DNA of 64,000 nt from Candidatus Zixiibacteriota bacterium (GTDB taxonomy: Bacteria > Zixibacteria > MSB-5A5 > GN15 > FEB-12): the NCBI GenBank assembly GCA_024280215.1, contig JAJRQO010000032.1:1-64000 (forward strand), in the 5' to 3' direction. The notes beneath the pieces are model-generated. The model did not search any database, was not told where the DNA came from, and saw only the letters and a list, made by a program, of their open reading frames with translations. This document shows positions 1 to 64,000 of this stretch, in pieces. A program made the translations under genes and the position numbers. Position 1 is the first letter of the stretch, and the number at the start of each line of letters is the position of its first letter.

Positions 1-142
1 AGGGCTTGTTGAAAAAGTCCAAACAGTCTTTCAAGACCCTTCGACTCCGCTCAGGGTGACTTGAAAGACAACAACTTATAATTTGTCATACTGAGCGGAG
101 TCGAAGTATGTTCCAAAATAAGAGGTTTCTCAACAAGCCCTT
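1..142. mobile_element. MITE-like element, copy 1
   Basis: The ends form an inverted repeat: the left end reads AGGGCTTGTTGA and the right end (about 131-142) reads its complement, TCAACAAGCCCT. Between them lie two palindrome arms of the type CCTTCGACTCCGCTCAGGG and CTGAGCGGAGTCGAAG. A related copy lies at 29488-29603 and most internal bases match. There is no room for a transposase, so it looks non-autonomous. The left edge coincides with the window start, so the element may extend further. Confidence 0.6.
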
Positions 143-341
143 TAGCCGGAGTCCAGTCTAAATAAAATTAAATAAAAAATTAACAATTTTAATATGATCT
201 ACTTCCAAGATTATATTTGTTACATTCCTGTTCTGGATTCCGTCTTCGACGGAAAGGAGTTCAAAAGAAAATTAAAAAGAACATTCATCAATCATTGCGA
301 AAGACCGTAGGGAGTGTGGCAATCTCATCTTTTTACAATCG
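143..341. other. AT-rich spacer with one dispersed repeat arm
   Basis: No gene is seen. Around 293-335 a sequence reads like the start and end of the dispersed repeat 'cattgcga...gtggcaatctcatctttt', which recurs at 60767-60806. The rest is AT-rich without recognisable signals. Confidence 0.4.
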
Positions 342-950
342 TTAATCCCGCTCAAGCAAACGTTTCCGTTTCTCTTTTGCCTTGCGAGCTGTTACTAATT
401 CCTCACGTTCTTTAAGCTGGTAGAAGAGTCGATAACATCGAGAAATCTGCCTATCCAAACGAAGCTCATAACGAAGGATTACTTTTGAAAACTCATCATT
501 CGGAATTGAACTCATCCCGATACGATTGGCGACATAGTCATCTTTTTCTATCTCAGCAAGACTATTCTCTCCAATAGTGTCTGATACAACAGCACGTAAA
601 AGTTCTTTATACCGCCAATTATCTGTAATGGTATTGAGTTGATGATTGATGTGTGCTGTTTCGGCGGCAACCACCCGACGCCCCCGCCAATAACAGATTG
701 CTATTTTCTGCACCATGTAATCCTGCGAAAGTGTTTGCGGATCAAGCTCGTAGCGGAGTGACTCTAAAAGCAACTCAAACTCAACACGGTCTTCTTTGAG
801 ATGCACCGAATCTAAGATGAGGTTGTCGGTATAGAGTCCGTGGACTTGGTTGTGTTTAGTGGAGGCATCGATGCCTTTGGAGGTTTTTGGTCCAGTAGAT
901 TTTTTAGCGTTTTCACGGTTTGCTTTAAGTTGTTTTTTTGATATGGTCAT
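342..950 (-). CDS. Conserved hypothetical protein (RENAKKSTGPKT motif family)
   Basis: A protein of about 202 residues with no function I can name. The N-terminus carries the motif ANRENAKKSTGPKTSKG followed by an HGLY element. This signature is common to short hypothetical proteins in many bacteria, often present in several copies and near repeats. The C-terminal 30 residues are highly charged (EREELVTARKAKEKRKR) and probably helical. I chose the ATG at 950 over the one at 971 because AGGAG lies just upstream of it. The gene sits alone between dispersed repeats at 293-335 and 960-1065, and its neighbour is a restriction-modification pair. No signal peptide or membrane segment is evident. Confidence 0.6.
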   Translation of the reverse strand: MTISKKQLKANRENAKKSTGPKTSKGIDASTKHNQVHGLYTDNLILDSVHLKEDRVEFELLLESLRYELDPQTLSQDYMVQKIAICYWRGRRVVAAETAHINHQLNTITDNWRYKELLRAVVSDTIGENSLAEIEKDDYVANRIGMSSIPNDEFSKVILRYELRLDRQISRCYRLFYQLKEREELVTARKAKEKRKRLLERD

Positions 951-1469
951 TAGTTCTCCTTTAAGGTGCATACTTCGACAAGCTCACACCCTGCAGGGTG
1001 TTCAACATGACAGTTTGTAGGTTTTATCAATTTTCACCGTCACCCTGAGCGGAGTCGAAGGGTCGGTGGAAATGGGTTCAGTCGCACAGGCTAAGCCTGT
1101 TTTATTAAAAAGTTAGCTCTTTTAAAATGGGTTCAGTCGCATATAAAACATCTTTTTTTAGGTGTTTTTCGGTGATGTTTTTCGCTGTAAGTGAAACGGT
1201 CGAATGCGATTAGAGCGAAATGGGTTAGGTGTAAAAAATGGGTTAAAGCCATTTTTGCTCATAAAAATTGTAGTGTTTTTGTGCATGGTAAAATCCTTGG
1301 TTAAATTGTTCTTTCATTCATGTAGAGATTTTAGGATTTGGGGTGGTGTTGTAGAGAAAGTGAGCGTGAGATTTTAAATTAAACGTTATTGACATTACTA
1401 TTTAAGTATGTGATACTACAATCAAGAAAAATTAAGTACATTGAAGTAAGAGATTATGGCGGAATTATT
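951..1469. repeat. Spacer with palindromic repeats and direct repeats upstream of the RM genes
   Basis: About 965-1065 holds arms of the CTTCGAC/GTCGAAG palindrome family: CATACTTCGACAAGCTCA at 968 and CACCCTGAGCGGAGTCGAAG at about 1042. The phrase AAATGGGTTCAGTCGCA occurs twice, at about 1069 and 1126, and shorter AAATGGGTTA variants follow up to 1250. The remainder is AT-rich leader and promoter of the restriction gene. Confidence 0.5.
1389..1417 (+). promoter_or_regulatory. Promoter of the restriction-modification operon
   Basis: TTGACA at 1389-1394 and GATACT at 1412-1417 are separated by 17 bp. Transcription would start near 1424, downstream of the first possible start codon at 1389, which supports the later ATG at 1470. 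Confidence 0.5.
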
Positions 1470-2213
1470 ATGAGAGAGTATAAACTTGGTTTTATAAATG
1501 ATAAAGATTTTTATAATCATGTAAAAGAAACTGTTAAAAAATATCGCTTTCAGATTGATCTTAAAGAATTTAATTCTAATTTGGTAGACCCTATTAAATT
1601 AACATTTGATTCAAAAATATATAAGAAAAATATGCAAGAAATAATTGAGTCAGAAATAATAAGACAAATTGATAAGTCTAACACAAATCATATTGGATAT
1701 TTTCATCAAAATATTTTTAAGTTTATTGGAAATGGATGGAGTGTTCCAGATAAAGGTTATGATATAATAAATCCAAGTAAAAATTATTATGTAGAGATGA
1801 AAAATAAACATAATACAATGAATGCTCCTTCATCACAGAAAACTTATATGAGAATGCTAAGCACTTTAATAGAAAATCCTAAGGCAAAATGTTTACTCGT
1901 TGAAGTAATAGCAAGAAACAGTCAGGATACAACTTGGAATATTAGTTTAGATGGAAATCCCATCTCAAAACAAAATATTCGTAGAGTATCTATAGATAAA
2001 TTCTATGAGTTAGTAACAGGAGATAAATTTGCTTTTAAGAATTTATGTGAAGCACTTCCTTTAGTGCTTGATGATATTATAAGTGACATAGAGTTAGATT
2101 CAGCATCTAACTCTGTATTTAATGAATTAGAGGAAATCTCTCCAAATCTTCTTAAGAGTATATACCTTCTTTCATTTGAAAAATATGAAGGGTTTGAGGA
2201 TTTCGATGTATAA
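1470..2213 (+). CDS. Type II restriction endonuclease, Eco47II-like
   Basis: Predicted type II restriction enzyme of the Eco47II family, whose known members cut GGNCC-type sites; the exact specificity here is inferred. The protein is 247 residues from the ATG at 1470, close to family length. Family-like blocks are HIGYFHQNIFKFIG, then YVEMKNKHNTMN, where Glu and the EMKNK stretch look like the nuclease core, then CLLVEVIARNSQ and IDKFYELVTG. The start follows a GGCGGA-like ribosome site and a promoter at 1389-1417. The stop overlaps the methyltransferase start by 8 nt, so the two genes are translationally linked. Base composition is clearly more AT-rich than the neighbouring housekeeping genes, which suggests horizontal acquisition. 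Confidence 0.85.
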   Translation: MREYKLGFINDKDFYNHVKETVKKYRFQIDLKEFNSNLVDPIKLTFDSKIYKKNMQEIIESEIIRQIDKSNTNHIGYFHQNIFKFIGNGWSVPDKGYDIINPSKNYYVEMKNKHNTMNAPSSQKTYMRMLSTLIENPKAKCLLVEVIARNSQDTTWNISLDGNPISKQNIRRVSIDKFYELVTGDKFAFKNLCEALPLVLDDIISDIELDSASNSVFNELEEISPNLLKSIYLLSFEKYEGFEDFDV

Positions 2214-3507
2214 TTATCAAGTTACTGAAGAATTGCTAGCAGATATATTATCTGTTTCAAAAGCCACGGTAGCAAAATGGAAAATAAATGGAAAATTAAA
2301 ACATCTAACTTCAAATAGAGTTGGATTGAATTACTATAATTTTAATGATTTAGTTCACTTTCCTCAAATACGAAAAATGTTTGAATCTAAGTGGGAACAA
2401 GAATTACATGTAATACCCTTACGTAAATATAAATCGATTGAGCTATTTGCAGGAGCAGGAGGGTTAGCTATTGGTTTAGAAAAAGCTAAATTTAACGCTG
2501 TTGCTTTAAATGAAATTGATGCCAATGCTTGCGAGACACTACGACGAAATAGACCAGATTGGAATGTGTTAGAAGGTGATATTAAAAACGTTGATTTTAA
2601 GCAATTTAATAATATTGATTTCTTGTCAGGAGGTTTTCCTTGCCAAGCATTCTCATATGCTGGGAATAAACTTGGTTTTGAAGACACAAGAGGTACTTTG
2701 TTTTTTGAATTTGCTCGTGCAATTAAAGAAATTCGACCAAAAGTGTTTATGGGTGAAAATGTAAGAGGGCTCTTAAGTCATGAAAAAGGTAAAACATTAG
2801 AAGCAATAAAGTCTGTAATAAAAGAACTTGGTTATACACTTATTGAGCCCAAAGTATTAAAAGCAATTTTTCATCAAGTACCTCAAAAAAGAGAAAGACT
2901 CTTTTTAATAGGTATTCGAAATGATTTAGTTAAATTTTCTGAATTTAAATGGCCTGACCCATATCATAAAGTCTTAACTTTAAGGGACGCATTAAAAGTT
3001 GGTGAGCTTTATGATTCAGATGTACCTGATTCTAATGGACAAGTTTATCCTGAGCGAAAAAGAGAAATATTGTCTAAGGTTCCTCCTGGAGGATGCTGGA
3101 AAAATCTTCCAGATGATTTACAGAGAGAATATATGCAAAGTAGTTATTTTATGGGTGGTGGAAAAACTGGAATGGCAAGGAGATTGTCGTGGGATAATCC
3201 TAGTTTAACTCTCACATGCTCGCCTGCACAAAAACAAACAGAAAGATGTCATCCTGAAGAAACAAGACCATTAACAATTAGAGAATATGCTAGGATTCAA
3301 ACTTTTCCTGATGATTGGAAATTTGCAGGATCGATTAGCAGTCAATACAAACAGATAGGAAATGCTGTTCCCGTTAATTTGGCTTATAGTGTTGGGAGAA
3401 GTATTATAGCACTATTAAATAGTATTGAACAAAAAATTGAAAAAGAAAACTGTTTTAGTAAGCCCCAAATGGAAGAACCATCTATTCAATCATCTTTACC
3501 ACTATAG
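2206..3507 (+). CDS. DNA (cytosine-5-)-methyltransferase with N-terminal HTH
   Basis: Modification partner of the Eco47II-like enzyme, transferring a methyl group from S-adenosylmethionine to cytosine in the shared site. C5-methyltransferase motifs occur in order: motif I FAGAGGLAIGLE (about residue 80), motif IV GGFPCQAFS with catalytic Cys146, motif VI ENVRGLL, motif VIII QKRERLF, and a C-terminal motif X region GNAVPVNLAY. An extra segment of about 55 residues precedes motif I and looks like a helix-turn-helix (VTEELLADILSVSKATVAKW). In some C5-methyltransferases, such as M.SsoII and M.EcoRII, an N-terminal HTH represses the enzyme's own operon. I chose ATG 2206 because TGAGGA precedes it and it gives an ATGTATAA overlap with the endonuclease stop. 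Confidence 0.9.
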   Translation: MYNYQVTEELLADILSVSKATVAKWKINGKLKHLTSNRVGLNYYNFNDLVHFPQIRKMFESKWEQELHVIPLRKYKSIELFAGAGGLAIGLEKAKFNAVALNEIDANACETLRRNRPDWNVLEGDIKNVDFKQFNNIDFLSGGFPCQAFSYAGNKLGFEDTRGTLFFEFARAIKEIRPKVFMGENVRGLLSHEKGKTLEAIKSVIKELGYTLIEPKVLKAIFHQVPQKRERLFLIGIRNDLVKFSEFKWPDPYHKVLTLRDALKVGELYDSDVPDSNGQVYPERKREILSKVPPGGCWKNLPDDLQREYMQSSYFMGGGKTGMARRLSWDNPSLTLTCSPAQKQTERCHPEETRPLTIREYARIQTFPDDWKFAGSISSQYKQIGNAVPVNLAYSVGRSIIALLNSIEQKIEKENCFSKPQMEEPSIQSSLPL

Positions 3508-4054
3508 TAAATTATTTATCAACTCTTAAAAAAATCGCTACAAAAAATATTAGTGAAAATGGCTTAAGCCATTTTTTTTCGCAAAGCCATTTCGTTGCAA
3601 CTCACTGCTGTGGAATTGTTTGTCTTTCAAATAATGCGAAAAAACGTCTTTTAAGGTTCCCTTTATATGAGGAACGAACCCATTTTTCAATGGGGTTTTT
3701 CATGGTTGAAGGGATGGATCCCTGGTCAAGCCAGGGAAGGGGTTCGGTGGGATGTTTGTAGGGAACAGGCATGCCTGTTCCTCAAGAGAGGTTGAGGCAT
3801 GCCTCAACCCTACAATTGTTCCCCTCTAAAAAGAGAGGATTAAGGGGTGTGTTTGCTTTTCATGGCTGAAGGGATGGATCCCTGGTCAAGCCAGGGAAGG
3901 GGTGCGGTAGAAATTGATGTGCAAATAAAAAAGTCGGAACCACAGGGGTTCCGACCTACAATATATTTTATAAAAACTACAATGTTGGTTCCCAGCCTTC
4001 GCTGGGATGACATTGGGGCAGTTATTGACAAGTTTAATAAAAGTAGCTTGCTAC
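3508..4054. repeat. Repeat-rich spacer downstream of the RM genes
   Basis: No convincing gene. Contents in order: AATGGCTTAAGCCATT palindrome with a T-run (about 3559-3580, probably the terminator of the RM operon); two near-identical direct copies of a stretch of about 45 nt (3701-3748 and 3861-3908) built around CCTGGTCAAGCCAGG; palindromes GGAACAGGCATGCCTGTTCC (about 3761-3780) and GGTTGAGGCATGCCTCAACC (about 3790-3809); a GTCGGAACCACAGGGGTTCC repeat at 3932-3959; and a CCCAGCCTTCGCTGGG palindrome near 3993. The same families recur at 35523-35543, 38254-38284 and 60767-61103. Confidence 0.65.
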
Positions 4055-5182
4055 TTAGGATTCGATCATTTCGACGTTGGCACGAGGGACGATCGCTTTC
4101 TCGCCATCTTCAAATTCAACTTCGAGAATACGAGCCTTTGACTCCGATTCCAATACATGAAGTGGAGAAGGGAGACCGGTCACATTGCCGAGTCTGCCGA
4201 AATATGGGTGACGAATCACACGAATCGGCGAGCCAACACTAATACCGACGATTTCAGAATTGCCGTCGCCAGCATCTTCAATTGAAATATCTTCAATTGG
4301 AATGATAACCTCAGGGCGAATAACACCAGCACGAATCTGTGTGGCACCATTGATGCATGCATTTTTGCCAGCACATGATTTCAATAAATCAAATGTTCCG
4401 TGTGCCATAGAAATTTCACCAAATCCTTCGGTTACTACCAAAGTCGTGACGATATCTTCATTTCCAGTAATGGCAACACCAATGTCATAGCCTAAGATGT
4501 CGCGTAAATCTTGATCATCAAATCCACCGACAACGATTCCGTTGACGCCGATTTTGCACGCTTTGTCCATCGCTTTTGCAGTGACTATAGAACCACCAAC
4601 GACAACTTTGCCCTTCATATCTTCAGTAATCAAATCGTCGGATAAGATAGTACTGTTGTCAGGAGTCGCAATGACTAATTCGCCAGATGTTTCACCGCCG
4701 ATACCGAAAATTCCTTGTACAAACGATGCGTAGGTGTCGATGATGACGCCTTCGTTTTCTATGACCTCGGTGACAGTTCCAGTGATGTACGCTTTGACTT
4801 CAACAGGGATTGGTTCGCCACGTTGGAGTACCTGACCTGTGACGGTCGAGATTGATTCAAGGGTTCCGTCGATAGTTGCGTTACATTCTGAGTTGAACAT
4901 TTTGATGAAACCTTTTTTGAAAGCAATCGGTTCACCATTTTTGATTTCATCACCCGCTTTTTTAATCATCACTTCAGATAAATCTTCAGGTGGGAGCGAG
5001 AGTTTGTTAGCGACGTTGAGCGGGACAACATTACCAGGAAGATGTGTCCGTGCGACAACATCGTCAGGGGTGACTTTGTCACCAACTTTTACTAAGACAT
5101 CACCTTTTAATGGAAGGATTCTGTCTTTTTTAACTAAAATCTTTTCAGTCACTTTCAGACCAGGGGTATATGCATGAGCCAT
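4055..5182 (-). CDS. Conserved protein with barrel-sandwich-like N-terminus and KOW-like C-terminus
   Basis: Function unknown; 375 residues, soluble, no signal peptide. The N-terminal part (about 15-60) reads like a lipoyl/barrel-sandwich-hybrid segment (LPLKGDVLVKVGDKV), comparable to RnfC/NqrA-type folds. The middle has strongly conserved-looking blocks: GKVVVGGSIVTAKAMDKA, GVNGIVVGGFDD, VTEGFGEI and GATQIRAGVIRPEVI. The last 60 residues hold a KOW-like hairpin (IRVIRHPYFGRLGNVTGLP). It is the last gene of a three-gene operon after the MutL-like ATPase and a membrane-anchored protein, divergent from the twelve-gene membrane operon, so I infer a role as a soluble partner of that complex. The start has AGAAAGG upstream. 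Confidence 0.7.
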   Translation of the reverse strand: MAHAYTPGLKVTEKILVKKDRILPLKGDVLVKVGDKVTPDDVVARTHLPGNVVPLNVANKLSLPPEDLSEVMIKKAGDEIKNGEPIAFKKGFIKMFNSECNATIDGTLESISTVTGQVLQRGEPIPVEVKAYITGTVTEVIENEGVIIDTYASFVQGIFGIGGETSGELVIATPDNSTILSDDLITEDMKGKVVVGGSIVTAKAMDKACKIGVNGIVVGGFDDQDLRDILGYDIGVAITGNEDIVTTLVVTEGFGEISMAHGTFDLLKSCAGKNACINGATQIRAGVIRPEVIIPIEDISIEDAGDGNSEIVGISVGSPIRVIRHPYFGRLGNVTGLPSPLHVLESESKARILEVEFEDGEKAIVPRANVEMIES

Positions 5183-5201
5183 GTATAAACCTTTCTATAT
5201 C

Positions 5202-5972
5202 TTAACTATTGTTTTTTCGTTTTTTTCTTCTTCTCAAAACAACAAGAATCACAACGCCGAGTGCTACGTAAATAGCAATGTTTGAACTACTGTCTTCATC
5301 AGTCGAATAACTTTTCTTAGTGTTATCTATGTCTGCGACTTTGACATTTTCTCTTGGAAGTTTTGACTGGATATCGTCGGTGCTTAAAGAAGCGACAATT
5401 TTGCTAAAAATCTCATTGTCGGATTCAAATGAATCTCCCATTGAGTAACAGTAAAAATTGACGATACCAAACTCATAAAATTTCATTATAATGAGTGAAT
5501 TCTTTATCGATGTATTGTCTTGAACAATTTTATTATAAATAGTAACAGTCTTTGTTTCTTTGTCATAGTTCGGTGCATCGGTTTGGATGTCAGCCATAAA
5601 GTTTGCGACAGGGAAGTATTTGATCCCTTTGCCAAAATTTTTAGAGAGGGTCACAAGAACCGAATCGATTTGTTTGTCTGAGAGATCACCTACTTTTTCA
5701 ATTCCCATAATAAAGTATGAACCACTATAATATGGGTTAGAATTTGTTGGAGCAAAGACAGCATCGTAGTCGTAGAGGGGGCGACCAGCTTTTTTGGAAG
5801 CTAAATATTGGTCAATGATTCCAGTTGGAATCTGGTGCCAATCAGCAGGGAAATTGATAGAGAAGTTTCCGTTGAGGCTGACATAGCTTTTTGACAAGTC
5901 TGAGTCAGTTTGTGCCGAAGTGACGCCAACGATTACGAGGAGAACAATGATGAGAAACAAAAGCTTTTTCAT
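5202..5972 (-). CDS. Secreted protein with C-terminal membrane anchor (PsbP/DcrB-like ectodomain)
   Basis: Function unknown; 256 residues from the ATG at 5972. Residues 1-21 are a signal peptide (MKKLLFLIIVLLVIVGVTSAQ). The ectodomain of about 180 residues begins with FSINFPADWHQIP, the pattern seen at the start of PsbP/DcrB/Mog1-like domains. A single C-terminal membrane segment (about 228-247) is followed by the strongly basic tail RRRKKRKNNS, so the bulk should face the periplasm. The start overlaps the end of the MutL gene region (ATG 1 nt after the TAA, with GGAAAAG as ribosome site), so it is tightly coupled to it. The fold assignment is tentative; the topology is clearer. Confidence 0.65.
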   Translation of the reverse strand: MKKLLFLIIVLLVIVGVTSAQTDSDLSKSYVSLNGNFSINFPADWHQIPTGIIDQYLASKKAGRPLYDYDAVFAPTNSNPYYSGSYFIMGIEKVGDLSDKQIDSVLVTLSKNFGKGIKYFPVANFMADIQTDAPNYDKETKTVTIYNKIVQDNTSIKNSLIIMKFYEFGIVNFYCYSMGDSFESDNEIFSKIVASLSTDDIQSKLPRENVKVADIDNTKKSYSTDEDSSSNIAIYVALGVVILVVLRRRKKRKNNS

Positions 5973-5973
5973 C

Positions 5974-7824
5974 TTAGAGCTTTTCCATTGGGTAGATATC
6001 AAGTTCGGTCATCCATTTTTTGAGATAGGAAACTCTGTCATCTTCTGAGAGAGTAGATAAATCAAACGGACGTCCACGACCATCTAAAATAATACCAACA
6101 ACACCACCATGAATTTCTTTTGTGACAGGGATACCTTTGCCAGCACCAACATCGAAGTTCTTTTCAGGTTCAAATGTTGCTTTGGCAGTTTCAGGGAGAC
6201 CATTTTCTTGAACACCTAATTCGAATTTTTTCATTTCGAGATGGTTTAAGGTTCCTGTTACTGTTCCAGATGGAAGCTCGATAGTATATTTCATAGACGG
6301 TCCGCCTTTTTTGGCGACGCCGACCGGAGCGATACAAGTACCGAGGTGAATCAAGCAATCTTTCTCAAATACTTCAGTAGCAGCTTTTGGTTGTACTTCG
6401 GTGAGTACGCCAAGTTGCGGCATCATAAAGATAGAGTCAACTGCCAAGCGAGTGATACCTTCTGGAGAGAAAGCGTCAATCATCATAAGGGCAGATTGTT
6501 GACGGCGTGGTGCGTGTGAAAGTACCCCACCCGAACCGATGAGCATGTCGAGGGTCATCATGTTTACAATTGATGAGCCAGATGATGATTGTTCGAATGC
6601 ATCAGCGATAGTCCGTTGTTGCTGGACACCTTTGAGAACTGTTGCGAAACTTTTGTGCTGTATGTGAGCCAAACGGAGAGCTTCTTTGGCAATCGCTTGC
6701 TCAAAGATAAGTTCTTCCATTGACTGAGGAATCGTTGTAGGGCGAATCATTTTGTTTTTGACACGGTTACGTAAGTCACGTTCGTCCATTTTGAATGGAA
6801 CCCATCGCATAACTTTTGGAAGGGTCGCTTCGGCGAAAACGTTTGAGATAGAGTATGACATTCCTAAGTTAGCCGATACTGTTCTGTTGAAGACCGCTTC
6901 TTTACCGTCTGGACGGAAGACAGAGAATACGTCGGTAGTCGCACCACCAATGTCAACCCCTAAGGCTTCGATACCATATTGTTCGGCGATAGTTTGGATG
7001 ATAAGTCCTACTGCACCAGGAGTCGGCATAATAGGAGCGTCTGACCAATCCATAAGTTTTTTATATCCAGGAGCCTGTGCCATCACATGTTCCATAAACA
7101 GTTCATGGATTTCTTCACGGGCTGGGAGTAAATTTTCACGTTCTAAAACTGGGCGAAGGTTGTCGACAATTTTTAAGTCAACTTTGTCGCCTAAAGTTTC
7201 TTTGACATTTTCAGCGGCATCTTTGTTGCCCGCATAAATAACTGGGAGTTTGTAGGAAGAACCTAAACGAGGACGAGGGTCAGCAGCAGCAATAAGCTCT
7301 GCAATTTCGACTACGTGAGTTGTTGTTCCACCGTCAATGCCACCAGAGAGAAGAATCATGTCAGGTCTAAGTTGACGGATACGTTCGATTTGTTGATGAG
7401 GGAGACGTTTGTCGTTGGATGCGATAACATCCATGACGATAGCACCGGCACCTAAAGCGGCACGCTCGGCAGATTCAGCGGTCATAGAACGTACAACGCC
7501 AGCAACCATCATTTGGAGTCCGCCACCAGCTGATGAGGTAGAGATAAAGACGTCAGTACCATCTTTGCCATTTGCGGGGGAGATGAATTTCCCGTTTCCG
7601 TCAAGAAGTTTTCGTCCTGAAAGTTCTTCGAGCTCAGCAACAGCGTTGAGTACACCCATTGTTACATCTTCAAATGGAGCTTCAACAGTTGTTGGAGCTT
7701 CACCACGAGTTGTGAGGCGATATTCACCATTTGTGTATTCAATCAAAATCGCTTTAGTGGTCGTTGAACCACAATCGGTTGCGACAATGATTTTAATGTC
7801 GTCCGAATTTTCAAATTTTGCCAT
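5974..7824 (-). CDS. MutL/GlmL-like actin-fold ATPase (glutamate mutase L family)
   Basis: A 616-residue protein of the MutL/GlmL family, ASKHA-type (Hsp70/actin fold) ATPases that accompany adenosylcobalamin-dependent glutamate mutase and are thought to reactivate or chaperone it. Visible nucleotide-binding elements: phosphate-1 loop TDCGSTTTKAILIE near residue 20, LLSGGIDGGTT near 160, and phosphate-2 loop GVDIGGATTDVFSVF near 290. It is a little longer than classical GlmL. No mutase subunit (GlmE/GlmS) is present in the window. Instead it heads an operon with a membrane-anchored protein and a KOW-like protein, divergent from three A-B-C-D membrane cassettes. I infer it acts on that complex rather than on a mutase. 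AGGTG precedes the ATG. Confidence 0.85.
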   Translation of the reverse strand: MAKFENSDDIKIIVATDCGSTTTKAILIEYTNGEYRLTTRGEAPTTVEAPFEDVTMGVLNAVAELEELSGRKLLDGNGKFISPANGKDGTDVFISTSSAGGGLQMMVAGVVRSMTAESAERAALGAGAIVMDVIASNDKRLPHQQIERIRQLRPDMILLSGGIDGGTTTHVVEIAELIAAADPRPRLGSSYKLPVIYAGNKDAAENVKETLGDKVDLKIVDNLRPVLERENLLPAREEIHELFMEHVMAQAPGYKKLMDWSDAPIMPTPGAVGLIIQTIAEQYGIEALGVDIGGATTDVFSVFRPDGKEAVFNRTVSANLGMSYSISNVFAEATLPKVMRWVPFKMDERDLRNRVKNKMIRPTTIPQSMEELIFEQAIAKEALRLAHIQHKSFATVLKGVQQQRTIADAFEQSSSGSSIVNMMTLDMLIGSGGVLSHAPRRQQSALMMIDAFSPEGITRLAVDSIFMMPQLGVLTEVQPKAATEVFEKDCLIHLGTCIAPVGVAKKGGPSMKYTIELPSGTVTGTLNHLEMKKFELGVQENGLPETAKATFEPEKNFDVGAGKGIPVTKEIHGGVVGIILDGRGRPFDLSTLSEDDRVSYLKKWMTELDIYPMEKL

Positions 7825-7933
7825 GTAAAAACACCTATATAAGTTTCTGATTATTTTTTAAAACAATGCTATCTCACCATGAGATAAACTTTTATGTGGT
7901 TTTATATTTTAAGATATATACCACAAGATTGCC

Positions 7934-7962
7934 AGTATACCATAAAGAGTATACATTGTAAA
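7934..7962 (-). promoter_or_regulatory. Promoter of the MutL operon
   Basis: Reading the minus strand: TTTACA (7962-7957), a 17-bp spacer, TATACT (7939-7934). Two near-consensus hexamers at ideal spacing give a leader of about 100 nt before the ATG at 7824. Confidence 0.6.
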
Positions 7963-8250
7963 GCCGATTTTACGAGCTTTTTAATTAGATGAAGATAGTT
8001 TTTAGCTGGTTGAATATGTTTGATGTTAGTATTGAGCATACTTCGACAGGCTCAGCATGACAAATTGTGTGGTTCCCCGATCGGGGTCGAGGATGGTTTA
8101 GTTGGGGGGGCGAGGTTGGTTGGTGGGAGTTCATGGATAGTTTAGTGGGGGATGAAGTTGTTTTAAGGTGAAATGTTGAGTTGAAACAAAAAAATAATTC
8201 TCTAAGCTGTTGGAAATAAAGAATATAAAAACAATAATAGTATTTTTCAC

Positions 8251-8279
8251 TTGACTTCACTTGGAACGAGTTATAGATT
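8251..8279 (+). promoter_or_regulatory. Promoter of the twelve-gene DUF6754 operon
   Basis: TTGACT (8251-8256), 17 bp, TAGATT (8274-8279). This leaves a leader of about 105 nt before the TTG start at 8394. Confidence 0.45.
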
Positions 8280-8393
8280 GACCACTGATTATTTTAAAAT
8301 TAAATAATAAAATATTATTAGATGATTTGCTACTTGAATCGTTTCTAATGATGAATGCTTTATTAAGAGAGAAAGTAAAAAGGATACCTGATT

Positions 8394-9650
8394 TTGAAAC
8401 TGAAAAACAGCCAACATATTTCCACTTTATATACGTCGCTATTTTTCACGTTATTTGTCCTGATTTTCTCGACACTAACTTCCCAAGCCCAAACAGAACA
8501 GGAAATGTTTGATTCAGTTCAAACTTTAATTCTACAAGCAGAAGTTGCTGCTACCCCTCCTGCTCCAGTTACAATGCTTTCAGCAGTTGATAACCCTAAT
8601 GATAAGGGTGGAGCAATGTTAATAAGCTGGGAATTGTCTGTTGATGATGCTGATCTTAAATCATATTTTGTGATGAGGTCTGACACGAAAGTGGGTGGCT
8701 TTGAGCAAGTTGGTGAAGCTGTACGCGGTAATAGCTCTTACGTTGATAATAAAGTTGAAGATGACAAAGAGTATTATTATTATGTGAATAGTGTTAAGCA
8801 ATATACAGATTTTGATGGTAACGAAGCATTTGCTGGTGCTGGATCACAATCAGTTGGTCCGATAGTTTCTTCAGCACAATGGTTTAATATGGCTCGAGTT
8901 TATTGTTTATTCTTCGTACTTTTAGTTTCTGGTGCTATTATGTTTTATATCAATAAAGCAAAATCGGGTGCTGAAATTTATGTTCGTAAAATAGCTGGAA
9001 TTGATGCTGTTGATGAAGCGGTTGGGCGTGCGACAGAAATGGGTCGTAAAATATTTTTCATACCTGGGATTCAGGATATGAATGATGTTCAGACAATTGC
9101 CGGAATTGCTATTTTGGGAAGAGTTGGTGAATTGGCCGCTCAATATGAAACATGGCTTGAAGTGCCTGTCTCAAAATCTCTGGTGATGGTAACAGCACGG
9201 GAAACTTTGAAAGAGGCATATACAAAAGTAGGTCGTCCTGATGCATTTAACCAGGATCAGGTTCATTATTTGACCGATGATCAGTTTGGATATGCGGCTG
9301 CTATTGATGGGATGGTTGTTCGAGAAAAACCAGCGACGATTTTCTATATGGGTGCTTTCTTTGCCGAATCACTTATTTTGGCAGAAACAGGTAATGCTGC
9401 TGGTGCTATTCAAATTGCTGGAACTGCGATGCCTTCACAATTACCATTCTTTGTGGCATCATGTGACTATACATTATTAGGTGAAGAACTTTTCGCCGCA
9501 TCTGCCTATCTTTCTAAAGAACCTCGTCAATTAGGTTCTCTAAAAGGACAGGATTTTGGAAAATTGATATTTATGACAGCTATAATTTTAGGTGTCTTAA
9601 TAGAAACATTTACTGATGTTCCTGTCAGTAAATACTTTTTAGTGAAGTAA
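8394..9650 (+). CDS. Cassette 1 gene A: FN3 plus DUF6754 membrane protein
   Basis: Function unknown; 418 residues. Residues 1-33 are a signal peptide ending SQAQ. Residues of about 55-155 form a fibronectin-type-III-like domain (PAPVTMLSAVDNPNDKGG start). One membrane segment lies at about 165-187. A large conserved domain (190-385) matches the DUF6754 pattern: AVDEAVGRATEMGRK, GRPDAF, FFAESLILAETG, GEELFAASAYLS. A final membrane segment lies near 392-410. This topology puts FN3 in the periplasm and DUF6754 in the cytoplasm. The TTG start is chosen because AGGA lies 9 nt upstream and it yields the signal peptide. Paralogues in the same operon begin at 11939 and 15603. Confidence 0.8.
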   Translation: MKLKNSQHISTLYTSLFFTLFVLIFSTLTSQAQTEQEMFDSVQTLILQAEVAATPPAPVTMLSAVDNPNDKGGAMLISWELSVDDADLKSYFVMRSDTKVGGFEQVGEAVRGNSSYVDNKVEDDKEYYYYVNSVKQYTDFDGNEAFAGAGSQSVGPIVSSAQWFNMARVYCLFFVLLVSGAIMFYINKAKSGAEIYVRKIAGIDAVDEAVGRATEMGRKIFFIPGIQDMNDVQTIAGIAILGRVGELAAQYETWLEVPVSKSLVMVTARETLKEAYTKVGRPDAFNQDQVHYLTDDQFGYAAAIDGMVVREKPATIFYMGAFFAESLILAETGNAAGAIQIAGTAMPSQLPFFVASCDYTLLGEELFAASAYLSKEPRQLGSLKGQDFGKLIFMTAIILGVLIETFTDVPVSKYFLVK

Positions 9651-9672
9651 CGTAAGGGAATAGTAGAGAAAA

Positions 9673-10338
9673 ATGCGTCGGGAAATACCTCTTATCATAA
9701 CTACAATAGCTGGCTTAGTGTTTGCTATTTCATATTTTATCCCTCATTGGCCGTTTGTTGAAGCGGAATCAATTTTTGGTGATTGGATTGCTATTGTACA
9801 AGCATTTGCTATTTGGCTTGGTGCCTTGAATCTTATTAAAGTTTCATTAGAAAAGATATATCGAAAAAAAGAAGATGCTTTTTATTCTGGTATTATTATT
9901 GTTTGTCTTCTTGTTACTTTAGGTATTGGTTTCTATGATGGTTTTTCCGGTGGTGCTCAGTCTTCATTTAGAGATACAGGAACGACATTTGATTGGTTGT
10001 ATCGTTTTATCTATACACCATTAACTTCGACTATGTTTGCGATGTTGGCGTTTTTTGTCGCATCGGCTTCTTATAGAGCATTCAGAGCAAGAAACTTTGA
10101 GGCAACATTGTTGCTTATTGCTGGTTTCTTTGTGATGGGTGGTCGAGTACCATTGTTTGATTTGGCTCTCAAACCATTTACTGATGTGCCGTATTTTTCT
10201 GAGTTTGCTGGTTGGATTATGGCTTATCCATTAACTGCTGGAATGACTGCTATTATGATTGGTATTGCCTTAGGTATTATGTCAAGTTCGCTTCGGATTA
10301 TTTTAGGTATTGAACGTTCACATATTGGAGGTGCCTAA
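9673..10338 (+). CDS. Cassette 1 gene B: polytopic membrane protein
   Basis: Function unknown; 221 residues, almost entirely hydrophobic, with about six membrane segments. The family signature shared with the B genes at 13159 and 17064 is a segment TMFAMLAFFVASASYRAFRA, followed by EATLLL and, near the end, GIALGIMSSSLRIILGIER. The basic loop KVSLEKIYRKKED after the second segment is probably cytoplasmic. It follows gene A by 22 nt and precedes gene C by 2 nt, so it is cotranscribed and presumably a subunit of one complex. Confidence 0.7.
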   Translation: MRREIPLIITTIAGLVFAISYFIPHWPFVEAESIFGDWIAIVQAFAIWLGALNLIKVSLEKIYRKKEDAFYSGIIIVCLLVTLGIGFYDGFSGGAQSSFRDTGTTFDWLYRFIYTPLTSTMFAMLAFFVASASYRAFRARNFEATLLLIAGFFVMGGRVPLFDLALKPFTDVPYFSEFAGWIMAYPLTAGMTAIMIGIALGIMSSSLRIILGIERSHIGGA

Positions 10339-10340
10339 TT

Positions 10341-11243
10341 ATGGTAAGCACTATTGCCACCGTCTTGATGTGGATTGTTGGTCTTTCTATGATATATGTA
10401 TTATATCGGACAATTAATGGTCATCCTATTGAACGAAGAGTTGTGTTCTTATATATTGGTTTAGCTATAGCACTTCCGTTGTTGATGCAGAAAACTGCTC
10501 CTGTACCAGTAACTGCTGATGTCCAGAAATTGGTTGATGCTTTAGATGAACTTACTCCGGGTTCAAAAGTGTTAGCAGCCTTTGACTTCGATCCATCATC
10601 GGCACCTGAGTTACAACCGATGGGTGTTGCATTTATGAAGTATGCATTTAAGCATGATTTCAAAGTTATAGTTATGGGACTTTGGCCACAGGGACCTCAA
10701 CAAGCAAACCAAGCAATTGAAGATGCAATGCTTGACCCTCTTATTGCCGAAAAGAATTTAGTGTATGGGGTTGATTATGTAAACCTTGGCTATCAGGCTG
10801 GGGCTGAGTTTGTTATTCAGTCGATGGGTTCAGATTTTAAACGAATGTTCCCACTTGATGACCGTCATATCGCTTATGACTCTCTTGAAATATTAAATGA
10901 TATTACAAATTTTTCAAATATAGATTTTATCTTTAACCTTTCTGCTGGAAAACCTGGAACTGTTGAATGGATTCAGATTGCTGTTGATAGGTTTGGGGCG
11001 AAATGTGGTGCTGGTAACACAGCAGTGCAAGCTCCACAGGTCTATCCATATTTACGGTCTGGTCAATTGACAGGATTATTGGGTGGTATGAGTGGCGGAG
11101 CAGAATTTGAAAAAGCAACAAATGAAAAAGGTCAGGCATCTACATTTATCTTCGCACAGATGATTTCACATGCGATGGTGATAGCATTTATTATTATGGG
11201 AAATATCGCTTTCTTTATGACACGTAAGAAAAAGAAAGCGTAG
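10341..11243 (+). CDS. Cassette 1 gene C: membrane-anchored protein with DFDP motif
   Basis: Function unknown; 300 residues. Two N-terminal membrane segments (about 5-20 and 35-52) are joined by a basic loop (HPIERR). A soluble domain follows (60-270), then a C-terminal membrane segment ending in the basic tail TRKKKKA. By the positive-inside rule the soluble domain faces the periplasm. Conserved points shared with the C genes at 13829 and 17880: FDFDP-x-APELQPM, VDYVNLGY, and a glycine-rich stretch GQLTGLLGGMSGGAEFE near the end. The DxDP site could bind a ligand or metal; that is a guess. GGAGGT precedes the start. Confidence 0.7.
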   Translation: MVSTIATVLMWIVGLSMIYVLYRTINGHPIERRVVFLYIGLAIALPLLMQKTAPVPVTADVQKLVDALDELTPGSKVLAAFDFDPSSAPELQPMGVAFMKYAFKHDFKVIVMGLWPQGPQQANQAIEDAMLDPLIAEKNLVYGVDYVNLGYQAGAEFVIQSMGSDFKRMFPLDDRHIAYDSLEILNDITNFSNIDFIFNLSAGKPGTVEWIQIAVDRFGAKCGAGNTAVQAPQVYPYLRSGQLTGLLGGMSGGAEFEKATNEKGQASTFIFAQMISHAMVIAFIIMGNIAFFMTRKKKKA

Positions 11244-11252
11244 AGGAATAGC

Positions 11253-11903
11253 ATGGAACTTTTTGGAATTTGGGTAGCAGCTTTATTAACACTTGGAATA
11301 TTTTCGTTCTTGTACAAAGATAATCCAGTGTACAAAATTTGTGAGTCAATCTTTATTGGAGTATCTGCTGGGTATTGGGCGATAGCCAATTTCTTTGATG
11401 CTCTTCATAAAAAATTCTGGGTTGGTGTTTTTCCAACTGATGGTTCTGATCCAAATTATATGTTATGGTTTGGTGCTTTGCTTGGTGTACTGATGTTACT
11501 TCGCTTGAGTTCAAAAATTGGCTGGATTGCTCGTTGGCCACTTGCATTTATTGTTGGTGCTACTGCTGGTCTGTATATGATGCTTTATTTTGTGTCAAAT
11601 GCCATGAATCAGGTTGCATCTACAATGAGAGATGTTATTGTGACAAGCCCTGAGACACATCTTATTATGTGGGGTGAGACTATCGGTTCAATTCTTATTG
11701 TGATTGGTGTTGTTTCCGGATTAGTTTATTTCTTCTTCTCGAAAGAACATAAAGGTGTTTTTGGTTATACGGCACGAGTTGGTATTTGGTTTTTGATGAT
11801 AACATTTGGTGCTCATTTTGGGTATACCGTTATGAGTCGTATGTCATTGTTGATTGGACGAATTGACTTTCTCTTTAGGGATTGGTTACATCTTTTAAAT
11901 TAG
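11253..11903 (+). CDS. Cassette 1 gene D: polytopic membrane protein
   Basis: Function unknown; 216 residues with about six membrane segments. The family signature shared with the D genes at 14770 and 18781: FSFLYKDNPVYK after the first segment, SRWPLAFIVG-like ARWPLAFIVGATAGL in the middle, VYFFFSKEHKGVFG, and GAHFGYTVMSRMSLLIGRI near the end. It completes the first A-B-C-D set. GAGGAATAGC lies before the ATG. Confidence 0.7.
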   Translation: MELFGIWVAALLTLGIFSFLYKDNPVYKICESIFIGVSAGYWAIANFFDALHKKFWVGVFPTDGSDPNYMLWFGALLGVLMLLRLSSKIGWIARWPLAFIVGATAGLYMMLYFVSNAMNQVASTMRDVIVTSPETHLIMWGETIGSILIVIGVVSGLVYFFFSKEHKGVFGYTARVGIWFLMITFGAHFGYTVMSRMSLLIGRIDFLFRDWLHLLN

Positions 11904-11938
11904 CATAAACTTAGGTTAACTTTATATAATTTTTGATA

Positions 11939-13159
11939 ATGAAATTTATCTCTATATATTTTGTTCTTCTTGTTTCTCTATCTGTCTCTGCTCAAACTAA
12001 TGACAATGATTCAACTTCATTATTAGTCAATGATTCTCTCACTATAAAAATAGCTCCTCCAACATCGGTCATCGTTGAAGATTATAAGTACGATGATGCT
12101 GATAATTTGCAATTGCATTGGGTCCCTTCGATTGATGATATGCCACAAGATGGAAAAGTTGTTCGATATCGGATTTATCAATCAACTAATAATGGGAGTT
12201 TTGTTCTTGTCGACTCTGTTAACTTTTCAGTAAACATGAAAAAGATTGAAGGACTTGCAATAGATTCAACTTATCAGTTTATGGTTTCCGCTGTCTCAAA
12301 AAACTATGAAGCAAAATCAAACAAGACAATTACAATACAGACTGAACGGGAGTGGATAAATTTTAATCTGGCGTCGTTGTTTCTTATCGCATTGTTGATT
12401 ACATCGGCTGTAATTTATTTTATTGAAACTGCAAGGCGTGGGAAAGAATTGTTTGTTCGGAAAATTGCTGGGCTTGAAGCAGTTGATGAAGCGATTGGTC
12501 GTGCGACAGAAATGGGGCGACCAATTCTATTTATACCTGGTATTCATGACATGGATGATGTGCAGACTTTGGCGGCGATTACTATACTTGGAAAGGTTGC
12601 TCGTCAAGTTGCAGATTACGATACAAAAATACGGATGCCTGTTGCTCGGTCGCTTGTGATGACCGCAGCGCGAGAGACTATAAAGACCGCCTATCAGACG
12701 GCGGGTCGACCTGATGCATACAATGATGATATGGTGAATTATATTACCGATGAACAGTTTGGTTATGTTGCCGCAGTTGATGGTATTATGGTGCGTGAAA
12801 AACCAGCGACGATATTTTTGCTCGGAGCGTTTTTTGCGGAGTCGCTTATTTTGGCGGAGACTGGAAATTCGGTTGGGGCAATTCAAATTGCGGGGACTGC
12901 TCGTCCTGCACAGTTACCATTTTTTATTGCTGCTTGTGACTTTACTCTTATTGGTGAAGAGCTGTTTGCGGCATCGGCATATTTGTCGGGTGAACCGAAG
13001 ATGCTTGGGTCATTAAAAGGTCAGGATGTTGGTAAAGCGATTGCTATGGGAGTTATTATTGTTGGAGTAATTTCGATTACTTTGGGTGAAGCGTACGGGA
13101 TTGAATTTTTCTCAAATATTACAAGTAGTATACAATCATTTTTCACGGTGAATAAATAA
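11939..13159 (+). CDS. Cassette 2 gene A: FN3 plus DUF6754 membrane protein
   Basis: Function unknown; 406 residues. Signal peptide 1-19 (ends SVSAQ), FN3-like domain (about 40-130), membrane segment (about 140-160), DUF6754 domain (about 165-365) and C-terminal membrane segment. It is the closest paralogue of the cassette 1 A protein: the stretch VREKPATIF and the block FFAESLILAETGN are identical in both. The ATG at 11939 is used; a TTG two codons earlier is possible. The ribosome site is weak, which may reflect coupling to the gene upstream. The stop is shared with the next ATG (TAATG, 1 nt overlap). Confidence 0.8.
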   Translation: MKFISIYFVLLVSLSVSAQTNDNDSTSLLVNDSLTIKIAPPTSVIVEDYKYDDADNLQLHWVPSIDDMPQDGKVVRYRIYQSTNNGSFVLVDSVNFSVNMKKIEGLAIDSTYQFMVSAVSKNYEAKSNKTITIQTEREWINFNLASLFLIALLITSAVIYFIETARRGKELFVRKIAGLEAVDEAIGRATEMGRPILFIPGIHDMDDVQTLAAITILGKVARQVADYDTKIRMPVARSLVMTAARETIKTAYQTAGRPDAYNDDMVNYITDEQFGYVAAVDGIMVREKPATIFLLGAFFAESLILAETGNSVGAIQIAGTARPAQLPFFIAACDFTLIGEELFAASAYLSGEPKMLGSLKGQDVGKAIAMGVIIVGVISITLGEAYGIEFFSNITSSIQSFFTVNK

Positions 13160-13836
13160 TGAAAAGATTAGTACCTCTCATAATTACGTTTGTTGTTGGA
13201 ACGGTATTAATCTTATCAGTCTTTATTCCACCGATGGAAGGGTTGGGGGAGAATTTTACCCTCTTCTTTGATATTATTGCAGTCTTTGCATTCTTCTTAG
13301 GTGGTGGAAATTTGGTGCGTGTACATTTTCAAAAGATGTCTCGTAAGTCAGATGATTGGGAATTTTCGATAGTGACGCTTGTTGGTTTCTTTGTGATGCT
13401 GGCTGCGGGGCTGTTTAAAATTGGTAATCCTGGTGATATTGCATCGTCGGTGACGGCTGATGGTTCTCTGTTTCAAGCGATTTACCGTTCTGTTTTTGTT
13501 CCGCTGAGTTCGACAATGTATGCCTTGCTTGCTTTCTTTGTGGCATCGGCATCTTATAGAGCTTTTAGGGCAAAAAATAGAGAGGCTACTTTGCTTCTGG
13601 TAGCGGCGTTTATCATTTTGCTTGGTTCGACACCATTTGGTACGATGTTGACATCGTGGGTTCCTGAGTCATGGTCGATTTTCCAAATTCCGAATTTAGC
13701 GGTTTGGTTGATGAGTTCACCGAACCTTGCTGGGCAACGTGCGATTATTATCGGTATTGGTCTTGGGGTGGTTTCGATTTCATTACGTTTGATTTTAGGA
13801 CTTGAACGGACATACTTGGGGGATGACAATGCTTAG
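13159..13836 (+). CDS. Cassette 2 gene B: polytopic membrane protein
   Basis: Function unknown; 225 residues, about six membrane segments. It carries the B-family block TMYALLAFFVASASYRAFRA followed by REATLLL, and the terminal GIGLGVVSISLRLILGLER. Start and stop overlap the neighbouring genes, so translation is coupled throughout cassette 2. Confidence 0.7.
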   Translation: MKRLVPLIITFVVGTVLILSVFIPPMEGLGENFTLFFDIIAVFAFFLGGGNLVRVHFQKMSRKSDDWEFSIVTLVGFFVMLAAGLFKIGNPGDIASSVTADGSLFQAIYRSVFVPLSSTMYALLAFFVASASYRAFRAKNREATLLLVAAFIILLGSTPFGTMLTSWVPESWSIFQIPNLAVWLMSSPNLAGQRAIIIGIGLGVVSISLRLILGLERTYLGDDNA

Positions 13837-14773
13837 TCCTCTGATGGCAATTACCGTACAAGATATAGGAATAACCGTTTCTTTAGTTTTTATTCTGCTT
13901 GGTTTAGCGTGGTTAGCATGGCGATCATTTTCTGGTAAAGAAGTTGATCGACGAATAATCTTTTTGTTTATATTTTTCTCGGTTGCAATGCCTGTTATAT
14001 TTAAAATTTCATTTAAGTTTAAAGCGACCCCGATTGTAAATGCGCTCTATGAAAAGATAGAATCACTTCCTAATAATTCAACGGTATTAATCTCATACGA
14101 TTTTGATCCAGCTATGGCTCCAGAAGTACAACCGATGGCTGATGCACTATCAAGGCATTGTTTGAGTCGTGATATAAAAATTGTGTATATGTGTCTTTTC
14201 CCAACAGGTCAAGGACAACTTGAGCAGACATTTAGTACTGTTGTGCGGAATGAATTTCCTGAAAAACAAGATGGTATTGATTTTGTGAATTTAGGTTACA
14301 AAGCAGGTGGCGAGGGTGTGCTTAATGTTATTGTGACAGATTTTGAAAAGATGTTTCCTACCGATGTGAATTCGGTTCCATATTCTGAAATTCCGATTTT
14401 CGATAATATAAAATCATGTAAAAATTTAGATTTAATAATTTCTATTGGTGGTGGTCGACCAGGGATTAAAGAATGGGTGCTGTTTGTTGGCGACCCTGGA
14501 AATATTCCGATGGCGGCTGGTGTTGCTGCGGTAGTAGCTCCACAACTTTATCCATACTATCCAAACCAAATTCTTGGTCTGCTTGGTGGGGTGAAGGGGG
14601 CTGCTGAATATGAAAACAGGCTTCGTGATTCTGATCCGAAATTTGCTGATATGCCGACTCCTGCGACTACTATGATGGGACCCCAGACACTTGCTCATAT
14701 AGTAGTGATGTCATTTATTATTATAGGGAATATTCTGTTTTTTAGAAATAGAAAAAGAGGGGAGATCTCATGA
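13829..14773 (+). CDS. Cassette 2 gene C: membrane-anchored protein with DFDP motif
   Basis: Function unknown; 314 residues from the ATG at 13829, chosen because GGGGG lies at good distance upstream; ATG 13823 is also possible. Two N-terminal membrane segments with a basic loop (GKEVDRRI), a periplasmic-facing domain and a C-terminal membrane segment ending NRKRGEIS. Conserved C-family points: YDFDPAMAPEVQPM, GIDFVNLGYKAGGEG, SIGGGRPGIKEW and LGLLGGVKGAAEYE. The start overlaps gene B by 8 nt and the stop overlaps gene D by 4 nt. Confidence 0.7.
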   Translation: MLSPLMAITVQDIGITVSLVFILLGLAWLAWRSFSGKEVDRRIIFLFIFFSVAMPVIFKISFKFKATPIVNALYEKIESLPNNSTVLISYDFDPAMAPEVQPMADALSRHCLSRDIKIVYMCLFPTGQGQLEQTFSTVVRNEFPEKQDGIDFVNLGYKAGGEGVLNVIVTDFEKMFPTDVNSVPYSEIPIFDNIKSCKNLDLIISIGGGRPGIKEWVLFVGDPGNIPMAAGVAAVVAPQLYPYYPNQILGLLGGVKGAAEYENRLRDSDPKFADMPTPATTMMGPQTLAHIVVMSFIIIGNILFFRNRKRGEIS

Positions 14774-15576
14774 AGAAAACTTCGATGGTTGTCTTTGCGA
14801 CTATTGCTTCACTCTTTTTATTAAGCTGGATTGTCAAAGGCATGTTCTCAGAAGGTTCGTCGCCATATCTTGATGGGTTCTTAGTAACGCTTGCGGCATT
14901 TTTAACATTAGCAATCATGTCATTCTTGTATAAAGATAATCCGTATTATAAATTTGCTGAACATTTGTTTGTTGGTGTTTCGGCTGCTTATGCGATGTGT
15001 CTTGGTTTCTGGTCGACGATTGTCGGGAATCTTATCCCAAGGCTTTCAAGCACAGTCTCTGATTTTTTTCAAGTAAACTATATTGAAGGTGATTATAATA
15101 TCTTTTTTGTTATTCCAATTATTTTTGGTATTTTGTTGCTTATGCGTTTATCTCCAAAAGCGGGCTGGCTTTCAAGGTGGCCGCTTGCATTTATTGTTGG
15201 TACGACGGCAGGTCTAAATTTTGTACGGTATCTACGTTCTGATTTTATAAATCAAATTAATTCTACTATTATTCCTCTGCTGATTGACTGGAATGGGTTT
15301 GGAGATTTCTTTTCTAATATGAATTTCTCCGCAACTGGTCAACTGGTTATGATGTTTAGTAATTTGGTTATTTTTGTTGGTGTGGTCTGTGGGATTATTT
15401 ATTTTTATTTTTCCAAAGAGCATACAGGATGGTTCGGGCGTGCTTCCAAAGTTGGTATCTGGATATTGATGATAACTTTTGGAGCATCGTTTGGCTACAC
15501 GGTGATGGGACGTATCTCATTGCTTGTTGGACGTATTACATTTTTATTTAAAGACTGGTTAGAAATAATAAGTTAA
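14770..15576 (+). CDS. Cassette 2 gene D: polytopic membrane protein
   Basis: Function unknown; 268 residues, longer than the cassette 1 D protein because of an extra N-terminal membrane segment and a longer loop after the second segment. Family landmarks: MSFLYKDNPYYKFAEHLFVG, SRWPLAFIVGTTAGL, YFYFSKEHTGWFG and GASFGYTVMGRISLLVGRI. The ATG lies in the ATGA overlap with gene C. It ends cassette 2, 26 nt before the next A gene. Confidence 0.7.
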   Translation: MKKTSMVVFATIASLFLLSWIVKGMFSEGSSPYLDGFLVTLAAFLTLAIMSFLYKDNPYYKFAEHLFVGVSAAYAMCLGFWSTIVGNLIPRLSSTVSDFFQVNYIEGDYNIFFVIPIIFGILLLMRLSPKAGWLSRWPLAFIVGTTAGLNFVRYLRSDFINQINSTIIPLLIDWNGFGDFFSNMNFSATGQLVMMFSNLVIFVGVVCGIIYFYFSKEHTGWFGRASKVGIWILMITFGASFGYTVMGRISLLVGRITFLFKDWLEIIS

Positions 15577-15602
15577 TTAATATATATATAGAAGGATTGC
15601 CT

Positions 15603-17054
15603 ATGAAGGTGAAATTATTATTTGCTGTTATCTTGTTGCTATTACTGAGTTCTCTCAGTTTTGCTCAGGATGATAGCGCCGAGATTGATACTTCTGCTGT
15701 AGTTGAAGAACTTGTTCTTCCAGCTCCTCCTGGGAATTTGTCTGGGGTAGATAAACCGAATGACCATGGTCATTCTATTGATTTATCCTGGGAATTATCT
15801 CCAGATGATGGTGGTGGACTTAATACCGTCTTGCAGTATGATATTTATCATTGGGTACCAAATCTTATGTTGGAACTCAATTTGGTTCGAGATTCTATTT
15901 CAGTCATTCAAAAGATAATTAGAAAGACAACTAATGGGATTATTGAAGGTTCACAAGCTGACAGTATGAAAAAGGTTTTCGAGAAGCTTTCACGAAGCGA
16001 ACTTTTTGACGTTCGAAACAGTTTGACTGAGTATGTCAAAAAGGGAAATAAAGGTCTTGCTGAAGCATGCAAGTCTTATCCTGAAGGTGGGGCTTGGTTG
16101 TTTCTTGATAAGAAGCCATCTGGCACATCAACTTTTGATCATATCGGTAGTAAAGAATTTAAATCATCGGGGTTTGTTCCTGACTTTGCTAATCTTTATT
16201 ATAGGGTAGATGCTGTTACTGCTGATGGTGCTAAAGCGAGTTCAAATATCTTAGGACCAATTCAATCAAGTGGACAATGGTATAATACCTTTCGTACCCC
16301 TGTTGTTTTCTCCGTACTTCTTTTTACTCTGCTTACTGTCTTCTTTGTACAAAAAGCGAGAAAAGGTGCCGACTTGTATGTCCGTCCATTGGGTGGTATT
16401 GAGGCGGTTGATGATGCTATTGGTCGTGCGACTGAAATGGGTCGTCCGATTTTGTATGTGTTAGGACTTGGTTCGGCGGCTGATATTGCGACAATCGCAT
16501 CGTTTACAATTTTAGGTCGTGTTGCCAAAAAGGTTGCTGAGTATCAAACTGAGTTATTGGTTCCTACATATGATCCGATTGTTATGACGGTTGCTCAGGA
16601 AGTTGTTAAGTCAGCCTATCTTGATGCGGGTCGTCCTGATGCGTATAAAGAAGACACTGTTCACTTTGTGACTCAATCACAGTTTGCCTATGTTGCTGCC
16701 GTGAATGGTATCATGCTTCGTGAACTTCCTGCGACAAATATTTATATGGGTAAGTTCTTTGCGGAATCTTTGATTCTTGCTGAGACGGGTGCATTGGCTG
16801 GGTCTATACAGATTTCCGGCACTGATGAAATCGCTCAGATTCCATTCTTTATTGTGGCGTGTGATTATACTCTTATCGGTGAAGAACTTTATGCCGCATC
16901 GGCGTACTTGGGTAAGGAACCTGTTCTCTTAGGATCATTGAAAGCTCAGGATTATGCCAAGGCTGCTATTATTGTGTTAGCGGTTATTGGTGTTATATTA
17001 GCACAGTTTGATTTCGGAACTGAATTCGTTAACCTTTTTGAAGTAGTGAATTAG
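15603..17054 (+). CDS. Cassette 3 gene A: FN3 plus DUF6754 protein with helical insertion
   Basis: Function unknown; 483 residues. Signal peptide ends SFAQ. The FN3-like region is interrupted by about 75 extra residues that look helical and charged (around MLELNLVRDSISVIQKIIRK to LAEACKSYPEGG). After the membrane segment (about 225-245) comes the DUF6754 domain with AVDDAIGRATEMGRP, GRPDAYKED, FFAESLILAETG and GEELYAASAYLG. Compared with A1 and A2 the motif KPATIF reads LPATNI. The ATG at 15603 is preferred: GAAGGA lies 6 nt upstream. Confidence 0.8.
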   Translation: MKVKLLFAVILLLLLSSLSFAQDDSAEIDTSAVVEELVLPAPPGNLSGVDKPNDHGHSIDLSWELSPDDGGGLNTVLQYDIYHWVPNLMLELNLVRDSISVIQKIIRKTTNGIIEGSQADSMKKVFEKLSRSELFDVRNSLTEYVKKGNKGLAEACKSYPEGGAWLFLDKKPSGTSTFDHIGSKEFKSSGFVPDFANLYYRVDAVTADGAKASSNILGPIQSSGQWYNTFRTPVVFSVLLFTLLTVFFVQKARKGADLYVRPLGGIEAVDDAIGRATEMGRPILYVLGLGSAADIATIASFTILGRVAKKVAEYQTELLVPTYDPIVMTVAQEVVKSAYLDAGRPDAYKEDTVHFVTQSQFAYVAAVNGIMLRELPATNIYMGKFFAESLILAETGALAGSIQISGTDEIAQIPFFIVACDYTLIGEELYAASAYLGKEPVLLGSLKAQDYAKAAIIVLAVIGVILAQFDFGTEFVNLFEVVN

Positions 17055-17063
17055 GAGGTATAA

Positions 17064-17876
17064 ATGAAAAGACAATTACCATTTTTATTAGTATTTATCT
17101 TTGGTGCATTCATGACTATTCAATATTATATACCTCATGAATCATCTGAGTTTGTGTATACATTCTTACTTGATTGGACAATGATTATCGGGATATTTGC
17201 CCTTGCTTTGGGTATTTGGTCTTTGTATCAAGTCTCTGTTGAAAAGATAAAACATAAAAAAGAAAATTGGGTGTACTCGTATGTGACGCTCTTTGGATTG
17301 TTTATCATGGTTGTTCTTGGCTTTACCTTTAAAGTGGGTGATAGCTGGGGATTGTATAGCGTTTTTGTAATTGCCCTGATGGCGTTTTTGTATTGTTTAA
17401 TAAATGCTTCGATTGCAAAGTCAAAAGGACTTTGGTTCGGACTCTCAGGTGTGGCGCTTGTTGTTTTACTTGGCATTGCTTATTTCGATGACAGTTGGGG
17501 TGTCGCTTTTATGACATCTGAAGGTTTGAGAAATACGATGTTTACAAACTTTGCCGATTTTGTCATGACGCCAATTCTTGCTACTATGTTTGCACTCTTA
17601 GCTTTCTTTATTGCTTCTGCTGCATATCGAGCATTTAGAGCAAGAAATGTATTGGCATCACTCTTGTTGGTTTCAGCTATTATTGTGATGTTACGATTTA
17701 ATCCGTACATGCCTTTTGGGCTTCCTGAGCTCATAGCAGAACTTTCTAACTGGCTTATGAACGTTCCAAACTTAGCAGCTCAAAGAGCGATTGTAATTGG
17801 TATCGGTCTTGGTATCGTAGCAACATCTTTGAAGGTTATTCTTGGTATCGAGCGTGGCTATATGGGGAAAGGATAA
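17064..17876 (+). CDS. Cassette 3 gene B: polytopic membrane protein, enlarged
   Basis: Function unknown; 270 residues, about 45 longer than B1 and B2. The extra part (about residues 80-135) contributes one or two further membrane segments. Family block TMFALLAFFIASAAYRAFRA and terminal GIGLGIVATSLKVILGIERG are kept. AGGAGGT precedes the start. Confidence 0.7.
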   Translation: MKRQLPFLLVFIFGAFMTIQYYIPHESSEFVYTFLLDWTMIIGIFALALGIWSLYQVSVEKIKHKKENWVYSYVTLFGLFIMVVLGFTFKVGDSWGLYSVFVIALMAFLYCLINASIAKSKGLWFGLSGVALVVLLGIAYFDDSWGVAFMTSEGLRNTMFTNFADFVMTPILATMFALLAFFIASAAYRAFRARNVLASLLLVSAIIVMLRFNPYMPFGLPELIAELSNWLMNVPNLAAQRAIVIGIGLGIVATSLKVILGIERGYMGKG

Positions 17877-17879
17877 ATC

Positions 17880-18779
17880 ATGACTGAACATAAAAATATA
17901 TTTGATAAAATGATGACGCTTGATAGGCGGTGGGTTTTCTTGTTTCTCATTATCGTCTGTGTGGCAACTTATGTTGTTGATTTTGAAATCCCAATCAATA
18001 CCGAGCCAGAAGTTGAATCGATTTTTAATTTTTTAGATTCACTTCCTGAAAATGATATTGTGTTGATTGCTATTGATTATGATCCAAACAACTTAGCTGA
18101 ACTTCATCCGATGACTTATGCTGTGGTGGAACATCTCTGGCGTAAAAAAGTGAAAATTATTTTCACCTCTCTTTCACAACTTGGTCCTGCTATGGCAGAC
18201 CAGGCGATTAGAGATATTTCGGATTCATTGAAGGTTGATAAAACGTATAATTATAATGGCGTTGAACATAATTTTAAAGGTCGTGAAATTGTCAATGGTG
18301 TTGACTATACATTCTTAGGTTTCAAGCCATATTACGCTCTTATTATTTTGGGAATGGGGCAGGACTTCAGGCTCAATTTTCCAAGTGATTATTATGGGAC
18401 ACCGCTTGATGACCTACCGATGATGCAGGGAGTTATAAACTACGATCAAGTCGCCTGTGTTGTTGATTTATCAGGAGGAAATATTACCGACGCTTGGATT
18501 TCGTATGGACAGGGACGGTTTAATTTCCCTCTTATGTTAGGATTGACTGGAGTGATGGTTTCACAGTATTATCCATTCTTAGGATCAGGTCAGGTATCTG
18601 GAATCATGGGTGGATTGCTTGGAGCGGCACAGTATGAAGAACTTGCTGACAATCCAGGTAGAGCGAAAGATGGTATGAGAGTTCAGTTGTACGCTCATTA
18701 TGTGATTATCCTGTTTATTATCTTAGGGAATATTGGTTACTTTATGACACGACGTAACAGACTGAAAGGAGGCAACTAA
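17880..18779 (+). CDS. Cassette 3 gene C: membrane-anchored protein with DYDP motif
   Basis: Function unknown; 299 residues. It has only one N-terminal membrane segment (about 19-38), preceded by a basic LDRRW, instead of the two in C1 and C2. The domain between this and the C-terminal membrane segment should again be periplasmic. Family landmarks: IDYDPNNLAELHPM, VNGVDYTFLGFKP, VDLSGGNITDAW and GQVSGIMGGLLGAAQYE. The tail is basic (TRRNRLKGGN). Confidence 0.7.
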   Translation: MTEHKNIFDKMMTLDRRWVFLFLIIVCVATYVVDFEIPINTEPEVESIFNFLDSLPENDIVLIAIDYDPNNLAELHPMTYAVVEHLWRKKVKIIFTSLSQLGPAMADQAIRDISDSLKVDKTYNYNGVEHNFKGREIVNGVDYTFLGFKPYYALIILGMGQDFRLNFPSDYYGTPLDDLPMMQGVINYDQVACVVDLSGGNITDAWISYGQGRFNFPLMLGLTGVMVSQYYPFLGSGQVSGIMGGLLGAAQYEELADNPGRAKDGMRVQLYAHYVIILFIILGNIGYFMTRRNRLKGGN

Positions 18780-18780
18780 T

Positions 18781-19581
18781 ATGGAATTTTCAGATTTTCT
18801 ATGGATGACATGCGGTATCTTTTTAACACTTGCGACATTTTCATTTTTGTATAAAGATAACCCATTTTATAAATTTGCTGAACATCTCGTTGTAGGTGTC
18901 TCTGCTGGGTTCACTATCATTGTTCTGTGGCATGGTACTTTGGTGCCGAACTTGTTCCAAAAGCTTGAAGATGGCAACTGGTTTATGCTGTGGTTGAACT
19001 CATCTGAGTGGTGGTATGTGGTTCCTGCTGTTTTAGGTCTTCTTATGTGGACTCGTTTCTCAAAGAAATATTCCTGGGTCTCGAGATGGCCAATGGGATT
19101 ATATATCGGTATTTCAACTGGTATTGCTATTCCACTTGAAATGTCGAACCGTGTTAACAAGCAGCTCTATGCTATGATGGTTGAAATCGATTGGGCGAAT
19201 TTCTTTGGTGGTAATATTTTATCTACCACTTCAGGGTTTGCACAACTTCTGATTTTCCTCGGTACAATTGCTGGTTTGGTTTATTTCTTCTTCTCAAAAG
19301 AACACAAAGGTGTTTTTGGCGGTGTCGCTACTTTTGGTATTTGGATTCTGATGATCGGTTTTGGAGCTTCATTTGGTTATACGGTGATGGCACGTGTATC
19401 GCTGTTTATCAACCGTATGCAAGATACAAAAGCATGGGGTGTTGAAGCCTTTAATGCGAGTGATGTCGCTAATCCTCATTATAGTTCAATGTATCCAATC
19501 GTTTTTTATCTGTTGGTTGCTTTTGTGGTAGGGTATATCATTAAAGAAATTATGGACCATTTAAAGAGAAAAAACGCATAA
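18781..19581 (+). CDS. Cassette 3 gene D: polytopic membrane protein
   Basis: Function unknown; 266 residues. Family landmarks: FSFLYKDNPFYKFAEHLVVG, SRWPMGLYIG, YFFFSKEHKGVFG and GASFGYTVMARVSLFINRM. Unlike D1 and D2 it has an additional C-terminal membrane segment and a basic end (MDHLKRKNA). It is the last gene of the operon and is followed by a strong terminator. AAAGGAGG precedes the ATG. Confidence 0.7.
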   Translation: MEFSDFLWMTCGIFLTLATFSFLYKDNPFYKFAEHLVVGVSAGFTIIVLWHGTLVPNLFQKLEDGNWFMLWLNSSEWWYVVPAVLGLLMWTRFSKKYSWVSRWPMGLYIGISTGIAIPLEMSNRVNKQLYAMMVEIDWANFFGGNILSTTSGFAQLLIFLGTIAGLVYFFFSKEHKGVFGGVATFGIWILMIGFGASFGYTVMARVSLFINRMQDTKAWGVEAFNASDVANPHYSSMYPIVFYLLVAFVVGYIIKEIMDHLKRKNA

Positions 19582-19600
19582 GAAAATAATTCATATAAAC

Positions 19601-19633
19601 AAAAAACCCGCTCAATTTAGAGCGGGTTTTTTT
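19601..19633 (+). terminator. Terminator of the DUF6754 operon
   Basis: Stem CCCGCTC / GAGCGGG with a 6-nt loop and flanking A and T runs, 20 nt after the last D gene. The symmetric A/T flanks allow function in both directions. Confidence 0.9.
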
Positions 19634-19995
19634 GTAACTAATTCTTAGTTAGACTGTATAATAAATATAGGAAAGTCAGGTTGTATGTCAAAACTTAAAG
19701 TGAGTGATGATTATAGTTGTCAGATAACAAGTTAGAGTGATTTGTTAATTACATTGTAAACTATTGACATCATGGTGGATAGGAATAGTAGAAAACATAT
19801 GAAAATTAACTTGTTTTATAGCTGTAAGTTATACGAAGAAATATTTAAAATTATCAAAAAAAGACTTGACATACAGCAAAGATTTCCTATGTTGCTTGTG
19901 GTGGAACCAAAGTGTAGTACAAGTTTTATAGATTTACAAGTTTTAAATGGATTAAAGGGTAGCCAAGTTATAACACATGGAAAGTGAGGTCGGGA
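19634..19995. other. Spacer with a possible promoter
   Basis: No gene I trust. TTGACA at about 19865 with TATGTT 16 bp later could be the promoter of the gene at 19996. A 71-codon open frame (19772-19987) overlaps this promoter and lacks recognisable features. Confidence 0.35.
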
Positions 19996-20340
19996 ATGGC
20001 TAAAGCTAATCAAGCCGCTCCAGCCAGTACTAATGAAGCTGCCGAATTAAGCGTAGAAGAGTCCCCAAGAAAAGGGAAGCTTTCTACTGCGGAAGCTCGG
20101 CGAGAGTATCAACGTCGCTATTATCAGATGCACAAGGAGAAAGCAAAAGAGTATCAGCGACAGTACAACTTAACCCATAAGAAAAAAGCGAGAGGCGGAC
20201 GTGGCAAAGCGAGTTTTGTTGCTCCACGTGAAGTTGTTCGTACAACATACAACACTACCGATATTATGCATTCACCGGTAGAAAAAACACTCCGTATTTT
20301 GGAAAAGATTATTAACGGCGAACGTTTCTTTACAATGTAA
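19996..20340 (+). CDS. Small basic hypothetical protein
   Basis: Function unknown; 114 residues, rich in Lys, Arg and Tyr. Two related helical units follow each other (AEARREYQRRYYQMHKE and KAKEYQRQYNLTHKK), then a basic hinge KKARGGRGK. The remaining 45 residues (VRTTYNTTDIMHSPVEKT...) are less biased. It could bind nucleic acid, but this rests on composition alone. I use ATG 19996 because GAGG lies 7 nt upstream; a GTG at 19984 is also in frame. A terminator follows directly. Confidence 0.6.
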   Translation: MAKANQAAPASTNEAAELSVEESPRKGKLSTAEARREYQRRYYQMHKEKAKEYQRQYNLTHKKKARGGRGKASFVAPREVVRTTYNTTDIMHSPVEKTLRILEKIINGERFFTM

Positions 20341-20360
20341 GACTACAACTTTGGTTTGTA

Positions 20361-20402
20361 AGGCGATTGTGAAAATTTTCTGTTTTTACAATCGCCTTTT
20401 TT
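20361..20402 (+). terminator. Terminator
   Basis: Long stem AGGCGATTGT / ACAATCGCCT with an A/T-rich inner part and a T-run, 20 nt after the small basic gene. Confidence 0.85.
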
Positions 20403-20545
20403 AATTGCAAAATTGAAGTTTGTCAAAAAAGTAAGCTTCTAAACCTCTAATATTGCTTAAATTAGCTATTTTCTTGCGTATTTAAGTTGCTTTTATTGTT
20501 GATTTTAGATACATTCAAAAAAACTATGATATAAGGGAGTTTAGA

Positions 20546-23422
20546 ATGTCTGCCAAGAAAGTAGCTGATACAAAAAAGAAAAAAACAGCAACAAAAACAA
20601 AGAAAAAGACTGTTGCAAAGTCTCTGAAAAAGACCGTTTCTACTCCGAAAAAGAAAGCTCCGGCAGCCAAGAAAACATCCTCGAAGAAAACAATTACAAC
20701 TAAGGCAAAATCTGATTCTATGAGTAAAAAAGATTCCTTACCAAAAAAAAGTCATTACTATTTTGGCGACGGTAAAGCCGAAGGTCGCGTTGATATGCGC
20801 GATTTATTAGGTGGTAAAGGTGCTAATTTAGCCGAAATGTGTTCAACTGGTGTACCAGTACCTCCTGGGTTTACAATTACAACTGACATCTGTCGTCTGT
20901 ATTATGAAAATGCTCTTGAAGTACCAAAACCAATTGATGCTGAACTTGAGAAATATGTTCATAAGATTGAAAAATCTACAGGGAAAAAATTTGGTGATTC
21001 AGCAGACCCACTATTAGTTTCAGTGCGTTCTGGCTCTAAGTTTTCTATGCCTGGCATGATGGACACTATTTTAAATCTTGGGCTCAACGATGAAACTGTT
21101 GAAGCTCTTGGAAACAATTCTGGCAATATGAGATTTGCATTAGATAACTATAGACGATTTATTTCTATGTTTGGCAATGTTGTTCTTTCAATTGACAGAG
21201 AACTTTTTGAAAATGTTATCGCTAAAAAGAAGACTGAACGAAGAGTCAAACAAGATAGTTCGCTTCAAGTAAATGATCTCAAAGATATTGTTAAGAAATT
21301 TAAATCAATAATCAAACGTAAGTCTGGTGAACCATTTCCAGATGACCCATATGTACAGCTTCGTATGTCTCGAGATGCTGTCTTCCGTAGTTGGAATACT
21401 CCTCGGGCGATTTCGTATCGTCGCATGAACGACATCCCATCAGATATTGGAACAGCAGTAAATATCCAAGCTATGGTTTTTGGTAATATGGGTAATACCT
21501 CTGGTACAGGTGTTGGTTTCACTAGGAATCCGTCAACTGGTGTCAAAGAATTCTTTGGTGAGTATTTAGTGAACGCTCAGGGGGAAGATGTTGTTGCTGG
21601 TGTTCGTACCCCACAACCGATTAAACAGCTAAAAAATGATATGCCAAAGATTTTTAAAGAGTTACAAGAGATAACAACCAAGCTTGAAAAGCATTATCGT
21701 GATATTCAGGATTTTGAATTTACTGTTCAGGATAATGAACTGTTCATGCTTCAGACCAGAGATGGTAAACGAACAGTTCAGGCTGCTGTAAAAATAGCGG
21801 TTGATATGGTAAAAGAAAAACTGATAACAAAAGAAGAAGCAATTTTACGCATTGAGCCAAACCAACTCAATCATATGTTACACCCTTCTTTGGATCCAAA
21901 AGCGAAGATTGAAAAAATTGCTAAAGGTCTTCCAGCATCACCAGGAGCTGCTTCTGGTAAAGTTTATTTTACTGCTGAAGATGTTGTCAAGTTTGGTGCT
22001 AAAGAAAAAGTTATTTTGGTTCGTGATGAAACTAACCCAGACGATATTGAAGGTATGAATGCCGCTGTTGGTATTTTGACTGCTCGTGGTGGTATGACCT
22101 CTCACGCTGCTGTTGTTGCTCGTGGTATGGGAAAGTGTTGTGTCTCTGGTGCCGAAGCTGTCCGTGTGAATGCTAAAAAGAAACAGTTCCAGATTGGTAA
22201 ACTGATTATCAAAGAAGGTGAAATTATCACTTTAGATGGTTCTACTGGAAGAATTATTTTAGGGGAAGTTGCCACGATTGAACCTGAACTTTCTGGTGAA
22301 TTTAATGAGTTTATGGAATGGGCTGATAGCTACCGAACATTAAAAATTAGGACCAACGCCGACACTCCAAAAGATGCTGCCAAGGCGGTCAAGTTTGGAG
22401 CTGAGGGAATTGGACTCTGCCGTACAGAGCATATGTTCTTTGCTGATGACAGAATTCCTATTGTACAAGATATGATTTTGGCTGATACTCCAGAAGAGCG
22501 TCAGTTAGCTTTAGATAAATTATTGGCTTTCCAGAAAAAAGATTTCAAAGCGATTTTTGAAGCCTTGAATGGTTTACCAGTGACTATCAGGACTTTAGAT
22601 CCTCCACTGCATGAATTCTTACCTGACAAAGAAGTCGTCACACAAAAGCTTGCTGAATTGGATTATAAGTCTGATACATTTGAAGAAGATGAAGAAAAAC
22701 TCAAAAAGACATTGATTCGTATTGATGAATTAAATGAGTTGAATCCAATGCTTGGTCATCGTGGATGTCGTTTAGGGATTGTATTTCCAGAAATTACTGA
22801 AATGCAAACAAGAGCAATAATCTGGTCGGCATGTCAAGTTGCCAAAGGTGGTACTGAAGTCTATCCCGAGATTATGATTCCACTTGTAGGTCATGTAAAT
22901 GAATTCAAAAATCAAAAAGCTGTTGTCACTCGTATTGCGAATGAGATTATTGGAAAATCTAAAACTAAAGATTTGAAATATTTAGTTGGTACTATGATAG
23001 AAATCCCTCGGGCAGCATTAACAGCAAATGAAATTGCTGAAGAAGCTGATTTCTTCTCATTTGGAACAAACGATTTAACACAAATGGCAATGGGCTTTTC
23101 CCGTGATGATGCTGGAAAATTCTTGAGTTACTATATTGATAACGGAATTTTACCACATGATCCGTTTGTCTCGATTGATCAATCTGGTGTAGGTCAACTT
23201 ATTGAGATGGCTGTTGAAAAAGGTCGTTCCGTGAAGCCTAAAATTAAATTAGGTATTTGTGGTGAGCATGGTGGTGATCCTGAATCAATTCATTATTGTC
23301 ATAAAATTGGTTTAGAATATGTTTCTTGTTCTCCGTTTAGAGTACCTATTGCTCGTTTAGCGGCGGCTCATGTAGCTATTCATGAAAAATCTGCTAAAAA
23401 GAGTTCTAAGAAGAAAAAATAG
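20546..23422 (+). CDS. ppdK: Pyruvate, phosphate dikinase with lysine-rich tails
   Basis: Interconverts pyruvate + ATP + Pi and phosphoenolpyruvate + AMP + PPi; in fermenting anaerobes it can run toward pyruvate to gain ATP. 958 residues against about 880 usual. The nucleotide-binding domain starts near residue 70 (GGKGANLAEM), the swivelling phosphohistidine domain has GGMTSHAAVVARGMGK, and the C-terminal PEP-binding domain has GFGTNDLTQ-like FGTNDLTQM and GICGEHGGDP with the catalytic Cys. The first 65 residues are an extra tail of Lys, Ala, Thr and Ser resembling histone H1 or HctB tails, and the last 14 residues are also basic (KSAKKSSKKKK). AAGGGAG 7 nt before the first ATG argues that the tail is really translated. 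Confidence 0.95.
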   Translation: MSAKKVADTKKKKTATKTKKKTVAKSLKKTVSTPKKKAPAAKKTSSKKTITTKAKSDSMSKKDSLPKKSHYYFGDGKAEGRVDMRDLLGGKGANLAEMCSTGVPVPPGFTITTDICRLYYENALEVPKPIDAELEKYVHKIEKSTGKKFGDSADPLLVSVRSGSKFSMPGMMDTILNLGLNDETVEALGNNSGNMRFALDNYRRFISMFGNVVLSIDRELFENVIAKKKTERRVKQDSSLQVNDLKDIVKKFKSIIKRKSGEPFPDDPYVQLRMSRDAVFRSWNTPRAISYRRMNDIPSDIGTAVNIQAMVFGNMGNTSGTGVGFTRNPSTGVKEFFGEYLVNAQGEDVVAGVRTPQPIKQLKNDMPKIFKELQEITTKLEKHYRDIQDFEFTVQDNELFMLQTRDGKRTVQAAVKIAVDMVKEKLITKEEAILRIEPNQLNHMLHPSLDPKAKIEKIAKGLPASPGAASGKVYFTAEDVVKFGAKEKVILVRDETNPDDIEGMNAAVGILTARGGMTSHAAVVARGMGKCCVSGAEAVRVNAKKKQFQIGKLIIKEGEIITLDGSTGRIILGEVATIEPELSGEFNEFMEWADSYRTLKIRTNADTPKDAAKAVKFGAEGIGLCRTEHMFFADDRIPIVQDMILADTPEERQLALDKLLAFQKKDFKAIFEALNGLPVTIRTLDPPLHEFLPDKEVVTQKLAELDYKSDTFEEDEEKLKKTLIRIDELNELNPMLGHRGCRLGIVFPEITEMQTRAIIWSACQVAKGGTEVYPEIMIPLVGHVNEFKNQKAVVTRIANEIIGKSKTKDLKYLVGTMIEIPRAALTANEIAEEADFFSFGTNDLTQMAMGFSRDDAGKFLSYYIDNGILPHDPFVSIDQSGVGQLIEMAVEKGRSVKPKIKLGICGEHGGDPESIHYCHKIGLEYVSCSPFRVPIARLAAAHVAIHEKSAKKSSKKKK

Positions 23423-23442
23423 AATTTACTTTTCTATAATTC

Positions 23443-23478
23443 TAAGACCGTTTGTGTGAACAAGCGGTCTTTTTTTGT
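23443..23478 (+). terminator. Terminator of ppdK
   Basis: Stem AGACCG / CGGTCT (extended by weaker pairs) followed by TTTTTTT, 20 nt after the stop codon. Confidence 0.8.
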
Positions 23479-23619
23479 TCAAAGTTTCGCTTGACAATTT
23501 CTGTTAAAATGATTGATTGCCATCCAATGAGTGATGAAGCTCGTATAGAGATAAAAATATAAATAATAGAGTTGTATTGTCTTTGTTGTGGGTGCAGCTT
23601 TTGAAAGTTAGAAAAAGAG

Positions 23620-25302
23620 ATGAAACATAAATTAGACGCAATTTTTAAGCCTAAGTCTGTTGCAGTAATTGGTGCTACAGGACGTAAAGGTTCAATTGGT
23701 CGTGAGACACTTCATAATATTTTACTTGCTGAATTTAACGGCAAAGTTTTCCCTGTTAATCCAAATGCACAGGTAATACATTCGATTAAAGCGTACTCAA
23801 CAATTTTAGATGTTCCTGATTCAGTCGACCTGGCAATAATAATTGTCCCTAAAGAACATGTTGCTGGAGTTGTTCGTCAATGTGGTGAAAAAGGTGTTAA
23901 AGGAATTGTTGTGATTACCGCTGGCTTTTCTGAAACAGGAAAAGAGGGAGAAAAGCGGGAACAGGAAGTTCTTAAAATTGTCCATGAGTATGGGATGCAC
24001 ATGATAGGTCCAAACTGTTTTGGTATTGTAAACACAGACCCGAAAGTAAATCTGAATGCAACATTCGGAAAGACATACCCACGTCAAGGTCGAATCGGGT
24101 TTATCACTCAGTCGGGTGCTATGGGGGAAGCGATTATGAATACTGCTAAAGAACTCGGTATAGGTTTCTCGGTGGTTGCATCGATTGGTAACAAAGCAGA
24201 TATTTCATCAAATGATATTTTAGAATATTTTGAAAATGATCCGAATACTGATATAATATTAATGTATCTGGAAAACTTTGGTAACCCACAAAAATTTACT
24301 CAGATTGCTCGTAGCATTTCTCTAAAAAAACCGATGGTAGTAGTCAAGTCTGGTCGTACTTCACTTGGTGCCAAAGCGGCATCATCGCACACGGGGGCTT
24401 TGGCTGGTTTGGATGTTGGCGTAGATGCACTTTTTGAGCAGACTGGTGTCATGCGTGTTGATACCGTTGAAGAACTTTTTGATGTTGCTTCAGCACTTGC
24501 CAATCAACCTGTTCCAAAGGGGAATAAAGTTTGTGTCGTGACAAATGCAGGTGGTCCTGGTATTTTAGCGACTGATGCACTTATCAATAATGGTATGGAG
24601 ATGCCATCGTTTTCTCCATCGACGGTGAAGACGTTGAAGAAGTTTATTTCAGCAGAAGCATCATTTTCCAATCCGATGGATATGGTAGCTGGTGCTGGTG
24701 CTAAGGAATTTAAACTGACTTTGGAAGCGGTTTTAAAAGATAAACGGTATGATACAATTATTCCAATTTTTGTTCCTCCTGTGACTATCGATCAACTTGA
24801 AGTTGCTAAAAATATTTATGAAGCGGTCAAAGATACTAAGAAAACAATCCTTGCTTGTTTTATGGGGGCAGGGTTTGGTTCTGAGGGAATAAAGTATTTA
24901 AAAGAACATAGTATCCCTGTCTATATTTTTCCTGAAGCAATTGCTAAAACATTGGCAACAATTTCGACATATAATAATTGGTTAAAAAGCCCAAGAGGGA
25001 AGATTAAAAACTTCAAAGTAGATACACAAAAAGTAAAAACAATAGTTGGAAAAGCACAAGCGGACAAACTTGACGCAATAGTTGGTGATGATGCTATTGA
25101 AATATTACAGGCATATGGGATTCAATCGGTAGGCTATCAGTATGCGTCGACCGCAAGTGAAGCGGCAACGATTTCAAGTAAACTCGGTTATCCCGTTGTA
25201 ATGAAAATCAACACGCCACAGATATTACATAAGACAGAGTTTGGTGCAGTGAAAGTTGATCTTCGTACTGATGACGAAGTAAAAAAGAGTTTAATAATTT
25301 AA
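23620..25302 (+). CDS. Acyl-CoA synthetase (ADP-forming), N-terminal part up to a frameshift
   Basis: Makes ATP from acetyl-CoA (or acyl-CoA), ADP and Pi, a fermentative energy-yielding step. This frame encodes 560 residues: CoA-binding Rossmann domain (1-130, start KPKSVAVIGATGRKGSIG), two succinyl-CoA-ligase-like domains (to about 450) with the phosphohistidine motif SSHTGALAG, and the first part of the ATP-grasp domain (from about 470, LGYPVVMKINTPQILHKT). It stops at a TAA at 25300-25302, while the rest of the ATP-grasp domain continues in the -1 frame to 25724. The shift point is a perfect A_AAA_AAG heptamer at 25281-25287. Full-length product would be about 700 residues, the normal size. 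Confidence 0.85.
   Translation: MKHKLDAIFKPKSVAVIGATGRKGSIGRETLHNILLAEFNGKVFPVNPNAQVIHSIKAYSTILDVPDSVDLAIIIVPKEHVAGVVRQCGEKGVKGIVVITAGFSETGKEGEKREQEVLKIVHEYGMHMIGPNCFGIVNTDPKVNLNATFGKTYPRQGRIGFITQSGAMGEAIMNTAKELGIGFSVVASIGNKADISSNDILEYFENDPNTDIILMYLENFGNPQKFTQIARSISLKKPMVVVKSGRTSLGAKAASSHTGALAGLDVGVDALFEQTGVMRVDTVEELFDVASALANQPVPKGNKVCVVTNAGGPGILATDALINNGMEMPSFSPSTVKTLKKFISAEASFSNPMDMVAGAGAKEFKLTLEAVLKDKRYDTIIPIFVPPVTIDQLEVAKNIYEAVKDTKKTILACFMGAGFGSEGIKYLKEHSIPVYIFPEAIAKTLATISTYNNWLKSPRGKIKNFKVDTQKVKTIVGKAQADKLDAIVGDDAIEILQAYGIQSVGYQYASTASEAATISSKLGYPVVMKINTPQILHKTEFGAVKVDLRTDDEVKKSLII
25281..25287 (+). promoter_or_regulatory. Candidate -1 frameshift site A_AAA_AAG
   Basis: Zero-frame codons are GTA AAA AAG, the exact arrangement of the efficient dnaX-type slippery heptamer. 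Slipping back by one base reads DDEVKKEFNNLKKKIAKHY and joins the two parts of the ATP-grasp domain without loss. No strong downstream hairpin or upstream Shine-Dalgarno-like stimulator is seen, so a single missing A in this homopolymer is an equally simple explanation. Confidence 0.5.
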
Positions 25303-25724
25303 AGAAAAAAATTGCGAAGCATTATCCGAATAAAGAATTTTCAGTTTCGATTCAGGAAATGATTAAAGGTGGTATCGAAACAGTAATCGGTATGACAATA
25401 GATTCGTCGTTTGGACCATTGGTAATGTTTGGTCTTGGGGGGATTTATGTTGAGATTATGAAAGATGTCTCATTTAAAATCCATCCATTGACTGATGTAC
25501 AGGCAAAAGATATGATTCAATCATTGAAGTCGTATCCTCTTTTGACTGGATTTAGAGGTTCAGAGGCAGTTGATCTGAAGACTTTACAAGAGACAATTTT
25601 GCGAGTTTCACAGCTTGTGAAGGATTTTGAAGAGTTTATTGAGATTGATATCAACCCATTCATTGTCTCTCCGAAAAAGGATAATTGTAAAGCGGTTGAT
25701 GCTCGGTTTATCCTGAAAAATTAA
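25287..25724 (+). CDS. Acyl-CoA synthetase (ADP-forming), C-terminal part in the -1 frame
   Basis: Remainder of the ATP-grasp domain of the gene at 23620. About 145 residues: EFSVSIQEMIKGGIETVIGM, then FGPLVMFGLGGIYVE, LLTGFRGS and the terminal FIEIDINPFIV, all typical of the beta domain of ADP-forming acyl-CoA synthetases. It has no start codon of its own close to the joint; the first ATG (25359) would cut the domain. It is therefore best read as the second half of one product made by frameshifting, or of a gene broken by one base. Confidence 0.75.
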   Translation, partial: EFNNLKKKIAKHYPNKEFSVSIQEMIKGGIETVIGMTIDSSFGPLVMFGLGGIYVEIMKDVSFKIHPLTDVQAKDMIQSLKSYPLLTGFRGSEAVDLKTLQETILRVSQLVKDFEEFIEIDINPFIVSPKKDNCKAVDARFILKN

Positions 25725-25744
25725 AAAAAGTGTTGTAAAAAGAC

Positions 25745-25791
25745 TTGAATTCTGTCTACTTATCTGTATCTTTCGCATGTAGTTATGCGAA
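25745..25791 (+). promoter_or_regulatory. Possible promoter and leader hairpin of the gltX operon
   Basis: TTGAAT (25745-25750), 16 bp, TATCTT (25767-25772). A perfect hairpin TTCGCAT / ATGCGAA follows at 25772-25791. An alternative pairing TATCTTTC (25767-25774) with GAAAGATA (25797-25804) excludes it. The ATG is at 25818. Confidence 0.35.
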
Positions 25792-25817
25792 TTTCTGAAA
25801 GATAGGTATAGAGATAA

Positions 25818-27797
25818 ATGAAATATGAACTCAAGTCAATTCCGATATGGTCGTTTTTGAAAATATCCTTTTTTGTAAATTTGATATCTGGATTTATATT
25901 AGGAATATTGTTGGCACCATTTGCGGGTATTTTTTCTGTTTTAGTCGTCACGCTATTTCAGCTTGAGGGAACCAATCTTGATATTGGCAATTCGTTAGAT
26001 GTGGTCTTAATTGCAACTCCTTTTATACTCTCATTTACCTTTGCCTTTTTATTGACGTTTATTGAACTTATCGTAATTTTAATATATAATTTATTTTCAA
26101 ATTTAATTGGTGGGGTGACTGTTAATTTAGCTCTCGTCGATGCTTTACCTGAAAAAACTCAACAACAAAATCCGCATTTTCAATTTGCATCCGTAACGAA
26201 TGATGAGAAAGTTGTAAAAGAGATAAAACGAAAAGTACGGCATGCCGATGCACCGCCGCCACCACCTCCAATAATTGAAAAATCAGAAGTAATAATAGAG
26301 CAAGATATTATGCGAGAATCATCACCTAAGAAAGAAGAACAAGTAGAAATGACAGATAAACCAGTCAGAGTACGTATAGCTCCATCGCCTTCAGGATACC
26401 TTCATGTAGGTACGGCACGAATGGCAATCGCAAACTTTTTATATGCCAGACATACGGGCGGGCAATTTTTGATTCGGATTGAAAACACTGATAAGGCTCG
26501 TTCGGATGACTCGCTAATTGAACCGATAATTTCAGCTTTAAAATGGTTAGGTATCGAATCGGATGAAGAAATTGTTTATCAGTCAGAGCGGATTGAACTA
26601 TACAAAGGTTTTGCTCAAAAGATATTGGACTCGGGTAAAGGGTATCGATGTTTCTGTTCACCTGAATTGCTTACTGCTGACCGTGAAGAGGCGATGGCAA
26701 ACAAAGGACCGCTTCGGTATAACCGTCGTTGTTTGAAGCTGACACAGGAAGAGATTGATAAGAAGATTGCAGACGAGGAACAGTTTGCTATTCGTATTCA
26801 AATCCCTGACGGACAGACGACATTTAATGATATCGTATCATCTGATTTGAAACGTGACAACCGAGAGATTGAAGACTTTATTATTGCTCGCTCGGATGGT
26901 ACAGCGACCTATAATTTGGCGGTAGTTGTTGATGATAATGATATGAGGATTACACATGTTTTGCGTGGGAATGACCATATTACCAATACCTTTAAACAAA
27001 TTCATATTTATGAGGCTTTAGGTTTTTCGCTTCCAACATTTGGGCATGTTCCATTGTTGCTTAGACCAGATAAAAAGAAAGTCTCAAAACGTCTTGGGGA
27101 CAAAGATGTCGCTCAGTATAAAGAAGAAGGTATTCTACCAGAGGCGATGTTTAACTTTTTATCTCTCTTAGGCTGGTCGCCAAAAACTGATAGAGAAATT
27201 TATACTGTTAAAGAATTGATAGAGATATTTAATCCCGATAATTTCAATGCGTCAAATTCTATTTTCAATGAAGAAAAGTTGGAAGCATTTAATAAAGAAC
27301 ATATTGGTTTAATGTCAGACCATGATTTAGCAGCAATGGTGGCACCTCTTTTGGTTGATGCTGGCTACACGACAAAATATTGGCTTGAAACTCGTTGGGA
27401 GTATTTGCGGTCGGTTGTCTCTATCTTAAAAACAAGAGTTCGTAGGATTTCTGACTTTGTTGAGTTGAGTAAGTATTTCTTTGAGTTTGATTATGTCTAC
27501 GATGCACAGGCTGATGAAAAGAATTTTACACCTGAAGCGGTTGAAATTCTGACACAGTTTGCTGAGCGACTTGAGAAAATAGATTCATATTCAAAAGAAA
27601 CTATCGAAAAGGCTCTTTCAGAGCTTGCTGTCGAGAAAGAACTAAAGAAAGGAAAACTGATTCATCCAACCAGGTTGGCGGTCTCAGGAATTCCGAATGG
27701 TCCTGGATTATATGATTTATTATTAGTCTTAGGACAGGATGTAGTTGTAGAAAGAATGAAAAAAGCCGCTGAATATATTATAAAAAAACAATCTTGA
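25818..27797 (+). CDS. gltX: Glutamyl-tRNA synthetase fused to an N-terminal DUF3566-like membrane domain
   Basis: Charges tRNA-Glu with glutamate. The synthetase begins at residue 178 (MTDKPVRVRIAPSPSGYLHVGT, with PSPSGYLHVG as the HIGH motif); the KMSKS counterpart is KKVSKRLGDKD, and the C-terminal anticodon-binding region completes a 482-residue enzyme of normal size. In the same open frame, residues 1-177 form an unusual extension: two long hydrophobic segments (about 9-45 and 60-105) ending IYNLFSNLIGGVTVNLA, which resembles DUF3566 membrane domains, then a linker with PPPPPP. This predicts a membrane-tethered synthetase. An internal ATG at 26349 with purine-rich AGAAG upstream could also give a free enzyme. 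Rubrerythrin follows after 13 nt. Confidence 0.9.
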   Translation: MKYELKSIPIWSFLKISFFVNLISGFILGILLAPFAGIFSVLVVTLFQLEGTNLDIGNSLDVVLIATPFILSFTFAFLLTFIELIVILIYNLFSNLIGGVTVNLALVDALPEKTQQQNPHFQFASVTNDEKVVKEIKRKVRHADAPPPPPPIIEKSEVIIEQDIMRESSPKKEEQVEMTDKPVRVRIAPSPSGYLHVGTARMAIANFLYARHTGGQFLIRIENTDKARSDDSLIEPIISALKWLGIESDEEIVYQSERIELYKGFAQKILDSGKGYRCFCSPELLTADREEAMANKGPLRYNRRCLKLTQEEIDKKIADEEQFAIRIQIPDGQTTFNDIVSSDLKRDNREIEDFIIARSDGTATYNLAVVVDDNDMRITHVLRGNDHITNTFKQIHIYEALGFSLPTFGHVPLLLRPDKKKVSKRLGDKDVAQYKEEGILPEAMFNFLSLLGWSPKTDREIYTVKELIEIFNPDNFNASNSIFNEEKLEAFNKEHIGLMSDHDLAAMVAPLLVDAGYTTKYWLETRWEYLRSVVSILKTRVRRISDFVELSKYFFEFDYVYDAQADEKNFTPEAVEILTQFAERLEKIDSYSKETIEKALSELAVEKELKKGKLIHPTRLAVSGIPNGPGLYDLLLVLGQDVVVERMKKAAEYIIKKQS

Positions 27798-27810
27798 AAT
27801 AGGGCAAATA

Positions 27811-28311
27811 ATGGAACATACAAAAGAAGAAATTTCTAAAATTTTAAAAAGAGCCATCAAAGGTGAAGAAGACCGTTTTAACTTTTATCAATTGTTAGCA
27901 GAAAAGTCAGATGATGTTCAAGCGAAAAAGATTTTACAAAAATTGTGTGATGATGAATCACGTCATAAAGTAATTCTTATAGATTTATACAAAAAGTATG
28001 TTTCTGAAGAATTAGGTGAATTGCCTGAAGTTGGTATTGATTCCTTGTCAGAAATTATTAAAAAAGGTCAGGAAATTGGTAAAAGTACAGAAGTTGATTT
28101 AATCAACTTAGCTATTGATGCCGAAGTTGCTGCGACCAAGTATTATCAAGATGAGGAAAATCTTATTACCGACCCTCGCTTCAAGGAAGATTTTGCCAAA
28201 CTGGCTCAAGAAGAACATGATCATTATGATATGCTGATTGCCGAGAGAGAAGCAATCTCTGGGAACCATCATTGGTTTAGTTATGACAATGATTCTCATA
28301 TGGAGCATTAG
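27811..28311 (+). CDS. Rubrerythrin-like ferritin-family protein
   Basis: Di-iron four-helix protein probably reducing hydrogen peroxide in the cytoplasm. 166 residues. Iron-ligand-type Glu and His residues occur as GEEDRFNFYQ, DDESRHK, AEVAATKYYQ and AQEEHDHYDML. It lacks the C-terminal rubredoxin domain of classical rubrerythrins, but a separate 38-residue rubredoxin-like protein is encoded 30 nt downstream and could supply that function. AGGGCAA precedes the start. It is the second gene of an operon running from gltX to the selenoprotein peroxiredoxin. Confidence 0.85.
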   Translation: MEHTKEEISKILKRAIKGEEDRFNFYQLLAEKSDDVQAKKILQKLCDDESRHKVILIDLYKKYVSEELGELPEVGIDSLSEIIKKGQEIGKSTEVDLINLAIDAEVAATKYYQDEENLITDPRFKEDFAKLAQEEHDHYDMLIAEREAISGNHHWFSYDNDSHMEH

Positions 28312-28341
28312 TATTACTTTAAAATAGTACAGGAGGTTGGT

Positions 28342-28458
28342 ATGCAATGGGTTTGTGAGATTTGTGGGTATGTACATGATGACGATGATGCACCTGACAT
28401 GTGTCCTTTATGTTCTGCTCCGAAATCAAGATTTATAGAATATAAAGAAGAGAAGTAG
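28342..28458 (+). CDS. Small rubredoxin-like protein
   Basis: A 38-residue protein with two knuckles, WVCEICGY and DMCPLCSAP, giving four cysteines for one iron, the pattern of the short rubredoxin domain at the end of rubrerythrin. AGGAGG lies 5 nt before the ATG, an ideal ribosome site. Its position between rubrerythrin and peroxiredoxin indicates it carries electrons to them; here the usual rubrerythrin fusion is split into two genes. Confidence 0.85.
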   Translation: MQWVCEICGYVHDDDDAPDMCPLCSAPKSRFIEYKEEK

Positions 28459-28461
28459 TCC

Positions 28462-28950
28462 GTGGCAGAAATACAAAATAGATTAAGAAAACTCAAAGTT
28501 GGTGATAAGGCTCCAGATTTTACTCTCGAAACTCATAATGAGGGAGAGCTTAACTTGAGTTGGTATCAAGGACGTATGAATGTCGTCCTTGCATTTTATC
28601 CGGGGGATTTCACGCCAAATTGTTCAAATCAGATTCCACTCTATAATGACTATATTGAAAAATTTAATGACTTTGATTGTCAGGTTTTTGCTATTTCGGT
28701 AGATTCGATTGCCTGTCATACTGCATGGGCAAAATCACTCGGTGGTTTAAAATTTCCATTGATGTCTGATTATTTCCCTCATGGAGAAGTTGCTTTAAAA
28801 TACGGGATTTTAAATGAGAGAGGTTACGCTGAACGGACTGTTTTTCTTATAGATAAAAATGGTGTTATTCAGTTTATAGAAGAGCTTGATTATAATTTAC
28901 TTCCTGATAACGAAAAATTATATAATGAACTTGCGAATCTCAAGAGTTGA
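28462..28950 (+). CDS. Peroxiredoxin (AhpC/TSA type)
   Basis: Thiol peroxidase of 162 residues. The thioredoxin fold starts with VGDKAPDFTLET; the peroxidatic site is FYPGDFTPNCSNQ, where T-x-x-C provides the active cysteine. No second cysteine follows at the usual Prx-Q spacing. The start is GTG, 3 nt after the rubredoxin-like stop codon, with GAAGAGAAG upstream. It pairs with the selenocysteine peroxiredoxin that follows. Confidence 0.85.
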   Translation: MAEIQNRLRKLKVGDKAPDFTLETHNEGELNLSWYQGRMNVVLAFYPGDFTPNCSNQIPLYNDYIEKFNDFDCQVFAISVDSIACHTAWAKSLGGLKFPLMSDYFPHGEVALKYGILNERGYAERTVFLIDKNGVIQFIEELDYNLLPDNEKLYNELANLKS

Positions 28951-28997
28951 ATCGTATAGTAGTTGTTATTTGATTGTTTGAAAAAAAGGATTATTGT

Positions 28998-29432
28998 ATG
29001 CTTAAAATTGGAAATAAAGTACCAGACTTTTGTATGGAGTCGTCAAGTGGTGGAAAAGTCTCAGCTAAGGATTTACTTGGGCAATTTGCTGTTTTTGTGT
29101 TTTACCCAAAAAACAGTACTCCCGGTTGAAACAAACAACTTGCCGCTCTGGAAGAGTGCCGAACTGTGTTTGAAAAATTAGACACAAAAATTTTTGGGGT
29201 GAATTTTGCCTCGACACAATCCCATCAGAATTATTGTACAAAAAAAGGGTTTAACTTTCCGCTTTTGTCAGACCCCGATGAGAAAATGATAGCAAAATTT
29301 TTAGCTCAGAAACCTGAAGGAAAAGGTGTCTTACGGACTGTCTACGCAAGTGACAAGGATGGTAAAATAATATATGCTGAGCGAGGTATGGGGAACTTTG
29401 AGGAGATTATAAATCTGATAAAGTCGTCGTAG
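28998..29432 (+). CDS. Selenocysteine-containing peroxiredoxin (TPGU motif)
   Basis: Bcp/PrxU-like peroxidase of 144 residues read through an in-frame TGA at 29127-29129 (codon 44). The TGA stands exactly where the peroxidatic cysteine belongs: FYPKNSTPG-U-NKQ, compared with the usual TPGC. Frame, spacing and homology run intact on both sides, from LKIGNKVPDF to MGNFEEIINL. A bSECIS-like hairpin lies directly after the TGA. Candidate resolving cysteines are Cys54 and Cys80. Standard gene finding would split it into fragments. PrxU-type selenoperoxiredoxins are known from anaerobes such as Eubacterium acidaminophilum. The selA/B/C/D genes needed are not in this window. Confidence 0.85.
29127..29162 (+). 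promoter_or_regulatory. UGA codon and bacterial SECIS-like hairpin
   Basis: After TGA come 19 nt, then the loop TGGAA (29149-29153). The upper stem is CGCTC (29144-29148) with GAGTG (29154-29158); below a C-C mismatch, TTG (29140-29142) pairs with CGA (29160-29162). A loop 16-37 nt from UGA with a G among its first two bases fits the published bacterial SECIS consensus. Confidence 0.7.
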
Positions 29433-29487
29433 CGGGATATTTATCTTGAATAATTTTTCGTTTATATTACATTTAAGCCCAATAATA

Positions 29488-29603
29488 TGTCTTTCAAGAC
29501 CCTTCGACTCCGCTCAGGGTGACTTGAAAGGCAATGTCTTATAATCTGTCGTACTGAGCGGAGTAGAAGTATGTTCCATAATAGAGGCTTTATCAATAAG
29601 ACC
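29488..29603. mobile_element. MITE-like element, copy 2
   Basis: Aligns with most of the element at 1-142, including CTTTCAAGACCCTTCGACTC, CTTATAAT, GAGCGGAGT and GAAGTATGTTCCA, with scattered substitutions. The terminal inverted repeat is degraded at the right end (ATCAATAAGACCC) and lost at the left, so this copy looks older. It lies between the peroxiredoxin operon and glnS. Confidence 0.6.
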
Positions 29604-29637
29604 CAATTGATAAAGATTTAAAAGAAAGTGTTAAAAA

Positions 29638-31356
29638 ATGTCATCTGAAAATGATAAAATAAATGAACCGCATACAGATTCCGATAATGGTTCCAAAGTA
29701 GAAACTAAAGATTTTATACGTACGATAATCGACCAACATAATAAATCTGGTCGATTTAATAATATCGTTCATACTCGTTTTCCTCCTGAACCAAATGGAT
29801 ATTTGCATATTGGTCATGCTAAGGCAATCTGTATTTCATTTGGTATTGCTGAAGAGTATGGCGGTGTGACTAATCTTCGTTTTGATGATACCAATCCAAC
29901 TAAAGAAGATACCAAGTACGCCGATGCTATCATGCGGGACATAAAATGGCTTGGCTTTGATTGGGGTGACAGACTTTTTCATGCCTCCGATTATTTTGAC
30001 AAGCTCTATGAGTTTGCTGTTGTGCTTATTAAAAAAGGTGTCGCATTTGTTGATGACCTTTCGGCGGAAGATATGCGAGAGTATCGTGGGACGCTGACTG
30101 AGGCAGGCAAAGAATCTCCGCATCGAAATCGTTCGATTGAAGAAAATCTTGAACTGTTTGAAAAGATGAAAAATGGTGAGTTTGATGATGGCGCCAAGAC
30201 GCTTCGTGCTAAAATTGATATGGCATCGGGAAATATGAATATGCGTGACCCAGTTATGTATCGAATCATGCGGGCGACGCATCATCGTACTGGTGATAAG
30301 TGGTGTATCTATCCGACCTATGATTGGGCTCATGGGCAGTCTGATTCGATTGAAAAAATTACGCATTCTCTTTGTGATTTATCGTTTGAAGACCACCGTC
30401 CATTGTATGATTGGTTTTTGGACCAACTGGAAGTGCATCATCCTCAGCAGTCTGAATTTGCCCGTTTGAATATTAGTTATACGATTACAAGTAAACGGAA
30501 ACTTCGTCAGCTTGTAGAAAATAATATTGTTGATGATTGGGACGACCCTCGTATGCCGACACTCTCTGGGGTGCGTCGTCGAGGCTATACCGCTAAAGCG
30601 GTTCGGACTTTTATTGCGAAATTAGGTGTCTCCAAAAAAAGAGATACTGTTGCCGATATAGCACTGCTTGAACATTGTCTTCGTGACGAACTAAATGAAA
30701 CTGCTGATAGGCGGATGGCAGTTATTAAACCTCTTAAAGTTGTCATTACAAATTACCCCGATGATAAAATTGAAGAGTTTGATGCTATTAATAATCCAGG
30801 AGATGACACTGCTGGTGATAGAAAAGTGTATTTTTCAAAAGAGATTTATATTGAGCAAGATGATTTTGTAGAAGTTGCACCTAATCGGAAATATTTCCGA
30901 CTTGCTATTGGTAAGGAAGTTCGTTTGAAGCATACCTACTATATCACTTGTGATGAAGCTATTAAAGATGATGAAGGAAATATAGTAGAGCTTCGTTGTA
31001 CCTACGACCCTGAGTCAAGAGGTGGTTCAACGCCTGACGGTCGGAAAGTTCGTGGGACGCTTCATTGGGTTTCGACTCATGATGCTGTTGATGCGGAGGT
31101 ACGCTTGTATAATAATTTGTTTGCAAAAGAATCACCTGATGAAGATGATGATTTTCTTGAACATATTAATATAAATTCATTAGAGATATTAACGGGATGT
31201 AAAATCGAGCCATCGCTGAAAGATTTACAAGTCGGTCAAAATTGTCAGTTCTTGCGTCATGGATATTTTTGTTTAGATAGTAAGTATTCATCAAAAGATA
31301 AAATTGTATTTAATCGTTCGGTTACATTAAAAGATAGCTGGGCAAAAAAGAAATAG
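29638..31356 (+). CDS. glnS: Glutaminyl-tRNA synthetase
   Basis: Charges tRNA-Gln with glutamine directly. 572 residues, typical for bacterial GlnRS. Motifs: [16 protein letters not shown] (HIGH), FDDTNP, and a KMSKS counterpart in [11 protein letters not shown]. The C-terminal anticodon-binding beta-barrels continue to the end ([12 protein letters not shown]). Its presence next to a complete gltX suggests the cell does not rely only on the GatCAB route for Gln-tRNA. The next gene, nadA, begins 26 nt later. Confidence 0.95.
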
Positions 31357-31382
31357 TTCGGTAAGTTAGAAAGAAATTTGAA

Positions 31383-32462
31383 ATGTATTTTTCACTCCCA
31401 CAAGAATATCGTGAAGCGACCAACGAAGAATTAATCAAACGCATTAATGCGATGCGAGAAAAACTTGGTTCTAAGTTGTCCATACTTGCACATCATTACC
31501 AACGTATGGAAATTGTTGCACATGGTGACCATGTTGGTGATTCGTATGGACTGTCAAAAATTGCTGCGGAACAAAAAGAAGTTGAGTATATCGTTTTTTG
31601 CGGAGTGCATTTCATGGCGGAGTCTGCTGATATTTTAACCGATGATTCCAAGACGGTCTTTCTGCCGAATCCACTGGCTGGTTGTCCGATGGCGGATATG
31701 GCTGAGATGGCGGATGTGCTTGAAGCGTGGGAGTATTTAGAGCAGTTTGGTGGCGATGATAAAATTATGCCGATTTCATATATGAATACTGCCGCAGGTC
31801 TGAAAGCATTTACGGGGAAGCATGGTGGTTTGATTTGTACTTCATCAAATGCCTCTGGAGCTTATGAGTATGGATTTAAAAATAAAGAAAAATTGTTTTT
31901 CTTTCCTGATGAACATCTTGGTTTTAATACTGGAATTAATTTTGGTATCAAACCAGAAGAGATGGTTATATGGGATTTCTCACAAGAACGTGGCGGTCTT
32001 ACCGAAGATCAGATAGCAAAATCAAAAGTGATTCTTTGGAAAGGGCATTGCCATGTACATACCAATTTTAAGCCTGAGCATGTTGTTCAGTTCCGTAAGG
32101 ATTATCCAGAGGGGAAAGTCGTTGTTCATCCTGAATGCCCGCATGATGTAGTCAAGCTTGCTGATGCTGCTGGTTCGACAAAGTTTATCGTAGATTTCTG
32201 TGAAAATGCTCCAGATGGTACAACTATCGCAATTGGAACCGAACTGAATTTGGTCAATCGAATGTCGAAGACATTTAACAAAAAGCAGATTGTTGAGCTT
32301 TCTGGTGAAACTTGTGCGGTTTGTGCCAACATGTATCGTACAACTCTCAATGACCTCGCTTATACATTGGAAAATCTTGCCGATATTAAGCCAATACGAG
32401 TTACAGAACCGACTAAGAGCGATGCACTTACGGCACTTCAAAAAATGCTTGCGGTTGGCTAA
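31383..32462 (+). CDS. nadA: Quinolinate synthase
   Basis: Condenses iminoaspartate with dihydroxyacetone phosphate to quinolinate in NAD synthesis, using a [4Fe-4S] cluster. 359 residues. The three expected cysteine ligands sit in FCGVHFMAES, KGHCHVH and SGETCAVC. Other landmarks are LAHHYQR, NPLAGCPMADM and HPECPHD. nadB and nadC are not in the window, but nadE is at 59962. The cluster makes it a client of the SUF system encoded at 38346-44801. Confidence 0.95.
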   Translation: MYFSLPQEYREATNEELIKRINAMREKLGSKLSILAHHYQRMEIVAHGDHVGDSYGLSKIAAEQKEVEYIVFCGVHFMAESADILTDDSKTVFLPNPLAGCPMADMAEMADVLEAWEYLEQFGGDDKIMPISYMNTAAGLKAFTGKHGGLICTSSNASGAYEYGFKNKEKLFFFPDEHLGFNTGINFGIKPEEMVIWDFSQERGGLTEDQIAKSKVILWKGHCHVHTNFKPEHVVQFRKDYPEGKVVVHPECPHDVVKLADAAGSTKFIVDFCENAPDGTTIAIGTELNLVNRMSKTFNKKQIVELSGETCAVCANMYRTTLNDLAYTLENLADIKPIRVTEPTKSDALTALQKMLAVG

Positions 32463-32492
32463 ATCTTTGTAGTTTTTTCACACCAAAATGTG

Positions 32493-32521
32493 TTGACTCA
32501 ACAGGTAAAAATGTATATATA
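32493..32521 (+). promoter_or_regulatory. Promoter of the E2-lipB-fabL group
   Basis: TTGACT (32493-32498), 17 bp, TATATA (32516-32521), about 100 nt upstream of the E2 start. Confidence 0.55.
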
Positions 32522-32623
32522 TTGCCTATGTTTAAACTGGTAAAGCTATTGAACTGAATAGGTTATTAGTATAGATTTCATATTATTTTAAAAAATTGAT
32601 TGTTTGTAAAAGGAATAAATAAA

Positions 32624-33985
32624 ATGGCTTTAGACGTATTAGTACCTCAAATGGGCGAGTCGGTCTTAGAAGGCACGATTTTAGAATGGAAAATTAAAGT
32701 TGGTGATAAAGTAGTCTTAAATCAACCGCTTGTTGAATTGATGACTGATAAAGTGAATATTGAAATTCCTGCCGAAGTCGCAGGTATTATTACTCATTTG
32801 TATGTAAAAGAGGGCGATGTTGTCCCTGTCGGAACTCGTATTGCCGTTATTGATGATGGCTCTGGCGATTCAGTGTCAGCACCTCAGAAAGAATCAACAC
32901 CTGCTGCCGCATCCGCATCAAAGGCTCCTGCAACTGCTCCGACTCCTGTATCATCTACACTTTCTACTTCTGTGAATGCGACTGCCGATGCTGGTAAAGG
33001 AAAAATGTCACCTAAAGTTCGAATGATGATTCGTGAATACGGAATCGAATTTTCCTCTATTGTTCCAACTGGGAAAGAGGGAAGAGTGACTGTTGCTGAT
33101 GTGCTTCGTACTGTTGAAGAACGTTCGACATCTGCGGGATACACTCTTGGTCCTATACCGACTCCTCCAGCTCCTATGCAAGAAACTTCTGTTTCGACAT
33201 CTCCCCAACAATCTACAACGACAGCTCCAGTAGAACCGCTTATCAAAGTTGAGATTCCAAAATTTGAACCTTTGCCTATAAATTTACGTGAAACACGTAA
33301 GCCAGTAGCTGGGATGCGTAAACTTATTTCAGATCATATGGTAAAGTCTATGCAGACTTCTGTTCATGTGACCACATTTCAGGAATTAGACTTAACAGAA
33401 TTAGTCGAATATCGCAATGAAATAAAATCTTCATTTAAGCAAAACTATGGTGCCAATATTACCTATATGCCATTTATAGTTAAAGCCGTATGTACCGCTT
33501 TAAAAGAATTCCCAAAGATGAATGCTTCAATGACAGAAAAAGAAATTATCTTAAAAAATTATTATAATATTGGAATCGCAGTCGCTCTTGATGAAGGACT
33601 TATTGTTCCAGTCATTAAAGATGCTGATAAAAAAACAATCGTTGAACTTGCTGTTGAAATAAATCAATTAGGTCTTAAAGCTCGCAATAATCAACTTTTA
33701 CCCGATGATGTTTCAGGTGGTACATTCTCAATTACCAATGCTGGAATGTATGGATCATCCGCATCTACACCAATTATAAATCAACCTCAAGTAGCAATTT
33801 TAGGAATTCACTCTATTGCGAAAAAGCCATGGGTTGTGAATGATGAAATTGTTATTCGAAATATCTCAACATTTGGATTGTCTTTTGATCATCGATTGAT
33901 TGATGGATCTACTGCAGTTCAATTTTTGCATCGGGTGCATGAGTATCTTGCTGATGTGAAAAAATTATTGATGCAATTACGGTAG
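32624..33985 (+). CDS. 2-oxoacid dehydrogenase E2 component (dihydrolipoyl acyltransferase)
   Basis: Core acyltransferase of a 2-oxoacid dehydrogenase complex; the substrate is not decided by sequence, and branched-chain or pyruvate are both possible. 453 residues from ATG 32624 (AGGAAT upstream). Order: lipoyl domain 1-80 with lipoyl-lysine Lys43 in MTDKVN; Ala/Pro/Thr linker; E3-binding domain (MSPKVRMMIREYGIE...GRVTVADVL); second linker; catalytic domain with SFDHRLIDG (HxxxDG). E1 and E3 genes are not in the window. The octanoyltransferase that helps lipoylate it is the next gene. Confidence 0.9.
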   Translation: MALDVLVPQMGESVLEGTILEWKIKVGDKVVLNQPLVELMTDKVNIEIPAEVAGIITHLYVKEGDVVPVGTRIAVIDDGSGDSVSAPQKESTPAAASASKAPATAPTPVSSTLSTSVNATADAGKGKMSPKVRMMIREYGIEFSSIVPTGKEGRVTVADVLRTVEERSTSAGYTLGPIPTPPAPMQETSVSTSPQQSTTTAPVEPLIKVEIPKFEPLPINLRETRKPVAGMRKLISDHMVKSMQTSVHVTTFQELDLTELVEYRNEIKSSFKQNYGANITYMPFIVKAVCTALKEFPKMNASMTEKEIILKNYYNIGIAVALDEGLIVPVIKDADKKTIVELAVEINQLGLKARNNQLLPDDVSGGTFSITNAGMYGSSASTPIINQPQVAILGIHSIAKKPWVVNDEIVIRNISTFGLSFDHRLIDGSTAVQFLHRVHEYLADVKKLLMQLR

Positions 33986-33994
33986 TGTAATCAG

Positions 33995-34696
33995 ATGAGT
34001 TCGGGTGAGAAAAAACATAACGGTTGGTTGCTTGAATTAGGCAAGGTTGACTATCAACGGGTTCTTGACTGGCAACGAAAATTGGTCAAACTTCGCAAAG
34101 ATGGTATGGCACGTGATACTATTATCACGGTTGAGCATCCGCCAGTGCTGACTATTGGCAAAGATGGACACCAAGAAAATTTTAGAAATACAAAGCTGAA
34201 GCCGATTTCAATTGAGCGTGGTGGTGATGTGACCTATCATGGTCCTGGGCAGTTGGTCGTATATTTTATCTGTAATTTAACCAGACGAAAAAAAGATATG
34301 CATCTGTATGTAGATAAATTGCAGGATGGAATAATTGAAGCATTTAAAGAGTATGGCGTTGAAGCTCGTAAAGATGTTACCAATACTGGTGTTTGGGTTG
34401 GTGATAAAAAGCTTGCATCACTCGGTGTTGCGGTCAAGCATTGGATTACATTTCATGGGGTTGCGATAAATCTGAATACGGATTTGTCGGATTTTAGACA
34501 GATTAATCCGTGTGGGCTGACATCGGATGTGATGTCGTCGCTTTCTAAAGTGACAAATAAGAAAATAGATATGAAAAAATTTACTGAAATTATTGTTGAT
34601 AAATATACGAATATATTTGATACTACATTTTACAATATTAAATTAGAAGAAATTGCTGAAGATATAGAATCACAATCAGGCAGTAATGTAATATAG
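33995..34696 (+). CDS. lipB: Octanoyl-[acyl carrier protein]-protein N-octanoyltransferase
   Basis: Transfers octanoyl from ACP to lipoyl domains, the first step of protein lipoylation. 233 residues. Motifs RGGDVTYHGPGQLVVY, the lysine of ASLGVAVKHWITFHG and the catalytic cysteine of INPCGL are present. It begins 9 nt after the E2 gene, a direct functional match. The partner lipoyl synthase lipA is not seen here. Confidence 0.95.
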   Translation: MSSGEKKHNGWLLELGKVDYQRVLDWQRKLVKLRKDGMARDTIITVEHPPVLTIGKDGHQENFRNTKLKPISIERGGDVTYHGPGQLVVYFICNLTRRKKDMHLYVDKLQDGIIEAFKEYGVEARKDVTNTGVWVGDKKLASLGVAVKHWITFHGVAINLNTDLSDFRQINPCGLTSDVMSSLSKVTNKKIDMKKFTEIIVDKYTNIFDTTFYNIKLEEIAEDIESQSGSNVI

Positions 34697-34714
34697 AAAG
34701 AAGATAGAGGCGTT

Positions 34715-35467
34715 ATGGAGAAGGAACTCAAAGGAAAAGTAGCATTTGTTTCAGGCGGTACAAAAGGAATCGGGAAAGCGATTGCTTTGGGGCTTGCTGA
34801 AAAAGGTGCTCATGTAGTAGTCAACTATTTTCGTTCACGTTCAACCGCAAATGAAACGGTAAAAGAGATTGAATCTTATGGGGTGGAGGCTTATGCCCAT
34901 CGGGCAAATATGGGAAACCATGATCAAATTCCAGCGATTTTTGAAGGTATCAAAGAACGTTTTGGGAAACTTGATATTTTAATTTCCAATGCTGCTTTAG
35001 GTCTATTTACCAATATGCTTGAAATTGATGATAAGTCTTGGGATTTGTCTATGCATACTAACGCCAGAGCCTTTTTGAATTCTGTTCAATTGGCCTCTGA
35101 TATTATGCCCGACCATTCTCGGATTATTACATTGTCGTCATTGGGTTCTATCAGATATATTCCTGGTTATGCATCGATTGGTGTTTCAAAAGCTGCGATT
35201 GAAAATATGGTTAAATATATGGCTGTAGAACTTGCCGAACGAAAAATTACGGTCAACTGTGTCTCGGGTGGATTTATTGATACCAATGCGATGAAATCAT
35301 TTCCGAATTATGAAATGATGGTACAGGAAGTTGTAAAACGAACTCCGTTCAAACGTATGGGAACAGCTAAAGAAGTTGGCGATGTTGTTTGTTTCTTGGC
35401 GGGTCCAAAAGCAACATGGGTGACAGGTCAAACGATTATTGTCGATGGTGGCTATACCTTGATGTAG
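34715..35467 (+). CDS. fabL: Enoyl-[acyl-carrier-protein] reductase III, FabL-like
   Basis: SDR-family oxidoreductase, probably reducing enoyl-ACP with NADPH in fatty acid elongation. 250 residues. Cofactor loop SGGTKGIGKA. The active site reads YASIGVSK, that is Tyr-x6-Lys as in FabL, rather than the Tyr-x3-Lys of most SDRs. Other FabL-like stretches are LSSLGSIRY, VSGGFIDT and GQTIIVDGG. AGAGG precedes the ATG. It sits after lipB, which fits a shared acyl-ACP theme. Another SDR activity cannot be excluded. Confidence 0.75.
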   Translation: MEKELKGKVAFVSGGTKGIGKAIALGLAEKGAHVVVNYFRSRSTANETVKEIESYGVEAYAHRANMGNHDQIPAIFEGIKERFGKLDILISNAALGLFTNMLEIDDKSWDLSMHTNARAFLNSVQLASDIMPDHSRIITLSSLGSIRYIPGYASIGVSKAAIENMVKYMAVELAERKITVNCVSGGFIDTNAMKSFPNYEMMVQEVVKRTPFKRMGTAKEVGDVVCFLAGPKATWVTGQTIIVDGGYTLM

Positions 35468-35480
35468 GCTTATATTAAGT

Positions 35481-35551
35481 CATACTGAGCTTGTCGAAGT
35501 ATGTACTATTTTTAAATTTGTAGGGAACAGGCTTGCCTGTTCCTTTTTTTT
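35481..35551. repeat. Dispersed palindromes, one forming a terminator
   Basis: CATACTGAGCTTGTCGAAGTATG at 35481-35503 is a copy of the CTTCGAC family. GGAACAGGCTTGCCTGTTCC (about 35524-35543) followed by TTTTTTT matches the palindrome near 3761 and would act as terminator for fabL. Confidence 0.6.
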
Positions 35552-35625
35552 ATGAGAAGACTTTACATATGGGATGAAGATACCTATATTCAAATTAATT
35601 ATTACGTCCTGTATACAGGAAGGGG

Positions 35626-38148
35626 ATTTGTATCAACTTTTTATCAAAGCTTAAATTAATTTCGATATTCTCAATATGTTTTATTATGATGATTTTGTTA
35701 GTGCTTGCTGGTTGTGAGGATTCTCGAAAACGAATATATATTACTGCTGATATGTTTCAATATGCCAAAATAAATTCACCAGCAGGTAATCAAGTAGTTT
35801 TTGAAAGAGTTTTAGTAGAAATTGAAGTAGAAAATCCAGAAAATTACGAAATGGTTCAATTGTTTGCCAACAGTACTTTGATTGGTCAGGATGAAAAGCC
35901 TCCATTTGAGATTGTTTGGAATGCATTTGAATATCCTAATAATACGACAGTCAGTTTGTGGGCGAGAGGCTATGTCGGTGCTGACAGGTATATAAACTCC
36001 GAGCAGATTGATTGTATTATAGATTCCACTATTGGAATTCCAAATAGTCTGAATGTGTATCCGATAGAAAATTATACAGATTCATCTGTCATCTTAGTTT
36101 GGTCACAAGCAATAGGAAATGATTTTTCCAAATATTTTATACAGTATGGTGAAAATAATACTAACCCTCAGTTTGAAAATCAGATAATCGTTTCAAGATT
36201 GTATGATACAACTCTGACAATTAAAGGGTTTGCTGAAAATTCTGATTATATCTTTAGAGTTGTTATTGAGGATATCTATGATCTAAAATCAGTTAGCAAT
36301 GAAGCGACTATCACAACAAAAAACAAACGTCCTCCATTGATTCGTATTGCCCAAGCATTTCGGGATACTTCAATTGTTGAAATTACTTGGCTCCAGCCTG
36401 AAATGTTAGATTTTAATATGTATCGTGTGTACCGTTCTGATGATACTTTTCTTTCTCAAGATGACCAACTTCTCAAAACAATCAGTTCAATACAGGATAC
36501 TCATTTTAGTGATACACTTTCTGGTGATTCTGTGAACTATTATTACCTGATAGAGCTTGTTGATGTTGGCATGCTGAGTTCGACGACATCATTTTTTGCC
36601 GAGTTTTTGCCTTCGCATACCGTGACTATTACATCTCCAGTGAGCAACAGTCATGTCTATGAATATGTCAATGTAGTTGTAGAAATTGATGCTGACAATA
36701 GTTATACATACGTAAAATTATTTAATGGTACTACCGAAATAGGTCAGGATTTCAGTGAGCCGTATGAATTCAATTGGGCATCTCACATCTATCCCCATGG
36801 GAGCGTGCAACAATTAAAAGCAGTTGGGCTTGGAGTAAACGAAAAAGAGTATAGCTCAGCTACTGTTGGTTATGTTATTGATTCTGTTGTTGGGATTCCA
36901 AATGCGAGTGTGCTGCAACCAATTGTTAGTTATACCGATAGCTCTGTCTACTTGGTGTGGAATCAATCTAATGAAAATGATTTTAATAAATACTCGATTG
37001 AGTTTGCATCTGATACATCAAATCCTCAGTTTGTTCATAGTTTTAATATCTTAAATGCATCTGATACAACAGCTACTATATATGGATTGACTGAATTATC
37101 TTCTTATGCCTTTAGGATTAAAATGACTGATAATTTTGGTCTTTATTCTGTCAGTAATAGCCAAACTTTTACGACCCTCAACGGAGTTCCACCTGAAATC
37201 GGATTTGTGAATACATACCGAGATACATCGATTATACATATAGAATGGTACCAACCAAGTATTATAGATTTTTCTGAAAGTAGGGTGTATCGTTCATTGG
37301 ATTCAATTCGTTCTGGTGATGATATACAAGTTGCGACATTCTATAATATCTCTGATACTGTCTTTGAAGAAAGTATGTTATTCGATACGTTAGATTATTT
37401 CTATTTTATAGAGATTCATGATGTTGATGGGGTTTATTCGACGACATATTTAAAGGCAAACTTTATACCAATCAGCTATGCTCTCGCATTTGATGGAAGT
37501 CAATGTGCGACGGTTCCTTACTTTCCTGCACTTAATCTTGGAGAGTATTTTACTCTTGAGGCGTGGATGCTACAAAATAGATCATTTAACGCCAATCGGA
37601 TCATTGATCGAAGTACACAATTTACCAGTCCTTATTATCAATACGCTCTTTTTGTTGATTCAAGGCTTGGGACAACCTTGTGTTCTGATGATGCTGCTAT
37701 GGGAACGATACATAGAGCGGGTTCCAGACCTGACTATCTGTCTTGGCATCATGTTGCTGTTACGTACAATGACGGGTTACTCAAGTTTTATATCGATGGA
37801 GAAATCGTGACATCTTTGACCTTGTCGTCAAGGACTTTGTGTGAAAATCTGATGCCACTTTCTATTGGTCGAAGAGCTTTGACCAATGAATCGTATTTTG
37901 ACGGAATGATTGATGAGGTACGAGTGTGGAATGTGGTGAGAACACCTGAAGAGATTGCAGGGTCTTATCAGCAGTCATTAAAAGGAGATGAGAATGGTTT
38001 AGTTGTCTATCTGGATTTTAATGAAGGTGCTGGACAGATAATTCATTCGCCTGTAGGCAACAATGGCTTTTTGGGGGCAACCGATCAGGTTGAGGCGCTT
38101 GACCCAGTTTGGGTAAGGTCAGTATTGAATTTTAAATATTATAAATAA
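35626..38148 (+). CDS. Large secreted lipoprotein with two Ig/FN3 repeats and a LamG domain
   Basis: Surface or periplasmic lipoprotein of unknown ligand. Lipobox LVLAGC. From the first ATG (35686) the signal peptide would have only nine residues before the Cys. The frame stays open upstream and gives a complete one (LSKLKLISIFSICFIMMILL) if translation starts at the ATT at 35626, which has AGGA 5 nt upstream. ATG 35686 is the conservative choice. The mature part holds two tandem units of about 280 residues, each an Ig-like domain (VEIEVENPENYEMVQLFANS; VVVEIDADNSYTYVKLFNGT) followed by two FN3-like domains. A LamG/concanavalin-like domain closes the protein (ALAFDGSQCATVPYFPAL to WVRSV). It may bind polysaccharide. 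Confidence 0.75.
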   Translation: MCINFLSKLKLISIFSICFIMMILLVLAGCEDSRKRIYITADMFQYAKINSPAGNQVVFERVLVEIEVENPENYEMVQLFANSTLIGQDEKPPFEIVWNAFEYPNNTTVSLWARGYVGADRYINSEQIDCIIDSTIGIPNSLNVYPIENYTDSSVILVWSQAIGNDFSKYFIQYGENNTNPQFENQIIVSRLYDTTLTIKGFAENSDYIFRVVIEDIYDLKSVSNEATITTKNKRPPLIRIAQAFRDTSIVEITWLQPEMLDFNMYRVYRSDDTFLSQDDQLLKTISSIQDTHFSDTLSGDSVNYYYLIELVDVGMLSSTTSFFAEFLPSHTVTITSPVSNSHVYEYVNVVVEIDADNSYTYVKLFNGTTEIGQDFSEPYEFNWASHIYPHGSVQQLKAVGLGVNEKEYSSATVGYVIDSVVGIPNASVLQPIVSYTDSSVYLVWNQSNENDFNKYSIEFASDTSNPQFVHSFNILNASDTTATIYGLTELSSYAFRIKMTDNFGLYSVSNSQTFTTLNGVPPEIGFVNTYRDTSIIHIEWYQPSIIDFSESRVYRSLDSIRSGDDIQVATFYNISDTVFEESMLFDTLDYFYFIEIHDVDGVYSTTYLKANFIPISYALAFDGSQCATVPYFPALNLGEYFTLEAWMLQNRSFNANRIIDRSTQFTSPYYQYALFVDSRLGTTLCSDDAAMGTIHRAGSRPDYLSWHHVAVTYNDGLLKFYIDGEIVTSLTLSSRTLCENLMPLSIGRRALTNESYFDGMIDEVRVWNVVRTPEEIAGSYQQSLKGDENGLVVYLDFNEGAGQIIHSPVGNNGFLGATDQVEALDPVWVRSVLNFKYYK

Positions 38149-38253
38149 TGTATATAAAGAAAAAGCCAAGTATCTGAAGAGCTGACTATCATAAAATTTA
38201 TAATTAGTATTGAGGGTAGTGTTGTAATTCTGTCGTAAGATAGAGGGCAATTA

Positions 38254-38345
38254 AAAAGTCAGAACCACAGGGGTTCTGACCTACTGTTGCACTTCAAATG
38301 TGAATGCAGCTTCCTGCCCACGCAGGAATGACAAGTAGGAATGTT
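38254..38345. repeat. Dispersed palindromes between convergent genes
   Basis: Copy of the GTCGGAACCACAGGGGTTCC family with changed arms (GTCAGAACC...GGTTCTGAC, 38257-38281). A TTCCTGCCCACGCAGGAA palindrome follows near 38311. This lies between the lipoprotein gene and the convergent suf operon and may serve both as terminator. Confidence 0.55.
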
Positions 38346-38663
38346 TTACCAGATGCCGAGGATATCTTTGGCGGAGTCTGAACACATCTCTTCAGGATTC
38401 CATGTTGGTTCCCAGACAAGTTTGATTTCGACATCTTTCACTTCATCAGAAATTTCTTCACAGGCTCGGTGGGTCATCGAAACAAGCATTTCGCCGTACG
38501 GGCAGGATGGAGTAGTGAGAGTCATCTTAACGGTGACTTTTCCGATTTCTTCTTCAAGCATAACATCATAAATTAAGCCAAGGTCAACAATACCGATTCG
38601 GATTTCTGGATCTTGTACAGGTTTGAGAGCTGTGATAACTTCTTCTTTTGTTGGGAATGCCAT
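38346..38663 (-). CDS. sufT: SufT-like Fe-S assembly factor (MIP18/DUF59 family)
   Basis: 105-residue MIP18/DUF59-family protein that assists Fe-S cluster maturation. Landmarks: ALKPVQDPEIRIGIVDLGLIYDV, TLTTPSCPYGEML with the conserved cysteine, and VWEPTWNPEEM. Last gene of the suf operon, 15 nt after sufU, with AGGAT before the ATG. Confidence 0.85.
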   Translation of the reverse strand: MAFPTKEEVITALKPVQDPEIRIGIVDLGLIYDVMLEEEIGKVTVKMTLTTPSCPYGEMLVSMTHRACEEISDEVKDVEIKLVWEPTWNPEEMCSDSAKDILGIW

Positions 38664-38678
38664 ATTTTTATCCTACTT

Positions 38679-39152
38679 TTATTCTGTTGAAGTTGTTGAT
38701 GAACTATCTGTGCCGTTACCTTCAAATTTGTCAACACCTTCGATAAGAGTGACCCAAGCAAGTAAGGCACATTTGATACGTACAGGAAATTGTCTGACCC
38801 CTTTGAGAGAATCAAGGTCGCCAATATCTTCAGTGATAGTCGATTCTTCGCCTTTGAGCATTTTTTTGATTTGTTCCGAAATCGCTTTTACTTCTTCAAG
38901 TGATTTACCTTTGATAAATTCGGCAAGCATTGAACCAGAGGCGACTGATATAGCACAACCTTTGCAATTTACATGCACATCAGCAATGTTGTTTTTGTTG
39001 TCAACTTTGAGTTCCATGCGGAGTTCATCGCCACATGATGGATTGTGCCCATCGGAAGTAACATTTTTGTCTTCAAGTGGTTTTTTGCCACGTGGTGCTT
39101 TATAATGATCGAGAATTATCTCCCGATACATATCATCTAAATTTTCACTCAT
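38679..39152 (-). CDS. sufU: SufU-type Fe-S scaffold / sulfur relay protein
   Basis: 157 residues of the IscU/SufU fold. Metal-ligand-type cysteines are in HNPSCGDE, CKGCAISVAS and RIKCALLAW. The insertion typical of SufU between the second and third cysteine is present. It relays sulfur from SufS to the SufBCD scaffold. The start lies within the end of sufS (ATGAGTGA, 8 nt overlap). The C-terminal Ser/Thr-rich tail (DSSSTTSTE) is variable. Confidence 0.9.
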   Translation of the reverse strand: MSENLDDMYREIILDHYKAPRGKKPLEDKNVTSDGHNPSCGDELRMELKVDNKNNIADVHVNCKGCAISVASGSMLAEFIKGKSLEEVKAISEQIKKMLKGEESTITEDIGDLDSLKGVRQFPVRIKCALLAWVTLIEGVDKFEGNGTDSSSTTSTE

Positions 39153-40404
39153 GTCCGAAATATTTCCTCATTGCAATTAGAGCATCGTATAATGCATCAA
39201 TATCAGCTTCATCATTATAAATATACAAAGAAGCTCTCGCTGTGGCAATAGTTCCCATCCGTTTCATCAAAGTTTGTGCACAATGATGTCCTGCTCTGAT
39301 AGCGATACCTTTAGAGTCCAAGAAGGTAGAAATGTCGTGGGGATGTAAATTTTTATCGGTAAATGAAATTGCTCCACCACGATTAATTGAATTGTTTGGG
39401 CCTTGAATCTTGAGTCCGTCAATTTGTAGCAATTTGTCGATAGTATAGGCTGTTAATTTTGTTTCATAGGCGTGGATGTTTTCCATACCAATGTTTTCTA
39501 AGTAGGTGAGTGCCGTATCAAATGTGACAACACCAGCAATGTTTGGTGTGCCTGCCTCAAATTTGTGAGGAAGTTCCGCCCAAGTGATTCGGTCAAAAGA
39601 TACTTCAGAAATCATTTCACCGCCCATATTGAATGGTGGCATTTTTTCGAGAATATTTTCTTTACCGTATAAAACACCAACACCAGTCGGACCAAGCATT
39701 TTATGAGCTGAGAAAGCGAAGAAGTCAACATCCATGTCTAAAACATCAACTGGCATGTGCGGGGCAGATTGAGCACCATCTGCCAAAATAAGTGCACCAT
39801 TTTTATGGGCAATTTCAGCAAGCTGTTTGATTGGGTTGAGTGTTCCTAAAACATTTGACATATGTGTGACAGCTACGAGTTTTGTTTTTTCAGTTATGAT
39901 AGAGTCAATGTCGTCTAAGTCAAGACGACCATCGTCAGTAATTGGGATACGTTTGATGATTGCGTTTTTACGTTTGGCAAGCATAACCCAAGGGACAAGA
40001 TTGGCATGGTGTTCCATGTCGGTTAATACGATTTCGTCTCCTTCGGAGATATTTGCTTCACCCCATGTATATGCGACCATGTTGATAGATTCGGTTGTGC
40101 CTGAGGTGAAGATAACCTCGCATGTTTTCACTCCACCTATAAATTTGGCAATATGTGTACGAGTTTTTTCGTAGGCATTGGTTGCTTCTTCTGCGAGAGT
40201 ATGCAAACCTCGATGGATGTTAGAATTTATCTGATTGAAATACTCGGTATGTGCGTTGATGACTTCAATTGGTTTTTGAGTCGATGCCCCAGAATCGAGA
40301 TAGACTAATTTGTTGTCACGAATCTGACGTTTTAAAATCGGGAAATCATTTTTGATTTTTTGAATATCAATCACAATATCTTTTTCGGTTGTTTTGCTGT
40401 TCAT
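39145..40404 (-). CDS. sufS: Cysteine desulfurase SufS
   Basis: PLP-dependent group II desulfurase that takes sulfur from cysteine for the SUF system. 419 residues. PLP lysine in FSAHKMLGPTGVG; catalytic cysteine in AGHHCAQTLM; substrate-site motifs YLDSGASTQKP and GTTESIN. It is flanked by the Rieske-type gene (7 nt upstream) and sufU (overlapping), as expected for SufS-SufU coupling. Confidence 0.95.
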   Translation of the reverse strand: MNSKTTEKDIVIDIQKIKNDFPILKRQIRDNKLVYLDSGASTQKPIEVINAHTEYFNQINSNIHRGLHTLAEEATNAYEKTRTHIAKFIGGVKTCEVIFTSGTTESINMVAYTWGEANISEGDEIVLTDMEHHANLVPWVMLAKRKNAIIKRIPITDDGRLDLDDIDSIITEKTKLVAVTHMSNVLGTLNPIKQLAEIAHKNGALILADGAQSAPHMPVDVLDMDVDFFAFSAHKMLGPTGVGVLYGKENILEKMPPFNMGGEMISEVSFDRITWAELPHKFEAGTPNIAGVVTFDTALTYLENIGMENIHAYETKLTAYTIDKLLQIDGLKIQGPNNSINRGGAISFTDKNLHPHDISTFLDSKGIAIRAGHHCAQTLMKRMGTIATARASLYIYNDEADIDALYDALIAMRKYFGHE

Positions 40405-40411
40405 ACTATTC

Positions 40412-40726
40412 TCAATCTAAGCTAACAAATATTTCGTTATTTTCAACTTTTATTTTAAATGTTTCAAGTCCTACTACCGCAGGTGGTGCTTTGACATCAC
40501 CTGATTTACATTCAAATTTTGCTCCATGTCTGGCACAAACGATATGTCCATCAGCATCAATATGTCCATCTGAGATTGGGGCAGAGTCATGGGAGCAGAC
40601 ATCTTCGACCGCAAAAAAACCGTTATTGTTGTGACAAATGACGATTTGTTCGAAGCCGAGTTTAAAAGATTTCATACTTCCAAGTGGAATATCATCGGTG
40701 TTTGCTACTTTTTTAAAGTCTGCCAT
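40412..40726 (-). CDS. Rieske-type [2Fe-2S] ferredoxin in the suf operon
   Basis: 104-residue ferredoxin with the Rieske ligands C-x-H (VCSHDSAP) and C-x2-H (VCARHGAKFEC). No signal peptide, so cytoplasmic. Lying between sufD and sufS, it probably supplies electrons for cluster assembly or is a carrier for sulfur reduction; this is inferred from position. Its start overlaps the sufD stop by 1 nt (TAATG). Confidence 0.85.
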   Translation of the reverse strand: MADFKKVANTDDIPLGSMKSFKLGFEQIVICHNNNGFFAVEDVCSHDSAPISDGHIDADGHIVCARHGAKFECKSGDVKAPPAVVGLETFKIKVENNEIFVSLD

Positions 40727-42042
40727 TAAATATCTTCCAACCTTTTTGTTACAAACTCAGCAATCTTTTCTTTTAAGTCATCAGGAACTTGTTTTAAAGT
40801 TGTTGCAACAAAACCTGAGACAATCATACGAGTTGCTTCGGTTTGGTTAATACCGCGACACTTGAGGAAGAAAATCATTTCTGGGTCAAGTGGTCCGATA
40901 GTGGCACCATGTGAACAGATAACATCTTCGTTGAGAATTTCAAGCTCTGGAATAGTTTCCGCTTTACATCCTCTGTTTAAAAGAAGGTTTCTGTTTTCTT
41001 GATATGCTTCACAAGTTTTTGCTTTGTTTTCAATTTTAATAAGACCTGTGTATGCAGAATTTGCTTTATCTTTTAATACAACTTTGAAGTTGATGTCGGA
41101 TGTTGTTTTACCGACGGTATGATGATGCAAAGTATGGTTGTCATAATGTTGATGACCACCTCCAAAAAGAAGACCGTACATTTTACTGTCAGCACCTTCG
41201 CCATTGAGAGTAACTCCAAAATTTTGTTTTGAAACAGCGGCACCGAATGCCAGAGGAACAGTGAGAACCGTTGCATTTTGCTGAGCTTTTGCTCTATGAG
41301 CAAGATAGACTTTGGCTCCTTCGGAATTTCTCTGGAGAGAAATGTATCTGGTGCGACTGTCATTGTCTCCGAAAATTTCAACAGCTGAATTTGTCAGGCT
41401 CATGTTATCGCTTTGAGTTTCTGAACCACCCGAGTATTCGTCAATGATAGTAACTTCGGAATTTTTTCCAACGACTACTAAGAGACGAGGGAACTGTGCC
41501 GAGTTGTCCATACCAGACTCTCGAAGAAGGTGAATAGGTTGTGCGACTGATTTTCCATCTGGGATGTAGATGAAGATTCCATCGTTCCAGAGAGCTGAGT
41601 TCATCGCTTCAAATTTACCTGACTCAGAATTTACTTGAGAATAAAGATGTTTATTAACGAGTTCAGAATGAGTTTCAACGGCATCAGAAAGTTTTGAGAT
41701 TACGATTCCGTCTTTTACTAAGTTGTCAGCAAGATTGAAAGTGATATCACGACCTGCTTTGTCTAATACAAATGCTGATGAGTGACCATTTTGTAGTAAT
41801 GCAAGTTCTGACTCGATAACATTATCTAAATCAGTTCTAAAAGTTGCATCAGCGACTTCTGCTTTATCTACAACAAAAGTTGTTGGGTCGGTGTATCTCC
41901 AAAGATGAAGACCACGACGTGGAATTGGTGTGTTGTTATAGCTTTCTTTAGAAGAATTGCGTTTATCTTGTAGCCATTGGGGACCACGTTTTAATTCCGG
42001 TGTAATTTCCGGGATGAGAATATCTTGGTTTTGTGTTGTCAT
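40726..42042 (-). CDS. sufD: SufD, Fe-S assembly complex subunit
   Basis: 438 residues, SufB/SufD-family beta-helix scaffold that forms SufBC2D and takes part in de novo cluster formation and iron entry. The C-terminal family region SHGATIGPLDPEMIFFLKCRG is clear, as is the HHTVGKTTSDINFKVVL stretch. It lies 5 nt after sufB. Confidence 0.9.
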   Translation of the reverse strand: MTTQNQDILIPEITPELKRGPQWLQDKRNSSKESYNNTPIPRRGLHLWRYTDPTTFVVDKAEVADATFRTDLDNVIESELALLQNGHSSAFVLDKAGRDITFNLADNLVKDGIVISKLSDAVETHSELVNKHLYSQVNSESGKFEAMNSALWNDGIFIYIPDGKSVAQPIHLLRESGMDNSAQFPRLLVVVGKNSEVTIIDEYSGGSETQSDNMSLTNSAVEIFGDNDSRTRYISLQRNSEGAKVYLAHRAKAQQNATVLTVPLAFGAAVSKQNFGVTLNGEGADSKMYGLLFGGGHQHYDNHTLHHHTVGKTTSDINFKVVLKDKANSAYTGLIKIENKAKTCEAYQENRNLLLNRGCKAETIPELEILNEDVICSHGATIGPLDPEMIFFLKCRGINQTEATRMIVSGFVATTLKQVPDDLKEKIAEFVTKRLEDI

Positions 42043-42047
42043 ATTTC

Positions 42048-43481
42048 TTAACCTATTGAGCCTTCCATTTCAAGTTCTATTAAACGGTTGAGTTCAACCG
42101 CATACTCAAGAGGGAGTTCCTTTGTGAATGGTTCCATAAATCCGTTTACGATAAGCAAGCGTGCATCATCTTCTGTCAGTCCACGAGATGTGAGGTAGAA
42201 AAGTTGCTCTTCAGCAACTTTTGAAACCCGTGCTTCATGCTCAACACGAACTTGTTCATTGTCGATTTCCATTGTTGGGTATGTGTCCGAACGGGCATCT
42301 TCACCAATGAGGAGAGCGTCACATTCAACAGATACTTTTGCACCTGTTGCATTTTTGTGGATTTTAACCATACCACGGTAGGTTGCTCTTCCATTATCTT
42401 TGGAAATAGATTTTGATGTTATCCGTGAAGATGTATTTGGAGCAGCGTGAATCATTTTTGCTCCAGCATCCTGATGTTGGTCTACTCCAGCAAAAGCAAC
42501 TGAGAGTATTTCACCTTTGGCACCTTCACCTAAAAGTTGGACGCATGGGTATTTCATCGTTAAACGGGAACCAAGGTTTCCGTCGACCCATTCAATTGTA
42601 GAGTTCTTGTATGCCGATGCTCTTTTGGTTACGAGGTTATAAATGTTTCGTGACCAGTTTTGAATTGTAGTATAACGGATATAAGCATCATCTAAAGCTT
42701 TAAGTTCTACAACTGCTGTGTGTAATGAATTTGTTGAATAGACTGGGGCGGTACACCCTTCAATATAATGAAGTTTGGCACCTTCGTCGGCGACTATGAG
42801 AGTTCTTTCAAACTGTCCCATATTTTCAGCGTTAATTCTGAAGTATGCTTGAAGCGGGATGCCAACATCGACACCTTTTGGTACATAAATAAATGAACCA
42901 CCCGACCATACGGCAGTGTTTAAAGCGGCAAATTTGTTATCAGTCATTGGGATTACAGAACCAAAATGTTCTCTGACAATTTCTGGGTACTCACGTAATG
43001 CGGAATCCATATCTAAGAAGATGATACCTTTTTTGACAAGGTCTTCTTGCATTGAGTGGTAGACAACTTCTGATTCATACTGTGCAGAAACACCACCAAG
43101 GAATTTTTTTTCTGCTTCAGGGATACCAAGTTTATCAAAAGTTTTTTTGATATATTCAGGAACATCGTCCCAATCATCTTTCTGAGCATCAATCGGTTTC
43201 ATGAAATAATAAATATCATCAAAATCGATTTCGTTGAGAATGTGATCATTACCCCATTTGGGCATTTCTTTTTTATAGAAAACTTCAAGAGCTTCATGAC
43301 GAATTTCAGACATCCATGTTGGCTCTTTTTTCATCTTCGAAATCATTTCGACTACTTCATGATTAATCCCTTTGGCACCTTTGTGAAAATAATCGACTGG
43401 GTCATGAAAACCGTATTTTGATTCGTAATCTTCGTTGAGCTTTGACAGCTCTAAATTTTGTTTTTTCAGTGATTCAGACAT
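42048..43481 (-). CDS. sufB: SufB, Fe-S assembly scaffold subunit
   Basis: 477 residues, the usual size. Scaffold of the SufBC2D complex. Landmarks: [28 protein letters not shown], the [20 protein letters not shown] region and IVNGFMEPF. It follows sufC by 2 nt and has GGAG before its ATG. sufB is the most conserved gene of the operon, which makes the identification firm. Confidence 0.97.
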
Positions 43482-43483
43482 AT

Positions 43484-44245
43484 TTAGACTCCAGTTTTTT
43501 CCTCGTTAAGCCATTCATACCCGGATTCTTCTAATTTTAGAGCAAGTTCAGGTCCACCTGTCATTACAAATTTACCGTCCATCATTACATGTACTTTATC
43601 TGGTTTGACGAAGTTGAGTAGGCGTTGATAATGGGTGACCATCAGGACACCATTGTTTTCGTTTTGGAATCTGTTGATACCTTCTGAAACGATTTTGATT
43701 GCATCGATGTCTAAACCTGAATCGGTTTCATCAAGCAACGCCATTGCTGGGTTGAGCATAGACATTTGAAGAACTTCGATACGTTTTTTCTCACCACCAG
43801 AGAAGCCTTCGTTGATATAACGTGTGGCAAATGATTGATCAATTGAAAGGTCAGCCATGGCAGCTTTGAAAAGTTTACGAAAGTCAGACATGTCGGCATC
43901 GGCACCACGATGTGATTTGAGAGCAGCACGCATGAAGTTTGCGACGGTTACTCCTGGAATTGCAAGTGGGTATTGGAAAGCGAGGAAGAGTCCAGCCCGT
44001 GAACGAACGTCGGCTTCCATATCTAAAATAGATTTGCCTTTTAAGTATGCTTCACCATTAGTGATGGTGTAGGCAGGGTGACCCATAAGGGCGTTAGAAA
44101 GCGAAGATTTTCCCGAGCCATTTTTGCCCATGATAGCATGAATTTCTCCAGGGTTGACTGTCAAAGAAACACCTTTGACAACTTCTTTTCCTTCGACTTC
44201 AACATGGATGTCTTTAAATTCTAAAATTGGTTTTATGTCTGACAT
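43484..44245 (-). CDS. sufC: SufC, Fe-S assembly ATPase
   Basis: ABC-type ATPase of 253 residues that drives conformational change in SufBC2D; it is not a transporter. Walker [10 protein letters not shown], signature [10 protein letters not shown], Walker [12 protein letters not shown] and H-loop VTHYQR are all present. First structural gene after the regulator (19 nt gap), AAGGAT upstream. Confidence 0.97.
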
Positions 44246-44264
44246 TTTTAAATCCTTTTATCTT

Positions 44265-44801
44265 TTATTCTGTTTTTTCTGTAAATGTGTTTTTATCTGA
44301 ACAGTTAAGAGACTTGTTAAGTTCCGCTTGTTCGGATTCATTCATTATTGAAACATTTGATCGTATCAAAGTAACGTCGTTGAAATTATTGCCATTAAGA
44401 ATATCATCCAAAGTAGAAGATGATAAAAATTCGCCTACGATTTTTGACAATCCTGCCAAAGTGTATTGAACTGAACAGTCATCGGTGTGTATACATTTGT
44501 CCAGTTGTCCTGAAAATTTTGCACAATGATTAGGATCAATCAATGGACCGCCTAATGCGGTGATAACTTCTAAGAGATTTATTTCATTTGGCTTTCTTGC
44601 GATACAAAACCCGCCCCCGCGACCTCGTACTGCAGTTACTAAGCCAGATTTTCGCAATATAGAAAGTAGTTTAGAAGTATAGGGTACAGATAATCCTTCT
44701 TTTTCTGATATCTCAGAAATAGAAAGTTGTCCATCTATGCCTGCTTTGGCAAGGGAGACTAAACATCTGAGACCGTATTCTTCGAGGGCTGAAATCCTCA
44801 T
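44265..44801 (-). CDS. Rrf2-family regulator of the suf operon
   Basis: 178-residue Rrf2/IscR-type repressor. The winged helix (1-75) starts MRISALEEYGLRCLV and has the recognition region SVPYTSKLLSILRKSGLV followed by RGRGGGF. Three cysteines follow near residue 92 with spacing Cys-x9-Cys-x5-Cys (HCAKF...KCIHTDDC), longer in the first gap than the Cys-x5-Cys-x5-Cys of E. coli IscR, and probably bind an Fe-S cluster. A long C-terminal tail has low conservation. As first gene of the suf operon it most likely senses cluster status and autoregulates. Confidence 0.85.
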   Translation of the reverse strand: MRISALEEYGLRCLVSLAKAGIDGQLSISEISEKEGLSVPYTSKLLSILRKSGLVTAVRGRGGGFCIARKPNEINLLEVITALGGPLIDPNHCAKFSGQLDKCIHTDDCSVQYTLAGLSKIVGEFLSSSTLDDILNGNNFNDVTLIRSNVSIMNESEQAELNKSLNCSDKNTFTEKTE

Positions 44802-44843
44802 AAACCTAACCTTTCAATCGTTTAATTAACAAAATCTTCACCA

Positions 44844-44872
44844 ACTATACGAAAAGAATACAAAATTGTAAA
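44844..44872 (-). promoter_or_regulatory. Promoter of the suf operon
   Basis: Minus strand: TTTACA (44872-44867), 17-bp spacer, TATAGT (44849-44844), about 45 nt before the Rrf2 start. The surrounding AT-rich DNA is where an Rrf2 operator would be expected, but I could not define one. Confidence 0.6.
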
Positions 44873-44929
44873 GATTTATTTTAAAATATTATAAAAAAGT
44901 ATAGTATATTAAAGTTTTTTATAATTTTC

Positions 44930-44958
44930 TTGAAATATGTGCTGTAAGTTATTATATA
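44930..44958 (+). promoter_or_regulatory. Promoter of mntP
   Basis: TTGAAA (44930-44935), 17 bp, TATATA (44953-44958). The leader is only about 20-30 nt, too short for the manganese (yybP-ykoY) riboswitch that controls many mntP genes. Confidence 0.55.
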
Positions 44959-44995
44959 TCATCAGACTAAATGAGGTAATATTATCGATATTGAT

Positions 44996-45538
44996 TTGTT
45001 AAATATATTTGCTTTAGCCTTTGCTTTAGCTTTTGATGCCTTTGCAGTGGCAATTGCAGTTGGAATCCGTCTTGGAGAGCTTGAAAAATGGACTGTATTC
45101 AGATTGTCCTTTCATTTTGGCTTTGCCCAGTTTGGTATGCCTATAATTGGTTGGTTGGCGGGTGATTATATTGTTGGTACAATTGGGGTTTATGCAAAGA
45201 TTATTGCGGGAGTTATTTTAGCTATATTGGGAGGTAGGCTAATTTGGGAACAATTTAAAACGGAAGCAAGCAGTTGGAAAGGTGACCCAACCCGAGGTGC
45301 GAGCTTGCTTGTGCTAATGTTTGCGACTTCAATAGATGCACTGGCGGCTGGGTTTACTCTTGCCTTAGTCGGAGTTGAGATATTGTATCCAACTTTGATT
45401 ATTGGAGTTGTGGCGGCATCAATGACTATACTAGGTTTGGTGTTTGGTCGAAAGTTGGGGATGACATTTGGAAGGACTGCTGGTATAATCGGTGGTTTGA
45501 TATTGATTGGTCTTGCAGTTAAGACAATACTTGTGTAG
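44996..45538 (+). CDS. mntP: Manganese efflux pump MntP
   Basis: Inner-membrane exporter of Mn(II), 180 residues and six membrane segments. Two DxxA-type motifs line the path: FALAFDAFAVAIAVG and ATSIDALAAGFTLA. The annotated start is TTG 44996, but GAGGT lies about 19 nt upstream, which is too far. The frame is open back to a TGA at 44972, so a rare ATT/ATC start at 44981-44990 (IDIDLLNIF) is possible. It is divergent from the suf regulator. Confidence 0.9.
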   Translation: MLNIFALAFALAFDAFAVAIAVGIRLGELEKWTVFRLSFHFGFAQFGMPIIGWLAGDYIVGTIGVYAKIIAGVILAILGGRLIWEQFKTEASSWKGDPTRGASLLVLMFATSIDALAAGFTLALVGVEILYPTLIIGVVAASMTILGLVFGRKLGMTFGRTAGIIGGLILIGLAVKTILV

Positions 45539-45544
45539 TTTCAG

Positions 45545-45570
45545 TTTATAGTCACCTTGAACTTGTCGAA
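45545..45570. repeat. Dispersed repeat arm forming the 3' end of the glycosyltransferase gene
   Basis: The CCTTGAACTTGTCGAAGG palindrome of the CTTCGAC family lies over the last codons of the minus-strand gene and encodes its terminal ENPSTSSR. Confidence 0.6.
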
Positions 45571-46742
45571 GGGTTTTCAATAGTAAGAAATAGTTTGAGA
45601 ATTAAAAAAGGGAGGATAGGCATGAAATATTTTTCCCAGCCTAAATATGAAAATGGCATCACTATAAAAAAGAATAGAATCGTTAGGTCGATGATAATTT
45701 TTTGCTGAAATTGTTTCTTATTAATTGCTGTGTAAATTTCTTTTATTATTGTCAATAGTATTGGGAGCCCTAAAAGGACTAACAAGTAAAAGATGACTTG
45801 GATTATATTGTCAGACGATATTATAAATTTGAGAACTTTGTGGAATAGCCCGACAGTGTAGACGCCAATGTCCTGTGAATAAATAGCTGGTTGGATTGGG
45901 AAGTAATAATAGAGTAGTGAAATTACAAACGAGATGCCAAGAATTTTTTTGTTACTATAAAAATAATTATGTGTGAAAAAATAGAGCGGGAGCAAATAGA
46001 TCAATAGCAATGCGACATACAAAAAGAAATTATCTATATGGAAGGAAAATTGTTGAGATAAATACATCGCTCGGTATTCGTTGTCTGGTGATGTACCGCC
46101 CCACAGGAGAATGAGAGCAAAATAGGGGAGTGCGGGAAGTATTGAAGTTATGAGTGGCTTTAATGATTTTGTCTGATTGTATTGAAGGGCATAGTAGATG
46201 AAAATTGGAGGGAGAGCAAAGAGAATGTATTGTCTGCAAAGAATTGAGAGAGTGAGAAATAATGCTGAGAGATAGAAATTCTTTTTTGTAAGAGCATAAA
46301 ACGAAGCGAGTAAAAATAAAATTGAGGGCATATCTGTAAAGACAAAAATAGAAAGACCAACCATATAGGGATGTACCGCTAAAAAAAGAGTTCCTATCAG
46401 AGCGAACGATTTGTTTCTTAGTTGTTCAAAAAGGATTCGATGAAAAAGCATGTAGGTGATGAGTGCAATAAGTATTGAAAGAATTCGTAAAGTAAATAGT
46501 TCGAAACCGAAGAGATTTCCCCACCATGCATAGATTATAAATGGGAGCGGTGTAGACATTTGACGGTAATGTGTCAGCAAATCGAGAGTGAGCCCATCTC
46601 CAAAATTTAGAACAGATGCATATAATCTGACTTCATCGCCCCATGCGGCTCTATTTTGGATATCACCTATTAAGGCAACAGCAATTTCAAACAAAGTTAT
46701 AATAGTAAATAATATCAAGGCAGACTTTTTATACTTGTGCAT
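45552..46742 (-). CDS. Membrane glycosyltransferase, GT-C fold (GT39/ArnT-like)
   Basis: Integral membrane protein of 396 residues with about ten membrane segments, probably using a lipid-linked sugar on the periplasmic side. The first periplasmic loop carries the expected acidic pair (AAWGDEVRLYA) followed by a LTHYRQMSTPLPFIIY stretch, a pattern of GT-C enzymes. The acceptor is unknown. No ribosome site is obvious. The last eight residues come from a dispersed repeat, so the original C-terminus may have been replaced. It stands alone between mntP (convergent) and a noncoding region. Confidence 0.65.
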   Translation of the reverse strand: MHKYKKSALILFTIITLFEIAVALIGDIQNRAAWGDEVRLYASVLNFGDGLTLDLLTHYRQMSTPLPFIIYAWWGNLFGFELFTLRILSILIALITYMLFHRILFEQLRNKSFALIGTLFLAVHPYMVGLSIFVFTDMPSILFLLASFYALTKKNFYLSALFLTLSILCRQYILFALPPIFIYYALQYNQTKSLKPLITSILPALPYFALILLWGGTSPDNEYRAMYLSQQFSFHIDNFFLYVALLLIYLLPLYFFTHNYFYSNKKILGISFVISLLYYYFPIQPAIYSQDIGVYTVGLFHKVLKFIISSDNIIQVIFYLLVLLGLPILLTIIKEIYTAINKKQFQQKIIIDLTILFFFIVMPFSYLGWEKYFMPILPFLILKLFLTIENPSTSSR

Positions 46743-47130
46743 GAATGGAATATGTCAGAAAGTTTAGTTTTTTTCAATTTAAAAATAAGAAAAAAAACGT
46801 TTGACAATGCAATGAGAAAAAAGTAACTTGACTCCAAGATAGAAAAAAATTAACCCAAAGCCAAGCTAATGAGATTTAGTAGCTAAAAAAATAGGAACTG
46901 TATTAATGATTAATATTATGAACAATAGCAGCAGACGATCTCAACAGATAAGTCCTGTGTGTGATAAGCTCGGCGGGGGTATAAACCCTACAGTATAACT
47001 ATACTATATATAGATTGTGTTTGTTATCCGTCGAGACCCAAATAGTGAGGTTCGACGGTTTTTTTGTGTCTTTTAATACTGTGGGACTTCTGTATAAATA
47101 TCAATTACAAGAATTTTCAAGGATTGAATT
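46743..47130. ncRNA. Possible structured RNA or attenuator leader upstream of the ABC exporter
   Basis: 388 bp without an open frame. TTGACA at 46801-46806 with a weak -10 (TAACTT, 17 bp later) could start a transcript of about 230 nt that ends at the intrinsic terminator 47028-47066. Within it, 46940-47020 has G-rich and pairable segments (GGGGGTATAAACCC, AGTATAACTATACT). I cannot match it to 6S, SRP, tmRNA or a known riboswitch. Strand and limits are inferred from the terminator. Confidence 0.35.
47028..47066 (+). terminator. Intrinsic terminator 65 nt before the ABC exporter genes
   Basis: CCGTCGA (47028-47034) pairs with TCGACGG (47052-47058), with inner ACC/GGT pairs, followed by seven T. 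No gene ends just upstream on this strand, so it terminates a noncoding transcript or attenuates the exporter operon. Confidence 0.8.
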
Positions 47131-48930
47131 ATGAGTTCAGAATTTTACGAAAATGAAAAATTACAAGATGCTGAGTTAGAAATCAGCTATAGAGAAGCAT
47201 TACGAAAGATGTACCCGTTTTTATTAGACCATAAAAAAGGACTTTTGATATGTTTCGGATTATTAGTTGGGACAACTCTTTTTTCCCTGACATGGCCATA
47301 TTTGTTGAAGCATGTCTTAGATGTAAATATTCCTGAGAATGATTTCTCTGGTTTAATATACAGCGTTGTTGCAATTGGATTGATTCAAATTATTACGATT
47401 GCATTTCAATATTATATGCGAATTAAGCTTGAGACTATTGGGCAAGATGTCATGTTAGAACTCAAGAGAACTCTGTTTCATCATCTGTTAGCTTTAGATG
47501 TAAACTATTTTGATAAGAATCCAGTTGGACGTTTGCTTGCAAGAGTTGAGTCAGATGCTGAATCGGTGCGTATGTTATTTACCAATACATTGGTTCTTAT
47601 ACTGGGTGATATAATTCTCATTGTCGGGATATATTCGATTCTATTTTATTTTAATTGGAAACTTGCCTTGGCACTATTTGTGAACGTACCGATTATTGGT
47701 CTGTTTATATATCTCTTTCATAAAAAGACTACATCAAAATTTTATGAAGTAAGAAAAAATATGGCTGAGGTGACAGCATCATTGACGGAGTTTTTGCATG
47801 GTATGTCTATCGTGCAGATTTTTCATCGAGGAAAATATGCCAGAGAAAAAGTGAATAAAGCAAATAAGATAAAATTCTCCAATGACGTGTATGTTAATAT
47901 AGGTGCAATTTTATTTTTTAATACGGTCTTCTTTTTGGAGTATGTTAAAATTGGTTTAGTGCTGATTTTAGGACCTCTTTTTGGTGTAAGTTTTGGAATG
48001 ATAGTGATGTTTATCATCTATATCTGGCGGTCATTTGAACCGATTTGGAGATCATCGGAACAACTTTCTACAATTCAGAAAGCGGTTGCGGGTTCCAAGC
48101 GGATATTCTCATTGTTGTCAGAAGTGTCGAAAATCAAACAACCTCTCAAGCCTGTTGCATGGAATGGTTTAAAGCAGTCGGTGAAGTTTGAAAACGTTTC
48201 GTTTTCGTATTCCGATGATGAGAACTATGTCTTGCGAGATGTTTCCTTTGAAATTGAAAAAGGAAAACGGGTTGCATTGGTTGGGGTGACGGGTGGTGGA
48301 AAATCGACCGTGATTTCATTGATGCTTCGCTACTACGATCCACAAAAAGGTCGTATCACAATTGATGGAACTGACATTAGAGAAATCGAAACTTTTGAGT
48401 TTCGCAAACGGTTTGCCTTGGTACTTCAGGATATTGTTTTGTTTCCTGGTGATGTGAACAGTAATATCTCGCTGGAAGTTGAGTCTGTTACTCAGGAAGA
48501 TATTGTGAAGGCGGCTCAAACGGTAGAGGCAGAAAATTTTATAAAAAAATTGAACAAACAGTATGAGACCGAAGTGTCTGAAAAAGGTTCGAACTTTTCT
48601 CGTGGGGAACGACAGTTGTTGTCGTTTGCTCGTGCCTTGGTTGTGAATCCTGATTTGTTGATTTTAGATGAAGCGACTTCATCGATTGACCCAGAGACTG
48701 AACGAATGATTCAAGCATCATTGAAGCGGTTGATGGAAGGTCGGACGTCGTTAATTATTGCTCATCGTCTGTCTACGATTTTAGATGTTGATGAGATATT
48801 AGTGCTTAAGCAAGGTGAGATAATTGAACGAGGAACCCACTTGGAGTTGATACAACAAGATGGCTATTACTCGAATCTATTTCATTTGCAATTTAAGCCA
48901 AGAAATGGAGAGATGGCTGATGCTGGATAA
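47131..48930 (+). CDS. ABC exporter half-transporter, subunit 1
   Basis: 599 residues: six-segment membrane domain (about 30-325) and nucleotide-binding domain (365-595). Walker A GVTGGGKST; signature NFSRGERQ, deviating from LSGGQ; Walker B LLILDEATSSID with the catalytic Glu; H-loop IIAHRLS. With subunit 2 it forms a heterodimer in which the competent ATP site uses this Walker B and the partner's SGGQ. Substrate is not predictable; related pairs export drugs or lipids. AAGGATTG precedes the start and the stop overlaps the next gene by 11 nt. Confidence 0.9.
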   Translation: MSSEFYENEKLQDAELEISYREALRKMYPFLLDHKKGLLICFGLLVGTTLFSLTWPYLLKHVLDVNIPENDFSGLIYSVVAIGLIQIITIAFQYYMRIKLETIGQDVMLELKRTLFHHLLALDVNYFDKNPVGRLLARVESDAESVRMLFTNTLVLILGDIILIVGIYSILFYFNWKLALALFVNVPIIGLFIYLFHKKTTSKFYEVRKNMAEVTASLTEFLHGMSIVQIFHRGKYAREKVNKANKIKFSNDVYVNIGAILFFNTVFFLEYVKIGLVLILGPLFGVSFGMIVMFIIYIWRSFEPIWRSSEQLSTIQKAVAGSKRIFSLLSEVSKIKQPLKPVAWNGLKQSVKFENVSFSYSDDENYVLRDVSFEIEKGKRVALVGVTGGGKSTVISLMLRYYDPQKGRITIDGTDIREIETFEFRKRFALVLQDIVLFPGDVNSNISLEVESVTQEDIVKAAQTVEAENFIKKLNKQYETEVSEKGSNFSRGERQLLSFARALVVNPDLLILDEATSSIDPETERMIQASLKRLMEGRTSLIIAHRLSTILDVDEILVLKQGEIIERGTHLELIQQDGYYSNLFHLQFKPRNGEMADAG

Positions 48931-50713
48931 ATTAAAATGGCTTTGGCAATATTATAAAAAACATCTGGGTGTCTTGTCTATCTTAGTTTTTCTTACACCT
49001 ATCCAAGTTATTTTTCAGGTTTCGATCCCGAGGATGATTGATTTTACTATTGATTATATGAATGAGAAGACGATACCAGATGATTGGTTTGCAAAATTTT
49101 TAACCGATATAGGGGCAAGCTTTTCGTTGTCACCAGAAATGACATTTGGAATTAGTTTTGTTGCCTTAGGGCTAATTGCTTCGATTCTCTATTTTATTGT
49201 GCAGGGACATCGTGCTTGGATGAATTTAAAATTGGAATGGATGTTTCGTCAAGAATCATTTGATGCAACGACTACAAAAGGTCCTGATTTTTTTAACAAG
49301 TTTCGCACGGGTGATTTAGTTACTCGCATGACTGATGATGTTGCCGAGAAGCTGAGTTGGTTTGCCTGTTCGGGAATCTTTCGGTTGTATGAGGCGTTGT
49401 TGATGGTTGGGTTCACTATCACTATGATGGTGGCAATTGACCCTGTTATGACGTTGTGGGCAGCGGGACCATTGCCGATTCTGATTATAATCTTTTTCAT
49501 CACTGCATCGTTATTGGAAAAACGATACGATTATTTGCAGGGACGGATTTCAAAGTTTAATGATATTTTAGAGTCATGTTTTTCTGGTATACGTGTTGTA
49601 AAAGCGTATGTGCTTGAGAAAGCACAGAAAGAGAAATTTGAAAAAGCTGCGGTCAAAAGAAGAGATGCTGAAATTGATGCGGTCAAGATGCATGCAGTGA
49701 TTGATTCATTGTATATGTATATCTGGCAGTTTTCGATTTTGGTTGTCCTTGTTGCTGGGGGATATGCGGTGATGAATTCAACATTGTCGCAGGGAAAGCT
49801 TGGTTCGTTTATCTTTTATACGGTCTGGTTAGTTTTTCCAATGTTTGACATCGGACAATTTTTGGTAAAGTCGAGACAATCGGCGGTATCGATGAATCGA
49901 CTGATGGAACTTGAGCAGATGCCTGTACTTGTGAAAGAAAATGGTAATGCTGATAGTGGAAAAATTCAAGCTGATGATTTGAAATTTGAAAATGTCTCAT
50001 TTAAATTCCCTGAATTAGATCATAACATTATTGATGATGTGACCCTTACTGTAAAAAAAGGCTCGACGGTTGCATTTGTCGGAAAAGTTGGAGCTGGGAA
50101 GAGTTGGTTTGTTAATATGATTCCACGTTTGGTAGAACCAACAGGAGGAGTTATAAAAATCGGTGAGATAGATTTAAAAAAATATACGCTTGCTGATTTA
50201 CGGAGTTCGATTGGCTATGTGCCACAAGAACCAATTTTGTTTTCTGATACGATTGAGAATAATATTTTGATGGGTCGAACAGATATATCAAAAGAAGTTC
50301 TTGCATGGGCAATTGAGGTTTCGCAGCTAAAAAGTGAAATTGAAACTTTTCCTAAAGGTATGCAAACATATATTGGTACCCGAGGCATGTCAATTTCTGG
50401 TGGTCAGAAACAAAGGCTTGGATTAGCTCGTGCATTGGTTGGGAAGCCTGAATATTTAATACTTGATGATTGTACATCAGCATTGGATTCAAAAACAGAA
50501 TCCGCACTTTGGGAACGGTTGCATATAGTATTACCAGATATGACAGCGATTTTGATTACACATCGTCCTGATGCTTTGGAAAAAACAGACATGATTTATG
50601 TCTTCGAAGATGGGAAAGTCGTTGAAAATGGACATCATAGAGAGTTGATTAGTTCAGGAAGCCGTTATGCGAAGATTTATAAACGATATAAATTAGAAGA
50701 ATCAGTTAAATAA
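48920..50713 (+). CDS. ABC exporter half-transporter, subunit 2
   Basis: 597 residues from ATG 48920; an earlier in-frame ATG exists but lies well inside the upstream gene. Membrane domain, then nucleotide-binding domain with Walker A GKVGAGKSW, canonical signature SISGGQKQR, Walker B YLILDDCTSALD where Asp replaces the catalytic Glu, and H-loop LITHRPD. The degenerate site is thus made of this Walker B and subunit 1's FSRGE, the arrangement known from TM287/288-type heterodimers. Confidence 0.9.
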   Translation: MLDKLKWLWQYYKKHLGVLSILVFLTPIQVIFQVSIPRMIDFTIDYMNEKTIPDDWFAKFLTDIGASFSLSPEMTFGISFVALGLIASILYFIVQGHRAWMNLKLEWMFRQESFDATTTKGPDFFNKFRTGDLVTRMTDDVAEKLSWFACSGIFRLYEALLMVGFTITMMVAIDPVMTLWAAGPLPILIIIFFITASLLEKRYDYLQGRISKFNDILESCFSGIRVVKAYVLEKAQKEKFEKAAVKRRDAEIDAVKMHAVIDSLYMYIWQFSILVVLVAGGYAVMNSTLSQGKLGSFIFYTVWLVFPMFDIGQFLVKSRQSAVSMNRLMELEQMPVLVKENGNADSGKIQADDLKFENVSFKFPELDHNIIDDVTLTVKKGSTVAFVGKVGAGKSWFVNMIPRLVEPTGGVIKIGEIDLKKYTLADLRSSIGYVPQEPILFSDTIENNILMGRTDISKEVLAWAIEVSQLKSEIETFPKGMQTYIGTRGMSISGGQKQRLGLARALVGKPEYLILDDCTSALDSKTESALWERLHIVLPDMTAILITHRPDALEKTDMIYVFEDGKVVENGHHRELISSGSRYAKIYKRYKLEESVK

Positions 50714-50740
50714 GCGGGAGTTTTACTCCCGTTTTGTTTA
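50714..50740 (+). terminator. Terminator of the ABC exporter operon
   Basis: GCGGGAGT / ACTCCCG hairpin with a 3-4 nt loop followed by TTTTGTTT, directly after the stop codon. Confidence 0.85.
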
Positions 50741-50746
50741 TTTCTT

Positions 50747-50777
50747 TTGACAAACTTGATTTTGATACGTTTATAGT
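50747..50777 (+). promoter_or_regulatory. Promoter of the Ycf48-like lipoprotein gene
   Basis: TTGACA (50747-50752) with TATAGT (50772-50777) at 19 bp, or TTTATA at 17 bp. Confidence 0.45.
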
Positions 50778-50818
50778 ATACAGCAGGGAATAGTTACACT
50801 TAAATCAAGGAAAAACAA

Positions 50819-52456
50819 ATGAGAAGAAGTATCATACAAGTATGTTTCTTAGTTTTATCTCTGAATTTTATTTATATAGGTTGTTCAAAAACACCAGTGG
50901 ATCCAGTTTCAGTTAGTAATTTAGTTGTTTCTGATTTTTCGCATTCTTATGATGCTGCATTTGGTGGTCCATCACCCCAACAATTTTTCTTTACTCTTTC
51001 AAGTTCTGGTGAGAAAGCTTTAAACTATAAAATTACCAATAATTCCGATTGGCTTCAATTATTTAACTCTGAACAAATAGGAGAAGGGATAACTCCTGAC
51101 TCGATTTTAATGATTTTACGAGTAGTTTCTCCAGTTACTTTAGAATATGGAATATATTATGACACTATTAAAATTGTTTCTGATTCAACTGCAAGCTCAA
51201 TAGAGATAGAAATTGTTTTGAGTATAGGTTCAGAAATTAAAGTAACTCCTGAGACCTTTGACTTTTTTGCGAATGTAAATGGAAGTAACCCTGTTGCCCA
51301 ACTATTAGATATAAGTTCATCAACATCGCTACCATTTGATGTTACTTTGTCAAATGGGGAGTCATGGCTTGCAATATCACCAACGAGTATGAACACAAAT
51401 GATACATCACATATCCAGATAGCAGTGAATTCGAGTGGTTTGTCAAAAGGTGTTTATACGGATACGATTTGGATTACTGCTGACTCTGCATTGAATTCTC
51501 CATTTCCAGTCATAGTGAAATTTCATCTTGATGCTTGGTTATCTCAAACGTCACCACGTCCAAATAATCTGAATGATATCTATTTTTCAGATACTCAAAA
51601 CGGTTGGGCCGTCGGTGATATAATTGACCAGTTTACCAAATCTGGGTTTATGCTAAAAACAACAGATGGTGGAGAAAATTGGGAAGAAGTTCTATTTTTG
51701 TCTGATCCGAGTGGAGTCGCTGACTCGATATTAGGTGGTGTGACATTTGTTGGAAGTGAAGGTTGGGTTGTTGGTACTGATGGAATTATTTTGTATTCAA
51801 ATAATTATGGTAATGATTGGTCATCTCAAGCACCACCTGTGGGTATGAAGATTGATTTTAATGATGTCTTTTTTATCAACGCAGATTCAGGATGGATAGT
51901 TGGTGACTCAGGAGTTGTTTTGGCTACATCTGATGGTGGGACTTCTTGGAATGAACAAAGCACACCAGTCGCACAAATTTTAACAGGGATTTCATTTGTT
52001 GATAATTTACATGGATGGGTTTCAGGTTTAACTGATGTCATATTAGTAACAACTAACGGTGGTCAGACATGGGAAAGGCAGACAGTTCAAACTCATCCAG
52101 CGGTTGGAAATAAATTTGATTTCAAGGAGATTGTTTTTACAGATTTATTACATGGCTGGACAGTTGGAAAATTTGGCTTAGTAGTATCAACGGTAGATGG
52201 AGGTACTACATGGACGCCATTTCAGATTGACACAGCTCCAAATCTTCTCTCTTTAAGTTTTGTTGATGCATCAAATGGGTGGCTTTCAACAGCAGATGGT
52301 CGAGTAATGCGTACAACCAATGGTGGAGCGTCATGGGTAAATCAGTTTATTGAAACGAACAATCCATTTAACTCTATTTATTTTATAGACCAGAATAATG
52401 GTTGGGTTGCAGGAGCTTTTGGTACAATTTATAATACTGCATCAGGTGGTGAATAA
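50819..52456 (+). CDS. Lipoprotein with Ycf48-like beta-propeller
   Basis: 545 residues. Signal peptide with lipobox-like YIGC (Cys about 22). Two Ig/BACON-like domains follow (about 30-240: NSDWLQLF, ESWLAISPTS). The rest (about 245-545) is a propeller of Ycf48/BNR-type repeats, each with WAVG or WIVG and a TTDGGxxW turn: KTTDGGENW, ATSDGGTSW, VTTNGGQTW, STVDGGTTW, RTTNGGASW. Ycf48 aids photosystem II assembly in cyanobacteria; in non-phototrophs such proteins have unknown roles. AAGGA precedes the start. Confidence 0.8.
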   Translation: MRRSIIQVCFLVLSLNFIYIGCSKTPVDPVSVSNLVVSDFSHSYDAAFGGPSPQQFFFTLSSSGEKALNYKITNNSDWLQLFNSEQIGEGITPDSILMILRVVSPVTLEYGIYYDTIKIVSDSTASSIEIEIVLSIGSEIKVTPETFDFFANVNGSNPVAQLLDISSSTSLPFDVTLSNGESWLAISPTSMNTNDTSHIQIAVNSSGLSKGVYTDTIWITADSALNSPFPVIVKFHLDAWLSQTSPRPNNLNDIYFSDTQNGWAVGDIIDQFTKSGFMLKTTDGGENWEEVLFLSDPSGVADSILGGVTFVGSEGWVVGTDGIILYSNNYGNDWSSQAPPVGMKIDFNDVFFINADSGWIVGDSGVVLATSDGGTSWNEQSTPVAQILTGISFVDNLHGWVSGLTDVILVTTNGGQTWERQTVQTHPAVGNKFDFKEIVFTDLLHGWTVGKFGLVVSTVDGGTTWTPFQIDTAPNLLSLSFVDASNGWLSTADGRVMRTTNGGASWVNQFIETNNPFNSIYFIDQNNGWVAGAFGTIYNTASGGE

Positions 52457-52482
52457 AAAAGTACTTACTTATTAAATAAAAA

Positions 52483-52516
52483 AAATCCCGTTCACAATTG
52501 TGAACGGGATTTTTTT
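52483..52516. terminator. Bidirectional terminator between convergent genes
   Basis: Perfect palindrome of 26 nt centred at about 52497 (ATCCCGTTCACAA / TTGTGAACGGGAT) with A-run and T-run on the two sides, serving the lipoprotein gene and the cytochrome operon. Confidence 0.95.
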
Positions 52517-52526
52517 ATTATAATTT

Positions 52527-54659
52527 CTACTTATGAGCAGAAATAGTCATCGTGTTATTTGCTGGTAGACCAAGTGGATTACCAGTATTGAGATAATTGA
52601 TTGAAGATTGTAGAATGTCAACAGTGTATTTTGTATTATGTACACCGAATGAACGATCATCTTCAACATATAAATAGTTATATAATGCTCCAGCAGAATC
52701 AGCATCTGCTACTGTTGTCGAAATTGGAGTTCCATTAACATCAATTAAACCAGCAGCGAGAAGATGGATATTCAAGCTGTCAAGTAATCCATGAATTTCA
52801 GTTTGGATTCCTTCTGTCAGACCATTCCAATTAAAATCATCGGTGGCGAGGTCGTCTATTGAAGTGATAGTTGGAAGTGGAGATGAATGACAACCGTCAA
52901 TATTACAACCATTCAGATTTTCAAAACTTCTGGCTTCATTATGCATGTTCCAGCTATGTCCACCTATGGAAGAATGTTTTGCTGGATTCATGTGACAGTC
53001 TACACAACCATCAGTAGTAACAGATGAATGAGCCGATGAGCTGTATGTATAAGTTGCATACTCATAGGCGTTGGCACCCATTAACATATCACCTTGGTTA
53101 GAGTAATGAGGTCCCCAATGAGAACTCAAAGCGACATCATTTACTACATAAGTATCAACATTTTGTCTACTCTTGTGACAGGAAACACATAGGTTCGCAT
53201 GACCACGATCAAAAGAAGTACCATTAGCTAAATCTACTGCTGCTGTAACACGAACACCAAAATTACCATCTGTATGAGGTTCATGGCATGTAAAGCAGTT
53301 GATAGATGTGAAATATTCACCTGAAGCTGGGATACCAGTAACTTCAGCAATAAAGCCTTCGTTGGTATGGCATTTTTCACATGTCGCATAATAACTGGCA
53401 CCTAATCTATTACGATCTGTGTTATTACCAGAAGCATGAACAGAATATGAATATTCTTCTTGAATTGCCGCTACAACAAGACCAAAACTATTGTCGTTGT
53501 GACAACTAAAGCAGTCGTCAGCAGTGGAAACTTCTCCACCATGTACTCTACCAGCATTAGTAGAAGCCCATGTTTTGTTTTCATTGTCGTGACATTGGAG
53601 GCACATATATTCAAGAGTTAAGTCTCCATTAGCAAATGCACCATCTTCAGTAAACATTTCTGCATCAGCAGCTGTATTAATTCCAAACATGTGAGAGCGA
53701 ACATCACCTTCATAGGTTCCAACTGCTACTGCTGATTTTGCTGCTCGTGGCATATGACAATCAACACAAGACGGTCCAAAAGATGAACCAGCATGATTGA
53801 TACCGCTACTTGCAAATGAAGCAGCTTCTTTACCATGACAATTTTCGCAATTGACTTTAATGGCGTTATCTTTATTTGGGTTTAGTGGGTGAAGTGATTC
53901 ATGTACATTATGACAATCAACACATTGAATCGAGGCATGTTTAGATTGGAACATTTCATTCCACTGTTCATGATGTTTAACAAATCCACCAGATGCAGGG
54001 ATTTTTTCAACAGTACCACGGATGTGACATTTGCCACATGCTTCGTTTGAGCGGTCAATTTTCATACCAATGTCAAATGGATCGCCAGCATGTAATTCAC
54101 CTGGTCCATGACATTCTTCACATTGAATACCATTGGCTTCCCAAGTACCTGGTAAACCAGGGAGGTCATCTTGGAATCCGCCATTTTCATTGTAGGCAGT
54201 CATATGACAAGGACCACAATTACCGTATGCTTTTTCTTCTCCAGCATGATAGCCAACCCAAGCATCGGTTTCAAAATTGTACTGAACACCAGCACCACCA
54301 ACTTCACCAGTCATGATGTAGCCGAGACTATCGATGAATCGTGCTTTCCAGCGGAAACCACCTATGACCATGAATGCTTGAGATAAATCAAGTTCAGGTC
54401 CTGTTGTTGGTAATGTTGTGAATGGATAGTACCCTGGGGTGAATGCATCGGATGCATCGTTTAATTTAAACGGATGACCTGATTTTACAAATGATGCGTG
54501 GATGTCTGCATGACATGCCTGACAAGCATCGGTACCAATATAAGCAGCGTCTGTTGCAGCGACCTCTTTGATTACTTGTTCTGTGACTTTTCGTTCACAA
54601 CCAGTAATGAAGATCAATGCGATACAGGCTAATAATGTGAAAACTTTAATACTTCGCAT
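52527..54659 (-). CDS. Outer-membrane multihaem c-type cytochrome lipoprotein (14 haem sites)
   Basis: 710 residues. Lipoprotein signal with lipobox FITGC. Thirteen CxxCH motifs (CQACH, CGPCH, CEECH, CGKCH, CVDCH, CENCH, CVDCH, CLQCH, CFSCH, CEKCH, CFTCH, CVSCH, CVDCH) and one longer CNIDGCH near residue 605. Many distal His candidates lie between. As third gene after a periplasmic cytochrome and an MtrB-like barrel, it is the likely exposed terminal electron carrier, analogous to MtrC/OmcA or OmcB. The final 100 residues carry no haem. AAAGGAG precedes the start. Export and haem attachment need Sec, Lgt (57472) and a cytochrome c maturation system not seen here. Confidence 0.9.
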   Translation of the reverse strand: MRSIKVFTLLACIALIFITGCERKVTEQVIKEVAATDAAYIGTDACQACHADIHASFVKSGHPFKLNDASDAFTPGYYPFTTLPTTGPELDLSQAFMVIGGFRWKARFIDSLGYIMTGEVGGAGVQYNFETDAWVGYHAGEEKAYGNCGPCHMTAYNENGGFQDDLPGLPGTWEANGIQCEECHGPGELHAGDPFDIGMKIDRSNEACGKCHIRGTVEKIPASGGFVKHHEQWNEMFQSKHASIQCVDCHNVHESLHPLNPNKDNAIKVNCENCHGKEAASFASSGINHAGSSFGPSCVDCHMPRAAKSAVAVGTYEGDVRSHMFGINTAADAEMFTEDGAFANGDLTLEYMCLQCHDNENKTWASTNAGRVHGGEVSTADDCFSCHNDNSFGLVVAAIQEEYSYSVHASGNNTDRNRLGASYYATCEKCHTNEGFIAEVTGIPASGEYFTSINCFTCHEPHTDGNFGVRVTAAVDLANGTSFDRGHANLCVSCHKSRQNVDTYVVNDVALSSHWGPHYSNQGDMLMGANAYEYATYTYSSSAHSSVTTDGCVDCHMNPAKHSSIGGHSWNMHNEARSFENLNGCNIDGCHSSPLPTITSIDDLATDDFNWNGLTEGIQTEIHGLLDSLNIHLLAAGLIDVNGTPISTTVADADSAGALYNYLYVEDDRSFGVHNTKYTVDILQSSINYLNTGNPLGLPANNTMTISAHK

Positions 54660-54670
54660 TTCTTGCTCCT

Positions 54671-56251
54671 TTAAAATTTTATACCTTTTATAATATTTAT
54701 TTCTACTATGTTTCCAGTGTAATAATTTCTATTTAACATATAGTCATCGTAGTTAAATATGTCGTATTTCAGTTCGATAAGATGTTCTTTAGGGAGGCTA
54801 TATTTTGCAATAAAATTTAATGAGAATTTTTCTTTGTCATGGTTTCGACGTGAACGGTAGTATGTACCACCAAAACTAAAATCAAAATTCTTGTAAGAGT
54901 TTGGATTTATTGTTCCTGAAACTACATGGTCTGAAAATTCATAACTCTTGTTTGAACCTGTTATAAAGTCTCTGTTCTCAAATTCACCAATGTAATAACT
55001 GTAAGTAATATTGAGTGAACCGTAAGGTTTATTTTTGAGATTTAAAATAGATGATAAAGATGTGTAATCAATTTGTGTATTGACACCCTCATCATTGTTT
55101 TTGCGGATTCGTGTGTCAATTCTGAGCGTAAGATTGCCGTATGTTTTGTCGGTATATCTCACAGAGAAAAGATGGCGGGTGATAGATTCATCACCAAGTA
55201 AAGTTGAACCAGTTGGAATATCTTTACTTCGTGTTGATGCTTTACCACGGAATAACAAATTGGTACCAAGTTTGTACCAGCCGTCAACGATGAGCATGTT
55301 TGTTTCAGAGCGATTAACTAAGTCATCAACAATCCGATTTTCAAAACCGACTCGTAAGCCACCTGATTTTTTCCATTTCTTACCAAGGGTGATAGAATTT
55401 ACCCAATTGTCGGTCTCTACTAATTGAGAACTATTATCAGTACGTGCAAATTTAAAACGGTATTCTAAAGTGTGGTTCTTTAAGAAATGATATTTAACCC
55501 CACTCCAAAGTTGATTGGTTTTAAGCTCTGTGTCGAATTTTGTCTCAGTATCTGTGCGATAAATGTATCCGCCCGAGAGATAAACATCTTTTAACTTAGG
55601 AATTTTAGCAAAACCAGAAATCGTAAGTTGTTTTGATTCTCTGTCGAGTGCCAAGGTAGTTTTATCTTCAAAGTTTGAGTTCTGATATGCAACTCTGAGG
55701 TTTCCTAATTCATGAAACCCCTGTACACCTAAATTATAAGATGTATGTCGATAGTCAGTAATAAAGAGGGAAGTGTCATTCATGAAATCGATATTTGTTA
55801 GTGATGAGCCTTCTTTGTCAGTCATAGCGTAACCACCAAAGAAACGAATGTGCTGTGATGCTATGATTGAGCTTTGAAATCCATACGAATCACGAGTTGT
55901 GTTTATTGTTTTGTCATAATTATAATTTCGACGATACTTATTGTTGTAAGCTGAGATTGAAAAAAGACCACTTTTGCTACTATTAAATCGAAGATTACGA
56001 TTTTCTAAATTAGCGTTGGTGAGGTTTGCTGAAAACTTAACACCATTTGTGGTCTGGTAAAGTAAATTAGTTATTGAAAAAGCAAAACCATCGTTGATAT
56101 TAAAAGTTTCCTGATTGACAGAACCGTTACCAGTTTCGTCAGTTGAAATGTACCCAACCTTAATATCAGCGGTTCCATCATTTGCGTTAACTCCTAAAGC
56201 AGATACAAAGATTAGGAGTAGAGTGAGCATTGTTTGTGTAATAAATTTCAT
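54671..56251 (-). CDS. MtrB/PioB-like outer-membrane beta-barrel of the cytochrome conduit
   Basis: 526 residues. Signal peptide ends VNA. The mature part is a succession of amphipathic strands alternating with short turns and ends in Phe, as outer-membrane barrels do. Sequence similarity is low across this family, so the call rests on size, barrel character and position between two multihaem cytochrome genes, which is the gene order of porin-cytochrome conduits. It would insulate the periplasmic cytochrome inside the outer membrane. AGGAGG lies just before the ATG. Confidence 0.8.
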   Translation of the reverse strand: MKFITQTMLTLLLIFVSALGVNANDGTADIKVGYISTDETGNGSVNQETFNINDGFAFSITNLLYQTTNGVKFSANLTNANLENRNLRFNSSKSGLFSISAYNNKYRRNYNYDKTINTTRDSYGFQSSIIASQHIRFFGGYAMTDKEGSSLTNIDFMNDTSLFITDYRHTSYNLGVQGFHELGNLRVAYQNSNFEDKTTLALDRESKQLTISGFAKIPKLKDVYLSGGYIYRTDTETKFDTELKTNQLWSGVKYHFLKNHTLEYRFKFARTDNSSQLVETDNWVNSITLGKKWKKSGGLRVGFENRIVDDLVNRSETNMLIVDGWYKLGTNLLFRGKASTRSKDIPTGSTLLGDESITRHLFSVRYTDKTYGNLTLRIDTRIRKNNDEGVNTQIDYTSLSSILNLKNKPYGSLNITYSYYIGEFENRDFITGSNKSYEFSDHVVSGTINPNSYKNFDFSFGGTYYRSRRNHDKEKFSLNFIAKYSLPKEHLIELKYDIFNYDDYMLNRNYYTGNIVEINIIKGIKF

Positions 56252-56260
56252 CCTTTCCTC

Positions 56261-57184
56261 CTAATTCGATGAGCTGTGACAGCCATTGTTAAAACAGTTT
56301 CCACCAAATTTTGCTTCTAAATTTGGGTCAAGCCGTTGGTGGTTTATGAATGAGCCATGCGTATCAATATGACAACTTTGACATGGAAGTTTACTCCAGT
56401 TTAAGTCCCATTGAGAATCATGGTTTCTTGTTGTGTGTTCAATGTGACATTGGTTACAAAGGTCGTTTCCTTCTTGCTTGAGCAAACGATCATTTTCTGA
56501 ACCGTGAGGGTCATGGCAAGCGATACATCCTTCACCATTGACAGTATAGCCGCTTGTCGCTTCATGTTCGTACAAGAATGGTCCACCTTGTACTGGGTGA
56601 CAACTTTGACAAACACGTTCTAATTCATAAGAAAGATTATCATCCTGTTTTTTTGTGAATTTATGACAACTCAAACAAGTTAAGATGTTTTGCTTTACAG
56701 GATGGTTAGATCGACGGGCAAACTTTGTTTCGGTTTCTTTATGACAAGGTATACAAAATGTTGTTTGCTCATCCTGAAGAAGTGATTTCTTCTGACCATG
56801 AACTTCATGGCATGATGAACAGTTGAGACCTTGTGATTGATGCATATCAAAGCCATAGTTATCTAATTCAGAGTGGGGAGTATGACAAGTCGAACATGCA
56901 TCGACCGCATCTTGGCTACTTGATGTCTGAGGGTTTAAGATATTTTCCGCAGATGGATCTTCGGCATGAATTTCTCCACCTGTATGGCAGGAGATACAAT
57001 ATACTTGACTTTTTGTTTCTAACTGATGCGGAGTCATTAAAAGAGTTTCACTCATATCATCGTGGCATTCCAAACAGGTTTCATCCTCGACCTTTGGTTC
57101 TGCTTGTAATGTTTGGGATAAGAGAAAAAGTGATAAAAACAGAACTACTTTCAAACTCCATTTTGTGTGGCTTTTTCTTTTCAT
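56261..57184 (-). CDS. Periplasmic multihaem c-type cytochrome, MtrA/DmsE-like (11 haem sites)
   Basis: 307 residues. Signal peptide ends LQAE. Ten CxxCH motifs (CLECH, CISCH, CSTCH, CSSCH, CIPCH, CLSCH, CQSCH, CIACH, CNQCH, CQSCH) and a terminal CFNNGCH. Size and haem density fit the MtrA/DmsE decahaem family that sits inside the MtrB barrel and passes electrons across the outer membrane. First gene of the operon, behind a CRP/HcpR-type site. GGAAAG precedes the ATG. Confidence 0.9.
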   Translation of the reverse strand: MKRKSHTKWSLKVVLFLSLFLLSQTLQAEPKVEDETCLECHDDMSETLLMTPHQLETKSQVYCISCHTGGEIHAEDPSAENILNPQTSSSQDAVDACSTCHTPHSELDNYGFDMHQSQGLNCSSCHEVHGQKKSLLQDEQTTFCIPCHKETETKFARRSNHPVKQNILTCLSCHKFTKKQDDNLSYELERVCQSCHPVQGGPFLYEHEATSGYTVNGEGCIACHDPHGSENDRLLKQEGNDLCNQCHIEHTTRNHDSQWDLNWSKLPCQSCHIDTHGSFINHQRLDPNLEAKFGGNCFNNGCHSSSN

Positions 57185-57471
57185 ACACTTTCCTATTTAG
57201 TAAATATTTATTGTCATAGAAATGTCATACACCAATAGTTTATCGTCAACTAACAGATAATGTCAAGCATTAAATTGTGAAATATATCACAAGAAAGCAG
57301 CGTAAGTCGTTGTTGTGTACAAAAAGGACTAAATTGGATATGTAAATAGTGAGTTAATATGAAGATAGGGTTGTGAACGTAGAGAAAAATCACCTATTAA
57401 AATTTCATTAAAAAATATTTAAAATAAAATGAAATTTTATATTATTTTTCAGAAAATAGATAAATATTCAA
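57185..57471. other. Spacer with the control region of the cytochrome operon
   Basis: Contains the operator at 57275-57292 and a -35-like TTGACA on the minus strand (57266-57261). From about 57340 to 57471 it is very AT-rich with no further signals. Confidence 0.5.
57275..57292 (-). promoter_or_regulatory. CRP/HcpR-type operator of the cytochrome operon
   Basis: The 18-bp palindrome TTGTGA-N6-TCACAA (TGTGA at 57276-57280, TCACA at 57287-57291) matches the full consensus of CRP-type and HcpR-type regulators. It lies about 9 bp upstream of a minus-strand TTGACA and about 90 nt before the first cytochrome gene, a position suited to activation. Confidence 0.7.
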
Positions 57472-58266
57472 CTATATTTTCTTTTTTGATTGTGTAAGAT
57501 AAATTGTGAAACCAAGAACAAACAACGAAATTGATATCAAATGATTGTAAGTGGGGTGGAAGCCACCAAAGCTTATATACATCGCATCCTCATAGTATCT
57601 GACCGATTCAATCATATAGCGGAAGGTTGCTTCTACCATAAAGAGGATAGCAACAATTTGCCCGTGGAATGATTTTCGTTTTATAAGATAATGTAAAACG
57701 AGAAAGAGTAATATCCCATAGAGTGAAGAATATAGTTGTGCTGGATGAAGATGTTGGTCTTGGAAAATATAAAATGGAAGTGAACCTGCTGGGAACGATA
57801 TCCCCCATGGGAGGTCAGTTGGTGTACCAAAACAACAGCCGTTCATAAAGCAACCGATTCGAGTGACACCAAGTCCAAAGGCTAAGGTCGGAGCAAAGTA
57901 ATCAAATGTTTCGTTGATAGGTAATTTTTTTATTTTACAATAAAGAAAGCCACCGATGATAGAGAGAATAACACCGCCATATAAGTTCAGTCCTGAGATG
58001 CCAAATTCGGAGCCGCCGAATGGATTAAATGTATCCATCCAATGTCCCTGAAAGTCAGAAAGATGAAAAAGCACATAAGAAACTCTGGCACCTATAACAC
58101 CACAGAATATAAGAATATATGAAAGAGTGAGATATGGTTCAAAATCTTTACCATCTTTGGAGGTCATATGTTTGACATACATGACACCAAAGAAAAATGA
58201 AATGGCGAGTGTTAAGCCGTAGCTTCTGAGTGGAAAGGGTCCGATTGAAAACAGTTCTGGATACAT
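57472..58266 (-). CDS. lgt: Prolipoprotein diacylglyceryl transferase
   Basis: Inner-membrane enzyme that attaches diacylglycerol to the lipobox cysteine of lipoproteins. 264 residues, seven membrane segments. Family signature: GARVSYVLFH, LNLYGGVILS and the central GVTRIGCFMNGCCFG. It serves the lipoproteins encoded in this window, including the cytochrome at 52527. Confidence 0.95.
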   Translation of the reverse strand: MYPELFSIGPFPLRSYGLTLAISFFFGVMYVKHMTSKDGKDFEPYLTLSYILIFCGVIGARVSYVLFHLSDFQGHWMDTFNPFGGSEFGISGLNLYGGVILSIIGGFLYCKIKKLPINETFDYFAPTLAFGLGVTRIGCFMNGCCFGTPTDLPWGISFPAGSLPFYIFQDQHLHPAQLYSSLYGILLFLVLHYLIKRKSFHGQIVAILFMVEATFRYMIESVRYYEDAMYISFGGFHPTYNHLISISLFVLGFTIYLTQSKKKI

Positions 58267-58295
58267 ATATTTTAATTCCCTATTATCTTTTTTTC

Positions 58296-59171
58296 TTATA
58301 CTTCATTGCTTGATGAATTAACTAAATTCTTTTCATATTTCCAAACGATTATTGTGCCTAAAAATCCAATCAGTCCGCCAATGAACACATCGGAAACATA
58401 GTGAAACCGTCCCCAAACCGTGCCTATGCCTAAACCAATAACGATTGGGAGAATGATATAAGCTGCTTTACGGTAATATCTGAAAGTATAGAGCCATATT
58501 ACTAAGGCGACGCCAAAGTGTGATGATGGCATACAACCACCTCGCACAGCACCGTTGGCGATGACATATTCGACCGCTTGCCTAAAAAATGGTCCCTCAA
58601 TTGTATTTTGAAATTGCCCCAAATAGTGCCAACGGGGACCTTCTATTGGATAGAGGAAAAATAACATATAGGAACTGAAGAACATGATGCATGTCGAGGC
58701 GAGGAAACTTGCTAAAATTTTATACTCTTTTTTAACAAAAACAGTAATCATAAAAACGGGTATCATGAAGTAATAGGAGAAATAGCAAAATGAGATTATT
58801 TCATTAAGCCAGACATTTAGTAAATTTTGATCAATGTATAGTGTCGGATGTACACCAAAAAGTGAAAGTTCAAATGCGGTCAGTTGCCAATCATAAAAGG
58901 AATCAAAAAGCATAAACATCTGTCCACCTGTCATGGTGTAGAAAAATGAAAACATGATGGCGGGGTAAAAATATCTTATCACTTTATTGAATCGGTTTTT
59001 ATCTATGTCAATATAGTGAACAATCAAAAAGGTTAGGACAGAGACCGAAAGATAAAACAACAGTGCACCTTGGTATTCAGCAAATGGTCGTCCGATTAGA
59101 AGTATCATTGCCGCCATAAGCCAGCAATAACCAATCATGATTTTTTCAAAAAGGAAGAATTGTTTTTTCAT
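58296..59171 (-). CDS. PAP2-family membrane phosphatase / phosphotransferase
   Basis: 291 residues, about seven membrane segments. PAP2 catalytic motifs: GPRWHYL, CMPSSHFG with the catalytic His, and GRFHYVSDVFIG with the second catalytic His and Asp. The arrangement resembles Aur1/inositolphosphotransferase-type PAP2 proteins, so it may move a phospho-headgroup rather than only hydrolyse. It is 2 nt downstream of rsmI on the same strand. Confidence 0.8.
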   Translation of the reverse strand: MKKQFFLFEKIMIGYCWLMAAMILLIGRPFAEYQGALLFYLSVSVLTFLIVHYIDIDKNRFNKVIRYFYPAIMFSFFYTMTGGQMFMLFDSFYDWQLTAFELSLFGVHPTLYIDQNLLNVWLNEIISFCYFSYYFMIPVFMITVFVKKEYKILASFLASTCIMFFSSYMLFFLYPIEGPRWHYLGQFQNTIEGPFFRQAVEYVIANGAVRGGCMPSSHFGVALVIWLYTFRYYRKAAYIILPIVIGLGIGTVWGRFHYVSDVFIGGLIGFLGTIIVWKYEKNLVNSSSNEV

Positions 59172-59173
59172 AG

Positions 59174-59863
59174 TTATTTCGTTCGTTTACCTTCGATAAC
59201 AATGACGATTTCACCTTTGAGTTTTTTCTGTGCCAAAACTTCTAATACTTCTGAAACAGAGCCACGGATAAACTGTTCAAACTTTTTGGAAATTTCCCGT
59301 GCGATACAAATCTGACGGTCGCCCATGACTTCAAAAATATCTGCCGTTGTTTTTTCTATGCGATGCGGTGATTCGTATAAAATAATAGTATGTGGAAAAT
59401 CAAGTAACTGGGTTAACCGTTTTTTTCGGGCGGCAGTTTTGTTTGAGAGAAATCCTTCAAAGAAAAATCGGTCGGTCGGAAGTCCCGATGCGGTCAGGGC
59501 GGGGATAAGGGCAGTAGGTCCAGGAAGAGGTATAATCGTCAGGTTGTTTTCGATAGCTGTTTTGACAATGCGATAGGCCGGATCAGAAATCCCTGGCGAG
59601 CCAGCATCGGTGATGACTGCGATTGATTGCCCCTCTTGAACTGCTGTGACAAGTTGTTCGGCTCGTGCGGATTCGTTAAATTCATGATAGCTGACTAACT
59701 TTTTCTTTATTTCTAATTTCTTTAAAAGTGAACCCGAATGTCTGGTATCTTCACAAGCGACAATATCGACAGATGCTAAAGTATCGATGATGCGTTGTGA
59801 CAGATCGGACATATTGCCAATAGGGGTTGGGACTAAATATATTATTCCAGCATTTTGAGACAC
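59174..59863 (-). CDS. rsmI: 16S rRNA 2'-O-ribose C1402 methyltransferase
   Basis: Methylates the ribose of C1402 in 16S rRNA near the P site. 229 residues. Family motifs LVPTPIGNMSDLSQR, CEDTRHSG, ITDAGSPGISDPAY and PGPTALIPAL. The start is a GTG. The C-terminal extension of some RsmI proteins is absent. Confidence 0.95.
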   Translation of the reverse strand: MSQNAGIIYLVPTPIGNMSDLSQRIIDTLASVDIVACEDTRHSGSLLKKLEIKKKLVSYHEFNESARAEQLVTAVQEGQSIAVITDAGSPGISDPAYRIVKTAIENNLTIIPLPGPTALIPALTASGLPTDRFFFEGFLSNKTAARKKRLTQLLDFPHTIILYESPHRIEKTTADIFEVMGDRQICIAREISKKFEQFIRGSVSEVLEVLAQKKLKGEIVIVIEGKRTK

Positions 59864-59961
59864 TACTATTATTCTTTCAGTTGAATTGAGTCAGGAATGT
59901 TAATTCGTCCGAGCGGGGCAATCTCGGGTTGGCTTCTTTTGAAATAGTTACGATTCAATAA

Positions 59962-60678
59962 TTAAACAACACGGCTAATGTCGGTGTGGCTACTTCCTAA
60001 CTCTTGCAGTTCTTTGAGTGATGTAATGTTGTTATCAATCATTTGTATGAGTAGATGGTCGACCTGTGCGTAGGTGACGCCGATTTCTTCTTCGTCGGTT
60101 TGTCCAGCCCAAAGGTCGGCAGATGGTGGCTTGTTGATAATTGAATCAGGGATGCCGAGTATTTTAGAAAGTTGTCGCACTTCAGATTTGTAGAGTTGTC
60201 CTAATGGATTTAACGAACAAGCGGAGTCGCCGAAGAGCGTGGTGTAGCCTAATGAAATTTCGGTTCTATTTCCCGTACCTAATACTAAGCGGTTCATCTT
60301 GTGGGCGTAGTCAAATAATATCGACATCCGTTCCCGAGCCATTTTGTTGCCTGCTCGCAGTCTGTTTTTGTCGGTGATTTCTGGGAAGTAGGCGTCAATC
60401 ATTGGGGATATGTCGACTTGTTTGTGTTCAATACCTAATTTATGAACAAGTTCCATCGCATCAACGATAGAGCTTTCGGATGAACTTTTGTATGGCATCA
60501 AGATGGCAAACAATTTTTCTTTGCCAACAGCTTCAACGGCGAGAGTTGCCGAGAGGGCAGAGTCAATACCTCCTGAGAGTCCGATGACATAACCGTCGAG
60601 TCCGCTTCGGAGCAGCTTACCAGTGAGAAACCTTTTTAGAGTTGTAAGTGCTTTATCAGCATCAAATATATAAGACAT
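59962..60678 (-). CDS. nadE: NH3-dependent NAD(+) synthetase
   Basis: Amidates nicotinic acid adenine dinucleotide to NAD using ammonia. 238 residues, single synthetase domain without the glutaminase domain, so ammonia-dependent. P-loop-like GLSGGIDSALS, and GTGNRTEISLGY. Complements nadA at 31383. AAAGGAT precedes the ATG. Confidence 0.93.
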   Translation of the reverse strand: MSYIFDADKALTTLKRFLTGKLLRSGLDGYVIGLSGGIDSALSATLAVEAVGKEKLFAILMPYKSSSESSIVDAMELVHKLGIEHKQVDISPMIDAYFPEITDKNRLRAGNKMARERMSILFDYAHKMNRLVLGTGNRTEISLGYTTLFGDSACSLNPLGQLYKSEVRQLSKILGIPDSIINKPPSADLWAGQTDEEEIGVTYAQVDHLLIQMIDNNITSLKELQELGSSHTDISRVV

Positions 60679-61337
60679 TTTTTCGTAATCCTTTCAATTG
60701 CCACAGGATACCTGAAAATTATGACTGTTTCAAGTCTTTATTTTGACAATTTTTTGAAATATCAGTCATTGCGAGTCCGCCTTGGCGGACGTGGCAATCT
60801 CATCTTTTCCCCAATGTCATCCCCGCTCCCTCATGTCATTCCCGTGAAAACGGGAAACCAGTACAATATGTCATGCTGAACAGCTTGCAAGCTGTGAGCT
60901 TGTCGAAGTATGCTCGAATTATTTCCCCCTTTCAAGGGGGATTAAGGGGGTGTTATAATTCAGCATAGTAGGTTAGAACTCTTTTGCAGTTCTGACATCT
61001 ATTGTCGGAACCGCAGGGGTTCCGACCTACTGAGCTGACATCTTATTGGCTGGATTTACGGAAATTATATTTTTTGTAGAGGCGTTACATGTAACGCCTC
61101 TACACATGTCAGGAGGGCAGGGCGACCAACTGAATATTTAGGAATAGGTAAGCCAGTCCCTATAAAATGTATGGTCAAAATTGATTCAGACTGACAGGGT
61201 ATGTCAGTTTTTCTTACAAAGTGATTGTATCTCACTTGCGTCATGTTTAAAACGACAGTATATTGGCATCAGAAAATTGAAGTCCTCTTTAGATAAAACA
61301 GATAAGCAGAGGACATAAGTAAAACGAAAGGGAATTT
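60679..61337. repeat. Spacer built largely of dispersed palindromic repeats
   Basis: No gene. Units in order: CATTGCGAGTCCGCC...GGCGGACGTGGCAATC (60767-60806); CCCGTGAAAACGGG-type (about 60838-60860); GCTTGCAAGC and CTTGTCGAAGTATG (60869-60913); CCCCCTTTCAAGGGGG (60923-60940); GTAGGTTAGAAC...GGAACCGCAGGGGTTCC (60967-61031); GAGGCGTTACATGTAACGCCTC (61079-61100). Several recur at 293, 960, 3700-3990, 8038, 35481 and 38254. Confidence 0.7.
61190..61213 (+). terminator. Terminator-like hairpin before ssb
   Basis: ACTGACA / TGTCAGT with a 5-nt loop and TTTTTC. No gene ends just upstream on this strand, so its role is unclear. Confidence 0.5.
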
Positions 61338-61772
61338 ATGGCAGTCAATAAAGCAATTTTACTTGGGAATCTTGGAAAAGATCCAGAGCTACGGTATACA
61401 TCAAGTGGCAAAGCGTTTGCATCATTTTCACTGGCGACATCTGAAAGATGGTCTGGTGCTGATGGACAAAAACAGGAAGCTACAACCTGGCACAATATTG
61501 TTGTCTGGGGCAAACAAGCGGAAGTAATGAAAGAATATCTTTCAAAAGGCCAGCAAGTTTATATTGAAGGTCGGATTGCGAATCGTAGTTATGATGACAA
61601 AGAAGGTAATAAAAAATATATCTCAGAAGTAGTTGTAACCAATTTTTCATTCGTTGGAAACAAAGGTGACAACAGAGGTAGTTCTGGCTCATCAAGCCAA
61701 GCTCCTCCAGCTGATATGCCTGCAGGTCCTCCTGCTGGTGGTGGCGGTTCAGACGATGACCTTCCTTTCTGA
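61338..61772 (+). CDS. ssb: Single-stranded DNA-binding protein
   Basis: 144 residues. OB-fold (1-105) starting MAVNKAILLGNLGKDPELRY with WHNIVVWGKQAE; then a short Gly/Ser/Pro-rich linker and the acidic tip DDDLPF that recruits partner proteins. AAAGGGA precedes the ATG. Monocistronic, with terminator downstream. Confidence 0.97.
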   Translation: MAVNKAILLGNLGKDPELRYTSSGKAFASFSLATSERWSGADGQKQEATTWHNIVVWGKQAEVMKEYLSKGQQVYIEGRIANRSYDDKEGNKKYISEVVVTNFSFVGNKGDNRGSSGSSSQAPPADMPAGPPAGGGGSDDDLPF

Positions 61773-61799
61773 TTAAATATCATACAAAGCTTTAAGGAA

Positions 61800-61834
61800 G
61801 CCCTGTAAGTTGTTGCTTACAGGGATTTTCTCAT
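61800..61834 (+). terminator. Terminator of ssb
   Basis: CCCTGTAAG / CTTACAGGG with a 6-nt loop followed by ATTTTC. Confidence 0.85.
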
Positions 61835-61951
61835 GTGCAAAACTTGCTGCCTGAATGTTTTAAATTATACTCATTTTATTTCAGAAACGTTCCGATATGA
61901 AACAGAGGTATGAGAAACGGTAATTATTTATGAATTAAGAGGTATTCAAGT

Positions 61952-62533
61952 ATGTCAAAAGCAATTACAATTCGTCGATCTGAAGAGTCAATTTTTCATA
62001 ATTCTCAGGTTATCAGAGAAATCAGTTTTTTAACGGGAACAGCTATATTGTTATCAGTAGGAATAATCTGGTTTCACAATACAGTTTTGTTTAATGCTGA
62101 GATTTATGCTTTATATTCTGAAGTTGAACTGGCTGGAATTACATTTATGCCGTATATGATTTCTGGGGCTATTTCTGCCTTAGTGGCGTTATATATTATG
62201 CACTATATTCCTACTATGAAAAGTAAGGAGTCGTCGCATCAGATAGCGGTTCGGATTCGTTCGCTTGGTGAGGGTGATTTGGTGACTTTTGCACGAATTA
62301 ATTCCGAAAATCAGGAAATTAATGAAATAGCAAGAGAACTTAGTACAACTGTTGGGCAATGGAATTCGCAGATGTCACAGATGAAAATTATTAATCGTCA
62401 GCAATGGGATTTATTACAAGAAATCAAACAAGCTGCGACTCGAAATGATTCGGTAAAGATTTTATTACATTTGGAAAAGATAGAAGAGAATTGGTCGAAG
62501 ACTGCTGAGATTGAAGAATTAATCCAGACTTGA
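61952..62533 (+). CDS. Membrane protein with HAMP-like segment
   Basis: Function unknown; 193 residues. Two membrane segments (about 26-48 and 66-88) are followed by a HAMP-like stretch (VRIRSLGEGDLVTFARI...ENQEINEIARELS) and a coiled-coil-prone C-terminus (about 125-190). The layout resembles the front half of a chemoreceptor or sensor kinase without an output domain, but the periplasmic loop between the segments is very short. AGAGG precedes the ATG. It is convergent with lpxD and ends 2 nt from it. Confidence 0.6.
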   Translation: MSKAITIRRSEESIFHNSQVIREISFLTGTAILLSVGIIWFHNTVLFNAEIYALYSEVELAGITFMPYMISGAISALVALYIMHYIPTMKSKESSHQIAVRIRSLGEGDLVTFARINSENQEINEIARELSTTVGQWNSQMSQMKIINRQQWDLLQEIKQAATRNDSVKILLHLEKIEENWSKTAEIEELIQT

Positions 62534-62535
62534 AA

Positions 62536-63570
62536 TTATTTTTCTTCGAGTTTTTTGATTCGTTTTAACATGTCTGGAAGACGATTAAGGAGAGCTTCTA
62601 TTCTTTTTGATTTCATGATTTCACGAGCAGGAGTACCGAAAACTTTTGTTCCTGATTTGATAGATTTAGTTACACCTGACTGTCCACCCGCCATGACCCC
62701 ATCACCGATTTCAAGATGACCAGCAACGCCGACTTGTCCAGCGAGGATGACACCATTACCGATTTTGGTTGAGCCTGATATACCAACTTGGGCGACGATG
62801 ATTGAGTGTCGTCCGATTTGGACGTTGTGGGCGATTTGTACCAAGTTGTCAATTTTGGTTCCCATACCAATATGAGTAGGTCCTAAAGCACCTCGGTCGA
62901 TTGAACAGTTTGAGCCGATTTCGACATTGTCTTCAATTATAACATTGCCAATTTGTTTAATCTTTTTGAGACCTGTATCTGATTCTGCAAATCCAAATCC
63001 ATCAGAGCCTATGACCGTTGATGAGTGGATGATGACATTGTTGCCAATTTTGCAATCGTCCATAATCCGTACACCTGGGTAGAGAATGCAATTGTCGCCG
63101 ATGGTGGCATTTTTACCTATATAAACAGATGAAATCAATCTGGACTCTTTGCCGATAGTCACGCCTTTACGAATGTGACAAAGTTCGCCTATACGAGAGG
63201 TTGAGTCAATGGTTGTAGAATCTTCTACGATAGTTGATTGTGCGACACCAGTTGTGACATCAGGCAAATCAGGATAGAGGATGTCCAAAACCATGGCAAA
63301 GGCAAGGTATGGGTTGTAGTGACGAATAATAGCAACGTTGGGAGCTTGGACTTGGTCGTCTAAGATGATTGCTGTTGCATGGGTGTTTGAGATATGTTTT
63401 AGGTATTTTTCATTGGCGATAAATGTTATTTCGCCAGTAGACGCTGATTCGATAGGGGCAGCTGAGTGAATCACTAAGCTGCCGTCACCATCTACTTTAC
63501 CGCCGATTTTATCGGCTAACTCTAAAAGAGTATAAGAATTTTTATTCTGCGTTTGCGTCAAGGTAGTCAA
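62536..63570 (-). CDS. lpxD: UDP-3-O-acylglucosamine N-acyltransferase
   Basis: Adds the N-linked hydroxyacyl chain in lipid A synthesis, which shows an LPS-type outer membrane. 344 residues. N-terminal uridine-binding domain (1-100, [12 protein letters not shown]), left-handed beta-helix of hexapeptide repeats (100-310) with the catalytic His of [12 protein letters not shown], and a helical end. The start used is TTG, overlapping the upstream gene by 29 nt; it is uncertain. Gene order ompH-lpxD is classical. Confidence 0.93.
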
Positions 63571-64000
63571 TAACCTTTTGGGTTATGTCGTAGGTTTCCT
63601 TGATGTATCCTAAGCCTGAGCCAGAGACTGTGAAGACAACATCGTAGTTACCTTCCAAGGAAACGGCTTCAATCGCTTTTGTGACTGCTTCAAGGACAGG
63701 GCGAGTGAGAGCATCTTGTTTTTTTTCAGCAGAACCACCAGGACCAAAAATTCTACGAGTGTAGGCATCTAAGTCTTCTTCTTTGGCTCTGATAGCAGCT
63801 TCTTTTTCTTTCCGTTTTTCATCGGATAAAATCAATTTTTGTTTTTCGTACTCAGCAAATAACTCTTGGATTTCAACCTGTTTATCCTGAGCTTCATCTT
63901 GCCATGCTTTTGATTCAATATTCCAGTCTTCCTGTGCTTTGATCCATGCTTTGTTGGCTTGTAATATTTGTTGATCGTCAACATAGCCGATTTTCATACC
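63542..64000 (-). CDS. OmpH/Skp-family periplasmic chaperone (5' end outside the window)
   Basis: Chaperone for unfolded outer-membrane proteins. At least 151 residues are visible: the mature start [14 protein letters not shown], a long helical coiled-coil arm ([10 protein letters not shown] to [19 protein letters not shown]) and the C-terminal strand region [26 protein letters not shown]. The signal peptide is missing and the frame runs to the window edge, so the Met at 63997 is probably internal. It is immediately upstream of lpxD. Confidence 0.85.

Follow-up and report, generated by a model that had tools for sequence, protein, structure and literature searches.

A probable PrxQ/Bcp-type selenocysteine peroxiredoxin in Candidatus Zixiibacteriota

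Results

The prxA gene and its internal TGA codon

The window, i.e., the whole stretch of 64,000 nucleotides that was analyzed, contains on its plus strand a gene for a predicted PrxQ/Bcp-like selenoprotein peroxiredoxin, designated PrxA (28998-29432), which comprises 144 amino acids followed by a TAG stop codon. The assignment was made by translation, Pfam and an AlphaFold2 model, and the coordinates given for the locus in an earlier note on this DNA were confirmed. Direct reading revealed the motif AAAGGA, which resembles a ribosome-binding site, 7 nt upstream of the ATG (28985-28990, plus strand). The reading frame contains a single TGA, codon 44 (29127-29129, plus strand), in the translated context PKNSTPG-U-NKQ. 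It occupies the peroxidatic position of the motif PxxxTxxU, is present in all 15 homologues of the class and is read here as selenocysteine (U44). The earlier note had claimed that the TGA replaces exactly the peroxidatic cysteine and that homology is intact on both sides of it; both claims hold, as the site is an invariant column in 15 of 15 homologues of the class, and the Pfam domain AhpC-TSA spans residues 4-126 without a break across the TGA (E 2.2e-30). Under translation table 11 PrxA breaks into fragments, as had also been anticipated, and the visible piece is an ORF of 88 amino acids with a GTG start (29166-29432). Other long TGA-split frames in the window were judged by eye, and none was selenoprotein-like.

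The gene neighborhood

Three genes on the plus strand precede prxA. They encode a rubrerythrin-like ferritin-fold protein (27811-28311; Pfam Rubrerythrin, E 1.7e-14), a rubredoxin-like protein of 38 amino acids (28342-28458; Pfam RUBY_RBDX, PF21349, E 2.7e-15), and a tandem peroxiredoxin, PrxB (28462-28950), which has an active-site cysteine (FTPNC) and ends with a TGA stop codon. The conserved cluster at this locus reads gltX-rubrerythrin-rubredoxin-PrxB-PrxA-(glnS)-nadA, and the order recurring across the class is gltX, (rubredoxin), PrxB, PrxA-Sec, (glnS), (pyridine-nucleotide reductase), nadA, with glnS lying between PrxB and PrxA in one genus. PrxB carries Cys in family f1 and Sec in families f2 and f4, so that a Sec/Cys switch has occurred within one order. 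The f2/f4 orthologues with a TGA at the peroxidatic site (TPVU) are L099-L109, L123 and L125, and two genomes (G057 and G066) encode a tandem pair of Sec peroxiredoxins. In some relatives a gene for a pyridine-nucleotide-disulfide oxidoreductase is found downstream of prxA, e.g., at positions 5091-6140 of L112.

Selenocysteine machinery and the use of TGA as a stop codon

The window belongs to a metagenome-assembled genome of Candidatus Zixiibacteriota, which has a size of 3.03 Mb and is 96% complete. The earlier note had proposed to look in this genome for selA, selB, selC (tRNA-Sec) and selD, and all four were found. SelA (532 bits) adjoins SelB (322 bits) at C40:51820-55037, tRNA-Sec with the anticodon TCA lies at C40:40198-40290 (63.7 bits), and SelD (372 bits) has an in-frame TGA of its own at the CAGU motif, a usual site of Sec. 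SelA scored above the cut-off in 116 of 132 genomes of the class, so that nearly all of them have the Sec trait. The search also returned the SelA gene of a relative from the same genus (G002:C64:9741-11075) with a single in-frame TGA. Of the 36 open stretches in the window that span 250 codons or more, 4 have TGA as their ordinary stop codon. Because it terminates ordinary genes, including prxB directly upstream of prxA, TGA is not reassigned genome-wide.

Conservation of the PrxA clade

Homologues were searched with the PrxA protein and its profile among 146 relatives and then in 132 genomes of the class. A scan of the genome contigs with the single PrxA protein gave no matches, and the profile scan succeeded. 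The PrxA clade in the class has 15 members including that of the window and spans two families. Each of the 15 contains exactly one TGA in the conserved domain, always in the single invariant peroxidatic column, and the 14 other members share 40-73% identity with PrxA. The TGA is also present in two further copies from named contigs, the full-length L068 (the 16th) and the partial L076 (the 17th). A maximum-likelihood tree united the 16 full-length Sec members with a support of 99/94. No Cys version of the clade was found among its homologues; none has TGC or TGT at the site, a TGC in resequenced DNA having been named in the earlier note as evidence against a selenoprotein. The catalytic residues P37, T41, G43, U44 and R113 are invariant or nearly so.

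In comparisons of PrxA with its two closest relatives, dN downstream of the TGA was about 0.18, dS was about 2 or saturated, and the third codon positions diverged most. Low dN versus high dS, together with the variable third positions, therefore indicates selection at the protein level after the TGA, and purifying selection was similar or stronger downstream of the TGA than upstream of it. One orthologue (L115, about 2210-2590; G054:C24:284803-285087 and just upstream) has an in-frame deletion of the whole FYPKNNTPGU segment, adjoins a Cys version of PrxB and looks like a decayed selenoprotein gene.

The bSECIS hairpin

A core hairpin with a stem of six base pairs and the apical loop GGA (29150-29152) follows the TGA at positions 29144-29158 (plus strand), and it was delineated by folding, covariation and synonymous redraws. 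Bacterial SECIS elements are described to have a loop of 3-9 nt with a G within the first two loop positions, at a distance of 16-37 nt from the UGA (PMC13188914). In PrxA (CGCUCU-GGA-AGAGUG) the loop begins 20 nt after the UGA, and the distance, the loop size and the loop G, all of which had been claimed in the earlier note, agree with these rules. A fold of 54 nt contains a possible longer closing stem, in which CAAACA pairs with UGUUUG (29132-29172, plus strand); in longer folds a different helix competes with this stem. The folding energy was only modestly better than that of shuffled sequences, with z-scores of -1.5 (40 nt) and -2.5 (54 nt).

RNAalifold yielded no single consensus hairpin over the 15 homologous SECIS regions. 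Several homologues (L031, L034-L037, L039-L041) can be fitted only with a different register or loop. A shifted hairpin seems to be used by several copies, in agreement with the variability that is known for bacterial SECIS elements (PMC13188914). The covariation of the six-pair stem was 0.340 versus 0.219 for shuffles (1 of 500), and it also exceeded that of every slid version of the stem. The stability of the 45 nt directly downstream of the Sec codon was compared with synonymous codon redraws based on the codon usage of each gene. The RNAs of the PrxA Sec clade were more stable than their redraws (mean z -0.96, Fisher p 0.0013, n=15); Cys controls had no excess stability (mean z +0.23, p 0.92, n=28). 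The PrxB family showed the same pattern, with a p-value of 0.012 for the Sec copies (n=13) and of 0.62 for the Cys copies (n=14), the latter set overlapping with the general Cys control set. The homologues are related, and therefore these combined p-values are not independent and should be taken as indicative.

Affiliation of PrxA and features of its active site

PrxA has the peroxiredoxin domain, the motif Pxxx(T/S)xxC/U and the catalytic Arg. Its top sequence matches are Bcp proteins, and its AlphaFold2 model (pLDDT 95.7) matched PrxQ, Bcp and AhpC structures in the PDB, with PrxQ/Bcp structures dominating the top 14 fold matches. The best NCBIfam match was NF006960, with 64.8 bits, which is below its cut-off of 140. 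Therefore, judged by sequence profile and fold comparison, PrxA is closest to PrxQ/Bcp.

The Xanthomonas campestris PrxQ/Bcp (5iox, 5iiz, 3gkk) shares with PrxA the fold, the motif PKxxTPG-C/U and the catalytic Arg; PrxA differs by having Sec instead of Cys, has only about 30% identity and a shorter C-terminal half. In the profile alignment to 5iox, C80 of PrxA (TGT codon at 29235-29237, plus strand) is aligned with Cys84 of the Xanthomonas protein, the resolving Cys of that enzyme. Judged from the alignment, C80 may be the resolving partner of U44 and a candidate for a selenenyl-sulfide. It is not conserved in the clade, many relatives having Ala, Ser or other residues instead, and therefore these proteins would be one-Sec enzymes with an outside thiol as reductant. 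The resolving Cys at position +5 (TPGCTxEAC) is absent; PrxA has A49 at this position, and no clade member has a Cys there. Many Bcp proteins likewise lack a resolving Cys (PMC8945050), so that the +5 Cys is not a strict requirement for PrxQ/Bcp.

PrxU of Eubacterium acidaminophilum is a selenocysteine peroxiredoxin (cited in PMC9312934), and PrxA had been called PrxU-type in the earlier note. This term is loose: PrxA is likewise a predicted Sec peroxiredoxin, but it falls outside the PrxU equivalog NF040737, with which it reached only 31.8 bits at a cut-off of 270. PrxB is nearer to PrxU than PrxA, with 81.6 bits, and is likewise below the cut-off.

Discussion

Taken together, PrxA is with high probability a PrxQ/Bcp-type peroxiredoxin that contains selenocysteine, and Sec would be inserted at codon 44 via SelB and the hairpin. 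It would thus add a well-supported case to a class of selenium enzymes that is already known, from an uncultured phylum that has received little study. A standard gene caller produces two fragments, which is what would be expected if the TGA were a nonsense mutation in a decaying pseudogene. But the same TGA column is shared by 14 homologues of the class at 40-73% identity, selection persists past the TGA, and the true decay product, L115, looks different, as it lacks the entire active-site segment; a pseudogene is therefore extremely improbable. The data stem from a metagenome-assembled genome and a single locus, so that the TGA might be considered an error of sequencing or assembly in place of a true TGC or TGT, but it occurs in independent genomes from different assemblies, and the chance of such an error is negligible. 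The conserved TGA and the protein-level constraint downstream of it thus speak decisively against both of these readings. An open frame by itself does not distinguish Sec from another amino acid at the TGA (W or G) or from leaky readthrough. Against these possibilities stand the genes that end with TGA, including prxB, the full Sec machinery in the genome, the exact coincidence of the site with the peroxidatic Cys, and the relatives of PrxB that swap Cys and TGA, and both have to be regarded as very improbable. The pseudogene, the code change and the sequencing error were rejected on conservation.

More weight can be given to a selenoprotein with a main role other than peroxide reduction, e.g., as a thiol oxidoreductase or in repair, in line with the absence of the +5 resolving Cys of PrxQ and the lack of conservation of C80. 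It is nevertheless unlikely, because PxxxTxxU and the catalytic Arg are retained, the fold is that of PrxQ, a UxxC motif is absent, and the neighbors encode a rubrerythrin, a rubredoxin and a second peroxiredoxin.

If PrxA is a Sec peroxiredoxin, SelB and Sec-tRNA(Sec) would bind the hairpin after the UGA and insert Sec at codon 44, as the machinery and the conservation suggest. The selenolate of U44, positioned by P37, T41 and R113, would attack hydrogen peroxide or an organic peroxide, and oxidized U44 would be resolved via C80 in the species of the window, or by an external thiol. The conserved gene order suggests that PrxA probably acts together with the upstream rubrerythrin-like and rubredoxin-like proteins and PrxB in a peroxide-defense cassette, the host of which would putatively be an oxygen-sensitive bacterium. 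The pyridine-nucleotide-disulfide oxidoreductase could be an electron source for PrxA. A more specific scenario combines these elements and is put forward tentatively, as it has a rather low probability. It comprises an obligately Sec-containing PrxQ clade of Zixiibacteriota within a dedicated peroxide-defense cassette of rubrerythrin, a mini-rubredoxin, the Sec/Cys-switching PrxB and sometimes an adjacent pyridine-nucleotide reductase, in which the selenenic acid would be reduced by a rubredoxin-like or flavoprotein donor and not by an internal resolving Cys.

Sec-containing peroxiredoxins of the Bcp type (COG1225, TxxU) are a listed selenoprotein family (PMC9312934, PMC13188914), and 91 peroxiredoxin selenoproteins have been found across 78 organisms (PMC5029168). 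Compared by published description, PrxA has in common with the COG1225 family the bacterial origin, Sec at the peroxidatic site, the TxxU motif and the downstream bSECIS; it differs by its occurrence in Zixiibacteriota, by a clade for which no Cys member was found, and by the adjoining second peroxiredoxin. The peroxiredoxin-like thiol:disulfide oxidoreductase selenoproteins share the AhpC/TSA domain, but PrxA is devoid of their UxxC/UxxU motif (U-N-K-Q). Our literature searches retrieved no selenoprotein study of Zixiibacteriota, although the phylum is named in one paper, and no paper for PrxU together with selenoprotein. Automatic annotation would split PrxA or label it a pseudogene, which is corrected by the reading proposed here. 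The PrxA clade, with Sec and no Cys member found, beside the Sec/Cys-switching PrxB also offers a natural comparison for why sites keep selenium.

An Rfam search of the window gave no match, and promoter and terminator scans yielded hits at chance level only. Downstream of prxA lies one copy (29498-29523) of an exact interspersed repeat of 26 bp, GACCCTTCGACTCCGCTCAGGGTGAC, and after it comes an inverted copy that is imperfect; the two other copies in the window are located at 35-60 and, on the minus strand, at 1039-1064.
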